From: Erodium maritimum
Taxonomy: Eukaryota; Streptophyta; Magnoliopsida; Geraniales; Geraniaceae
DNA: 64,000 bases
Assembly (NCBI GenBank): GCA_963921825.1
Contig: OY997596.1
Coordinates: 37,191,932 to 37,255,931, forward strand
Reading direction: 5' to 3'
In this document: positions 1 through 64,000 of the stretch, one piece after another
Numbering within the stretch: the first letter of the stretch is position 1
Layout of the letters: every line of letters begins with the position of its first letter
Position numbers and translations under genes: made by a program
Notes under the pieces: generated by a model
What the model was told of the DNA's origin: nothing
The model's input: the letters and a program-made list of their open reading frames with translations, nothing else
Databases searched by the model: none

Positions 1-376
1 TAACGAGATAAGTAATAAAAATTGAGACCCGGTACTTATTGAAGCCTTTACCATAGAAATGATAGTGGCCCTGGCTTTTGTCCGCCAATGGAGTCGGGTT
101 ATCATCAGGATGCATGCACTAAGTGTTGTCACCCTCAACAATCTACGACCATTCGGCTCTCCAGTATGTAGTATCATCTAGGACATCCAACTTTTACTCT
201 CTATAGTTGAGGATTCTAAACTCGAGTTTATGAAAAGATCAGCTAACAAAGCCGCTCACTAGCTAGCTAGGGAGGCTTATTCCAAGTCTATTTTTACGGG
301 GCCAGAAGGACACCTCATGTTCTCCTTACATTGTAGCATTACAATGGACAATTAATAAAGTCTTCCTTATATGCTA
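1..376 (+). mobile_element. LINE (L1-type non-LTR retrotransposon), 3' end
   Basis: The translation resembles the RNase H-like C-terminus of plant LINE ORF2, including a KRSANKAAH-type motif near 236-262 (a serine/asparagine-rich stretch followed by Ala-Ala-His). A short 3' UTR follows with an AATAAA-like signal and a tail ending in ATATGCTAAAAAAA at about 370-384. The element enters from outside the window, so its 5' part and length are unknown. The frame carries stops, so it is a dead copy. Its tail is similar to the tails of the non-autonomous retroposons elsewhere in the window. Confidence 0.65.
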
Positions 377-944
377 AAAAAATAATGATGAAGAGGGGGA
401 AATAGTCTTTCAACTAATATGGATATGTTAATTCATATGTAAAAGGATAAAATAGTCCTTTCATGTCATGTTGTTGGTTTTTATTAACAAAATTCTGTAA
501 CTAATACATAGGATATCGTATTTAACATTTTAAAACAATAAATAGCATACAGTTCGTGACTAAACTAAAATATAGGTTTGGTCCTATAAAGTAATGTAGG
601 GAAAACTTCACGAAAGAATTGTTATTTGACTTTCATTAAGACATCATAACTTACATCACTATTGAAGATAAGCGAAAACTGTTTTGAACCAACATATTCC
701 ATTCGAAACTTGACGGGCCGTTAATGGAGCATACGAAAAGACTTTTTTGCCTTTCAAACTACACTTAAAATTTCACACATCCTATCTGTAGACAATACTA
801 TTGTTTCAGATTATATTATAAGAATATTATAATATTTTTTACTTATAATATTATCTTCGACTTATAATTTATAAATTAATTTATGTAATAAGAATTTATT
901 ACAAAGTTGAAATAAAATCTTTGTTTTGTTATATATATATATAT
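377..944. other. AT-rich intergenic DNA
   Basis: No coding region or known repeat was recognised. The stretch is AT-rich and ends in a short TA microsatellite at about 932-948, directly before the foldback MITE. Confidence 0.6.
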
Positions 945-1435
945 ATATGGTAGCTATCCAGTAAAAACCACCCTTATTGTGCAAACTACGAACCAATCTA
1001 AGCCACAGGATGCGGTCAAAGTGACGTCAGCAGAGCGCGCGCGATGCTGACACGTGGCCGCTTCGCGCGCGCCTCTGCCTGCGCGTGAGTATGTTTATTA
1101 ACGAATCGCGAAATGCTGGGCATCCATATGGCTCACTCAAGCACGTCACGCGCACAGTGCTGAACATTTGCGTGCGCGGGTGCTGATAGTTTGGTATAAA
1201 TGCAAACTATCAGCACTGTGCGCGCAAACGATCAGCGCTGTGCGCGCGCGCGCTCGCATGTCAGCACCTGGTGAGTTCGTAGTTTGCACAATAAGGTGCG
1301 GATTTTTATATATTTATTGCCCACGTGTCAGCATCTGGTGCGCTCTGCTGACATCACTTTGGGGGGGTCATATGGCTCAGATTGGTTCGTAGTTTGCACA
1401 ATAAGGGGTGGTTTGTACCTAATACCAACTATATA
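945..1435. mobile_element. Foldback MITE with long terminal inverted repeats
   Basis: The two ends are inverted copies of one another over at least 90 bases. The left arm (about 968-1060) and right arm (about 1320-1418) share the core CACCCTTATTGTGCAAACTA, then similar sequence around a GACGTCAGCAGAGCGC block and a CTGACACGTGG block. The interior is GC-rich with CGCGCG runs and encodes nothing convincing. The exact outer ends and the target duplication are unclear because the flanks are AT-rich. The same terminal core recurs at the centre of the large palindrome at 25345-26300, so the two are related. Confidence 0.7.
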
Positions 1436-1549
1436 TTTATTTATTTAAAATCAAATGGAATTATTATTTTTTTATTTGTCTTTTTTCTTTTAACATTTTT
1501 TTAGTACTCATTTTTCAGTATAACAGAATAAAGAAAGTAAAAAAATATA

Positions 1550-2697
1550 CTTCTGATTGAAGAACCCGCTCTCTTGTGAGCTCTCGCATCCTTTAAGGTT
1601 TTCTCCTTCTCTTCTCCACTTTTCTCTTTATCCTTACCGTATCCACCATAGCCAAAATCCTCCTACATCTAGAGTTCGGAAGATAAAAGTGGTTATTTCC
1701 TTTAGAGGTTTTAATTTCTCTTCGCCTCCCATCTATTTTTCGTCTCCGCCACTCAATCTCAACCGCAACTCAGCCCTCATGCTGCCATCACCACCACCAC
1801 TTATGCCGGTCACACCTCACCACGCTGCTCGTCGCCCCTCCACGGCCAGGTAGCTGCAAGGGGGACTATGGCTCTATCGCTCAGGTGCAAGCCTCGACTA
1901 TGGATCTACCGTTAGATGACGCTGATCGTCCTTCCTGGGCATCGTCTGGGAGCATCTATTGAGGAAGCCCCTTGGCCGTGCCAATACTAGCAGGAACGCC
2001 TTCACCCTTCACCTCCGTGCCAGATCCCCACGACTCTCATCCAAAGTTTCCACCGTCCAAAGGATTTCTACCACCAGCCAAGACTCTACCTCCTCACATG
2101 CGACATAGGTGGAGGAAACCTCCGTCAAGGACGGAGTTCCCACCGTGGCTTTAGAGGCTCACGATCTGCCCTGCCCTCGACACGATTTGAAGGTAGAGAC
2201 TCTACTGTCACCGGTCCCTGGTTGCCTGGTTAAGTCTTGGATTTTTTTCCCCGCCGGGGCGGATGCAAGGTCTATTAATGAGGTTGGTCCCGATGGGACA
2301 ATAGTGAGGCACAGTGAGCTGCCTCGCGGGTCGCCATGAGACAATAAGGCACCTTGGGGTGTCTACGAGGAGCCACACCCTAGCCTTTGCGGGACATATA
2401 CATTCTGTTCCTTAATCTCATCCTTTCTCTAGCATACTGCTTGAACGACTATTACGACATAACAATATCGCTCAAGTCGAGACGGGGAAAGCTTTATGAG
2501 TCCACAACACCAAGGAAAACTCGAATATGGAACCACCCTAGCCTTTTCCTGGATATTACTGGGCATTTAGTTATGAGATCAGTGATTTGGCCGTCATCAA
2601 AACTTTATCTCATCTTGTTCGCTTATTTCCACTACCGTACGGTCTCTATGACCTTTTTATTTCTATATGAATAAAAATTTCATCCATATGCTAAAAA
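1550..2697 (+). mobile_element. Probable non-coding poly(A) retroposon
   Basis: A GC-richer block begins with a pyrimidine-rich leader (CTCTCTTGTGAGCTCTCGC at about 1568) and ends in a GAATAAAAATTTCATCC-type signal, then ATATGCTAAAAAAG. This 3' tail closely resembles the tail of the LINE at 1-376. Only short, unrelated open frames are present, with no reverse transcriptase. I read it as a LINE-dependent, non-autonomous retroposon similar in style to the one at 12867-13860. The 5' end is approximate and no clean target duplication was found. Confidence 0.4.
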
Positions 2698-3539
2698 AGT
2701 AATTTTATTTTTTATTTTTATTAAAAAATCATATTATATTTTTATTTACATTTGATATGCCAAGACTTAACTGTGATTTAATCTTCTTTCGACTATTAAA
2801 CAATCTTGGTGTGATAATGATTTTTGGATAGATAAATCAAAATGGAACACCAACAAAGTTCAAAAATCAATTGAATCAATGGAACAAATTGTCCCAACCC
2901 GAATCCTTAATTACACTCTCAATAGTAGCTCCAAATCCTAAATCATATTTATCATCGTCCCCATCTTCTCCACCATGTCTAGATCAACATTTCACATCAA
3001 CCTAGCTCACATGTATATCCTTACTAACAAAAGCATTCCTCACATTCCCAAGAACTCCACAAAAATGGACCTTAGATTACGCCTCATCTCCTCCACAAAA
3101 TCGAGTTGTTAGATGATAAGGATGCCGGTTACCAACTACAACATTGGAAAACACGAGCTTGCTGGTGTCTCAGAAGCTCGGGCCGAAGCATGGGGGTTTA
3201 GATTTTAGAAATTTATAAATATATTCCTTTTTTTAATTAATTTAAAGAGTATTTAATACATATATATATATTTTTGAAATAATAAATATATAATAAAATT
3301 TTGAAATTTTAAAAGAGTTTGTATCTATTTATAAATATTTTATTTTTTAAAAATTATCAAATTAAAGAATATTAATAAATAGTAGAAAAACAATTAATTA
3401 AAATATTAATAAAATCATACGATGAATAGTAGTGATTTCAAAAGGAAGCTTATAAGGATATTTTGACTATTTAAAAATGTTTAAATAAATATGTGAAGAA
3501 TGCATGATTTGTATCTAACGTTTTCGGCAAAATATGACA
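2698..3539. other. AT-rich intergenic DNA
   Basis: No gene or recognised element was seen. Short degenerate coding-like stretches occur around 3000-3200, but no frame is sustained. The segment ends at the target duplication of the Gypsy element. Confidence 0.6.
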
Positions 3540-3544
3540 TCATT
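3540..3544. repeat. Target-site duplication TCATT, left copy
   Basis: TCATT directly precedes the TGTAATAG start of the 5' LTR. An identical TCATT follows the TGACA end of the 3' LTR at 12817-12821. Confidence 0.9.
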
Positions 3545-5147
3545 TGTAATAGCCACTCCCGGTCAACGCCAGTTAAATATGCGAAAAACAGGATTGGAAA
3601 ATATCTTCTTGATTGGAAAATATCGTTCGGGGCCCGAAATGTCCGATTTTCGCGAATCCGATTGGAAAATATCTTCTTGATACTCTTCCAAAAAGGTGTG
3701 GGACCCACCTTGCCACTTGTCCAAAAAGTGGTGGTGTTAGGTTTTGGGGGGAAAATGAGAGGAGGACATGAGGGGGGGGGGGGGGGGGGGGGTTCGGCCA
3801 ACTAGCAAAAAAAAGGGAAAAAAATAGAAAAAAAGAAGAGAGGTGTTTAGAGAGAGAAGGAGAAGGAGAAGAAGAGAGAAAAGGGAGGAAGCTAGGGTTT
3901 GGAGGCACTATTCACGTCATCTAACCCTTGGATCGTCTCAAAGTTCGAAGAATCAAACTCTCCTCGTCTTCCTCTACGGTAATCACCAAACCGATCATCG
4001 TTTTGCTAAATCTCAAATGTTAGGGTTTGGTTAAAATGAGTAGTTTAGGGTTGTTTTTAGGTTTGGGGTTTATTGGAGAAGGTTTGGAGACGTTTGGAGG
4101 TGAAGGAGCACGTTTTCCGGTGACCGGGAGCTCGGGAGGAGCTCCGGCCACCATATAGGGTGGCCGGCCACCATGTGAGGTGGCTGGCCGGAGCTAGGGC
4201 CGGCCACCACCATGGTGGGGCGGGCCCCAAAGTGCCCTAGCCACCCACGGCCAAGCTTGGCCGGGTGGGGCCCACGTGCTCGGGTGAACGGGTTTTGTGT
4301 TCGGGTGGTTTAGAACGTTCCCCGGACCATTTATCCATAACCGAATCGAAATTTGGAATTAAAATGCGAAAGTTATAATTATAGGGTTTAGAAACTTTAA
4401 ACGTTAATGAATTGACTCGGAAGTCGAAAGTCGATTCTGTCAAGTACATTGGGACCCTTGAATTATTCTAAGACCGTAGAAACGAAAACGGGAATTTTTG
4501 GAGCCCTGGAAGGGCATTTACAAAACCCGGGCAGATTCGCCATGTCGGGCGAATTGGGCCTTTACGGGTCCTTTATCGACAATGTCGAGTAATTGGGAAG
4601 TTTGGGAGTGATCGACATTGTCGGGGTTAAGTTTGGGCATCAAGTTTAATGATTTTCAGTTTATTCCTGCGAGTTGTTAAGTGCCTTAAAATTGTGTTCT
4701 TTTAGTTAATGCCACGGACCGAGGCAAGGGAAAGCTGGGTGAGTGACTGAGATCACACCGGAGCTTGTTGGTTGGCTTTTGGAGAACACGCACGAGGTAG
4801 GGAAAAGTAGCCGGATCTCGGCCCTGACTAGGGAAAATTAACAGTAGAATTGCATGTGACACCGGGGTGTCGTGGGTTATTTGGGTTTATCGAATATTAG
4901 AAAGGCATGATACGGGAACGTAGCGATTAGTAGAAAAGCATGTGACACTTAGTAGTGTCGTAGGAGCAGAGAACTTAGCGTTATTAGAATTACTAGAGGC
5001 ATATGACCATGCCTGGAGGTTGATTGCGAACTTATCGAGATTAGGAGTACTGGAGGCATATGACCATGCCCGGAGGTTGATTTTGAACTGTTGATATTAG
5101 GACTGTTGGAGGCATTGGTTATGCCGGAGGTTGATTTTGTATTTTGT

Positions 5148-5570
5148 GTCTTGGGTGGCCATGAGAGCCCGTATTTTACTGTTGTGTCTTGGGTGGCCAT
5201 GAGTGCCCGTGGGGTTGTTGAACCCGTATCTTTACTGTTGGCGTGTCTTGGAAGGTCGTGAGTGCCTGTGGGGTTGTTGAGCCCGTGAGTTACTGTTGGT
5301 GTGTCTTGGGTGGCCGTGAGTGTCGTGGGGTTGTTGAACCCGTGAGTTACTGTTGGTGTGTCTTGGGTGGCCATGAGTGCCCGTGGGGTTGTTGAGCCCG
5401 TGAATTATGGTTGGTGTGTCTTGGGAGCCCGTGAGTGCCTGTGGGGCTGTTGAGTCCGAGTTTTACTGTTGGTGTGTCTTGGGTGGCCATGAGTGCCCGT
5501 GGGGTTGTTGAGCCCGTGAGTCACTATTGGTGTGTCTTGGGTGGCCATGAGTGCCTGTGAGTGTTGAACT
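5148..5570 (+). repeat. LTR minisatellite, period about 60 bp
   Basis: About seven units contain TGTCTTGGGTGGCCATGAG and GTGGGGTTGTTGAGCCCGTG. Units differ by scattered changes. Equivalent arrays occur in every other LTR of this family in the window (about 11385-11850, 48590-49030, 50660-51330 and 61225-61560), so the array is an ancestral part of the LTR. Confidence 0.85.
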
Positions 5571-5749
5571 TGTGTTGTTACTGGTTGTTGAACTTGCTTG
5601 TGATTGTGATTGTGGTTACTTGAGGTTGGGGGCCCGCTTCATGAAACGGGGGTCCACGAGCACACGCGTCTGCATGTTCAGACGGGGGTAGGGGGCCCGC
5701 CCGACAAGAAAGGGGTCATGGCCGCGCGTGTGTGGTTTGGGATTGTGAG

Positions 5750-5945
5750 CATTCTTTGGCTGGCCTGACCGAGTTAGAGTTTCGGGAGGTTGCGAGCGTT
5801 CTTTGGCTGGCCTGACCGAGTTAGAGTCTCGGGAGGTTGCGAGCGTTCTCTGGCTAGCCTGAGCGAGTTAGAGTCTCGGGAGGTTTTGAGCGTTCTTTGG
5901 CTGGCCTGATCGAGTTAGAGTCTCGGGAGGTTGCGAGCGTTCTTT
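5750..5945 (+). repeat. LTR minisatellite, period about 46 bp
   Basis: Four to five units carry TTGGCTGGCCTGACCGAGTT followed by AGAGTCTCGGGAGGTTGCGA. The equivalent array in the 3' LTR is at about 12045-12240. Confidence 0.85.
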
Positions 5946-6525
5946 GGCACTGAGCAGCTGGCAGGAATGCGATCTTTTGTGATCTTGTTTGGAGTGCGAT
6001 CCTTTGTGATCTTGGTTGGTGTTGTGTATTTATCTGTCATGTCTTTGGAGGAGGTCGTCAATGGTTGTGTCGGGTTTACATCACGAGTCCGAGTGTTGAG
6101 TCTGTTGAGGAAGGTAACTGGTGTGTGTCATTTGAGTACTTGGTTTGGGGATTTGCTTTCCCGGTGTTGGGTTGGTTTTGGGTGTTACCGGCATTGTCTG
6201 CTAAGTATGTCGTAGTCAGTCTGTTATCTGTGGTGGTGAGCGAACGCTCACCCCTAGCTGCTTTTCCTACAGGTACCGTTCGCAGGCTGGACTAGGTGAG
6301 CTTCTGAAGCTTGAAGAGCTAGGAGCGGGATTCTGGGTTTAATTTGAGTCTAGCGACGTATACCATGTTTTTGTCCACTTGTTGGGACTGATTTTGAGTT
6401 GTAAATATTATTTTGTTGAATAAATGGTGATTTAAAGTGATCTATGAAAATGGTTTCAAAATGTTTTATTTTTTTTAAATGTTCGCGTCCCGAGTTCGGT
6501 TTACTGAAATTGGGGGGTGACAGCT

Positions 6526-6537
6526 TGGTATCAGAGC
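6526..6537 (+). other. Primer-binding site, initiator tRNA-Met type
   Basis: TGGTATCAGAGC lies three bases after the 5' LTR end. This is the standard plant LTR-retrotransposon sequence complementary to the 3' end of initiator tRNA-Met. It sets the element's orientation as plus. Confidence 0.9.
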
Positions 6538-6794
6538 TCGAGGTTTCACATCTCGGACTGTACGTCAATTAGGTGGGGAGAGTCGAGTCGGTAAAGTCCC
6601 GTCGTACGTTGGGTACGCAGGTCGGGAACCGTGTGTAGACCCGTTGTGTTGGGAGTCCTGCTTGTGTTTGTGTGTTGTTGCGTGACGGTGTTGACATCAA
6701 ATGGGTACAATGTAGTTCGGGGACGCCTGGACCGGGTTGTAACTACCTGATGTTAAGAAATGGGGTTTTGTAATGAAAAGGAGAAAGTTTTTAA

Positions 6795-7065
6795 ATTGAT
6801 TGGCCCGGTGGGCGTGTTGTGGAGTTTTGGTTGGCCCTGTGGGCGTGCTTGTTTATGTTGGCCCGGTGGGCGTGTTGTGGAGTTTTGGTTGGCCCTGTGG
6901 GCGTGCTTGTTTATGTTGGCCGGTGGGCGTGTTGTGGAGCTTTGGTTGGCCCTGTGGGCGTGTGTGTAAGTTGGTTGGTCCGTTGGGCGTGTGTGTAAGT
7001 TGGTTGGCCCGGTGGGCTTTGTTCGACTTTGGTTGGCCCGGTGGGCGGGTGTCGTTGTTGTGGTT
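6795..7065 (+). repeat. Tandem array in the Gypsy internal region, about 58-bp units
   Basis: Units contain GGCCCGGTGGGCGTGTTGTG and TTGGTTGGCCCTGTGGGCG, and become degenerate toward 7060. Frames through the array give low-complexity peptides that I do not regard as a protein. Confidence 0.8.
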
Positions 7066-7299
7066 GTTACGGTTGTTTGGCCGGGTTGGCTTGTGATTGA
7101 GGTTGAGTGAGTTGTGTTTGGTCTTGAGTTGTTGTACGTGAGCTGTTAGGTTGGTGGTCGAATGTCTGCGACGCACTAATGAACGGGTCGCTATCATCAG
7201 GGAAAGATACGAATGCCCTAGGGTGGACATAGCGGGTGTACGTAGTGCGAAGTCATCACCGCTACGAGATCGGGGTCACTGGTTTGGCCCGGAAGGTGA

Positions 7300-7485
7300 A
7301 ATGGGCAGGACTGGGTGCTGGCCCGGTAAGGGGCCCGGCACGGCCTGGGTGCCGGCCCGGTAAGGGGCACGGCACGGCCTGGGTGCCGGCCCGGTAGGGG
7401 GCACGGCACGGCCTGGCTGCCGGCCCGGTGGTGGGCACGACACAGCTCGACTTGGTTGCCGGCCCGGAAGGTGGCACGGCCCAGG
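7300..7485 (+). repeat. GC-rich tandem array, about 34-bp units
   Basis: About five units resemble GCCGGCCCGGTAAGGGGCAC plus GGCACGGCCTGG. It sits in the leader or gag part of the element, just after the preceding array. Confidence 0.8.
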
Positions 7486-9511
7486 TCGTGTGTCGGCCTG
7501 GTCCAGTGAGCCGCTTTCAAATTTTTGTTGTCGTTGTTGCTTCGTTGTGCGTTTAGGGTTGTGGTTGTGTGACTCGGTTCACGTTCGTGCGGTTTGAGCG
7601 TTGGTTTTGCGTGGTTGTGTTCACGGTTGTGGGCCGTAGGCTCGGTGTTAAAAGATGAGGTCTTGGCTCGAGACTCATCGCTAACGTTCGATAGTAATAC
7701 AACGCCTCGGTGTGAGAGTCTCACCACGGAGAGAGGTTAGGGTTGGTGCGCTGCGGCGCCATACGAACTAGGTTTCCCTGTGTGAACGAGTGTTCGAGGT
7801 TTCCCTCACGTGAGTGGGTTATTTGAGGTTTCCTTATGTGATCGGCTTTTGGGGGTGTTGTTAGTGCGAGCAACAGTGATTCGCTGAATTGAGGACGTGT
7901 TTCACGTGTCGAGGTTTATCTTACATAAGCGAGTACTTGAGGTGCTGATGGCGTGAGCAGTGTGACGTTTGGCATTTCAGGTTTTGAGGTAGTGGTTTGC
8001 CCTGGTTAGATCTGTAAGTCTTTAGTGCGTTACTAGTATGCCATAATCGAACGGGTGTCCGTGGAGGTGAGCATAACGCTCATCCCCTTTACTACTTTTC
8101 CCGCAAGGGAAGAGTAGCGAGCACTGGTTTGGTTGCGGAAAGTTATAAGTAAATGCATAGAGGACCGGGTGAGGATTTGTGCTAGACTTTACCAAAGTAA
8201 CTAATGGAGTGGTTTTTCGGTCTCTGCTTTGAGCGTCTTTTCTGTTGGATACCGGGGCGTCACACTCGGTTGTGTCGTCGATTTGCTGAGAGGTTGGGGC
8301 TATGTTTAGAGCCGTTGAGTCCACCCATCCGTCTCGACACGCCAGTTGGTGGTGGTGTTGTGTTGACTAGAGTCTGTCGTGCCTGCGAAGTCAGGGAAGC
8401 GAACTGACACGGGAGGTTCGGGAGAAGGCCCAAGAGCCCTGATGCTGGATCGAGTCCTCACCCCGAGGATCGGGTACGTTCGGAGTCGGTAGGCATGACG
8501 ACGGTAGTGGAGCGAGGTCTTAGAGAGACTGCGAGGATCCGTGAAGTTCGGCAGCGACTGAGCTGGTGCGTGTGTCCGTGGGAAGGATACTTACGGAATG
8601 GCAACCTTTAACGTAATCTTGGGAATGGATCGGCTGGCGAAGTGCCGAGCCAATACCGACTGTTACTGGCGACGAGCTGCGAGAGTCGCAGCATTCGCGT
8701 TAGACAGCGCACGTGGGTAGCACTAAGAGGAGCGCGACATCAGGTGGCATGTCTAGTGGAGCGGGATGCGGAGAGCGGTCGCAGAGTCAGTATCGCGATG
8801 CCTCACTCGTCGGCAGGTGAGAGCCGAACAACAGCGTCCCGCTGGATTATTGCAGCCACTGCGGGTTGCACAGTGGAAATGGGGGCACGTCACGATGAGT
8901 TTTTCATGAGCGATTAGCCGAGTTCGCCTACAACAACAGCTTTCAGGCCAGTATCATGATGGCACCGTTCAGAGCGTTGTATGGTAGGCCGGGTCGATCG
9001 CCCGTGTGCTGGGCAGAAGTGAGGAATAAGAGGTTACTGGGTCTAGAACTGGACCGAGAGACAGCTGAGTCGGTCGTGCCAAAGCGTGAGCGGTTGAAGA
9101 CCGCGCAGAGTCAGCAGGAGCTATGCTGACTAACGACGGAGACCTCTCGAGTCTGCAGTCGGTGACCATTTATCCCTGGAGGTGAGTCCGAAGGGTGGAC
9201 TGGTGTGTTTCAACCGCGACGGAGGCGGGTTAGCCCCGCGGTGTATCGGGCCTGTCGAGGTCTTGAGTACGTCTTTGAGTGGGCGGATGTCGAGGTAACG
9301 GGTGATGTCCCGTGTAAGGAGAAACCGATGTGGGAAAGGGATCCACGAGAGCAGGTCCTGCTCGGAAAAGTTATCCGCTTAAAACTGGTGTTGTGCCGAC
9401 ACCACGAGGCCGAGTCGACTTGGGAACGCGAGGACGAGGTTCGCGCGAAGTACCCAGACCGGTTCGACTCCTGAAGTGCGTCGTTTTAAATTTCGCGGCC
9501 GAAATTCCTTT

Positions 9512-9523
9512 AAGGGGGGTAGA
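9512..9523 (+). other. Polypurine tract of the Gypsy element
   Basis: AAGGGGGGTAGA directly precedes the TGTAATAACC start of the 3' LTR, as expected for plus-strand priming. Confidence 0.75.
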
Positions 9524-9524
9524 T

Positions 9525-12500
9525 TGTAATAACCACTCCCGGTCAACGCCAGTCAAATCTGCGAAAAACAGGAAAATTTAAAAAAATTCAGCAAACACTT
9601 ATTTAAACCTAAATTTGACTCTGAGGGTCATACCGGACGAAAGTTGACCCCGTTATCGACTAAAGTAAGCTCCGGGGAACTCAGGGCAACTTTCTGATCA
9701 ATTTGGGAAATGTTGACTTTTCGCTGGAAAAGTCAACCGAGCGACGTTTTGGTCTATTCAAGGACCGTTTTGGATCCAAAAAGCTTAGCCGTTGTCGCAG
9801 CGGTCTTAGTTGAGCTGTTTCCTTGTAGCCCGTCAAGTTTCGTAATTTCTTGGGAAAAGTGCCCGTTCGGGGCCCGAAACGTCCGATTTTCGCGAATCCG
9901 ATTGGAAAATATCTTCTTGATATTCTTCCAAAAAGGTGTGGGACCCACCTTGCCACTTGTCCAACAAGTGGTGGTGTTAGGTTTTGGGGGGAAAATGAGA
10001 GGAGGACATGAGGGGGGGGGGGGGGGGGGGTTCGGCCAACTAGCAAAAAAAGGGAAAAAATAGAAAAAAAGAAGAGAAGTGTTTAGAGAGAGAAGGAGAA
10101 GGAGAAGAAGAGATAAAAGGGAGGAAGCTAGGGTTTGGAGGCACTATTCACGTCATCTAACCCTTGGATCGTCTCAAAGTTCGAAGAATCAAACTCTCCT
10201 CGTCTTCCTCTACGGTAATCACCAAACCGATCATCGTTTTGCTAAATCTCAAATGTTAGGGTTTGGTTAAAATGAGTAGTTTAGGGTTGTTTTGAGGTTT
10301 GGGGTTTGTAGGAGAAGGTTTGGAGACGTTTGGAGGTGAAGGAGCACGTTTTCCGGTGACCGGGACCTTAGGAGGAGCTCCGGCCACCATATAGGGTGGC
10401 CGGCCACCATGTGAGGTGGCTGGCCGGAGCTAGGGCCGGCCACCACCATGGTGGGGCGGGCCCCAAAGTGCCCTAGCCACCCACGACCAAGCTTGGCCGG
10501 GTGGGGCCCACGTGCTCGGGTGAACGGGTTTTGTGTTCGGGTGGTTTAGAACGTTCCCCGGACCATTTATCCATAACCGAATCGAAATTTGGAATTAAAA
10601 TGCGAAAGTTATAATTATCGGGTTTAAAAACTTTAAACGTTAATTAATTGACTCGGAAGTCGAAAGTCGATTCTGTGAAGTACATTGGGACCCTTGAATT
10701 ATTCTAAGACCGTAGAAACGAAAACGGGAATTTTTGGAGCCCCGGAAGGGCATTTACAAAACCCGGGCAGATTCGCCATGTCGGGCGAATTGGGCCTTTA
10801 CGGGTCCTTTATCAACAATGTCGAGTAATTGGGAAGTTTGGGAGTGATCGAAATTGTCGGGGTTAAGTTTGGGCATCAAGTTTAATGATTTTCAGTTTAT
10901 TCCTGCGAGTTGTTAAGTGCCTTAAAATTGTGTTCTTTTAGATCGTGCCACGGACCGAGGCAAGGGAAAGCTGGGTGAGTGACTGAGATCACACCGGAGC
11001 TTGTTGGTTGGCTTTTGGAGAACACGCACGAGGTAGGGAAAAGTAGCCGGATCTCGGCCCTGACTAGGGAAAATTAACAGTAGAATTGCATGTGACACCG
11101 GGTGTCGTGGGTTATTTGGGTTTATCGAATATTAGAAAGGCATGATACGGGAACGTAGCGATTAGTAGAAAAGCATGTGACACTTAGTAGTGTCGTAGGA
11201 GCAAAGAACTTAGCGTTATTAGAATTACTAGAGGCATATGACCATGCCCGGAGGTTGATTGCGAACTTATCGAGATTAGGAATACTAGAGGCATATGACC
11301 ATGTCCAGAGGTTGATTGTGAACTGTTGATATTAGGACTGTTGGAGTCATTGGTTATGCCGGAGGTTGATTGTGTATTTTGTGTCTTGGGTGGCCATGAG
11401 AGCCCGTACTTTACTGTTGTGTCTTGGGTGGCCATGAGTGCTCGTGGGGTTGTTGAACCCGTGTCTTTACTGTTGGTGTGTCTTGGAAGGCCGTGAGTGG
11501 CTGTGGGGTTGTTGAGCCCGTGAGTTACTGTTGGTGTGTCTTGGAAAGCCGTGAGTTCCTGTGGGGTTGTTGAGCCCGTGAGTTACTGTTGGTGTGTCTT
11601 GGGTGGCCGTGAGTGCCGTGGGGTTGTTGACCCGTGAGTTACTGTTGGTGTGTCTTGGGTGGCCGTTAGTGCCCGTGGGGTTGTTGAGCCCGTGAGTTAT
11701 GGTTGGTGTGTCTTGGGAGGCCGTGAGTTCCTGTGGGGCTGTTGAGTCCGAGTTTTACTGTTGGTGTGTCTTGGGTGGCCATGAGTGCCCGTGGGGTTGT
11801 TGAGCCCGTGAGTTACTGTTAGTGTGTCTTGGGTGGCCATGAGTGCCTGTGAGTGTTGAACCTGTGTTGTTACTGGTTGTTGAACTTGCTTGTGATTGTG
11901 ATTGTGGTTACCTGAGGTTGGGGGCCCGCTTCATGAAACGGGGGTCCACGAGCACACGCGTCTGCATGTTCAGACGGGGGTAGGGGGCCCGCCCGACAAG
12001 AAAGGGGTCCTGACCGCGCGTGTGTGGTTTGGGATTGTGAGCATTCTTTGGCTGGCCTGACCGAGTTAGAGTCTCGGGAGGTTGCGAGCGTTCTCTGGCT
12101 GGCCTGACCGAGTTAGAGTCTCGGGAGGTTGCGAGCGTTCTCTTGCTGGCCTGACCGAGTTAGAGTCTCGGGAGGTTGCGAGCGTTCTTTGGCTGGCCTG
12201 ACCGAGTTAGAGTCTCGGGAGGTTGCGAGCGTTCTTTGGCACTGAGCAGCTGGCAGGAATGCGATCCTTTGTGATCTTGTTTGGAGTGCGATCCTTTGTG
12301 ATCTTGGTTGGTGTTGTGTATTTATCTGTCATGTCTTTGGAGGAGGTCGTCAATGGTTGTGTCGGGTTTACATCACGAGTCCGAGTGTTGAGTCTGTTGA
12401 GGAAGGTAACTGGTGTGTGTCATTTGAGTACTTGGTTTGGGGATTTGCTTTCCCGGTGTTGGGTTGGTTTTGGGTGTTACCGACATTGTCTGCTAAGTAT

Positions 12501-12816
12501 GCCGTAGTCAGTCTGTTATCTGTGGTGGTGAGCGAACGCTCACCCCTAGCTGCTTTTCCTACAGGTACCGTTCACAGGCTGGACTAGGTGAGCTTCTGAA
12601 GCTTGAAGAGCTAGGAGCGGGATTCTGGGTTTAATTTGAGTCTAGCGACGTATACCATGTTTTTGTCCACTTGTTGGGACTGATTTTGAGTTGTAAATAT
12701 TATTTTGTTGAATAAATGGTGATTTTAAAGTGATCTTTGAAAAGGGTTTCAAAATGTTTTATTTTTTTTAAATGTTCGCGTCCCGAGTTCGGTTTACTAG
12801 AAATTGGGGCGTGACA
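9525..12816 (+). repeat. 3' LTR of the Gypsy element
   Basis: It begins TGTAATAACCACTCCC and ends GGGGCGTGACA, followed by the TCATT duplication. It has the same modules as the 5' LTR: G homopolymer (10012-10030), purine-rich leader, 60-bp and 46-bp arrays, and the 18-bp palindrome (12527-12544). Confidence 0.9.
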
Positions 12817-12821
12817 TCATT
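12817..12821. repeat. Target-site duplication TCATT, right copy
   Basis: It is identical to 3540-3544 and closes the Gypsy element. Confidence 0.9.
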
Positions 12822-12866
12822 AGATAGTTTTTAACGGTTTCCTTTATTCTATAATAAACATGCGTA

Positions 12867-13860
12867 TTTTCCGTGTGAATTTTTTTTCTCTCTCGCCTCT
12901 TGAGAGCTCCCTCCTAACCCTAACCGCCCTAGCTATGGTGTTCCCTCTTATCCCCACTGTCGATTTGTCCTCTGTCATGGTTCCTCCGGTCGTTACTGTC
13001 GTTGTCCTAGTCGGTGATGCCCCTTTACTATCGTCATGTCCCTCGCAAACCGCTCCCGGTGCTGGGGATAGGAGTCGTCGACGGAGAAAAGCCAAACCCT
13101 CGGTTCTGGCTTTGTCTTCCTCTATGCCGGTGCTGCCGGTCCTCCCACTCCCTGGCCCGGGAGCATCGATGGACGTGACCTCCTTCTCCATGGGAGCAAC
13201 TGCTCCATCCCCCGCCGCGAAGCCGAGACGAGGGCAGCCCTTGCGACGTCCCTAATTACGTCCTTCTCACGCAACGTGCTCCTTGGCTTTCCTCCTCGAA
13301 ACCCTATTCCGGTGACCCACCCGTTGGGCCAAGACCTTGCTCTGCCCTCTCCTCCACCGGGCGGTGTGGTTTCTAGGGTTTGCCAAGACCTTGCTCTGGC
13401 CCCTCCTCCCCCGGGTGGCGCAGCTGCTAGGGTTCTGGCTCCCACACTCTGATCCGATACTAGGTGGATGGCGTAGGTCTGGAGATGGAACTAGAGAACT
13501 CAAAGGGCCGGCTGGGGTCCCTCGAGAGGATCAGTTCAGGGCGGGGAAACAGCACCGCCAGGAGAAATGAGTGGCACGCCGTGCATCAGGGACTGGCTCT
13601 GGGAGGGGACCCTATACGATGTGCTGCCTCCCCCCTTCACCATTACCGTCGAGGTCCCTCAGGATCTCCGGTATCCCATTCCCCCTCTCCGTCTTCTGTC
13701 GCGGCCCATGAGACATCACAATACCGCTTGCGTCAGTTATGGTACTAAAAGAATCAGAGAACCATTGTTCACCTATTTTGACCTTCTATTCGTGGCCGAG
13801 ACGCACAATATTGTAATAAGTTTGAATGAATAATATTGCACATTTCGCTCAAAAATAATA
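12867..13860 (+). mobile_element. Non-coding poly(A) retroposon with 16-bp target duplication
   Basis: This 1-kb block is flanked by near-identical 16-mers, ATAATAAACATGCGTA (12851-12866) and ATAATAAACATACGTA (13861-13876), differing at one base. It opens with a pyrimidine-rich leader and ends in GAATAATATTGCAC, a short spacer and an A-rich tail. A long direct duplication plus an A-rich tail indicates target-primed retrotransposition by LINE machinery. It encodes no reverse transcriptase. A 131-codon proline/serine-rich frame at 12860-13255 is unlikely to be a real protein. It sits between the Gypsy element and the PYG7-like gene, about 300 bp upstream of the start codon. Confidence 0.75.
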
Positions 13861-13876
13861 ATAATAAACATACGTA

Positions 13877-14177
13877 GAAAACTAAAATCCTTAATTAATT
13901 CTATAATGTCAACTGGAAGTCGAAAAACCAAAATCATTGTACATGAGTTCAGCTTCTAAGAATGGGCCAAACACACCCTTATCTTCTTCTACTTCGTCAG
14001 ATAAAATAGATAAAAGTTGTGAACTTTATCTTCAATACTCTTTGGTTTGTGCTGCGCTGCGGAGGAAGAGAGCTCTGCCTCTCAGTCCCTCTTCGAATTT
14101 AAGAACCCACCTCCAGTTGTTGCCCAGTTACCCATTTGATGGTTGCAAGAGCACAGCCACTCTCTCCGCATCACAAA
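13877..14177 (+). promoter_or_regulatory. Upstream region and 5' UTR of the PYG7-like gene
   Basis: Only about 300 bp separate the retroposon's target duplication from the ATG at 14178. The final 150 bases are rich in CT and CTC runs, as in a plant leader. An open frame at 13937-14269 overlaps this leader in another phase and has no splice-compatible continuation, so I do not annotate it. The core promoter may lie in this segment or in the retroposon, and no convincing TATA box could be fixed. Confidence 0.35.
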
Positions 14178-17100
14178 ATGCTTCTCCAGACATCCATTTC
14201 TCCACCACCTCTTCAACTCCCATTTGGGTCTCTCAGGCTCAGGTCCCACAGGCTTTCTATCCAGGTTAATCTTAATGACCCACTTTTCAATTGTTGTTTG
14301 CCCATTTCTGTTTGATTGATTGGTGGGTTGTGATGCAATTTTGGAAATAGTTCTCAAATTTAGCAATGGGGTTGTTTTGAAGCTTGGTCTCTAACAAGCT
14401 AGGTGCAGATGGAATTCTTGCTGTACAGTGATTGCTTGTGTTCTATAACATCATCTCTAGCACATGAGTTTGAGCATACAATTTGATATCCTCTACTGTT
14501 CAAATAATTTGAACCTTAGCACATATTTGTTATTTTAAGTGTACAATTGCCCAATTCTGTGTTCTTAAAATAGCTTTCAGATTTGATATGGGGATTGTGT
14601 TTAAGCATGATTACATACATGCTAAGTCTGTCAGGAAACTTGTTCTTTTAGCATATCATTGTACTACTAATTGCTTGTGTTCTAATACATCATCCATGGC
14701 CCATAAGTTCATTCATCAAATTTAATATCTATTTGAACCCTAGAGTCCTCAAATTGAAAAAAATTAATGACCTTTTTTAGTGGGGTAGCTTAGAGTCATG
14801 GTAATTTGTATTTCATACTCATATAGCAATTAATATCGGTGCCTTTTACGATTTCAATCTATTTTCGGGTTTCCCTTCAACTGAAGTGTATATTGGCTTG
14901 TACTGTAGCAATATTTTTGAAGCTCCTGAGCTTTTTTCCTATGGTCTTTCCTTAACTGAGTGCAAAGAAGCTTTAGAAAGTAGTGTTTGCAACTGATTTT
15001 TTTTTTTCATTTATGGTCACTTCATTCTTAAAATCTTGATGTTTTTTCTAAAACGAGATCTGTTAACTTCAACTGTATAACTAAATCATGTTAGGCAGTT
15101 ATCATTTGTTAGGTTCGGATGACTTATTTTGGTACTATTATCCAAAGATAACTAATATGTGTATGATTTTGAGAGAATGCCATTTTGCAATATGTTTATA
15201 TAACAGTTTTTATTTTTATGCTCAAAAACTAGCTCAGATAATATACCCCTCGTGGGCGCCTTCCATTCCCAAGTATCTCATATATTCTGCGATGGAGAAT
15301 TTTTGACTCTGTTTTCTTATTGCTGCTGCTCATCTCACAGGCAGTTGTTCAGTGCTGTAGTGAACCAATTCATACCATCTCTAGAATGGGAAATCCACTG
15401 AAGATCATTGGCATTCCAAAATTGCAGGTATGTGTTCTGACGTCTCTGAAATGTAGTAATAGGTATAGAAGACTTTTTCTTCATCTCAAGACACAAGCCA
15501 GGGTCATATGTATTAATACGCTCATACCCAATATGAGTTTTTATTTTATATTATAGAATTTCAAATATAATATTTTTATCTGTTGTTTCTTTATCTACAC
15601 AACTTTTGCAATTGTTTAGAGCTTCGAGGTGAAATACAGTCATTTTTAGTTAAGGGTAAACCAAAGACTTTTCATGTTTAGATATAAATCTATCGTTCAA
15701 ACTGATACCTTAGCTGTGTAGGCTCTACCCAAATTCTGCAGAAGCTTTTGAGCAAAATATTGCTTATTTGTATGTCTTGGAAATATAAAGTGATCTCTAA
15801 CTTTATCTTCTTTCCATCATTTATTTGTATTTTTCTTGACTCTAGTTTTTTTAGATATCGGGTACATATATGTTTAGGTGTTAATTTATATTCCACTCTG
15901 GTTGAAGGCAGATATTTCAAGGGAAGATGGAGAAGGATTCCTTGACATCTACAGATTTCAAGAGTAATAATACCCTATTCTATTAATGGATGATCTGATT
16001 TTCATTTTGTTTTGTTTTTTCTCTACAACATTTCAGTAGAAGTCTGACATAAACCATGAATATACTAATTTAATGATTAAGGTGGGTCAATAATGGTGCT
16101 AGAATACTTAAAGTCACCCCCGTGATTCAGTTATCAATATCATAAAAAAGTTGTCAGTATTTGAATGAACAAGTTGGTCTTACTAGATGATAGAAAAGTT
16201 TGTTCTTTACTTAAATTACAAACATAAGGCACTTTCTTTGCAAGAATATTCCCATTCGAATGTGTGTGTGTTGTTATTCAGAAAGGCATCATTCTAATAT
16301 CATCAATACGATACAATACATTGCAGAGTGGTCAAAGAGCCTTATGATTGTTGAAGATAAAGTTGCAATGAAAAAACCATTGGTTTGGCTGTCAGCATTA
16401 ACACTTGGGCAAACCTCATGCTTGGTTTCTGCACAAGCAAGTGAAGAGATCAAATTGAATGCTGTTTTTGAGACCGGGGAATTATTTGAGCTAGGAATTC
16501 AGCTATCTTATCTGCTCTTGCTTTTAGCTTTGCTTGGGGCCGGATCCTTCTTTGTAATTCGTCAAGTCCTTGTGCGCCGGGAACTTGACCTTTCTGCTAA
16601 GGAATTGCAGGTAAGAGCCAGTAGCCAATATAGTGGAAGATAGCTTTTGATATGGTACTTATATTGGATTCTTCAACCATTGCCCCTCTATGCAGGAGCA
16701 AGTTAGAAGTGGTGATGCCAGTGCTACTGAACTATTTGAACTTGGTGCAGTGATGTTACGCAGGAAATTCTACCCTGCTGCTACCAAATACTTGCTTCAA
16801 GCAATCGATAAATGGGATGGAGATGATCAAGATCTTGCACAGGTAACCCTTGGATATATATACACAGCGTAAAGTGAACAGCATCAAAATTAGGAAAGGT
16901 TTGACACTTAGTTTGGGTGGGAGGGAGTAGTTAAAAAAGCAAAATTTTGAGATTGTAACTCTCAGTATTGGTGAAAAATTTGAGCAGGTCTATAATGCAC
17001 TGGGCGTGAGTTATGTTCGTGATGAGAAGGTGGATAAAGGAATCGCACAGTTTGAAAAAGCAGTGAAGATTCAGCCAGGCTATGTTACAGCTTGGAACAA

Positions 17101-17287
17101 CCTTGGTGATGCATTGGAGAAGAAGAAAGACTACACTGGTGCCCTCAAGGCATTTGAAGAGGTGCTGCTCTTTGATCCTAACAACAAGATAGGAAGGCCG
17201 CGACGTGATGCCTTGAAGGATCAGGTTGAAATGTACAAAGGCGTTTCTGTGAAGTCAAAGGATCCTGTGAAATCCAAACAAAAATGA
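14178..17287 (+). CDS. PYG7: PYG7/Ycf37-like chloroplast TPR protein, PSI assembly factor
   Basis: Six exons join in frame to 333 aa: 14178-14264, 15341-15427, 15912-15963, 16282-16610, 16696-16842 and 16988-17287, all with GT/AG introns. The N-terminus is rich in Ser, Leu and Arg, as in a chloroplast transit peptide. Residues 148-168 form one hydrophobic segment ([17 protein letters not shown]), followed by an Arg-rich stretch. TPR-type helices cover about 187-302, including [28 protein letters not shown] and [12 protein letters not shown]. This architecture matches Arabidopsis PYG7, the Ycf37 homologue, a thylakoid protein required for stable photosystem I assembly. The start is the first ATG that leads in phase into exon 2 with a transit-like peptide. 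Exon 3 begins after an AAGGCAG acceptor, so a small shift there is possible. No stop or frameshift interrupts the model, so the gene looks functional. Confidence 0.88.
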
Positions 17288-18595
17288 TCCCTTCAGGCAT
17301 GTGTGTGTTACCTCTTGTATACTTGCTGATCCATGATTCGAGAACAACTGTGAAACCCGTCTGAGTTGGTCTGTCAACAAGTGCTCATATGAATTCATAT
17401 CCGGGTTATAGTGCTACGTCTGAGAATCATAATTTTGTTATTAATGGCATCTGCCATGATTCTGAGAGACTTACTTTTGGCATATAAATCCAACTCATGA
17501 CATTTTATTTTTGCTGTTTCGTGTTATCTTACTATTTCTCTTAAAACGGCATAAACATTTCTTCGGAATAAGTGTGAACTGTCACGAGGAGAAAATATGT
17601 ATTTCTCACAGGGGATGCTCTCTGCAAAGTTCATTAAAACTCATTACTCGAAATTACTGAAGAGCAAGTACCTTAGAGGATCTCCGATTATTAACTTAGT
17701 TGTTGGCTGAAAGGAGGAAGCTGAAAGGAAGAGGCTGAACGTCTATCAGCCGGCTGAAAGGGAAATCTTTTGTAATTACGAGGTTGAAAGGAAAAAAAAG
17801 TGTTTTTTCTTTACTTTTTGTATCAGCCGATTAATAGGTATATTTTAATAATTTTTCTCTCCTATTTGTTTTCAGCCACCTATCAGCCTTGAACTGGAGA
17901 CGCCCTAAAGAGATTGTTAGAATAATAACTTAATTACCTTCAATACCTCTAATGTATTGGTAATTAGCACCTCCTTGTTTTAAAATGTTCAATAAGGGTA
18001 CTGGTGTTTTGGTCACAGTTCATTTACATGCCTATATGAATTAGTCATAGATCATATACAAGCGTAGCAGCTGCTCCTATTAAAAGAGAGATAGCTTTTG
18101 AGAAAGAGTTTTTGAGATCCATTTGTTCAATTTTTTGATGAACAAATGATGAGTGATAATGCTCCCTGATTGCATAAATGGATGATTGTCATACCTCAGA
18201 AAAAAAAAACTTACACTTAAAGGGAGGAAGGTTTATTTGGTTTGCTATCCATGGTCTACCTATTCAGGGTTGGTGTGAAGAAAGTTTTGAAGCTTCTATA
18301 TCTTACAATTTGAAACTGCATTCCAAGCACCTACTTCTCAAGACAGTCTTGGTATTCGTAATATAGTTTTTGCTAATTTATCTTAAGTCCTTTTTTAGCA
18401 GCCAAAAAATAAATAAATTGAAAAAGTGAGGGAGAGCCGGAAGAGGATCACAACAAATTACCACCATCTATCCATTTTTGGTGATATACCAAACCATCAA
18501 TATCACAAAACATAAAGGGAAATTGGAGCTTCACTTAAATGGAAAATTATTGATTTCCCAGACAACAAAATGTTTGCACTTCCCTCACATTTGTT
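17288..18595. other. Convergent intergenic region between PYG7-like and PS1-like genes
   Basis: It holds the 3' UTRs of both genes, which point at each other, and a probable MITE near 17690-17915. The rest is AT-rich without a supported gene. A 62-codon frame at 18178-18366 has no features of a real protein. Confidence 0.6.
17685..17920. mobile_element. Probable small MITE
   Basis: The block starts TTAGAGGATCTCCGATTATT and ends with the roughly inverted GGAGACGCCCTAA. Subterminal GGCTGAAAGG motifs at 17706-17760 appear inverted as CAGCC motifs near 17874-17890. Length and layout fit a MITE, but the terminal repeats are imperfect and no convincing target duplication was found. Confidence 0.45.
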
Positions 18596-21500
18596 CTAAA
18601 TTCTAACTATCTGACCATAATGAGTATTGTGGAGCAAAATGAGCTTCAAACCCTTTGCACCTCCTCCTTCTCCCTTCCATGACTTCTTGGAAGTGCAGTG
18701 ATGATACTTGTCCCACAGTACCACGTCGTCTAAGTAAGACCAGGTCTGTCCTCTAGGTGAGCTATCAGCCCACAAGAATCTCTGGGAGAAGGGATTCACT
18801 AGGCTCTCTCGGAATTCCTCCACTGTCTCACAGATCAAACCCTGAAACAAACACGACATCGTGTTAAAGCAAACAAACATACAGTACTTTTGTGTGTGTG
18901 TGAGAGAGAGATTAGCAGAAGTAGCACCTCTGCCATGGCTTTGATCTTTGTAGTTACATCATTACTGAGAAGGACAAGCTGTCCATCTTTCTGTTTCTTC
19001 TGAAATAGGATAGCAAGTTCTACAATGTTATCTTCTGGTGTTGGTGATAAAACTTCCCTCTGGCTTGCACTTGAGGAAAGCAGCCCTGAGCTTGAAGGGG
19101 AGGCAGTAGGGGTCTGTGCAATCAGCCTTCCCTCGTCAAGTGAATCCTGAACATGAATCCAACACTTTGTTTCTGATATACACCCCTCTATCCATTCTAG
19201 CGCTGAAGCAGCCTCTGTGTTACTTCGGAATAAACAACCATACCGCTTGAGGCAATGAAGTTCCCTTAGCACTGACATAAGAAAGCAGGTTATTGATTTA
19301 TTGCAAAGAAGTTGCATTGCAACAAGTTCGGCAAACTACTATCAACAAATAAATAAGGATGTTGTTTAGAGAGATAAAGTACCCATTCTTGGAATGATTA
19401 AATGGGTCCCCTTGAGACCTTGTAAAAGCTTCAATGACTTCATTGATTCCTTGTTTAAGAGAGTACCAGTGTCAACCACCATGTTCCAGGTCCTCATTGC
19501 TTCCCCAAGGGGGTTGTTCTGCACAAAAAAGTATAAGTCATGCGTATTCCTCAACAATGTGAATAAAGCTGAAAAATAAAGGTTTCTATGTCAACTTACA
19601 GAGGACGTATTAGTGACCTGCACTGCTGATGTACAGCTTACAGTACTGCTGTTTCGTAGAGGAGACTTCATGATTGAAGCTTCTGACTTACTCTTTCCTG
19701 CAGAGTTTACGCGCATGGACTGAAACGGCACCCTTTCTGCATTTTTCTTACCCACCAGAATCTCTCTGTCCAATCTTGATTGAGTTATACTGGTGGCTCT
19801 TGCTGGTTTACGCTCTTGGAGAATCCTTTGTGTCTGGTTCTTTTTGTTAGATGCAGTAAGCATGTTTTCGTCTGGATAACTTGACAACAGCGGTTTGTTG
19901 GACTCAGAATGCTTGATTTCTTCATGCATAGCTTTCTTTTTCATGGATTTCATCAAAAGAGTGTTTGGGGTCATATTTTCCTTATCTGGTGTGAAGATTT
20001 CTTCTTCCTCCCCATCAAAGCTAGAGAACACAGCTTTTATCTCTGACTTGGGATGCTTGATTTCTTTGAGCATAGCTTTATTTTTCATGGATTTCAGCAG
20101 AAGAGTGTTGGGCGTAAAATTTTCCTTATCAGGAGTGAAAATTTCTTCTTCCTCCCCAACTAAGCTAGAGAATAGTGCCTTGGTGACAGATCCGTTTTCA
20201 GTATCCTCACTTTGCAGTCCATCTTCAGCATCATTATCGGCCCTCTTGATCTTTCTTCTGCTCCTATCAGTTTGAACTTGAAGAACACTGAGAGGCTTAC
20301 CTCTACGTGACCAAATGCTGGACTTTTTCTCTGAATTTGCAGCAGGACTTTGTAGGCTTTCTCTTTCACATGAACCATGAGCAGTAAAGAGAGACTGTGT
20401 GGTCTTTGGGTTCTCTTTGTTGTCAGTGATGTCCAGGAGAACATGCTCAACTAACTCAGTTTCAAGAGGTGGGCAGAGGCTCCATTCATTCTCCTTGTTT
20501 TGAATTTCTTCCAGCATTTCAGCAGATGCACTGTGGCCATCATCATCAGAACATGTTTTGAGGGATTCCACTGATGAGTTGGTTTTACCATCTGCTGCAG
20601 CACTCTCATTATCTCCCTTCACGGAGGTAGATTCTGATGTCAGGTTATTCTCATTGTACTGGGTTTCTGAAAGATCTTTCACATGCAAAAATGAAGTTAT
20701 GGATTCATTTTTATTTCCTGATACTGTCTTGTTTTCAATTTCTTCCAGCACTTCCGCAGCTTGACTGTGGCCTTCATCAGAAACTGCATATGTTCCCCTT
20801 GGGGAGGAGGGTTGGGAAATCAAGATAGAGTCTGGTGTCTGGTTTTCTGAAAGATCTCCTACTGACAAAAATGTATTGGCAGATTGAATTTCAGGGGAAG
20901 CAGAGGAAAGACATGCAACTTCCTTGTCAAGTTCAAGGATGGTTTGCAATATACAGTGGCTTTTAGCTTCCTCTGGCAAATCAGATTCTACTTCATCAAA
21001 AGCAGATTGTGTCTTCTGGTTTTCCTGGGAAGATTGCTGATAACCAGCCTCCCAGATAACTCCTCCAACAGGCCGCAGAAAGTCTATCAGATCAGTTAGC
21101 ACAGGCCCACACCATAGGTTTTCGGTTTCAAGGCCATTTCCAGTTTGGCCCTTCCATTCTTCTTCATCAGAAAATGAACTTCTTATGTCTACTGCCATCT
21201 TAGGCGCTGATGGGATCTCTTTTCTAATAACTACTCCGTCATTCGAAAATAAAGAATTCGTGCCCTACAAGATCAAGTAAATTGGTGTAACTTACGGACT
21301 TGAACTCCTAGGGTGAATGCCGAAAGAAAGATAAAACAAAACCAATACCATTCCTACAAAACCCAACAATGTACTCAAATTATACCTGAAATTTGTCGCT
21401 CTCTTTCTTCTCCTCTATCAGTGATTCTAGCTCATCCTGTTGCTTGTTTTCCACTGACGAGGAACAACAGTCCTTGACAAAGCAAAAGGGAAAATAGAGA

Positions 21501-22743
21501 TATATGATGAGCATTTCAACAAACCATCAGTTCACATTTTCGGGGCTTTGTACTCAAAATCTAACCTGGCATTTTTCTTCTTTGTGTTCCATTATCAGCA
21601 AATCTTTCTGTTTGTTTCTGGCTATAGAAGAAAACTCATCCTGTGCAATATAAAGGAAAAGAAAAAAAGAAATCAGAACTATTTCAGTGCAGACAGTCAC
21701 TTTTTTACATGTTACGGCTTCAACATGAAACCAAACCTGACATGTCTCTTCTTTCTCTTTCACTTCAGTAAACTTATTTTCAACAAACAAGGATTTCTCA
21801 TCCTGCAAGACATGAAGAAGGAAACAAAACAAAGTTCGATCACATTTCAATCGAACATCACAAACTTCACATTGTTACATCTTCACACTAAAAATATAAC
21901 ATTACATGGTTCTCAAGTAATTCCCATTCTGGAGTTTTAACATCAAGTATACAACCCCAAAAAAGGAAAATATGAAGCAATGGTAATAACGAACATTTCA
22001 ACAAACACCTAGTGTGCACTTCACTACTCCAACTACAAATCCCACTTCCAGAAATGAAACATGAATTTTAGCTGCAGTTCAGATGAACATTTCAACGAAC
22101 ACCTATACTACAATCACAAAATCCCCCAAACCAACATGTATTTTCAATTTGGCAGAGCAATTGAAGGTAAATGAAACACAGAAGCCACATAGAAGAAGTG
22201 AAACGTGAACTTCACCTTGTGCGAATTCAATTCAGGAACAAATGGGTGCTCCATATCATACGCGCGGCTCACAGGAACCCAGTGCAGCCTGTAAACCCTA
22301 CTAGATCCACCAACCCGTAGCGTATCGCCCTCCTTCAAAGCCACAGTAGCTCCAGGCTCAATCTTCTTCTCCGAAACCCAAGTTCCGTGCACTGAACCAA
22401 ACCAAGAACCCGTCAAGAAACAAAAACACCCAAGCCCTTTTATTCTGATTTTGCGCGGAAATTAGGTACCTGATGATAAATCCATGACAGAGAGGCTCTG
22501 CGAAGAGGGCTTGGAGTTGATCTGGAGGTGGAATCTACTGATGCTGGGGTGGGTCAAGACGATGCTGCAATCGGGGTGGCGTCCGACGGTCAAGATTTCT
22601 TCGTAACCTCCGGCGGCTGGCGATGGCGGCGGTTTGTCGATGACGAAGATGTTCTTGAGAATCGAGCCGTTCTTGAGGACGGTAAATACTGGGATCTTCT
22701 TTTCTTCTTCGTTGACTTTTTCATCTTCGTTCATGGAAGCCAT
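18596..22743 (-). CDS. PS1: PARALLEL SPINDLE 1-like protein (FHA and PIN domains)
   Basis: Nine exons on the minus strand join in frame to 1022 aa: 22743-22470, 22391-22216, 21802-21737, 21640-21566, 21472-21386, 21264-19600, 19518-19383, 19271-18928 and 18841-18596. An FHA domain spans about residues 20-130, with GR at 54-55, SISRFH at 67-72 and HGTWV at 93-97. A long acidic linker follows. The C-terminal PIN domain starts near 790 and keeps four acidic positions: D797 (VVDTGTLL), E830 (LRELH), D907 (EDNIVEL) and D931 (LLSNDVT). This FHA-linker-PIN order is that of Arabidopsis PS1, which sets spindle orientation in male meiosis II; its loss gives unreduced pollen. As I recall it, the Arabidopsis protein is longer, so the linker is shorter here. 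The linker carries four KEN tripeptides (483, 509, 606, 654) and an internal repeat. Exons 3-5 look like tandem duplicates. The first ATG is at 22743, with a second in frame at 22734. No stop breaks the model. Confidence 0.9.
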
Positions 22744-22824
22744 AGCCAAGTAGTGGTGTTGGAGAGAGAGGAGCTGAGAAGGTATGGCCTTTTGAGGGTT
22801 ATATCAGTTTGAATTTGGCAAAAG

Positions 22825-22835
22825 TGACCGTTGCA
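22825..22835 (-). promoter_or_regulatory. Candidate MSA (mitosis-specific activator) element upstream of PS1
   Basis: Read on the gene strand this is TGCAACGGTCA, about 82 bp before the ATG. The plant MSA consensus is TCYAACGGYYA, bound by three-repeat MYB (MYB3R) factors in G2/M genes. Ten of eleven positions fit, including the whole AACGG core. The match is short and could be chance, but position and gene identity suit it. Confidence 0.45.
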
Positions 22836-23044
22836 TTTTCTTTTCATTCTGCAACGTCTCTCTTTTTTAAAACAACAAAATAATTGTATTCTAGTTTAGT
22901 TTGAAAAAGAAACTTTAGTTTGTCCAAAATTAATTGGTCCCAATAGAAATGCACAATTTTCTAATTTAATCTTTTTAAAACAAATTTTCTAGTTTAATTT
23001 GCTAAGAAAGAAGTAATGGAAACATTAATTTCGATAGGTTTAAT

Positions 23045-26000
23045 AACGAGTTTGTCCTCTCCTTTGACTCTGCCAGAACCCCCAAGACCTAGATGTCGCG
23101 GATGCCTTTGGCGGCGGCTCTTCTCTTTTTCTTTCTCCGATCTATTGCCTCCTATGGATTACTTTGCCTATTTTCGTCTAGAATAAATAGTATGTTCATC
23201 TATTTTGGGGTTTATGTCGGTAAATCCCCCGATTTCGGATCGATTTGATCGTCTTTTTATTTCTTTTGCAAGGTTCAAAGTCGATGCTACTATGAAACTA
23301 TTCTCCGGTGGGTTGTGGAGGCCAGAGGTATTGGTGGGTGACCATATGGGAGCTCATCTATCCCGTGGTTTGGGTAGCATCATCAACAAGATAGAGCCAT
23401 GGTTTGGAGCTTATCTATCTTGTGGTTTGGAACAATCCTGATTTTCAGGATAATGGTTATTCGAATTCGAATTTAAATCCTTACTCTCCTGCAGATACAA
23501 ATCTACCTACTTTCTTGGATAGAGATCTAGAGGCCTACTCTAGTAGAAACTCTGTTGTGAAAGACTCGGTTGAAAAGTCATTAGCACACACTCCAACTTC
23601 GGACAAGATTCGTTCCCAAAATTTGCGTGAGCCGCACGCTTCCTCTTTTTTTTTCCTTTAGCTTAAAAAAATCGTTGTGGACTTAAGAAAGGGAAGGCTC
23701 CTACGATTGTTCTCTACCAAGCCACAACTAAAAGCTACATGTTACATAAATATATAGAGTCCGGAAGGAGAGATTGGGATTACGTTAAAGAGGTGGATTA
23801 TAAGGCACTCGAATCAGGTGAATTAGTATTCGAACAATTCAATAACCTTGATCAGAACTGGAGGAGAAGATTGATTTATGTGATGATGAATCCTATGTAT
23901 TTGAGGATCTCTGCGATGTTGAGGAATTGGATTCGTTGAGTCCAATTCCACCTTTGCTTCTCACAAATTAAGATATGATATTCCTCTCAGGGAATGTGAG
24001 AGGAACCAACTCCTCCCATAAGAGGAGGAGTATTAGGTTTGTTGTACTAAAGGAAAGACCTGACTGTGTTTTTTTTGCAAGAAACTAAAATAGATTTGAT
24101 CTCTCAGACCTTCTTGAGTGAATGTGGCTTTTCTAGGGAATGAGAATTTGTTTTTGCTCCTACAATTGGTGCTTCTAGGGTCTGTTAATTGTCTAGCAAA
24201 AGAGTATATTCACTAAAATTTTGTGTACCATTATGCATAACATCATCATTTGGTTCGGTCAGGTCAGTTGTTCTCATACTTCGATTTCTTTATTGGACAT
24301 ATATGGTTCCTCTAACATTTCAGAGAGAAAAGAGTTATGGGATACTATCAGAAGCTATGCTGAGCAGTTGGGGGACAGTGTATTATTTTTTGGAGACTTC
24401 AATTCAGTTTTGTATTCAAAAGAAAGGAGAAACTATATGTTTTCTAAGGTAAATAGGTTGAATTTTCAAGAATTCATTCTTGATTTAGGCCTTGTTGATA
24501 TGCTCCTAGAAGGGACCAAGTTTACATGGTACGAGACATGTTTTAAAGCATCCATAACAATTCGCTTATTGGTTTATCCTAACTTTCTATCAACATATGA
24601 TGATCTCTCCCAACATGGTTTGGGTAGATACTTGTCTGATCATAGGCCATTGTTCCTAGAGTCGAAATATATTAATTGGGGGGGCGAAACCTTTCAAGTT
24701 TTTGAACATATGCTTAGAACACACGACTTGTAAACTCATTCTCAATATTCTTTGGAATTCTTATGCATGTACATGTTCAGTGAGTTATAGAATATGGTTC
24801 AAATTTAAATGCATGAGGTTTGTTTTGAAGAAGTGGACTGAAGAGATTTTTGGTCTTGTAGATCATGATATAGTCATGTTAAGCTTGGATATTGAGAAGA
24901 GTGATGCTATCCTATATGAGAGAGATCTTACTGATGATGTCTCTAGATCCTTACTGAAAGTGGAGCTGATTAATCAACAGAAGGTCTTGGCAAGAATTTG
25001 GTGTCAAAATTCAAGATCTCGGTGGTTTAAGAAAGGGGATACTTGTTCAAAATAATTTCAGAGGGTAGCCAATTACAAAGGCTCATGTAATAGGCTCGCA
25101 TTATTTAATTAGGGATGGGGATAATATTTTATCTGATCCGGTGGATATCAAAGAACACCCTGCTTCTCATTTCGCGGCTAGATTCTCGGAGCCTGTAGCT
25201 ATAAGATTAGGCTTACCTCCTCTGCCTTTTCAGCGTTTGACATAGCTAGATAAAAATGCTTTGGAATCTGATTTCACTATGAAGGAAATAAGACAGTCAG
25301 TTGTTGATTGTGGAGGTGAGAAATCTCCAGTACCTAACGGGCATGTAATGTACTAGCACCATGTACATAAAATCGTATATGTATTGAATCGGCAGTTGGA
25401 GAACCTGAAAAGGAGTCAGTGTCAGAATTCGACAAAACCCTAGCATTTTTTTGGGTGAAAACGATCATCCAGGGTCATTTGGAGGGTCAAATTTGCACTT
25501 TTAGATTCTGGGTATTTATTTCCTTTTTGTTTTTGGGTTTTCTGATTTCCTTTATTCGTATTAAGACTTTAGGATTACTTTCCTTATGGTTTAGGGTTTA
25601 GTTTTAGGGTTTAGGACGTTGGTGTTTAGGGTTTATAAACACACGAAGCTTTGATTATAAATCTGTTTTTTAGAATTATAAACATTGTACCAGCAATTGT
25701 GTGTGTATTGTACTATCACCTGTGTGTGTATTGTACCAGTACCATGCGTGCGCTATCGTCACCACGCACGCGTGCGAAACGACATGTGTCGCCTTCATGT
25801 GAGTTTGTAGTTTGCACAATAATGAACAAACCACCCTTATTGTGCAAATTGTGAACTCACAAGAAGACTACACGTGTAATTTTCGCGCGCGCGTAATGCT
25901 GGTAGCGCGCGTGTGGTGTTGGTAGCGTGCACATGGTATTGATAGTGTGCGTGCGTAGTGCTGGTACCCCTCACAAACAGGTGCTGGTACAACACACACG

Positions 26001-26426
26001 GGTGCTGGTACAATACACACACATGTGCTGGTACAATACACACACAAGTGTTGGTATACTGTTTATTAATTCACAAAAACTAATTTACAATCAAAGACTC
26101 GTCCTAATACAGTAAGTAAAGTAATCTCAAAGCCTTAATTCGAAAAAAGGAAACCAGAAAACCCTAAAAAAAATTAATCGTTTGGAATCTAAAAGTACAA
26201 TGTTGACCCTTTAGATGACCTCGGATGGCTTTAAGAAGGTGATTAGTTAAGCAGTTTGAAATTTGAAAATTCCCTTTTTGGTGAATCGTATGTATAACCT
26301 ATTGAACTTCTTTTTTTTTGATGATTTTGTGAATTTTTTCTATGCATTTCACTTTTGACTTCTGGATTTTTCTATACCAAGGATATTGTGGGGTTACAGG
26401 AAAGTTAGTATTCTAAATAATTTGAA
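23045..26426 (+). mobile_element. Decayed LINE with ORF1 and endonuclease/RT fragments, interrupted by a foldback element
   Basis: ORF1-like text lies at about 23100-23940. ORF2 starts near 23973 with a peptide like the usual plant LINE opening (LSGNVRG, then HKRRSIR). The endonuclease is clear at 24221-24733: FFGDFNSVL, and SDHRPLF near its end, the Asp/His motif of AP-type LINE endonucleases. Downstream fragments reach WFKKGDT (about 25020) and KSPVPNG (about 25324-25344), the standard entry to the reverse transcriptase. There a large palindromic element interrupts it. LINE-like DDFVNFFYAFH text resumes near 26320. Frameshifts and stops occur throughout, and most of the reverse transcriptase is absent. 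Confidence 0.75.
25345..26300. mobile_element. Large foldback (palindromic) element inside the LINE
   Basis: Two arms of roughly 430-450 bases are inverted copies around a centre near 25838. The left arm runs from about 25390 to 25832 and the right arm from about 25845 to 26270. Matching landmarks include TTTGATTATAAATC against TTTGATTGTAAATT, and repeated ATTGTACCAGCA against TGCTGGTACAAT units. The centre reads TAGTTTGCACAATAA, a short spacer with AACAAACCACCC, then TTATTGTGCAAATTGTGAA. That is the terminal core of the MITE at 945-1435 placed back to back, so the palindrome may be two fused copies. It separates two parts of one LINE reading region. Confidence 0.7.
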
Positions 26427-26845
26427 GGGTTATGTTCATCTCACTACCCCAACTATGTGGTTTTTTTTCATCTCACTACCCTAACTATTTTTTGTGGCAC
26501 CTCACTACCCTAGAATGCATTTTTTTTCAATTTCATACCCGCCGACAATTTGCCATCCATTTTTGGATGAAAACACTTAAAAAGTCCATAACAATCAAAT
26601 TTTCAAAAACATGCCATTGGTTTTCAAAATTTCTTTAAAAAATCAGTTTTTAATGTCACAAAAATGCATTCTAGGGTAGTAAGGTGCCACAAAAAATGAA
26701 TTATAGGGTAGTGAGGTGCCACAAAAAATAGTTAGGGTATGAAAGTGAAAAAAGACATTCTAGGGTAGTGAGGTGCCACAAAAAATAGTTAGGGTAGTGA
26801 GATGAAAAAAACCACATAATTAGAGTAGTGAGATGAAAATATCCC
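26427..26845. mobile_element. Mutator-like MITE, copy 1, with 9-bp target duplication
   Basis: The ends are inverted repeats over more than 90 bases, each containing TTCATCTCACTACCCTAACT and GTGGCACCTCACTACCCTAG. Flanking 9-mers TAATTTGAA (26418-26426) and TAATTTTAA (26846-26854) match at eight of nine positions. Termini begin GGGTTATGTTC or GGGATATTTTC. No coding capacity. Confidence 0.8.
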
Positions 26846-26854
26846 TAATTTTAA

Positions 26855-27168
26855 ATGTATACCCATCTCCGTCCCATATTTCTTTTGCTTTTCTGGGAAG
26901 ACAATGATGATTTAATACTTACATTGTTTTGTATTTTGGTATCTACTAACGCTACAAGTGATGCTTTGAATTAGGGTTTCTTTGAATCCATTGAATATGA
27001 TACTTTGTCTATTTTTTTTTCGTATGTGGCTTACACTGACATTCCTTTGCCCGTCTATGTGAGGTTGATGCTTTTCATATTGTGCCCATGGTTATTCTAT
27101 TGCGTGCTTTTTTTCCATGGTATTTGACTGTTTCTTTTCTGATTCTGATATAATGCATGTAAAGAAGA
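26855..27168. other. AT-rich spacer
   Basis: No gene or element recognised between the first and second Mutator-like MITEs. Confidence 0.6.
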
Positions 27169-27177
27169 TTAAAATTA

Positions 27178-29569
27178 GGGTAATTTTTTTTGATAGGCGA
27201 AAAATTTATTAGGCAAACGTTCTACAAAATGGTAAAAACGATGCAAGAAAAACAATCCTTCAAATGACCTTTTCCCCAAACCGATACAAGCAAAAAGCAA
27301 ACTAAAAAACAAAACAGAACAGGCAAGCAAACTAAAAGAGCACCGCCCTCCTTGCCTACTTCCTATCTGGATTCAAGCAGAGAAATCGGTTAGAAACCGC
27401 AACAGGAGTTGAACTTCCTGAAGACATTTCCGGAATAACCTCAATCTCGCTATCCTCGACGTCCTCCTCAACCTCAACCTGCTGTGGAGGTTCCAGACCT
27501 GAGAAGTTAGCAACATCCCTTTTCACAAATCGCTTCCTAAAGTTCCACGTTCCATCTTTACTTTGTTTAGCAATATCAATAGTGAAGCTTCCCGCTAGAC
27601 CCCCTTTATCAGCCGAAGTTTTGGCTCGTGTCTGGTAAAAAATAGTTGGAGGAACTGTCTTTTTTGGATGACCACGTTTCTTTGGAACCTCTATGGGAAA
27701 ACTTTTATTACTCAGAAGAATGTCTTTCCACGGACTTCCGTCTTGATCCACAAAGGTTCCACCGTCAACTACCACCGCAGGTATTTGCGTACCCGACATG
27801 CCAAGTTGGACTTGAGACGTATTAACCACGGGCCCATCCTTAGTCGAGCTTAAACCCTCCAGCCCAGTCGAAGATAAGCCCTCACCTACAGACAAATCTG
27901 TATCGATGCGTTTGAAAACGTTAAAAGGACTCGGGTCCTTTGGAGCACCAGAAAGTGGGCCACCAATTGACCCAGTACTTACACCTACTGCTGGATCAGG
28001 CCTAAGTTGAACCTGTCCTGCTTCAAACGGCCCAATTGTACATGGCCCGTTTACTACACCATCCAACTTCGTCCCAGTACTTGGGTTCTGATAACCGGGC
28101 ATGCGCAGCGACGAAGAAGGAATTGTCCCTGTAATCTCGCCTGATAACTTCGTCCCATTCAAAAACAAATCCGCTGCGAACGATTTTCCTTGATTAGCGA
28201 TCCCCTGAATCGCGGGATTGACATCTGCAACTGGAGGTAGCATCGCAGATTGAGGGCGAGGAAACTCACCGGACGCCTGTGCCAGCAACGGATCCTCTGT
28301 CGGCCGACGAGGCATAGTGTCTGCAACCTCACAATTCACCAGTTGCAACTCCAGGGACTCCGACCCAGCGTGTACAGACCCCTCATTCCGATCAAAAACC
28401 TTACTCGTTTTCACAACACCTACACTCTGTTTTACGTGCAGAATTTCTCGCCACCGGTGACATACCTCATGGACTTTCCTGGACGCGCAAGAGATAAAAA
28501 TAAGGAATAACCATTAAACTTGAAACCATTGTAAGTTTCAATGGCTTGACGAGCCGATGTCGGGGACGCAAACTCTGCAAAACCGAAAATCCGTCATTTC
28601 CTATTAGGCTTCTTAATCACAGATACAACTTTTACCTCCACGAACGACATCAATGTGCTACGAACCCGCTCAACAGTGATTCCCCAGGATAGATTGTACA
28701 AAAAAATCGAGCATCCATCCCCAATCGTATCAGCTTCAACGAGTTCTCCTGACTGTACCTGCGTATTCTGACCGGCGTCGGAGGGAGTACGTCCAAACCT
28801 GTGCTCCTTCTCCACAGCTTCAGATTGTTTTTGATCTCCACCAGCATTTGAAACAGAGTCGAGACGCAAAACCTGGGCGTCCTTGCTCTGATTCGATGCG
28901 TGCAAACCAGAGAGCTTCACCTTAACCTTGGCCGGACGGTTCGCTGGTTGCTTCACGTCCACCTTGCCAAAAGCAGTTCTCTTCTTCCCCACCTTGCTAA
29001 CCGCAACTGTGCCGGCAACAATGGAGCGGTACTCCTTGTATAAGGTGAGCAGCTTTGTGCAGAACGGGAAAAAGGGCAACAGATCACCTTCAAACTCGCC
29101 GGAAAAATTCCGGCCAGCCGAGCAGTGAGAGCGTTTCATGTTGCTCACCTCAATATCCTAACTATTAATTTTTTTCACCTCAATACCCTAACTATTTTTA
29201 GTGGCACCTCAATACCTTATAATGCTAATTTTTTTTCACCTCAATACCCTAACTATTTTTTGTGGCACCTTACTACCCTAAAATGCATTTTTGTGGCACC
29301 TCACTACCCTATAATGCATTTTTATGACATTAAAAACTGATTTTCTAAAGAAAATTTGAAAACCAATAGCATGGTTTTAAAATTTTGATTGTTAGTGAGT
29401 GGTATTATGGACTTTTTAAGTGTTTTCATCCAAAAATGGATGACAAATTGACGACGGGTATCAAAGTGAAAAAAAAAATGCATTCTAGGATATTGAGGTG
29501 CCACTAAAAATAGTTAGGGTATTAAGGTGAAAAAAATTAATAGTTAAGGTATTGAGGTGAAAATTACCC
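27178..29569. mobile_element. Mutator-like MITE, copy 2, split by an RRM retroposon
   Basis: The outer flanks carry an identical 9-bp duplication, TTAAAATTA, at 27169-27177 and 29570-29578. The left MITE end is reduced to GGGTAATTTT at 27178-27187. The RRM retroposon follows, and the MITE resumes near 29143 with CTCACCTCAATATCC and runs to AAAATTACCC at 29569. Without the insert the MITE is about 440 bp, close to copy 1 in size and layout. The target duplication shows that the two pieces are one insertion. Confidence 0.8.
27183..29142 (-). mobile_element. RRM-encoding, ORF2-less retroposon, copy 1
   Basis: Read on the minus strand, an ATG at 29139 lies within about five bases of the 5' junction. 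The product resembles RRM-type LINE ORF1 proteins: a conserved N-terminus (AGRNFS, PFFPFCTKLL, YKEYRSI), an RRM with IFLYNLSWG and FGFAEFAS, a GHPKK basic patch with VPPTIFYQTRAKTSADKG, and a C-terminus ending NRFLCLNPDRK at 27356. One in-frame TGA falls just before the RRM's FGFAEF stretch, and a frame change follows before 28414. After the stop there is only about 165 bases of 3' UTR, then AATAAATTTTTCGCCTATC and an A run. No endonuclease or reverse transcriptase is present. Confidence 0.75.
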
Positions 29570-29578
29570 TTAAAATTA

Positions 29579-30165
29579 TGATATGGGTTTTATACTCTAG
29601 GGTAGCTCATGCATGCTTCAATTACTTGCAACTCGACCAAGAGGTTTAATGTTCGCTCTTAGGGCCTTTTTTTTTCTTTTCTTTTTTTTGGAGTCAATAT
29701 GGGCTTACTTCAACATTTTCTTAGAATGTAAATGTTGTTGGCAAAAATAAATAAGATGATAGATCAACATGAGGATGATTGTCAGCATTGGACTTGAATA
29801 TCTGGGAAAACAAGGAAATTAAGGTTTGAATCTAATTGAATCTTGTCCTAAAATGGCTTAGCCCTCATTCTTCTCTCCTACAATTTTCTCCGTAAACAAC
29901 CATGCATAGACAATATTAATTTTTGTTTTATAATTATCTTTATTCCTCGTATTATTCAACTTGGTCATGTTTTTTGTAATTCTGTTTTTTTTATTCGAAG
30001 GCATATTATATTGCCAAATGAGGTAAAGCATCCTTTTTTTTTGCTTGATTTGACATTGATCATCTAACTATTTATGATATTGTTGTTGTATAATGAAGAA
30101 TAGGATCATTTCATGGTAGAGTTTGTAACATTAAACTGCTAATATTAACTCAGAAATACTGATTA
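29579..30165. other. AT-rich intergenic DNA
   Basis: No gene or element was recognised. It separates two oppositely oriented copies of the RRM retroposon. Confidence 0.6.
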
Positions 30166-30179
30166 TAAAAAACAAGTTT

Positions 30180-32120
30180 GTGAAGCCATGAAGCAGAAAC
30201 GCTCTCTAAAGGCTGGCCGGATCTTTTCTGCCGGCGACAGTGAAAATGTTGTACCTTTCTTCTCCTTCTGCTCAAATCTCTTGTCCCTGTACCGTGAGTA
30301 TCGATCTATATGCTGCCCTAGTGTTAGATCAATCAAAGAAACCAAGGAGAGACTTCGTGGAGGCTTTACAACACAACCATCTCACGCTGCGACCATTATC
30401 AGTCCGATGATCCCTGTCAAACAGAGCACTGAAGCTGCTCCAGCCACAACGAAGGGGAAGCTTTTGGATGAGGCTGTGACTGCTCCTCTCGATGCCTCTG
30501 TCCACAAGGAGGACGGAGATGTGGTTTCGGACGGAATTACAGACCGACGACGACGTACCGAAACCCAGATTGTGGATAGTGTAACGGAGGTGTATGTCTG
30601 AAACCTACCTTATCCTTTCTCGGAAGAGTCTTTCAAAGCCATGTTTCTCCCGTTCGGCGACATCGATTCCCTATCATTGTTGTCGAGACCAAATAAGAAA
30701 GGCTTCTTCTTCGGTTTCATTTGCTTTTCATCGCATGTTGCTGCTGCTCAGGCGATAGACACGTTGAATGGCTTCAAGCTAAATGGACACGTTCTTTTCG
30801 TAGCTTTCTCGCGGTGCTTTATACGAACTCCGGCGACTGGTTTAGGTGGTGAGGCAAAACAGAGCACTTGCTCTATTTTACGTCCTGAACCGGAAACTTG
30901 CCCTAGAGATTCTCGGCCTTCCGGTGAGGGACAGGTGCACCCTCGTGAGATCACCAGCACCCTGACAGCCTTACCTCTGCCGGCGATCACTCCTCCGCCG
31001 AGTTCTCAGGACGCCGTTGACCTGCAACACTCTGTTTCAGACGCCCCCGTTTCCGTCGTTGACTCCGTGGTTCAAGGGATGGTTTTTTCGAAAGAGAATC
31101 GTGCTTCGATTTCCAATCGCGTGGATTCGGGATTGACTCCACCGTTGATCACGGCATCTTCAGAGAAAATCTTGGACGCGATAATGATGCACGATACTGT
31201 CCCCTTGATTCAAGGGAAGACGAATCCAAAAGTGATCCCCATCTCGAATGGGTTTCCTTTTTTGACTCGATCTTCTCTGGTATCGGGAGGGATAACACAG
31301 GCAATCATGGTGGCTTCAGTTTCGTCTCCGAGAACGACACTGTTTCAAGACTTTGGGCTTGCGGATGGGCTTGGAGCTGGTGGGTCTGATCCAAATAATG
31401 GCATGGGTGTTGACCAGATCGAGGTGGGCCTTTACCCAGATGGAGTTGGGCCGGTTAGGGGTGGTTCAGATGTAAGCCCAATCACAAATACTGGACTGGT
31501 TCGTGAGGACCCAAGATTGGCTACCATCTTCAATCTTATTTAAGACCCGCTAGCTGTGGGATCGGTGGAAAATTCTCGGACTGTTGTACCGTTTCTGGAA
31601 ATCGGGCTGCAAGGAAGTCCATGGAAGGAAGCCTTGGAAAAACCGGCTGAACCAAAGAAACGTGGACATCCAAATAAGGGTCAGTCGAAGGTGATTGTTC
31701 CACCAACCGTAGTCTATCAGACAAGAGCTAGGACCTCTGCTGATAAAGGGGAAAAAATGGGACGCTTTTTTGTAGACGTTGCCAAAAAAGACTGTTCGGG
31801 TAAGTGGAGGTACAACTCGAAAGTTGGTCATAGACCTATTGACCTTTGTGCTTTGGCTCTTGAGAAGGACGCTGAGGATAGGAAGAACAAGGAGTTTGTG
31901 GAACCGACTTCGGAACTTGCTTTATCCCCTGTTCCGATTTCTAACCGTTTCACCTGTTTGAATCCGGATAGAAAGTAGGCATGACCTTTTTTGTCTTGTA
32001 TTTTATTTTTCGCTCTTTGGAGCTGGTAATGGTCTGAGGAAAGGATCTTTTTGGATCTTTTCTTGCTTCGTTCTATAGACTTATAGAACATTTGCTTAAT
32101 AAAAATTTTAGCCTATAAAA
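30180..32120 (+). mobile_element. RRM-encoding, ORF2-less retroposon, copy 2, with target duplication
   Basis: The unit is flanked by AAACAAGTTT, at about 30170-30179 before it and within 32120-32131 after the poly(A). It starts about eight bases before the ATG at 30188 and ends with AATAAAAATTTTAGCCTATA and an A tract. The 3' UTR after the stop at 31978 is about 140 bases. The whole unit is 1.9 kb and holds one reading region with no endonuclease or reverse transcriptase. Direct duplication and poly(A) show that it moved as a retroposon in this form. Confidence 0.8.
30188..31978 (+). pseudogene. RRM-domain ORF1-like protein of retroposon copy 2
   Basis: One frame runs 596 codons with two in-frame stops, TGA at 30599-30601 and TAA at 31541-31543, and no frameshift. 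The N-terminus has AGRIFSAG, VVPFFSFCSNLLSLYREYRSI and a basic stretch. The RRM follows: the RNP2-like strand VYV-stop-NLPYPF contains the TGA, and the RNP1-like strand is KKGFFFGFICF near residue 172. A long Ser/Pro/Thr-rich middle leads to GHPNKG, VPPTVVYQTRARTSADKG and a terminal NRFTCLNPDRK. Copy 1 shares the same blocks. RRM-bearing ORF1 proteins are known from plant LINEs such as the beet BNR family. It is probably an RNA-binding protein of the element. This copy is inactive unless the stops are read through. Confidence 0.75.
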
Positions 32121-32131
32121 AAAACAAGTTT

Positions 32132-32764
32132 TACCAGCCGTATAACCTGATCAACCCAACTATATATGTCCTTTTTCTTTGGTGATCGGTGACATTCTGT
32201 TAGCAGTGACGATGATTAAGAACTTAGAAGGAACCCGGAACCCAACAAATTCCCATTTCATAGGTGTGGAATATGAAAATGCGGTCGCCACCGGCGGTGC
32301 AGATTTAAATAAGGTCAGTGGAAAAGATCCGGGAAGAAGTTGGTTCCGATTTTGCGGGTCGAAATATACGACTAAAACTAGACCTGGTATTCACACTTAT
32401 CTGGTCTGCTCTGTTTTCAACTGTTGATCATAATGTTATGAGTTCCAGTAGAAAATACTACAAGTAGGAGGAGAGAGGCAGATAGATGAGGAGTGTTCTT
32501 CAAACTATAGACCCGAGCTTTCAAAATCAGTGATCGTGGCCATTCATTTAGTCAACCTTGTCGGAGAAAGTTCGTCTGCGCCGATGGACGCAAAAAAGGT
32601 AAAACTCTCGCTTCTTATCCTCTTGTCTTTTGAATAACGTGTTTGTATCTTGTATGATATAGGGTTTTTGAAATCTGATTTAGCCTTTAAGCTATGGATG
32701 CAACAATCGCTCATTTAGGAATATGATTTAGGTCTTTAATAATTTGTAACATAATTAAGATCCA
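32132..32764. other. Intergenic DNA with a possible orphan first exon
   Basis: Mostly unrecognised. Around 32470-32620 there is a GA-rich leader, then ATGGACGCAAAAAAG followed by GTAAAA, which looks like a short first exon with a donor site. I cannot find exons that continue it, so no gene is called. Confidence 0.4.
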
Positions 32765-32773
32765 TTGATTTTG

Positions 32774-32989
32774 GGGTAAATTTCATCTCACTACCCTAAG
32801 TTAATGAAGGGTAATATTGTCATTTTACTATTTTTAAGTTTTGAAAATTCAATAGCATGCTTTTGAAAATTTGGTTGTTAGTGAGGGATATTATAGACTT
32901 TTTAGATATATTGGATGGAAATTTGATGGAAAACTAATGGCGGGTAGGAAAGTGACAAAAATTCAATTCTAGGGTAGTGGAATTTACCC
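32774..32989. mobile_element. Mutator-like MITE, copy 3, with perfect 9-bp target duplication
   Basis: Flanking 9-mers are identical: TTGATTTTG at 32765-32773 and 32990-32998. The ends are GGGTAAATTTCATCTCACTA and, inverted, GGGTAAATTCCACTACCCT. The interior resembles copies 1 and 2 (a CAATAGCATGCTTTTGAAAA-type block), but the element is only 216 bp. Confidence 0.82.
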
Positions 32990-33319
32990 TTGATTTTGTA
33001 AATGTTGAAAATCAGTAATTTGTAACATAACTGATTAAAGTCTTTTTTAAAACCAGATAACAATTACTGATTTATGTTTTTTTTAAAGTCTGATTCAACC
33101 TTTAGGGTTTGGATCCGTTTTTTAATTTCCAAAATCTAATTTATCTTTAAGGATCGATTGATTTTTGTTTCCAAAATATGATCTAGATGTGACTGAATTT
33201 AGTCATAGTCGACTGGATTTTAACTTTTGTTCATCTGTTATTGATTGTATGTTATATTTTACTCTGAAATATAGTTGGTAATCTGAATTTTAGTTACAGT
33301 TAACTGAATTTAGAGTGAA

Positions 33320-33345
33320 CTAGGAGGGTGCACCGCGCGTTGCGC
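33320..33345 (-). mobile_element. Helitron-type 3' terminus
   Basis: Read on the minus strand, the hairpin GCACCGCGCAACGCGCGGTGC is followed by ACCCTC and then CTAG, with T next. A GC hairpin about ten bases before a terminal CTRR, inserted before T, is the hallmark of a Helitron 3' end. The body would extend to higher coordinates into the AT-rich 33.3-38.5 kb region. I could not find a matching 5' TC end, so the length is unknown, and no Rep/helicase was seen. Confidence 0.5.
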
Positions 33346-33632
33346 GGTGCTTGGTGTGAAAGCTCATCAGATCATTCCGTATATTAGTCATACGCGTAAA
33401 ATCAAGGGTTTGATTCTCTTTTAAGTGTGTTAGATTGCTTGATTTTACTTGAAAATAATCCTTCAGAAATAAAGAGATCAAACAATCAACAAAGGTAATA
33501 CATGACAAAGTTGAGGAAAAATGAATATGAGAATCACGAGATAAATCACTTATTCCAAAAAAAAACTCCAATCCTCGAATAATCTATAAAAATGAATCTG
33601 ACCTAATTAAACTGAATCAGAAGAGCAAAGCC

Positions 33633-33914
33633 TGGGTAGTAAGGATGAGGATTATCCTAAACCGACAGGAAAAGCTTTAATCCCTGTCCCGGTTTCCAAC
33701 CGATTTATTTGCTTGGACCCAGGTAGGAAATAAGTATGGCGGGCGTTCTCTTGTTGTTTTCTTTTCTGCTTGGGTTTTTTTGTTCTCTGTTTAGCTATGT
33801 GTAACTATTATGGTCTGAGGAAAAAATGTCCTTTTTGCGTATCCTTTTCTTGCATTGTTCTATTGACTTGTAGAACGCTTGCTTAATAAAATCTTCGCTT
33901 ATCTAAAAAAAAAC
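33633..33914 (+). mobile_element. RRM retroposon family, copy 3, 5'-truncated
   Basis: It keeps only the C-terminal end of the ORF (ALIPVPVSNRFICL, then DPGRK and a stop at about 33733) and the 3' UTR, ending TTGCTTAATAAAATCTTCGC and an A tract. CAAAGCC flanks it at 33626-33632 and 33915-33921, a likely short target duplication. The UTR matches copy 2 clearly, including a TATGGTCTGAGGAAA block. This shows a third independent insertion of the same 3' end. Confidence 0.7.
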
Positions 33915-33921
33915 CAAAGCC

Positions 33922-36900
33922 AAATTCCTTATAAAATTTATCCATTGTGTTCTGTACAATCAGAAGTAGCATATCAAGCAAAACCCAATAATGCCCGATC
34001 CCAAAATGAGATCAAACCATCCCTATTTGATCATCAACCCCATATTGCTAATTAAGCCTAGTTGCTATAACAAACAAACAATTATTTCAAACCCATAAAA
34101 CCAAAAAAAAGATATGAATCAACAACAAAATTGCTCAAATCAAAAGGTTTTATTTTTAAAATAGGCAAAAACATTCTATTTTATCGTCTCGGATCATAGT
34201 GTACCACCTACCTAGGCCGAAATTATTATTATTATTATTCTCCATAGCGTATCAAAAGAAAAATCTATTGTCGAATGATTTAAGAACTTTATGATGATTG
34301 GACAAATGGGAGAAATCTAATCGAAAACATGACAATTATTCTCGCACAAGATATAGCTCCAAGACGTTGAGTATCCTATATAGAAAGTAAGAGAAAAGGA
34401 TTGAGTTCCTATATTTTCTCTGAAACAAACCATAACCTAGATTTTATAATAGTACTAAAAAGAAGTATATCGAAACAAAAGAATGCAGATTATAATAAAC
34501 TAAATTGACTCTAAAATTTTAACTTTTATGCTCAGTCTATATTCCATTACTTAGTTCAAAAGTTCTATTGTATAGGTATACTATTAAGTTTAATTCCTCT
34601 AAGATAATTTACTTCGAATAACATCATTACTTAGCCTCACTTGCATTTAGTTCCTTACAACCAAGCCAAAAGTAACTAAATTTCCCAATCATGGGACAAC
34701 TTATATTGTTATTATATAAATTCAATACTACATCAGATCTTTCTCTTACATTATAACAACCACTTATCATTAAACTGATTCTCAAACATATAGCGTGAAT
34801 AACATTTGTTGTTTCTGTCTACAGTTAGCTAGAAAAGAGAGTCTCAATCTTAAGAGATACAAATGAAGGCGATTGGTACATCAAATACAAGCAGTAGCAT
34901 AAATCAGATGAAGGCAGTAACATAAATCATGATTTCTCCATTCCCAAACATTATTATTACCAGAAAATTTCAAGTTTTAATTTACGGACTATCACCAGTA
35001 CAACCTACATTTTGAAACATACTTCGTGTAATCATATACGTGAAAACATTAACATGCAACTCTATATATATACAGTATTACCTTCGAGAGCTAAACCACG
35101 TTGAGAAGATGGCCATCAATTAATTGCTCAGAGAGAAAAAGCTACAAAAACATATCATCTGACCTTTCGGAAATTTCTAACCCATTATGGACTATAGCAT
35201 ATAGAAACCTACTCTTATCCAATAAAAAAACCATTCACATGCACCATATCAAATTGAAACTATACCCACCAAATAGAAAACGGGCTTAAAACCGACTATA
35301 AAAATAACATTGAAACAGCATCGATACATTAAACTCAATAACAGGCAGACAAAGCACAAGATAACCAAACAAAACTGAATTTGAGCAAATTATGCATCCA
35401 CACCAAGGATTACCAAAGATCGTTTCCACTTTCAAACAAATCGAGACAACTGCATTATAACTCCAATTAACCTCATGCGAAATATAGAATTAGATACAAT
35501 GATTTCATAAATAAATCAGGGTTATGAAGTTATCATACCCGACTTCTACAAAATTATTAATGCCTGAATAGGCACATGAGGCGTACAATTACTCAAACTC
35601 ATATAACTACACTTGTATGAATCTGCAAGTCAACCAATGCATAAATGTTTGATATTGAGAAAAGCGCGTATTATAAGCACCAAACATTATTTATAACAGG
35701 AGACAAAATTAGGTTGAACCATTACACTACAACTTCAATTCCATATCATGGACAATAATTCTCAAATGGCCCAATATCCTAGTAATTCCCGATACAAATA
35801 TTATTGGAAAAATCTAACCATGTCGAGCATGAAAACTTATTATGTCAAGTTTGGCAATGTCCCCAATTATGATTACCCCAATCCTGTAAAAAAACAGTCG
35901 AATCAATTTAGTATCCTCGCCTATTTTTAAATATCACAGCTCATACCAGCAAAAGCTCAATCATGAATAGAAGATTAAAAGGTTGTGATACCAGCGCTCT
36001 CATGAGAACAATACAAACATAGACGGAACAATTCCAAGGTTTCCATCTAGCCATAATAACCCTTAAAACCAATATAATCCCTTTTCAAGAAACTACCACA
36101 TCTGCCTATCTTTTTTATGATGATAACCAACACATCTAGGCAAAAATTTACAACAACCAAAAGAACACATCATGTCCTTTATCACTCCACCACCTTCCTC
36201 TGTGAAATAATTTCATAAACTTAAACAATTTCATTCGGTTAAAATTAGTCAGTTTATATAACTTAATCCCTCCATGTCTACTATGTACATTCAATACCTG
36301 ACATCTATTTATCATGTCTCCAAAAACAAATCAGTGACTATAGTTGAAGCCATTACATTATCAGTCACTTTTAATATATCATTTCTTCTCACGTACAATA
36401 TTAAAATATATCACTATATAAGAGGGCATAATTTACTTGATGAAAGAAAATCATCAAGAAGCTTGAGTATTTTAGCAAGCCAACAAGTACAATCATTTCA
36501 AGTTCTGTTGCTGTAGGAGAAGTTACTCAACTGAAATCCACAATGTTGAGAGCACCGTTAAGCATTTCTCCTAAAAGTCCTGGTAATCTGGTATGTTGTT
36601 GTTTAAAGGAAAATATGCGAAATAATTAGGAATTAGCGAATGGGTTACCTCGGAAAATTGGCACATTATCTTCAGCTCCTCATCTGTCAAGGAACTACAA
36701 CCAGCAAAAAGAACTCACCCACAACATCATCTGTTGTTGTCTGAAAATAAACAGGCACACAACATCAATACTTAAATCAGAATCATTTAGTCTCTAGAAA
36801 CATGAAATCATATTTGACTAACACTGACACAAAAAGCAAGCTTATTTTGATTAAGCTAAAATAAAACTGCTCACTTCATCATCCATTATCTTCTGAATCA

Positions 36901-38475
36901 AGGAAAATTCAGAAATGAAAATACAGAAGAGCACATCAATTACTCCAACACCAACGTCATCGTAATTGTGAAAAATCTCAAATTGAGCATGACCAAAGGA
37001 CATAATCAATGTTAGAAGCCCTAAAATCCAAATCAATACCTACAAAAATGGATGGTTGAATGGAAAGAGTAATGGAAATCATTAAAATCAAATTGGACAC
37101 AACGAACACGTATTTTAGTTATAAGAAAATATGGAAAAAATTGGCAATCAATAAAATCAAACTGACCACAAACAACACGTACCTTGTTCTTGTACCAAGA
37201 AAGCCAAATCACAGCGAGATAGAAAAAAAGAGGTGCCTCAAATCATGCGTATATAAGGTTACTGAAAACCCTCTCATTACCAAGGAATCGGTACAACATT
37301 CTAGTTAGAGGAACGGTTGGAACCTCGTATATTTACTGCAATACAAGACATGATGAATGCTCCAATTGAAGACGAACGCGCAGAGCAAGGGGTCGGAACG
37401 TAACCGAGAAAGGAAAAAAATCGCGGGCGAGGAAAACGAAAATTAGCATTTGCGCTCGTGTAATACCCGATTAACCACTTCACCGGCTTCGCATTGTTCT
37501 TCCATTGAACAATACCGTGAGCAATTGCATGGTAATGGCCTCCATGTGGTGAATCTTGCTAGCGATCTGGGGCTAGGTTTCTGATCCGTAAGAACAAATA
37601 GACGGGTCTGAAACCGAAATAATAAAGAGGAATGAATTAGGGTACATCATGATGACCAGAAACGGGAGTATCAGCAATAAGAGTCACGAATGCAATATCA
37701 ATCAAAGCATGTTTATTGTTGCCCTCACCCATTCTCTCTATTTATGGCGTAACCGAGCACTCAATTGGGGGAAATCAGAAGAGGAGGAAGAATGAGAATA
37801 ACTACAACAATCAATTCCATCCCATTGAATACCGAATACTTACTGCAATTCATTGAACCATTTTGAAACCGTCATTCCATTTTCGAATTCACGCTAGAAT
37901 GTAACGTACCAATGGAAAAGAGGCTGAGGCAGGAGAAAATAGAAAAATAGCAATTGTGAACAGAGAAGAATGCCACATAGGATCCACGTAGATACTTGTA
38001 TTCAGTTTGTTTCATATCGAATTTTTGCAATGTGAACTGCTGGTCTGCTAAATGTGAAGAATATACTTATAATTGAATTTAAGTACACATAACATAATTA
38101 AGGGCTAGCCCTTTTGTATCATTTGAGGGTTGTTAAACCCTCTTTAATCCCCCTTTAATGGTTTTCATCATATGATTTTGGTTGAATCAGAATTTAAATC
38201 GGAATCGGTGTTGACAAGTATCCCAGCATAACGCCATAGCCTCCATCTTTTTCTTACTAGCAGAATCTGACACGTACATGCATCAACAATACAAACACAA
38301 TTGTAGGACTAGTATACGAGGTAGAATATGCACATGATTCAGGGATCGAACCGTCAAACAAGCATATCATGGACAATAATTTTAAAATGCAGTTACAATT
38401 AAAGTTTATTAACTCTAAGCTATGCAAGATCTTATTAGTTTACTGACTGGCACCATATTGGGTATATGTCAATTA
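33922..38475. other. AT-rich DNA, possibly a non-autonomous Helitron body
   Basis: About 4.5 kb with low GC. No sustained reading frame or known domain was seen. Around 36540-37040 and 37300-37600 the minus strand has short coding-like stretches with splice-like borders, which might be captured gene pieces, but none could be identified. Two short palindromes occur near 38102 (AGGGCTAGCCCT) and 38125 (GAGGGTTGTTAAACCCTC). Confidence 0.5.
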
Positions 38476-38528
38476 GAAACATAACATATCCCTTCATTAC
38501 ATGTTATCTCTTTCTTCTTCCCTCTCTT

Positions 38529-39302
38529 AGTTAATGGAATTCTAAGGAGCAAAACGCAGCAGAAAATAAAAACTTTCCTTAGAATAGTCTCAGGATCCAT
38601 GTAATTCCGAGTAAACCGACAAACAAACATTAAAGGAGAGATTACTTCTTTCTATTTTTCAGCTTGGTTCGAGACAGGGACCAACTTGCAGCTCGTATAT
38701 CTCAGCGACGAACCGTTGGAATCAAAATCCCTCCTGTTAGATTGAACACCAATATGTGTAGAACGTTCATTCCAAAATAAGTAAGATCGGACCTCGGATG
38801 AACCTCCGATCGAGCTCTTTCCATTGGCTGGTCGGACAGAATATAGGCAGAAAATCTGCCCAGATTTTTCTTCTCTTCTTGCAAACAAACAACACCCGAA
38901 ACAAATGGATTTGACTTGAGTCTCCAAGACGCCTATGTATCCTCTTGGAGGAATCAAAGCCACGTAGGTCTTGAACAATCCTTCCCAAAATCGTTTGTGT
39001 GCTAGCACAAGATGAAGAACACTTCTTCCTTTCTCTATTCTCTCTACTCGTTTTTCTCTCTACACTTTAAGAACCATTCTCAACACAACCTTGAGAAAAA
39101 TCTTATTTTTCTTCTCTCTCTTGCATGCTTATTAAACCCAACATGACCACACTTATTTTATTTGGAAAAACCCAACTCTTGGGCTTCCTACTTGGACAAG
39201 TGTCTCACTTAGGTTTTGCATGCTTACTATTCCTAAACATGACTCCACTAAGTCATTTCAATCAAGCCCAACTCTTGGACTTTCTTTTATGACAAGTGTC
39301 TC
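38529..39302 (-). mobile_element. Copia-type LTR remnant, left part (outermost layer)
   Basis: The text parallels the beginning of the Copia LTRs at 39933 and 46703: a GCAGCAGAAAATAAAAAC block, then GAGTCTCCAAGACGCCTATG and AAAGCCACGTAGG. The remainder appears to continue at 54066-55140. A Gypsy solo LTR with its GTCTC duplication lies between the two parts. Start uncertain. Old and degraded. Confidence 0.55.
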
Positions 39303-39927
39303 TGTCACGCCCCAAATTCAGTATAACCGAACTCGGAACGCGAACGTTTAAAACAATAAAACATTTTCAAGCCTTTTAAATAAATCACTTTAAAATCATC
39401 AAGTAGTTAATCAAAATAATTATTTACATCTCAAAAGTACGTCCCAACAAGCGGACAAAAAGCAAAGTGTACGTCGCTAGACTCAAAAGAAAAACCCGGA
39501 CTCTGCTCCTAGCTCTTCAAGTTTCGAGAGCTCACCTAGTCCATTCCGCGACCATTACCTGTAGGAAAAGCAACTAGGGGTGAGCGTTCGCTCACCACCA
39601 CGGATAACAGACTGACTACGACATACTTAGCAGACAATGCCGGTAACACCAACAACAACCCGACTAACACACACAAACAGTTACTTTCCTCAACCGACTC
39701 AACACTCGGACCCGTAATGTAGACCCGACACAACGATTGACGACTTCCTCCAAAGACACGACAGATAACCACACAACACCCAAGATCACTAAGGATCGCA
39801 CACCAAACAAGATCACAAAGGATCGCACTCCAACTTCTCAGTAACCCCCACGCCCTTTACCGATCCCTATCAGGCCAGGCGGTCGACCTGTCGCACTTTT
39901 CCCGACACAAAGTCGGATCAGGCTGTC

Positions 39928-39932
39928 GACCT
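39928..39932. repeat. Target-site duplication GACCT, left copy
   Basis: It directly precedes the Copia LTR start (TGTTGGGTC). The identical partner is at 48389-48393. Confidence 0.9.
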
Positions 39933-41618
39933 TGTTGGGTCTCGAGGTATGGTTGGAGATGAACCAACTCGCAGCGGAAAATCAATGAAAACCAAGAGAC
40001 GATTAAACCATGAAACAACTAACAAAGAATGGATTCACAAGAGAAAAATTCAGCACTATTTCTTACCAAAACAGGAACACCGGTTAACGAATGATTGGCT
40101 TGAGTCTCCAAGACGCCTACGTATCCACATGGGAATTAAAGCCACGTAGTTCTTCTCTTTGAGGACTCAAGAACACAAAAATGGAGGTGTGAACTTGCCA
40201 AACCCGAAATTGCAAGGGAAGGGGGAGAGAAGTTGTGTTTCCTATTCTTGTCTTGTGTTTGTTATGTTGAAAAAAGATGACTTAAACATAACAAAACCCA
40301 TACTTATCCAACTAAAGGCATGGGACAAATATGGTGTCAAGTAAGGTGTAAATAGGATAAAGTATGGCAAGACAAGATTGGGTTAGGTGGTGAATCACCA
40401 ACACCTTAATCCTTGTCTTGCTTACTTAGTACTAATTAATCAAGACTTGATTAATTAGTTCCATGGGCCTTGGTTGCATGGGCCTTTCATGGGCCTCTTG
40501 GAACATGGCCCGTGGCCATTTCCAACGACGTCCCGTGATTCGCTCATCGCCTCCAAGCCTTCCATACCGGAAATGTCCAACATTATCCGACGCGATCAAT
40601 CCCAAGACTCCAAGCCTTGTCTCGATCCGTAAAGTCCTATTCACTTACGGGCACATGACCCAAAACCCAGTTTTGGTCATGTCCCGAGACAACTCCCTTT
40701 TGGCCATTCTCCATAAATGTGTCAATGAGTTTCATCCTCCGGTGTGACCCTTAGGTTATGCATGTCAATAGATCAACGTAAAATCCCATTTTACTTGATC
40801 CTATTTAAGTGGCAACTAACGAGACTTTAGTATTGCCTGACCCTGCATAGCGAATCGACCCTGTCGATTCTAACCTTTCCGTCGTCCCTGTCATTATCCT
40901 TTTATCTCCGATATCCTGATTGAGATAAGGCATAGAGCCGTCATCCTTATTATTCTCAATCACTGTTCCTTGATATGTGAGATGACTGAAGATATGATAC
41001 CCAGTATCATGTGCATGGCCATGCTATTCTTTCAGTCACTCTCGATCAAGCGGCCGAGAACCGATATCTTTCTCATACCTCAGTATGAGGGATAAATCCC
41101 TTAGCCGCCTTTCGTGTCACTCATGTAGCCCGTCCCCAAGCCAATCCTGGCCGTTATGGAAGCCCTGTTACGGACAACGTTAGGCTCAGGTCAAACTCAG
41201 TTGTTGACTACATAGCGATCACAAAGACTCCTTGGTCTAAGGATACATGACAAGCTACAACACTGAATATGTTCATGACTTAATCTATGGCACATATTCA
41301 GGGCGGGTCGTCCAATATCATGTCCCACATGATATCTATGATCAAACTCCGGAATCCCATTCCAATGACTAACAGAACGTAAGCCATAAAGAGTCATATT
41401 TCATACTAGTCGCTTCTAGTGAAACTTTGTTGACTAGGGACCCATCGAGTGTGATCTATCTCGATCTATGGTTCTATTCGCATGGTGGGCATAAATCAGA
41501 GCACACATCGATATATTACTCCAACACATAAGTAATATAAAGCCGCTTTAATTTTATTGATAACGAAGATTTATACATTTGGACATTTAGGATTGAACTA
41601 CGGGCACTAAGACTAACA
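39933..41618 (-). repeat. Copia 3' LTR
   Basis: Plus-strand ends are TGTTGGGTC and GACTAACA. It is the same length as the partner LTR. The adjoining purine tract, read on the minus strand, is AAGTGGGAGAT. Confidence 0.92.
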
Positions 41619-44600
41619 ATCTCCCACTTGCCCTAGTTCCAATCTAAACTCCAATATGTCCCCATCGACTTTACATGTCTAACATGTTCAGGCAGCGACA
41701 CTGCCTTAGTCAAAGGGTTGGCTATGTTATCATCTGTTGCAATATAGGTTATCTTCACTTCACCTCAGTTCAGTATTTATCTGATGAGGTGGATACGCCG
41801 TAGTACATGTTTGGATTTGTTATACGATCTAGGCTTTTAGCGTGCACAATGGCCCTTGTGTTGTCGCAAGATGGATTCACCGGGCTGGATGGGTTTTTGA
41901 TTACACCCAACCCTGCCGTGAATTTCCAAATCCACATAGCCTCCTTAGCTGCCTCTGCAACATCCATGTACTTGGCCTCTGTCGTAGATTCGGCGATGGT
42001 ATCTTGCTTTACGCTCTCCCAGCTAAAGCTCTGCCCTTCAGCATAAACACATATCCTGACTGACTTCTAAAGTCATCTGGATTTGTCTTGGAAAACTAGC
42101 GTCTACTCATCCTTCGACGACTAGTTCAGCATCATCTTTCCCTCGGGTTATACTGATGTCTACTGGTACAACATAAGGCTTACGAAACGTCCGGTCTCGT
42201 ACATGTCATGGCATTTATGATCGATCCTGCCCCTAGGTGCATGGGATTCTTATCATCCTTTTCAACTCATCAGGTGTCTTAGGACACTGAGTCTTGCTGA
42301 GATGAATGCCATGACTGGAGGGTAAGAGTACTTTCTTTGAATCGAGCATTAAGAACCTACTCAATGCCTTGTTCACATAGGTTCCCTGACTTAAATCCAA
42401 GACCCTCTTGGTGCGATCTCTACATATCTTAATCCCTAAGATATAAGAAGCATCGCCTAAGTCATTTATTGAAAAACACTTCCTCAACCAAGCTTAAGTC
42501 TCGTGCAAGGTTGTGATGGCATTTTCAATGAGAACCAGAAAGGTAATCTTGCTCCCACTAGCCTTCTTATAAACGCAAGATTCATCCTCGTTCTTGATTA
42601 AGCCAAATCCAATTACAGCTTCATCAAAACGAAGGATCCAATTCCGAGAAGTTCGTTTCAATCCATAAATGGATTTCAACAACTTATAAATCTTTCCCTT
42701 ATTCTTCGGATCATCAAAACCTTTGGGCCGAGACATACAAACGTACTCAGTCAAATTTCCATTTAGGAAAGCGGTTTTGACATCCACTTGCCATATCTCG
42801 TAATTATGATACGCAGTTATGTCAAGAAGAATTTGGATCGAATTTGACCATAGCCACTAGGGAGAAGGTTTCCTCATAGTCAATCCATTAGATCTGCCTA
42901 TAACCTTTCGCCACCAGTTGAGCTTTGTAGGTCAGAGGGTTGTCGTCCATGTCCATCTTCACCTTGAAGATCCATTTGCATCCGATGGTCCTCACACCAT
43001 TGATGGGATCAACCGGTTCCCAGACTCGGTTGTCCGACATGGATTGCATTTCCTCCCTCATGGCTCCCAGCCATAACTCGGAGTCGGGCCCATCCACGAC
43101 TTCTTGAAAGGTGGCTGGATCATCGTGATCCACCATGACTTCATTGTCACCTCAGGATACCATATCTTGGAGGTGGAAGATTGACCCTTTCAAATCGCCT
43201 TGGACCTTCCGAAATTGTAACAGGAATTGGTTCTCACTCTACGACAATCTCTGGCTCCTTTCTACTGGGTTGTCAATTGGTTTAGACAGATCTGTACCAT
43301 CCTGAATTTCTTCGAGATGCACAGTCCTTCCAATGACGTGTTTGGAAACAAAACTTCTTTTCCATAAATACCCCACCCCAAGCGACGAACACCATGTTCT
43401 CACTGGGGTTGTAGAAATAGTATTCCCTTGTTGCTTTGGGACACCACACGAAGGTGCATATCTCAGATCTTGGTTCGAGCTTAGTCGAAACCAAATGTTT
43501 CACATAAGCCTCGCAACCACAAATCTTTAGGAAGGACAAAGCGGGCATCATCCCGTACCATTTTAAAATGGTGTCCCTTCCACACCCTTCGTCGAAGCCC
43601 GATTCACTATGAATGCGGTCGTCTCTAGAGCATAACCCTAGAAAGAGATTGGGAGATCAGTCCAACTAATCATGGAACGGACCATTGTCTAACAATGTCA
43701 GATTTCTCCGTTTGGCTACACCTTTCAACTACAGTGTCCCAGGAGGAGTCCATTCCAAAAGGATCCCATTCTCTTTTAGATGATCTAATAACTCTGTGTT
43801 CAAGTATTTTCCACCTCGATCCAATCGAAGTTCCTTAATACCTTTGTCGAGCTGGATTTCTACTTTAGTCTTAAACTCTTTGAATTTATCAAAAGTTTCA
43901 GGTTTATGTCTCAGCGAATAGACATAACCATATTTACTGTAATCATAAGTTAATGTGATAAAGTAGCTAAAACCCCTCGTGGCAAGTGAAGTTATTGGTC
44001 TACACACATTCGAGTGTATCAGCCCCAATAATTCACCCGCCCTTTCACGCAATCGATAAAGGGCACTTTAGTCATTTTGCCCATCAAACAAACCTTTCAC
44101 CTATCGATCAAATGGAATTCGAATGAAACTGAAAGCCCGCACTTCTAAAGTGCCGATAGGCACTTCTTGTTTATGCAACCCAAATGACAGTGCCATAACA
44201 GAGTTAGGTTACAAATCGTTGGATTTAGACCTCTTGATATTAACGTAATATATAGAACTTGAGGCATTGTTACCCATATCTAATATGTACAATCCTTCAA
44301 CCAAGTCAGTACTGGTATAAAACAAATCATTGCATAGAACATTGAAAACTCCATTTCCAATATTAACATTATATCCTTCCTTGTCAAACACGGATACAGA
44401 TATAATATTCCTACTAAAAGTAGGTATGCAATATACATTATACAATACTAAGACAAGGCCACTTGGCAAAGCAAGACTCATTGATCCTACAGCAGTTGCC
44501 ACAACTCTGAGGTCCACTTCGTGCTTTCCAAACCTCTCCTACTTTCACCCACCATATATTAGTGCATGTGTGAGATTCAGTCCTGGTATCTAATACCCAT

Positions 44601-46689
44601 GAATCTTTGGAAGTAGAGAGATGTAACTCTATAGAGTTAATACCGGATGAAGGCACGGTCCCACCGCCCTTCCTTAGATCATCCAGGTTTCCTGATGAAG
44701 GCGCAGTCCTACTGCCCTTCTTCAGATCATCCAGGCTATTTGATGAAGGCGCAGTCCCACTGCCCTTCTTCAGATCAGCCGTGAACTTCCTGTAATCCCG
44801 GTTCCACTGACCAGGCTGTTGGCAGTAGAAGCAGACATTCTCAGGTGTCTCATCTTTCCTGCCAAGTGCGCATGGACCCCGCCCTTGCCACTTCCAATTC
44901 CCTTGTTGACCATCAGAATATCCTTGGATCCCAGATCCCTGATATATTCTTCTCAGCAGTTATTGACACTTCATGTAACTCTGATATGGTCTTAGAGACA
45001 GCCTTGTCAAGGACATATTCTTTGCGTTCAGACTTGAGGACTATCCTCAAAATTCTGTACCAGTCCAAATAGTTTGTCCCATTTAGCTTGACCCTGTCAA
45101 GATTGGTTTTTAATGACAAACTATTAATGTTCGCTGAATTTGCCATTTGATCTACAACAAATAAAATTCAATCAGTAAACTGAATAAATTTTATGAAGAT
45201 CAAGCTTAAACACCAACAATCGATTCTAAACCGTTAGAATCTGAAACCAAGATCCTTGATTCACTCGATTAAGCTGAACTAATGCTCACCACTTAATCGA
45301 GCTATGTAGGTAGGACTCCATCCAATCACATCCAATGTGACTCTGGGCTAGGGTATGTACTTATGTACACGGCTTACCCTATCTGTTACCCTAGCTCAAC
45401 CTCAGGCTGAGAATCGTAGTCGGGTCCACCAATTCTCAACTATGGCTCGTCACTATGTAGGTGCTCCGCTAATGCGCACGACACCCACATATGTCGTCCA
45501 AACCTACTACCCCGCTTTCCCACGGATGCTCCGCTAATGCGCACGACACCCATAGGACGGGGAGGTAGTAAGGTGTTGATGATTGGGAGGTATCGGACAT
45601 GACCCGCTTTTACTTGTCCAGTTGTGTTCAAAACTTTGGCACATCCTAGATGCGATGAGCACATCAACTACATTCCAAATGCAATGATGCCTCAAATTAC
45701 ATCCAATGTAATTCTTCCTTTGAACCCGTCAACTACATCCAATGTAATGACGATTCTAAGGGCTCACACACAAGGATTAAAATTCCAATTTTATCTTTGC
45801 ATGTGAGGTGATATGCTCGGTAAATAAAGTTAAGCATGCAATTCTAAAACACATAGAATTAATCATGCATAAACTAAACCAAGCATAAAGCGATAAATGT
45901 GCACATAATAGCCCCCTAAACTAACTCCCACTAGCTTCTTGAGCTCCACCGACTCCAAGCCGATGCCAACACCCGAAAAGCCACCAAATGACCTTTTCGC
46001 CCTTTCTTCGTCTTGAGTAAAATATTACAATTTAATACACGACTCGAAGGTCGGGAATAAATAAATATTACAAACAAGTGGTTCGACGACCACACCTTGA
46101 AAGAATAATTACACGCTAACTCTAACGGCTCGCAGACCGTGAAAAGCGATAAATAATTAAATCGAGCTCGGGGCTATTATGTACACCATGCCAACATCAC
46201 ATCACACATCGTGTTATCAAACAAGAATGTTATCAAACATCATGTGATTTTCCGGTTTTAATTAATAGCCAAGTTTCGAAAAATTTTGATGCTCGGTTTA
46301 TCGAAACCGTTCAAAAATGAAACTTTTTAACATTTGATCTTCGAGTTCGTCATGACGGTTCCAAACTCGTCATAACTAACAAAACGGTTTAGCCTTGGCA
46401 TATCAACCAGCCAATGGTCATGCTTGGCCTAGCTCCGTCCAACGAAGCCTCGTTCGGTCCCGGTTTCGGCTCCCCGAGAGTCCCGCTCCCGAGACCCGAA
46501 AAATCAATTTTTTTTCAAAAATTCCAGATTTGAAATAATTTTCAAAAATTCATTTTACATGCATTAAATCCATAAACAAGAATTTAAAACATGCTATCAA
46601 ACAATTTAGCAAAACAACATGCCAAAAACGAAACTTTCAAGCAAAACCGAAACTTTGAACACCGTCTTGTGAATCCCGAAGGTAGCACG

Positions 46690-46701
46690 GCTCTGATACC
46701 A
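46690..46701 (-). other. Copia primer-binding site, initiator tRNA-Met type
   Basis: Read on the minus strand it is TGGTATCAGAGC, one base away from the 5' LTR. Confidence 0.9.
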
Positions 46702-46702
46702 C

Positions 46703-48388
46703 TGTTGGGTCTCGAGGTATGGTTGGAGATGAACCAACTCGCAGCGGAAAATCAATGAAAACCAAGAGACGATTAAACCATGAAACAACTAACAAAGAAT
46801 GGATTCACAAGAGAAAAATTCAGCACTATTTCTTACCAAAACAAGAACACCGGTTAACGAATGATTGGCTTGAGTCTCCAAGATGCCTACGTATCCACAT
46901 GGGAATCAAAGCCACGTAGTTCTTCTCTTTGAGGACTCAAGAACACAAAAATGGAGGTGGGAACTTGCCAAACCCGAAATTGCAAGGGAAGGGGGAGAGA
47001 AGTTGTGTTTCCTATTCTTGTCTTGTGTTTGTTATGTTGAAAAAAGATGACTTAAACATAACAAAACCCATACTTGTCCAACTAAAGACATGGGACAAGT
47101 ATGGTGTCAAGTAAGGTGTAAATAGGATAAAGTATGGCAAGACAAGATTGGGTTAGGTGGTGAATCACCAACACCTTAATCCTTGTCTTGCTTACTTAGT
47201 ACTAATTAATCAAGACTTGATTAATTAGTTCCATGGGCCTTGGTTGCATGGGCCTTTCATGGGCCTCTTGGAACATGGCCCGTGGCCATTTCCAATGAGG
47301 TCCCGTGATTCGCTCATCGCCTCCAAGCCTTCCATACCGGAAATGTCCAACATTATCCGACGCGATCAATCCCAAGACTCCAAGCCTTGTCTCGATCCGT
47401 AAAGTCCTATTCACTTACCGGCACATGACCCAAAACCCAGTTTTGGTCATGTCCCGAGACAACTCCATTTTGGCCATTCTCCGTAAATGTGTCAATGAGT
47501 TTCATCCTCCGGTGTGACCCTTAGGTTATGCATGTCAATAGATCAACGTAAAATCTCATTTTACTTGATCCTATTTAAGTGGCAACTAACGAGACTTTAG
47601 TATTGCCTGACATTGCATAGCGAATCGACCCTGTCGATTCTAACCTTTCCGCCGTCCCTGTCATTATCCTTTTATCTCCGATATCCTGATTGAGATAAGG
47701 CATAGAGCCGTCATCCTTATTATTCTCAATCACCGTTCCTTGATATGTGAGATGACTGAAGATATGATACCCAGTATCATGTGCATGGCCATGCTATTCT
47801 TTCAGTCACTCTCGATCAAGCGGCCGAGAACCGATATCTTTCCCATACCTCAGTATGAGGGATAAATCCCTTAGCCGCCTTTCGTGTCACTCATGTAGCC
47901 CGTCCCCAAGCCAATCCTGGCCGTTATGGAAGCCCTGTTACGGACAACGTTAAGCTCAAGTCAAACTCAGTTGTTGACTACATAGCGATCACAAAGACTC
48001 CTTGGTCTAAGGATACATGACAAGCTACAACACTGAATATGTTCATGACTTAATCTATGGCACATATTAAGGGCGGGTTGTCCAATATCATGTCCCACAT
48101 GATATCTATGATCAGACTCCGGAATCCCATTCCAATGACTAACAGAACGTAAGCCATAAAGAGCCATATTTCATACTAGTCGCTTCTAGTGAAGCTTTGT
48201 TGACTAGGGACCCATCGAGTGTGATCTATCTCGATCTATGGTTCTATTCGCATGGTGGGCATAGATCAGAGCACACATCGATATATTACTCCAACACATA
48301 AGTAATATAAAGCCGCTTTAATTTTATTGCTAACGATGATTTATACATTTGGACATTTAGGATTGAACTACGGGCACTAAGACTAACA
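46703..48388 (-). repeat. Copia 5' LTR
   Basis: It is 1,686 bp and nearly identical to the 3' LTR. The GACCT duplication follows at 48389-48393, where the host Gypsy LTR resumes. Confidence 0.92.
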
Positions 48389-49807
48389 GACCTGTCACAC
48401 CAATCCACGCACGCGCTGCCAGGACTCCTTTCCTCACGGGCGGCCCCCCTACCCCGTCTGAACATGCAGACGCGTGCGATCACAGGACCCCCGTTATTAT
48501 GAAGCGGGCCCCCAACCTCAGGTAACCACAATCACAATCATAAACAAAATTCAACAAACAGCAACAACACCGGTTTGACACTCCACATGCACTCATGGCC
48601 ACCCAAGACACCAACGGTAAAACACGGGTTCAACGACCCCACGGGCACTCAAGACCACCCAAAACACCAATGGTAGAACACGGGTTCAACAACCCCACGG
48701 GCACTCAAGGTCACCCAAAACACCAACGGTAGAACACGGGTTCTACAACCCCACGGGCACTCATGGCCACTCAAGACACCAAAGTAAAGACACGTGTTCA
48801 ACAACCCCACGGGCACTCATGGCCACCCAAGACACCAACAGTAAAGACACAGGCTCTCATGGCCACCCAAGACACAGTAGTAAAAATACGGGCTCTCATG
48901 GCCACCCAAGACACGAACATTAAAGTACGGGCTCTCATGGCCACCCAAGACACAGAAGTAAAAATACGGGCTCTCATGGCCACCCAAGACACGAACATTA
49001 AAGTACAGGCTCTCATGGCCACCCCAGACACAAATTAAACAATCAACCTCCGGGCATAACCAAATGCCTCCAGTAAATCTAATATTGAAAGTTCACTGCT
49101 CCTACGACACTACTAAGTGTCACATGTATTTCTATTGTTCGATACGCTCCCGTATCATACGACACCACACGGTGTCGCCTGCCTTTCTAATATTCGATAA
49201 ACTTACTTAACCCACGACACCCCGGTGTCACATGCATTTCTACTGTTAACTTTCCCTAAACAGGGCCGAGATCCGGCTACTTTTCCCTACCTCGTATGCT
49301 TTCTCCAAAAGCTCACAATCAAGCTCCGGCGTGATCCCGATCACTCGCCTATTTTTCCCTTTCCTCTGTCTACGACACGATCTAATAAGAACACAATTTT
49401 AAATACTTTTAAGCTTGCAAGCATAAACTGAATTTTAATAAACTTGACGCCCAAAAGTAACCCCGACAATGTCGATCACTCCCAAACTTCCCAATTACTC
49501 GACATTGTCGATAATGGACTCGGAAAAGCCCGATTCGCCCGACATGGCGAATCTGCCTGGGTTTTGAAAACGCCCTTCCGGGGCTCCGAAAATTCCCGTT
49601 TTCGTTTCTACGGTCTTAGAATAATTCAAGGGTTCCTAGGCACTCGACGAAATCAAATTCCGACTTCCGAGTAATTTAATTCGCGTTTAAAGTTTCTAAA
49701 CCCGTCAATTACAACTTTCACAATTTAATTCCAAATTTCGATCCGGGTGTGGATTAATTACTTGGGGAACGTTCTAAACCACCCGAACACGAAACCCGAA
49801 CACCCGA

Positions 49808-52800
49808 TGTCACGCCCCAATTTCAGTAAACCGAACTCGGGACGCGAACATTTAAAAATCATAAAAAATTTGAAACCTGTTTTGAATAAACACTTTATAA
49901 TCTCCATTTAGTTAATCAAAATAATATTTACAACTCAAAATAAGTCCTAACAAGTAGACAAAACAAGGTATCCGTCACTAGACTCAAAAGTAAAACCCAG
50001 AATCCCGCTCCTAGCTCTTCAAGCTTCAGAAGCTCACCTAGTCCAACCTGCGACCGGTACCTGTAGGAAAAGCAGCTAGGGGTGAGCGTTCGCTCACCAC
50101 CACGGATAACAGACTGACTACGGCATACTTAGCAGACAATGCCGGTAACACCAAAACCAAACCCAACACCGGGAAAAACCAACCCAAACTCAAGTACTCA
50201 ACTGACACACAACCTATTACTTTCCTCAACAGACTCAACACTCGGACTTGTGATGTAAACCCGACACAACGATCGACGACCTCCTCCAAAGACCCGACAG
50301 AAACTACTCAACACCAAGCAAGATCACAAGGGATCGCACACCAAACAAGATCACAAAGGATCGCATACCAGCTGCTCAGTAACCTCCCTCACGCCCTTTA
50401 CCGATCTCAGTCAGGTCAGGCGGTCGACCTGTCGCAGTTCCTCGACACAAAGTCGGCTCAGGCTGTCGACCTATCACACTCACAACCCCTGAACCACACA
50501 CGCGCGGCCAGGACCCCTTTACTGACGGGCGGGCCCCCCACCCCGTCTGAACATGTAGACGCATGTGCTCGAGGACCCCCGTTTCATCAAGCGGGCCCAC
50601 AACCTCAGGTAACCACAATCACAATCACAAACAAAGTTCAACAAACAGCAACAACACAAATTCAGCACTCCACAGGCACTCATGGCCACCCAAGACACCA
50701 ACCATAAAACACGGACTCAACAACCCCACAAGCACTCACGGCCTCCCAAGATACACCAACAGTAACTCACGGGCTCAACAACCCCACGGCCACTCAAAAC
50801 CACCAACAGTAACTCACAGGCTCAACAACCCCACGGGCACTCACGGCCTCTCAAAACCACCAACAGTAACTCACGGGCTCAACAACCCCACGGGCACTCA
50901 CGGCCTCCCAAGACACACCAATAGTAACTCACGGGCTCAACAACCCCACAGGCACTCACGGCCTCCCAAGACACACCAATAGCAAAGATACGGGTTCAAC
51001 AACCCCACGGGCACTCACGGCCTCCCAAGACACACCGACAATAAAGACACGGGTTCAACAACCCCACGGGCACTCATGGCCACCCAAGACACCAACAATA
51101 AAGTAACACGGGTTCAACAACCCAACGGCACTCATGGCCACCCAAGACACAAACAATAAAGTAACACGGGTTCAACATCCCAACGGGCACTCATGGCCAC
51201 CCAAGACACAACCAATAAAGTAACACGGGTTCAAGAACCCCACGGGCACTCATGGCCACCCAAGACACAACAATAAAGTAACACGGGTTCAACAACCCCA
51301 CGGGCACTCATGGCCACCCAAGACACAACAATAAAGTACAATCAACCTCCGGGCATGATAATGCCTCCAGCAGTTCTAATATCAACAATTTCACAATCAA
51401 CCTCCGGGCATGGTCATATGCCTCCAGTAGTTCTATTATCGATAAGTTCTCTGCTCCTACGACACTACTAAGTGTCACATGCTTTTCTAATATTCGCTAC
51501 GTTCCCGTATCATGCCTTTCTAATATTCGATAAACCTACTTAACCCACGACACCCCGGTGTCACATGCAATTCTACTGTTAACTTTCCCTAGTCAGGGCC
51601 GAGATCCGGCTACTTTTCCCTACATCGTATGCTTTCTCCAAAAGCGCACAATTAAGCTCCGGCGTGATCTCGGTAACTCGCCTAGCTTTCCCTTTCCTCG
51701 GTCTGCAGCACGATATAACAAGAACACAAATTTATTTAAAAGGTTACGACGGTCTCGATTTAAGTTCAAAAGTGGTCTTTTAGACTCGAGCGGGCTAAAA
51801 GCGGGATTACGGCGAATCGGGTTCAAGCACCCGGGCACCGAAACCGGTGCAGGTTTCCAGAGGCACAGTCCAAATGCACAGATCTCGAGGCATGGGTTTC
51901 ATGGCACGCTTCCCGATGTACGATTTTTGTGGCATGCTTCCCGAGACACAAGGTTCGGCAATCCGCTTTGATCCCATTCAAGGTCCGATTAACAGTCCAG
52001 TTTAGCCAAAGTTCCAGATTTTATTCACCAGTCCCAAAACCATTTTAAATCGAACCCGCTTTCTAATCTAATTTGACTTACTTCAAAATTCTTTCCTTTT
52101 AATCAAATCTGATTTTGTTTAAATCTCATTTCCTTTTAACAAAATTATTTTCTTTAAATTTCTGATTCACTTTCTTCTTCACAACGTGCAGATCCCCAAA
52201 AATCTTTCTGTTTTCCCCAAAGCCCAGATCCAAAATTGCTCGAGAATAAAAAGGGAGAAGAAGGGGGGTTTTGATCAATAAAACGACCGGCCAACGGAGA
52301 AAACGTCGCCGGCCGAGGACTCACGGTGGTAGCTCACCGTAGGGAAGGGATGGTGGTGGCGGCGCGGTGGTTGCGCGAGGATCCGGAGTCGTGCGGGGCG
52401 GGGACGGCGTCTCGTGAACCCGAGCTCCGTCTCCCACCGTTGGTCGGTTTGATACGGTCACCGGATGGGACGTGGTGGCTGGGATCGAGCATCGAAGAAG
52501 AGAGGGGGAAGTCGGTAGCAAGGAACGGAGATTACGGGCTCGGGCTCGGGACTGAGTGAGTGGGGGGTGGAGAGGGAGAAACGGAGAGTGGGAGGCGACG
52601 TGGCCAGAGCTGGAGAGAGGGTGGCCGGAGAGGATGAAAATGGGAGAGAGAGAGGACTCGGGAGAGGGACTGCGCGATCTGAAGGAGGCAGAAGAAGATG
52701 GGGATGAAAACCCTAATTTCAGGCTTTTAAAGCCAAGTCACAGCTTAGGCTGGAGCCATAAATGGGCCTCGGGTAAAGAACGGGCTGCACGACCCAAAGC

Positions 52801-52869
52801 GCGAAGAAGAGAGGGCCGGGTCTGGCCTTCTCGGGCCTGCGGGTTTGGGTGGGTCTACCCGGTCCAACT

Positions 52870-52901
<32 letters not shown>

Positions 52902-53034
52902 TGCTAGTCTTTTTCTTGTTTATTTAATTATTTATTTGAAAACGAATTAAGAATTAAAATCGAATTTCAACCCCGTCGTAACCAACAAACACTTTTAAAC
53001 AATTAAAACTTTTTAAACCGAGGCGGTCTTTACA
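49808..53034 (-). mobile_element. Second Gypsy-type solo LTR, chimeric, nested
   Basis: On the plus strand it starts TGTCACGCC and ends GGTCTTTACA. CCCGA duplications lie at 49803-49807 and 53035-53039. Its plus-left half (49808 to about 51745) matches the 3' half of the main Gypsy LTR, with the 60-bp array and the palindrome at 50081-50098. Its other half (about 51746-53034), the LTR's 5' part, does not match that family. It instead resembles the LTR beginning at 62105: a TGTAAAGACCG start, then a TC-rich leader. The outer LTR resumes right after it, so it is a later insertion. Confidence 0.82.
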
Positions 53035-54065
53035 CCCGACCATGTGGGCCCCACCCGACCCCCTTTGGCCGTGGGTGGCTAGGGCCGGTTTGGGGCCGGT
53101 CCACCAAGGTGGTGGCTGGTCCTAACTCCGGCCAGCCACCCTATAAAACCGGCCAACCACCATACACGGTGGCCGGAGCTCCCCCGAGCCTCCGGTCACC
53201 GGAAAACGTTCATCTCTTCGCTCCAAAACACCTCCAACAAACCCCACACCTCAACTCATCCATATTCAACCCATTTCAATCCAAACTATAACTTTTAAAT
53301 TTAACAAAATGAGAATCGGTTAGGTGCTCACCGTAGAGAACGTCGATGTGAGCTCGATTCTTTTATCGTTGAGACGATCCACCGGTTTGATCGACGGGAA
53401 AACACCAAAACCTTCAACTTATTCTTCTCTCTTCTCTCCTTCTTCTAACTCACTTTCTCGCTCTAAAAAACTATTTTTTTTCCTTTTTGAAACACTTGGC
53501 CGAAACCTTGCATTTGTCTTCCCTTTTGTTTTGTTTTTAAAACACAACTAATACTTAATTACAAAACTAACACTAATGTAGTCTTCTCTTGTCTTGTCCA
53601 AAAACCTAACACCACCACATAGTTGACATGTGGCCAAGAGGGTCCCACACCTTTTTGGAAAATATCTTCTAGATATTTTCCAATCAGATTCGCGAAATTC
53701 GGCCGTTTCGGGCCCCGAACGGGCACTTTTTCCAAGAAATTACGAAACTTCACGGGTTACAAGGAAACAGCTCAACTAAGACCGTTGCGACGACGGCTAA
53801 GCTTTTTGAATCCAAAACGGGCCTCGAACGGACCAAAATGTCGCTCGGTTGACTTTTCCGGCGAAAAGTCAACATTTCCCAAATTGATCAGAAAGTTCCC
53901 CTGAGTCCCCCGAAACTCACTTTGGTCGATATCGGGGTCAACTTAAGTCCGGTATGACCCTCGGGGTCAAATTTAGGTTCGTTTAAGTGTCTGTCCAAAA
54001 TTTTTAAATTTTCCTGTTTTTTGCCGATTTGACTGGCGTTGACCGGGAGTGGTTCTTACAGTCTC

Positions 54066-55140
54066 ATTTTAGGAGTAGTGGTCATGCAAAAATACACTCT
54101 TTGAATTTAAAAAATTCAAGAGTCTTTTTTTCATTTTAATGCCCAACATAATCTTTATTATATTGGCAATTCGAAAAAAGAGTAATGAAAAAAATAAATA
54201 TTATATGAAATATAATAAACTATTTTATTCACTTAATGGACTACCAAAGTCCAATACGATTTTGGGCTCGTTGTTAGGTGTGACCTTGTAGGCTCATACG
54301 ACGTTCGGCAGTTGGCCCGAAATCCTCGATTCGTCCACATGTCATAGTTGTCTTCTAGCAAAGCAATATGACTACCCAAACGTGTATGATGATCGTAAAA
54401 GAGACTTAACCTTTACACGCTAATATGCTAACCCTTCTGTCAACGATATCTCGATCGAATAAGGCATAGGGTCGTCATCCTTATTTTATTCGATCGTTGT
54501 TTCTTGATCTTAAGTAGACTGTCAGTGATAACTCTTTATCAATTCGCATGACCATGCTTTTTCCCGCAGTCTCACTTATCAAGGGGCCCAAACGATATCT
54601 CTCATATTTGTATGAGTGACAGATCCCTTATCAGTCAACCATATCTCTCACATAGACACTTATGCACCCAATCACAACCTTTATAATTGCCCGGTTAAAG
54701 ACAACGTTTAACTGTGTCAAAGCACACAACCACCTATGCAGAAATCATGATGACCATAAGGTCAGAGGACTTAAGTCATATTATGGTACTGAGAAATACT
54801 CATGACAATTCTTATGTAGAATCCTCATAGTGGGTTATCCAATGCCATTTCCCTAAATGACATCTATGATTTAACTTCATATCCAATATGTACGATCAGT
54901 AAAACGTGATCATTAGCCAACATCATACTAGTCTTAGTATATCAGTAAGACCAGGGATCAAGTGAATAATACTCTATTACTTCTAAGAGTTTAACTATCA
55001 GGTCCTCAACCCGATGATCTTGAGAAAGAGTATTATTCACACTAATAACATTTCGCAAATGATAATAGTAGTGCCGATGTATTAATGAAATGATAATGTC
55101 GTCCATGATCACGATTGGCCTAGGGCATAAAAACCAACAT
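54066..55140 (-). mobile_element. Copia-type LTR remnant, right part
   Basis: The text parallels the second half of the Copia LTR: a GGCATAGGGTCGTCATCCTT block, a GACCATGCTTT block, ATATCTCTCATA, and a final AAACCAACA. It continues the remnant at 38529-39302 across the Gypsy solo LTR. Past 55140 lies a 55-bp stretch (ACATAACATATCCCTTCATC and on) that also occurs at 38476-38528. Confidence 0.55.
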
Positions 55141-55426
55141 TAGTAACATAACATATCCCTTCATCACATGTTACGTCTTTCTTCTCCCCTCTCTTAGCTT
55201 ATCCTTGTATGATGTTAGTCAAAAATCATACAACAGTTATTCAATTAGAATTTTAAAACAACAACAGAAATAAAAGGTACTTTTTATCACATAAATGATA
55301 AAAACAACAATATATTATTATGTATACGACCATAAGTTCAAGAAACCTTAGCACATCAAGTTCTGAACTACAACCTATCCTACATATCTATATCTAAACA
55401 ACATATCGCTAGAACCAATGCTTGGC

Positions 55427-56577
55427 CTAAACTCTGGAATCAATATCCTCTCCCTGCACACCACGTGTCTCTAGAACAAGCACGAGGACAAACAAAGGTG
55501 TAACTGCCGTAACTACTATGAGCAGAAGAAAGATCCCTCCGTCTATCAAGCACGCGATCGAGGGCATGAGTAGATCATCCATGAAGCAATCCAAGCATAA
55601 AACCCACGTGCTACCCGAAAAAGTAGTATCGTTGCTCTGTAGCCAACCATTCGGTCTAGAGAGGCCACCATGCCCTACGACGTAAAAGATTCCACACACG
55701 AAAACAACAATATCTTTTCCAGATAGAAGTAAATCTTGCGGGCTGACATCTTGGAACAACACGAACAACCCAATCTAAGTAATTAATTAATCATAAAAAA
55801 AATGAGTAACAAAAATAAAAATATATAAATAAAACTACATCATACCGCTCCAGCGGCTAAGAAAAGCAGCCACAACAGAAGGAGTCTTCTCAGCGGTCCA
55901 TAAGGACGTTGATCCCAGTTACGAGAAGATTTTCCCATATCGAAAGCACATATGACTTGAAGCCAAAAGAAGCCAGGACTAAGGATCCAAACCAGACCAT
56001 GGCTTATAAACCCAAAAGTAGGAGAAGGATAGCTCGAACTGAGTTGATCACCAGAACTAGAAGACTAAATGTCCTCGATCTGCCTTGGTTGGGTTGGTTT
56101 GTCCATATCTGACCCTCACATCCTAAAGCAGATGGAACTACTATGGGAATGATGGGTATACCCGCCAATCCGAGGACATACCCTTGTCCAATAAAAGGTT
56201 ACATAGATTCATAGTGTATTCAATTACCTTCGATTTAATATCTTACGGGCTTAAATCGGAATCCGTATGAAAAAGTTATGGTTATTTTAAGATTTCCTTT
56301 CATATAGTTTGCACATGGTTTGCACGTAGTTTGCATGTGATCATAGTTTTCGTTTATGTTTCCATCACATTTAAAAATGGTTTATGGCAACTCTAAAATA
56401 TCTTTTTGGATCCGCCCCTACCAATTTCCCTCATGCCTAGTGTGTTTGTACTCTAACAGGCTGATGCCTTGAGTTGAAGCAACACCGATATGCTGAAAGA
56501 TAAAGACAAATGCACCCAACTTAGACTGCAACTGAGCCGGTGCCAGCTCGGAAACCATAGAAATAGCCTACAAAAAA
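55427..56577 (-). pseudogene. Sugar-porter (MFS)-like pseudogene, copy A
   Basis: Two or three exon-like pieces read on the minus strand. The first follows a TTTTTGTAG acceptor at 56577 and has a VSELAPAQLQ motif, then LGAFVFIFQHIGVAS. This resembles the SEMAPxxxRG loop and following helix of plant monosaccharide transporters. A middle piece at about 56010-55850 is hydrophobic with a LLLLWLLFLAAGA end. The last, 55768-55427, has a membrane-like tail ending LVLVLETRGVQGED, like the PETKG signature that closes sugar porters. Large parts of the protein are missing and pieces carry stops, so I call it a pseudogene. The family assignment rests on these two motifs only. Confidence 0.42.
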
Positions 56578-56599
56578 AATGTTATGCGTATTATTTTAT

Positions 56600-58420
56600 T
56601 AAACACAATGAAAACATGAAACGCGATTCAACCAATAATAAATTGATTTTTTTTAAAGTGCACAATTTAATTATTCATGATAACAAACTGTCATAGCTCG
56701 TAATCTAACCTGAAATGCGATTTAGAGACCACATCCAATAAGCAATCTCCCAACTACTTGTGGGAGAACACTAGCATCCTATGCATTAAAGATTGGGTTC
56801 AAAAAATCAAATGTAATTGTTGAGCTTTAATTTTGTGTATTTACAAAAATATTTGTTTATTAAAGAACAAATACTGGAACTTTAACTAAAATTCATAATT
56901 ACCTAAGTTGGAAATGTTACATCCCACTAACACTACATACAAGATCCAATAGTTCAATCGCAATGACATTTGATTGTCTTTTTCACTCTGTGGAAACAAT
57001 AAAAAAATCTCAATTAAGAGGTACTCAATCTTACAGTATAGACAATAATCCTATACAATAAAACAAGTTCTCTATTTCTAACAAGTATATGTTTAAGACA
57101 ATTTGGTAATCGAAGCATTATAGCCTTTCTGTAGGTACCTGAAATAATCAATTATAAGACAGTTGAGATACCAGTCTTCCTCAAAAGTAAATTTCTCTGT
57201 ATATTCAACCTCTATCTTACTCATTTGAATTAGGTAAGTTTTAAGCATATGAGAAGAAAAGGCATGCGTTCTAGTCTATTTTTTAGGGCTCTAAAAGATG
57301 AATACGTGCCAAGAACTACTTGAATAAAAACAAATCATTTTTTCAAACATGTTTATTTTGCATAGTATTTTAGTAGGTTGAGCAAATAACCGATACAAAC
57401 AAGACCTACTAACTATTGTTGAAAAAAGGAACATTCTGGGTGAAAAGGAGTGTTTCCATGCTTGAAATTCATTTTATCCAATCAAGTTTCACGGCAAGAA
57501 AATGGTGAAGGATATAAACCCCATGATTATAGAGCAGTAAATCGCCTTAATCATCAAAATTCAACTAGTGTAGCACAAAAAGTTCAGGCACTCCATGACA
57601 ACATGGTTACCACAAAAACAGAAATCAACCTCTAATTACAGTTAATTAACTATTTAACCAACCTATAGAGTATGCTTCTTCTATTTCTAAATTAAAATTT
57701 TCATCTACAACTAAAAAATGCACCTTAGACCACAAAATCTTTGTGAACAATATCAAATTATAAAAATATTGCCCACATAAGTTACCAAATTTTTTGTATT
57801 AACATTGATTGGTAGTGGATGGTTTTGTTCTAATGCTCGCTCGCCTCTTTATCACTTTCAATTCAATTCCCAGTGCCTCGGTTAAACACTAAGCTCAATT
57901 CTTTTTTACGATCAATGTTGATTAAATTGGAGATTTTTTTAAATATAAAAAAATCAATGAAAATATGTGAAAAGAAAAGATTAAACAAAAATAAAAAATA
58001 AAAAAAACAATTAAAGAAATTTAATGAATAAGTAATGAAAATGGAAACAAATAAAAATAAAAATAATGATTTACCAAATATTATATCCATTGCAAAATGA
58101 AAACAAAAGGTCAACAACCATTAGGATGTACATATTCTCATATACATTCATGAGAGGCATTTTAGACTTTTTGCAGCTCAAACTAAATTTGTTATCTATT
58201 ATATTGCTTCAATTACATTTTAGACCTTTTCAAAGTATAGTAACAAAATAAATGCGTACTGTGGTATCGGAAACGATAACATCCACAATGGTTGCAATGA
58301 TAATTGTTGTTTGAAGAGGAGAATCAACCTCACTCACAATCTCAGTGATTTGCACACACAATTAAAACAGTTGAACTTTGGATTAAAATAAGATCAATAA
58401 AATCATAAGCATAACATTTT
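56600..58420. other. AT-rich DNA between pseudogene copies
   Basis: No supported gene. Some stretches look like introns of the neighbouring pseudogene. Nothing else was recognised. Confidence 0.55.
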
Positions 58421-58437
58421 TTTTTTGTCTTTTGTAG

Positions 58438-58580
58438 GCTATTTCTATGGTTTCCGAGCTAGCACTGACTCAATTACAGTCTGAGTTGGGTGCATTCGTC
58501 TCTATCTTTCGGCATATCAGTGTTGCCTCAACTCAAGGCATCAACCTGTTAGAGTACAAACACACTAGACATGGGGTAAA
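58438..58580 (+). pseudogene. Sugar-porter-like pseudogene copy B, inverted N-terminal exon
   Basis: Following a TTTTGTAG acceptor, the frame reads AISMVSELA, then a LGAFVSIFRHISVAS stretch, matching 56577-56400 in inverted orientation. Similarity continues outward to about 58785 against 56200, so a block of about 350 bases was copied in inverse orientation. Confidence 0.45.
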
Positions 58581-58947
58581 TGAGCAGGGGCGGATCCAAT
58601 AAAATATTTTAGGGTATGACATAAACCATTTATAAATGTGGTAGAAAAATAAATAGAAACTACAGTCACATGCAAACTACATGCAAGGAAATCTTAAAAT
58701 GACCATAACTTTTTCATATGGACTTCGATTTAAGCCCATAATATATCAAATATAAGGTAATTGAAAACAATATGAATCTATGTTAGTAAAAAATTATACA
58801 ACGGTTCTTTAATTAGAATTTTAAAAGAACAACATAAATAAAAAGTACTTTTTATCACATAAATGATAAAAACAACAATATATTATTATGTACACGACCA
58901 TAAGTTAAAGAAACCTTAGCACATCAAGTTCTAAACTACAACCTATC

Positions 58948-59300
58948 CTACATATCTACATCTAAACAACATATCGCTAGAACCAATGTTTGGCTCAAAC
59001 ATTCATCCATATCTTCTCCCTGCACAATGTGTGTCTCCGGAACAAACACAAGGACAAACAAAGCTGTAACTACCGTAACTACTATGAGCATAAGAAAGAT
59101 CCCTTCTTGTGTCAGGCACGCGATCGAGGGCACGAGCATATCAGCCATGAAGCAATCCAGACATAAAATCCACGTGCTTCCCAACAAAGTAGTATCGTTG
59201 TTCTGAAGCCAACCATTCGGTCCAAAGAGACCACCATGCCCTACGACGTAAAGGATTCCACACAAGAAAACAAGAACTCTATTTCTAACAATTTTAAGTT
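58948..59300 (-). pseudogene. Sugar-porter-like pseudogene copy B, C-terminal exon
   Basis: It is the direct counterpart of 55427-55768, sharing GHGGL, PNGWLQ and a final LVFVPETHIVQGEDMDE, whose PET start is closer to the sugar-porter PETKG signature. Flanking similarity extends back to about 58785. Copy B therefore has its two ends in opposite orientations and cannot be a working gene. Confidence 0.45.
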
Positions 59301-59305
59301 TCAGA

Positions 59306-59494
59306 TAAGGGTAAATTACGTTGACATACCCCAAACTATACACATTTAACAATTTACTACCCCAAAGTTAAGTCATAACAATTACTACCCCGAACTAACG
59401 GTTTGTAACAACGATGGTCACTCAGCTCAAAATCCGTCACGGTGGGTTTTGGAATGACCAAAATACCCATACTTCAAATAGAACAAAATGAAGT
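59306..59494. mobile_element. MITE-like end, related to the GGGTAAATT family, truncated
   Basis: It starts GGGTAAATTACG and has repeated TACCCC motifs like many plant Mutator-type MITEs. Its right end is not visible because a Gypsy LTR begins at 59500. Only one terminus can be checked. Confidence 0.45.
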
Positions 59495-59499
59495 CTTTG

Positions 59500-62020
59500 T
59501 GTAAGAACCACTCCCGGTCAACGCTAGTCAAACCGGCGAAAAACAGAAAAATTTAAAATTTTGGGACAGACAATTAAATAAACCTAAATTTGACCCCGAG
59601 GGTCATACCGGACTTAAGTTGACCCCGGTATAGACCAAAGTGAGTTCTGGGGGACTCAGGGCAACTTTCTGACCAATTTGGGAAAGGTTGACATTTTGCT
59701 AGAAAAGTCAACCGAGCGACGTTTTGGTCCGTTCGAGGTCCGTTTTGGATCCAAAAAGCATAGGCGTCATTACAGCGGTCTTAGTTGAGCCGTTTTCTTG
59801 TAGCCCGTGAAGTTTCGTAATTTCTTGGAAAATGGGCCCGTTCGGGGCCCGAGACGGCCGAATTTCGCGAATCTGTCTGAAAAATATTTAACAGATATTT
59901 TCCAAAAAGGGTGGGACCCACTTGCCACTTGTCACACAAGTGGTGGTGTTAGGTGATTCTGAACCAAAACAAAAGCAAGACCACATAGTGTGGTCGGCCA
60001 CACTTAGAGAAAAAGAGAAAAAAAAAAAGAGAAAAGAAGAGAGAGAAAGAAGAGAGAAGGAGGAGAGAAAAAGAGAAGGAAAGCTTAGGGTTTAAGTTTT
60101 TCCCGACGATCCAACCGACGGATCGTCTCAACGATCGAATAATCAAGCTCCCGTCATCATTCCCTACGGTAAGAACCTATTCGATTTTCGTTTCGATATG
60201 TTTAAAAGTTAGGGTTTGGGTTATAACGAGTAGACTATAGATGATTTGAGGTGTGGGGTTCGTTGGAGGCGTTTTAGAGCGAAAAATGATCGGTTTCCGG
60301 TGACCGGAGGCTCGGGGGAGCTCCGTCCACCGTGGGTGCTGGCTGCCGGAGTTGGGGGTGGCTGGCCGGAGCTAGGGCTGGCCACCATGGTGGTGAACCG
60401 GCCCAAAACCGGCCCAGCCACCCACGGGTCTTAATGGCCGGATGGGGCCCACGTGCTCGGGTCTCGGGTTTTCGTGTTCGGGTGGTTTAGGACGATCCCC
60501 AAGTCGTTAATCCACACCCGGAACGATATTTGGAATTGAATTGTAAAAGTTGGAAATGACGGGTTTAGAAACTTTAAACGCGAATTAAATTGCTCGGAAG
60601 TCGGAAATTGATTTCGTCGATTGTATTGGAACCCTTGAATTATTCTAAGATAGTGGAAACGAAGACGGGAATTTTCGGAGCCCCGGAAGGGCGTTTTCCA
60701 ATCCCGGGTAGATTCGCCGAGCCGGGCGAATTGGGCCTTTCTGGGCCCATTATTGACAATGTCGAATAATTGGGAACTTTGGGAGTGATCGACATTGTCG
60801 GGGTGGCATTTGTGCGTCGAGTTTATTAAAATTCATCTTTGCCTGCAAACTTAAAAAGTGTTTTAATTGTGTTCTTGATTAGATCGTGCCACAGACCGAG
60901 GAAAGGGAAAGTTAGGCGAGTGATCGTGAGCACGCGGAGCTTGGTTGTGAACTTTTGGGAAAGCGTACGAGGTAGGGAAAAGTTAGGGATCTCGGCCCTG
61001 ATTAGGGAAAGTTAACAATAGAAATGCATGTGACACTTGGGTGTCGTGGGATAGGTAAGTTTATCGAATAATAGAAAGGCAGGCGACACCGGGTGGTGTC
61101 GTATGATGCGTGAACGTATCGAACAATAGAAAGGCATGTGACACTTAGTAGTGTCGTAGGATAAGTAAACTTATCGAACATTAGAGATACTGGAGGCATT
61201 TGGTTGTGCCCGGAGGTTGATTGAATTGTTTGTGTGTCTTGGGTGGCCATGAGTGCACGTGGGGAGTTGAACCCGTGTTTTACTATTTGTGTGTCTTGGG
61301 TGGCCATGAGTGCCCGTGGGGGGTTGAACCCGTGTTTTACTATTTGTGTTTGTGGGTGGCCATGAGTGCCCGTGGGGGGGTTGAACCCGTGTTTTACTAT
61401 ATGTGTGTCGTGGGTGGCCATGAGTGCCCGTGGGGAGTTGAACCCGTGTTTTTACTGTTTGTGTGTCGTAGGTGGCCATGTGTGCCTTTGGGGTGTTGAA
61501 CCCGTGTGTCACTATTGTGTGTGTCGTGGGCGGCCATGTGTGTCTGTGGGGTGTTAAACCTGTGTTGTCGCTTGTTGTTGAACTTTGGTTGTGATTGTGG
61601 TTGTCTGTGGTTGGGGGCCCGCCTGACAATAAAGGGGTCATATGGTCGCGCGTGGGGGGGTTGGCTAGCCTTCCGACTTAGATCGGTAAAGTTGTGCATT
61701 CTTCGGCGATGGAGGGCTGCTCCCCTTCCGACTAGCTATCGGAGAAGTATTGCGGAATATATCGCTAATAGGTCGACCGCCTGGCCCGACAGGGATCGGG
61801 GGAAGTTGCGTGGGGCAGGCTCGAGCCCAGCCGGTTAGCAACCGGCACTGAGCAGCTGGAGTGCGATCCTTTGTGATCTTGTTTGGTGTGCGATCCTTCG
61901 TGATCTTGGGTGTTGCGTGGTTATCCTTTGTGTCTTGGGTTGAGGTCGTAACCGCTATGTCGGGTCTACATTACGTGTCCGGGTGTTGAGTTGGTTGGGG
62001 AAAGTAACAGATCGTGTGTC
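59500..62020 (+). mobile_element. Gypsy LTR, same family as 3545-12816, incomplete
   Basis: It starts TGTAAGAACCACTCCCGG, like the outer solo LTR in reverse. It then follows the family order: leader, GGGGCCCACGTGCTCGGG block, CGACATTGTCGGGGT, the 60-bp array at about 61225-61560, and GTGCGATCCTTTGTGATCTT near 61860. Recognisable similarity stops near 62020, before the usual LTR end and palindrome. No 3' target duplication can be assigned. Confidence 0.75.
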
Positions 62021-62104
62021 AGTCGTGTTACTCTAGTAACAGTTCGAAGAATCGCTAAAGACGAAATGATTTTCCGACAATTTTCCAACGACCTGCAACT
62101 AGAG

Positions 62105-64000
62105 TGTAAAGACCGGTTAAATCAAAAGGGTATGTTGTTGACAAACAGAAACGTCGGGGTAAGCTTTTGAAAACAAGCCATTGTTTTCTTTGTGTTTAAA
62201 GAAGAAAATTCAAAAAAAATAGAGAAGAGGAGAGTTGGGCTGAAAGGCCCGGTCAGATACAAGCCCAAGCCTGTTCGCGCACTTTAGTTTCGGGCCCAGG
62301 CCCACGAAGAGCAACCCTAATTCGCGTCTACCCTCTCCTTCTTTGCGCACCTGCTCGCTTCCCGAGGACAGAACCCCAAATCGATCTTCGTTTTCTCTCT
62401 CTCATGTCTCGTCTCTCACCCGACTTCACCCTCTCGCTCTCATCGTCGCCGACCACAAATCACACCGTGACGACCCCAGAACCAGATCAGGGACACGGTG
62501 AAACCCATCCTGTGGTCCTTCCCTCTCGTTTTCGCTTCACGTCGCGCCTGCGTTGAAGACGGCGGCACAGCTCGTACCCCTATCGTCCCGACTCTCTCCT
62601 GCGACGACCACCGTCGGAGACCCTCCTCCCTAACGACGCCGTACCGAGCTCGGACTGAAGCGTTACTGGCCGGAAGCTTGCACGCCGGCGGAAACTTCTT
62701 CCCACGCCAGATCTGAGCCAGAAGAGTGTTAAACCGCGCGTCGATCTCCACCGTCGCCATCGTGAGCACGTCGTGGTCCTGACGTCCTCCCGGCCAATTC
62801 TGAGTGTTCCCCGACCATCTCCGACGCCGTCCACCGCCGCAGTCAGTCGGAACCCTCGCCGGAATGCCTCAGCTCAGACGAGACAAACGGGTTTGGGCAT
62901 TTGGGCTGGAACCTCGTCACCATGGGCCTGGAGATGACTCTAGGCCAAGGAAGGCCTTAGGCCCAGCTTGAAACTCGGACCGGAGCGGACCTTGGGCCAG
63001 GCTCAGGTCTGAGGCTCGGATTAGAACCAGGTTCGGACCGGGTCTGGGGCCGAGTTCGGGCCGGTTCCGGGTGAGGCCCGGGTTTTGGGCTCTGGATCTG
63101 GGTTTGGGCTTGGATCCGGGTCAACCCACTTTCCAAAGAAAAATATTTTTTCAAAATCAGATTAATTAATTCAAGCTAAGAAATTAAAGGACAAATTTGG
63201 ATAATTCAGAGGACCCTTGGACAACTACCGGGACTTATTGGACTTTTATTTGTCAAACCCAGATTGGACTTGCCCGAGAGCTTGAACTTCGCCCGAGAAG
63301 ACGAAGACCAATCCGGAACCCGTGTGAAGAACGGAGTAGGGGCAAATCGACTTTTCAGCAGAGTATTTAGAGGAAGACCACAAGGTAGGGAAACTCCTAA
63401 CTCCTCGAGTATTTCAATACTAGTATGCCTATTAGGTTAATAAAATCGGAAAGGTCCTAGACTTGCATATAGGATACGGATAACTAGAATAAATGTCTTT
63501 CATTTACTAATAAACGGACAGGTCTAGTAAGCATGCTTAGGACGTGAATCACTAGTGTAGCTCGCTTTCAATACTTGGGAATTGATTTACTGGTAGAGAG
63601 GTCGTGATGAGCCCTCAGATTAGTTGTGTGTTTAGCTTCACATGCTTGTTTGCTAGTCATTAGGATAATCAAGAGTCTAACGAAACTAGATCGAACGCAT
63701 GCTTGAATGTTTGAATGTTGAACTTGAACGCTTAAATCATTGGTCGATTGATTGAATGTTTAAATGATTGAATGACTGGTCGAGTATGACTGGTTGTGCC
63801 AAGAAGGCACGATCAGGTGATCGATTGACCGGTGGAGAGCAAGTGGTAAGTGATGGTAAGTGTAATAATGGGTATGAATCTCGTATGGTATGCAGTGATG
63901 AACGTGTGTATTTCTATGATTGGTTATGGACCCTGCGGGGCATTGTTTGGTAGATCCTGCGGGATATTGTTTGGTAGACCCTGCGGGGTATCGTTTGGCA
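62105..64000 (+). mobile_element. LTR of a second Gypsy-like type, running off the window
   Basis: It starts TGTAAAGACCGG and resembles the 5' half of the chimeric solo LTR (read in reverse from 53034): a similar opening, then a GC-rich, TC-rich leader around 62330-62460. Short tandem repeats appear at the end (GACCCTGCGGGG units, about 63926-64000). Whether it is a solo LTR or the start of an element lies outside the window. The 85 bases before it (62020-62104) match nothing else here. Confidence 0.55.
63926..64000 (+). repeat. Short tandem repeat at the window edge, about 26-bp units
   Basis: Three units resemble GACCCTGCGGGGCATTGTTT plus GGTA and continue past the window end. Position within an LTR fits the tandem arrays seen in the other LTR family. 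Confidence 0.7.

Follow-up and report, generated by a model that had tools for sequence, protein, structure and literature searches.

Retroposons that encode nothing but an ORF1 pose a question: why keep an RNA-binding protein without the enzyme that copies the element? The question arises in a 64-kb window (the whole stretch of DNA analyzed, C9:37191932-37255931) of a 763-Mb plant genome in 40 contigs. In this window, a first-pass annotation had described two RRM-bearing copies and proposed that they belong to a family spreading as ORF1 plus tail. The positions and landmarks given for both copies are borne out by our analysis, and a third, shorter copy lies downstream of them. The features are as follows.

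30164..30179, + strand: copy 2, 5′ copy of the target-site duplication (TSD), 15 of 16 bases as in 32116-32131
30180..30187, + strand: copy 2, private 5′ leader of 8 nt, absent from the other 5′ ends read
30188..31978, + strand: copy 2, ORF1 with two in-frame stops; open over 593 codons in the relative L016
30590..30796, + strand: copy 2, RRM domain (Pfam RRM_1 from 30602 on, E 4.8e-12); clade-level dN/dS 0.06-0.21
31655..31678, + strand: copy 2, motif KKRGHPNK (KKRGRPKK in L016), which we take to be AT-hook-like; no Pfam match
31943..31975, + strand: copy 2, C-terminal NRFTCLNPDRK; dN/dS of the C-terminal region 0.20-0.26
31979..32115, + strand: copy 2, 3′ UTR, with the best-conserved part of the element at its end
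32037..32064, + strand: copy 2, first 3′ UTR hairpin, predicted by folding
32070..32089, + strand: copy 2, terminal hairpin GUUCUAUA-gacu-UAUAGAAC, then TTTGCTTAATAAA; predicted by folding, with compensatory changes between clades
32116..32131, + strand: copy 2, A-tail and 3′ copy of the TSD, by sequence comparison
27183..29142, − strand: copy 1, a different clade of the same family with a broken RRM, by sequence comparison
33683..33912, + strand: third copy, 5′-truncated (C-terminus and 3′ UTR, end PVPVSNRFICLDPGRK), found by tail scan

Copy 2 is flanked by a direct duplication, as had been noted, and the duplication proves to be longer than described: TATAAAAAACAAGTTT (30164-30179) and TAAAAAAAACAAGTTT (32116-32131) are equal at 15 of 16 positions. 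Its ORF1 is damaged by in-frame stops at 30599-30601 and 31541-31543. Copy 1 is split inside the RRM, and of the two only copy 2 has a Pfam RRM_1 match. A script comparison of the flanks of copy 1 found no TSD; minisatellites with units of ~30 bp (CACCTCAATACCCTAACTATTTTT-like) lie on both sides of this copy, at 26440-26810 and 29145-29563. The 3′ UTRs are indeed short, with about 138 nt after the stop in copy 2 and 162 nt in copy 1. The third copy ends at about 33906-33912 and has a possible short TSD, CAAAGCC.

The window holds further repetitive sequence. A LINE endonuclease fragment is located ~2.5 kb from copy 1 (24221-24733, + strand; Exo_endo_phos_2, E 0.0012, below the Pfam cut-off), and no match to it is observed among the family loci compared. 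Tandem arrays with 56-59-bp units recur at 5183-5559, 11418-11851, 48589-48850, 50670-51338, and 61229-61566, where they give rise to long repetitive reading frames. A search of Rfam gave no match at positions 26500-34300.

Copies of the element are found throughout the genome. Copy 2 as query yields at least 53 matches (best 40 of 2141 candidates scored), which excludes chance, and its first 151 nt alone yield 40 (best 40 of 46 candidates scored). With the copy-1 protein, 120 matches are obtained (best 115 of 3157 candidates scored); among these, 19 places, counted by eye, show an open frame of 500 codons or more, leaving out C2:65937483, which has a stop in its second piece. These homology counts are lower bounds, since the best candidates were scored, whereas pattern searches are exhaustive. 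The 34-nt tail pattern of the copy-2 type occurs, at up to three mismatches, at 478 places genome-wide, of which only the fetched copies have an established ORF1; the reversed control occurs at none. In one region, C1:150975322-151003468, six of the tails listed fall within 28 kb, three of them exactly 1539 bp apart, possibly a tandem array of elements.

The copies fall into several divergent clades, down to about 73% identity, and two of them are intact. L016, a relative of copy 2, has an ORF of 593 codons (Pfam RRM_1, E 3.6e-13), and L033, a relative of copy 1, has 599 codons from the start codon within an open frame of 647 codons (RRM_1, E 1.8e-14). The unit consists of a TSD, a short leader, one ORF, a 3′ UTR of 140-210 nt, and an A-tail. 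These copies very probably constitute a dispersed, non-autonomous non-LTR retroposon family that encodes only an ORF1-like protein with an RRM, an AT-hook-like motif, and a conserved C-terminus.

The junction between ORF1 and the 3′ UTR is central to this assignment. An ORF2 located there would block alignments across the ORF1 stop; the alignments cross it, and no ORF2 is present where they do. The stop is crossed into the 3′ UTR by 37 of the 53 copy-2 matches (37 distinct places; 40 candidates scored), the other 16 being 5′ or internal pieces and two copies cut ahead of the stop. Likewise, 42 of the 48 L033 matches cross it, and the remaining six are internal pieces. Starting from the 3′ UTR, ORF1 sequence lies directly 5′ of the stop in 39 of the 40 best matches, in L037 and L040 by only about 22 nt, and the remaining match (L042) is truncated within the UTR. 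All nine long-frame copies read over the next 251 nt, out of the 19 places, show the stop, a 3′ UTR of 148-213 nt, the hairpin, the tail, and an A-run. These four sets overlap and are not independent. The endonuclease and reverse transcriptase ORF2 of an autonomous plant L1-clade LINE is absent from the ORF1-bearing copies examined; probes from gypsy reverse transcriptases are of the wrong class and uninformative on a LINE ORF2.

The first-pass annotation had reasoned that an ORF2 ahead of the 3′ UTR in most genomic copies would reduce the local copies to chance deletions, and we observe such an arrangement at no ORF1-bearing copy examined. The family could still represent one half, the ORF1 part, of a regular plant LINE with two ORFs, its masters having gone unsampled or ORF2 having been deleted locally. 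RRM-bearing ORF1 proteins are present in plant LINEs, each of our searches scored the best candidates only, and one LINE ORF2, described below, that ends in a homologous tail makes a two-ORF ancestor plausible. Against this, ORF1 directly meets the 3′ UTR wherever an ORF1-bearing junction could be seen, across several clades and in all nine long-frame copies. Independent chance deletions at one point are not credible, and one ancient loss, with the element spreading afterwards, would be just what is claimed for the family. We regard this explanation as highly improbable.

The ends of the copies support movement as a short unit. Of 34 copies compared by script, 10 have clear TSDs, 13-19 nt long and spaced as expected, and two more copies (L020 and L024) were recognized by eye. 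All six fetched end pairs of L033 relatives have TSDs, the pair L070/L071 belonging to a 3′-truncated copy without a tail. In total, 18 copies have different TSDs at independent sites, all with an A-tail except L070/L071; weaker or ambiguous candidates (e.g., L021, L025, L037, and L038) are left out of this count. The length from TSD to tail in the ten script-found copies is 1.8-2.0 kb, except in L023 (2.4 kb). The other copies are 5′-truncated, rearranged, located within host repeats, or have an unclear TSD. L033, although intact, also arose by retroinsertion: its TSD measures 13 bp. Thus, the proposal that copy 2 moved as ORF1 plus tail is supported by its own TSD, and it extends to many copies of the same ORF-to-3′-end structure, the full-length ones with TSDs of their own.

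The landmarks of ORF1 are the RRM, the motif KKRGRPKK, presumably of AT-hook type, and the C-terminal NRFxCLNPDRK. A GHPxK patch reported earlier is present, but it is a variant of the AT-hook-like motif, which reads KKRGRPKKGHSK in L016. Pfam finds no zinc knuckle in L016 or L033. An ORF encoding DUF4283 together with a CCHC zinc knuckle, which we take to be the common ORF1 type of plant LINEs, is located near an RRM-type copy at L023:6478-7437, so that both ORF1 types exist in this genome.

Pairwise dN/dS ranges from 0.42 to 0.70 (Nei-Gojobori, ten copies, 45 pairs). At the level of clades, for which only codons where sister copies agree are used, a choice that favors conserved codons, dN/dS is 0.06-0.21 in the RRM, 0.20-0.26 in the C-terminus, 0.30-0.50 in the N-terminus, and 0.71-1.06 in the linker. 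Constraint on the coding sequence, anticipated for a real family, is therefore found in the RRM and the C-terminus and does not extend to the linker. Six terminal branches give a pooled dN/dS of 0.64 (singly 0.43 to 1.08); the new stop scored in this analysis for the intact L016 stems from a codon with multiple changes. This pattern is that of a protein kept during the spread of the family, followed by decay in single copies. It is also expected for retrocopies of a constrained host gene, and alone it is not decisive.

The copies might accordingly derive, as processed retrocopies, from a single host RRM gene or a small number of them; they would be dead on arrival, and the constraint would be that of the host genes. 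Such an origin is in line with copies that contain stops and with a constraint that is weaker on terminal branches than in comparisons between clades. Furthermore, the family RRM is similar to RRMs in host RNA-binding proteins, for example PABP and PUF60. It is at odds with the intact L033, which carries the marks of retroinsertion, and with both ends of the element, to which we now turn.

The 3′ end is the best-conserved part of the element. Averaged over pairs of copies, identity reaches 0.93 in the last alignment window (36 pairs), compared with 0.72-0.83 across most of the ORF and up to 0.86-0.90 in the C-terminal windows. Folding each sequence separately predicts the terminal hairpin in 42 of 42 segments located in 44 sequences; the tail was missed in L027 and L043, and in L043 the hairpin is lost. 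Compensatory changes are observed between clades: the outer pair changes from U-A to C-G, an inner pair occurs as C-G, U-G, or U-A, and another inner pair as U-A or C-G (sequences are counted here, not independent events). Fold z-scores of the whole UTR in six sequences are −2.5, −3.0, −4.7, +1.65, −1.6, and −2.3, the positive value being that of copy 1, whose UTR folds no better than its shuffles. Applied to the full 3′ UTR, RNAalifold gave weak covariation; misalignment of the copy-1 clade hid the terminal hairpin from it, and per-sequence folding was used in its place. Ohshima (PMC3747384) treats such a terminal hairpin, in one plant L1 lineage, as a sign of stringent 3′ recognition.

A scan for the tail in the window and in those of the loci L013-L045 that span at least 2 kb revealed a second tail in L038, a locus at C1:37284500-37287200, on the minus strand. 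This tail is preceded by the damaged C-terminus of a LINE ORF2 and not by ORF1 (L038:1803-2698, minus strand). Matches to zf-RVT occur in two frames of the fragment (E 1.7e-4 and 0.017, neither reaching the Pfam cut-off), and one of these frames matches the ORF2 of the L013 LINE (E 4e-9), whose reverse transcriptase is recognized by Pfam. The last 120 nt of the 3′ UTR of the L038 LINE are 77% identical to L081 and 72-77% identical to several other copies, including copy 1, and its tail carries the terminal hairpin. The shared tail is not seen in two other LINEs in the flanks (L013 and L027). A chance fusion of ORF2 and tail in L038 is conceivable; the missing A-run at the junction between them weighs against it. 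Judged by its sequence, the L038 LINE, one damaged copy known over its last ~0.7 kb only, is a candidate for the helper, and the best one we have.

We infer mobilization in trans by a LINE because the copies have TSDs and an A-tail and because one LINE ends in a homologous tail. The family had been called a parasite of LINEs. This description gains from a LINE ORF2 fragment that ends in the homologous tail; mobilization by that particular LINE we only infer.

At the 5′ end, the distance from TSD to start codon is 3-45 nt, with one copy at 121 nt. The corrected list comprises 44 five-prime ends (L044 is missing). The leaders are unalike: mean identity at positions −1 to −10 is 0.272, versus 0.269 after shuffling (35 copies; the anchor is off in L027, L049, and L050). 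If leaders were inherited, sister copies should share the bases adjoining the start codon. A search with L033 extended by its own upstream 36 nt gives seven further matches that include the start of the ORF; every one begins at query position 37 or 38, which is the start codon, and the closest of them is 90% identical. No common leader is found in the TSD-bounded pairs L013/L014 (dS 0.093) and L033/L066 (90% identity). In L016/L019 and L017/L018 (dS 0.080 and 0.113), compared over raw upstream sequence, this sequence is not common either.

The source of the leaders was sought in several places. Three of them (45, 34, and 33 nt) have no second genomic place at up to three mismatches, and the 121-nt leader has no other match in the genome. 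In the flanks of their own loci, the longest exact matches of eight leaders are within the range of those in other loci. Splicing onto the start codon was rejected, as only 14 of 44 leaders end in G. A purine occupies −3 in 33 of 44 copies (one-sided p 0.0028, 12 positions looked at), a weak signal given that T at −11 is also unusual. This T is present in 27 of 44 copies, in leaders otherwise unalike.

These observations bear on the retrocopy explanation, as the 5′ UTR of a host gene would be passed on to its copies, and the closest pairs, two bounded by TSDs and two compared as raw upstream sequence, have no leader in common. In addition, the clades have kept a common 3′ UTR with its hairpin, to which the tail of a LINE is homologous. 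We consider an origin of the copies from host RRM genes unlikely and retain a retroposon family with its own ORF1.

How the 5′ end is renewed is a separate question, posed by private leaders that reach only to the start codon. Either renewal takes place at integration, by filler DNA or template switching with RNA from near the start codon, or even the closest copies are many generations apart. Tentatively, and with more doubt than confidence, we consider a lineage without a 5′ UTR or promoter of its own: the inherited part would begin at the start codon, each copy would acquire an unrelated leader, and persistence would depend on a cis-acting RRM protein and on a 3′ hairpin shared with the helper. 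If this were true, the leader would be replaced at every, or nearly every, jump, a way for retroposons to replicate that is absent from the literature that we could search.

An RNA-binding protein kept by selection in an element without a copying enzyme suggests that the family spreads by borrowing the enzyme of another element. In the mechanism that we propose, the mRNA of the element would be translated, and the ORF1 protein would preferentially bind the mRNA that made it. A LINE enzyme acting in trans may then recognize the shared 3′ hairpin and A-tail and copy the element RNA where the target DNA is nicked. The RRM protein would be maintained by selection in cis despite the missing reverse transcriptase. 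With its many clades, its measurable constraint on the RRM and the C-terminus, and a hairpin that a LINE also carries, the plant family opens cis-preference and helper specificity to tests in a host other than mammals and flies.

Plant L1-clade LINEs of the BNR type carry an RRM ORF1. The family resembles them in this respect and in its TSDs and A-tails, and differs from them in having no endonuclease or reverse transcriptase, an AT-hook-like motif, and no Pfam zinc knuckle (L016 and L033). Stringent-type plant LINE/SINE pairs (PMC3747384) have in common with the family a compensated terminal 3′ hairpin and a LINE with the same tail (here in one copy); the family differs in being protein-coding and not a SINE. 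In Blumeria, copies of a LINE ORF1 had a different outcome and gave rise to effector genes (PMC4641428). We found no plant ORF1-only family in the open-access full-text literature; subscription papers were outside this scope, and we make no claim to priority.

The closest parallels are found in animals. HAL1 (half-L1) of mammals is described in PMC5753468 as a non-autonomous LINE derivative that encodes ORF1p only and has several independent origins. The plant family shares with HAL1 the presence of ORF1, the absence of ORF2, multiple copies, TSDs, and an A-tail; it differs in its host, its ORF1 with RRM and AT-hook-like motif, its conserved 3′ hairpin, and its private 5′ leaders. We do not file it as a HAL1 because the ORF1 of its presumed parent LINE was not seen, L038 comprising the last 0.7 kb only. 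HeT-A of Drosophila telomeres is a non-LTR element without pol, for which gag conservation suggests negative selection and a helper is presumed (PMC5537684). The plant family likewise lacks pol, conserves an ORF1-type protein, and has a presumed helper. In contrast to HeT-A, which is confined to telomeres and has promoter-bearing UTRs, it is dispersed inside chromosomes with TSDs and has a very short 5′ leader. By analogy, the family would work like mammalian HAL1 or Drosophila HeT-A; what is new here is a terminal 3′ hairpin preserved by compensatory changes, a helper candidate in the form of one damaged LINE ORF2 that ends in a homologous tail, and the private leaders.
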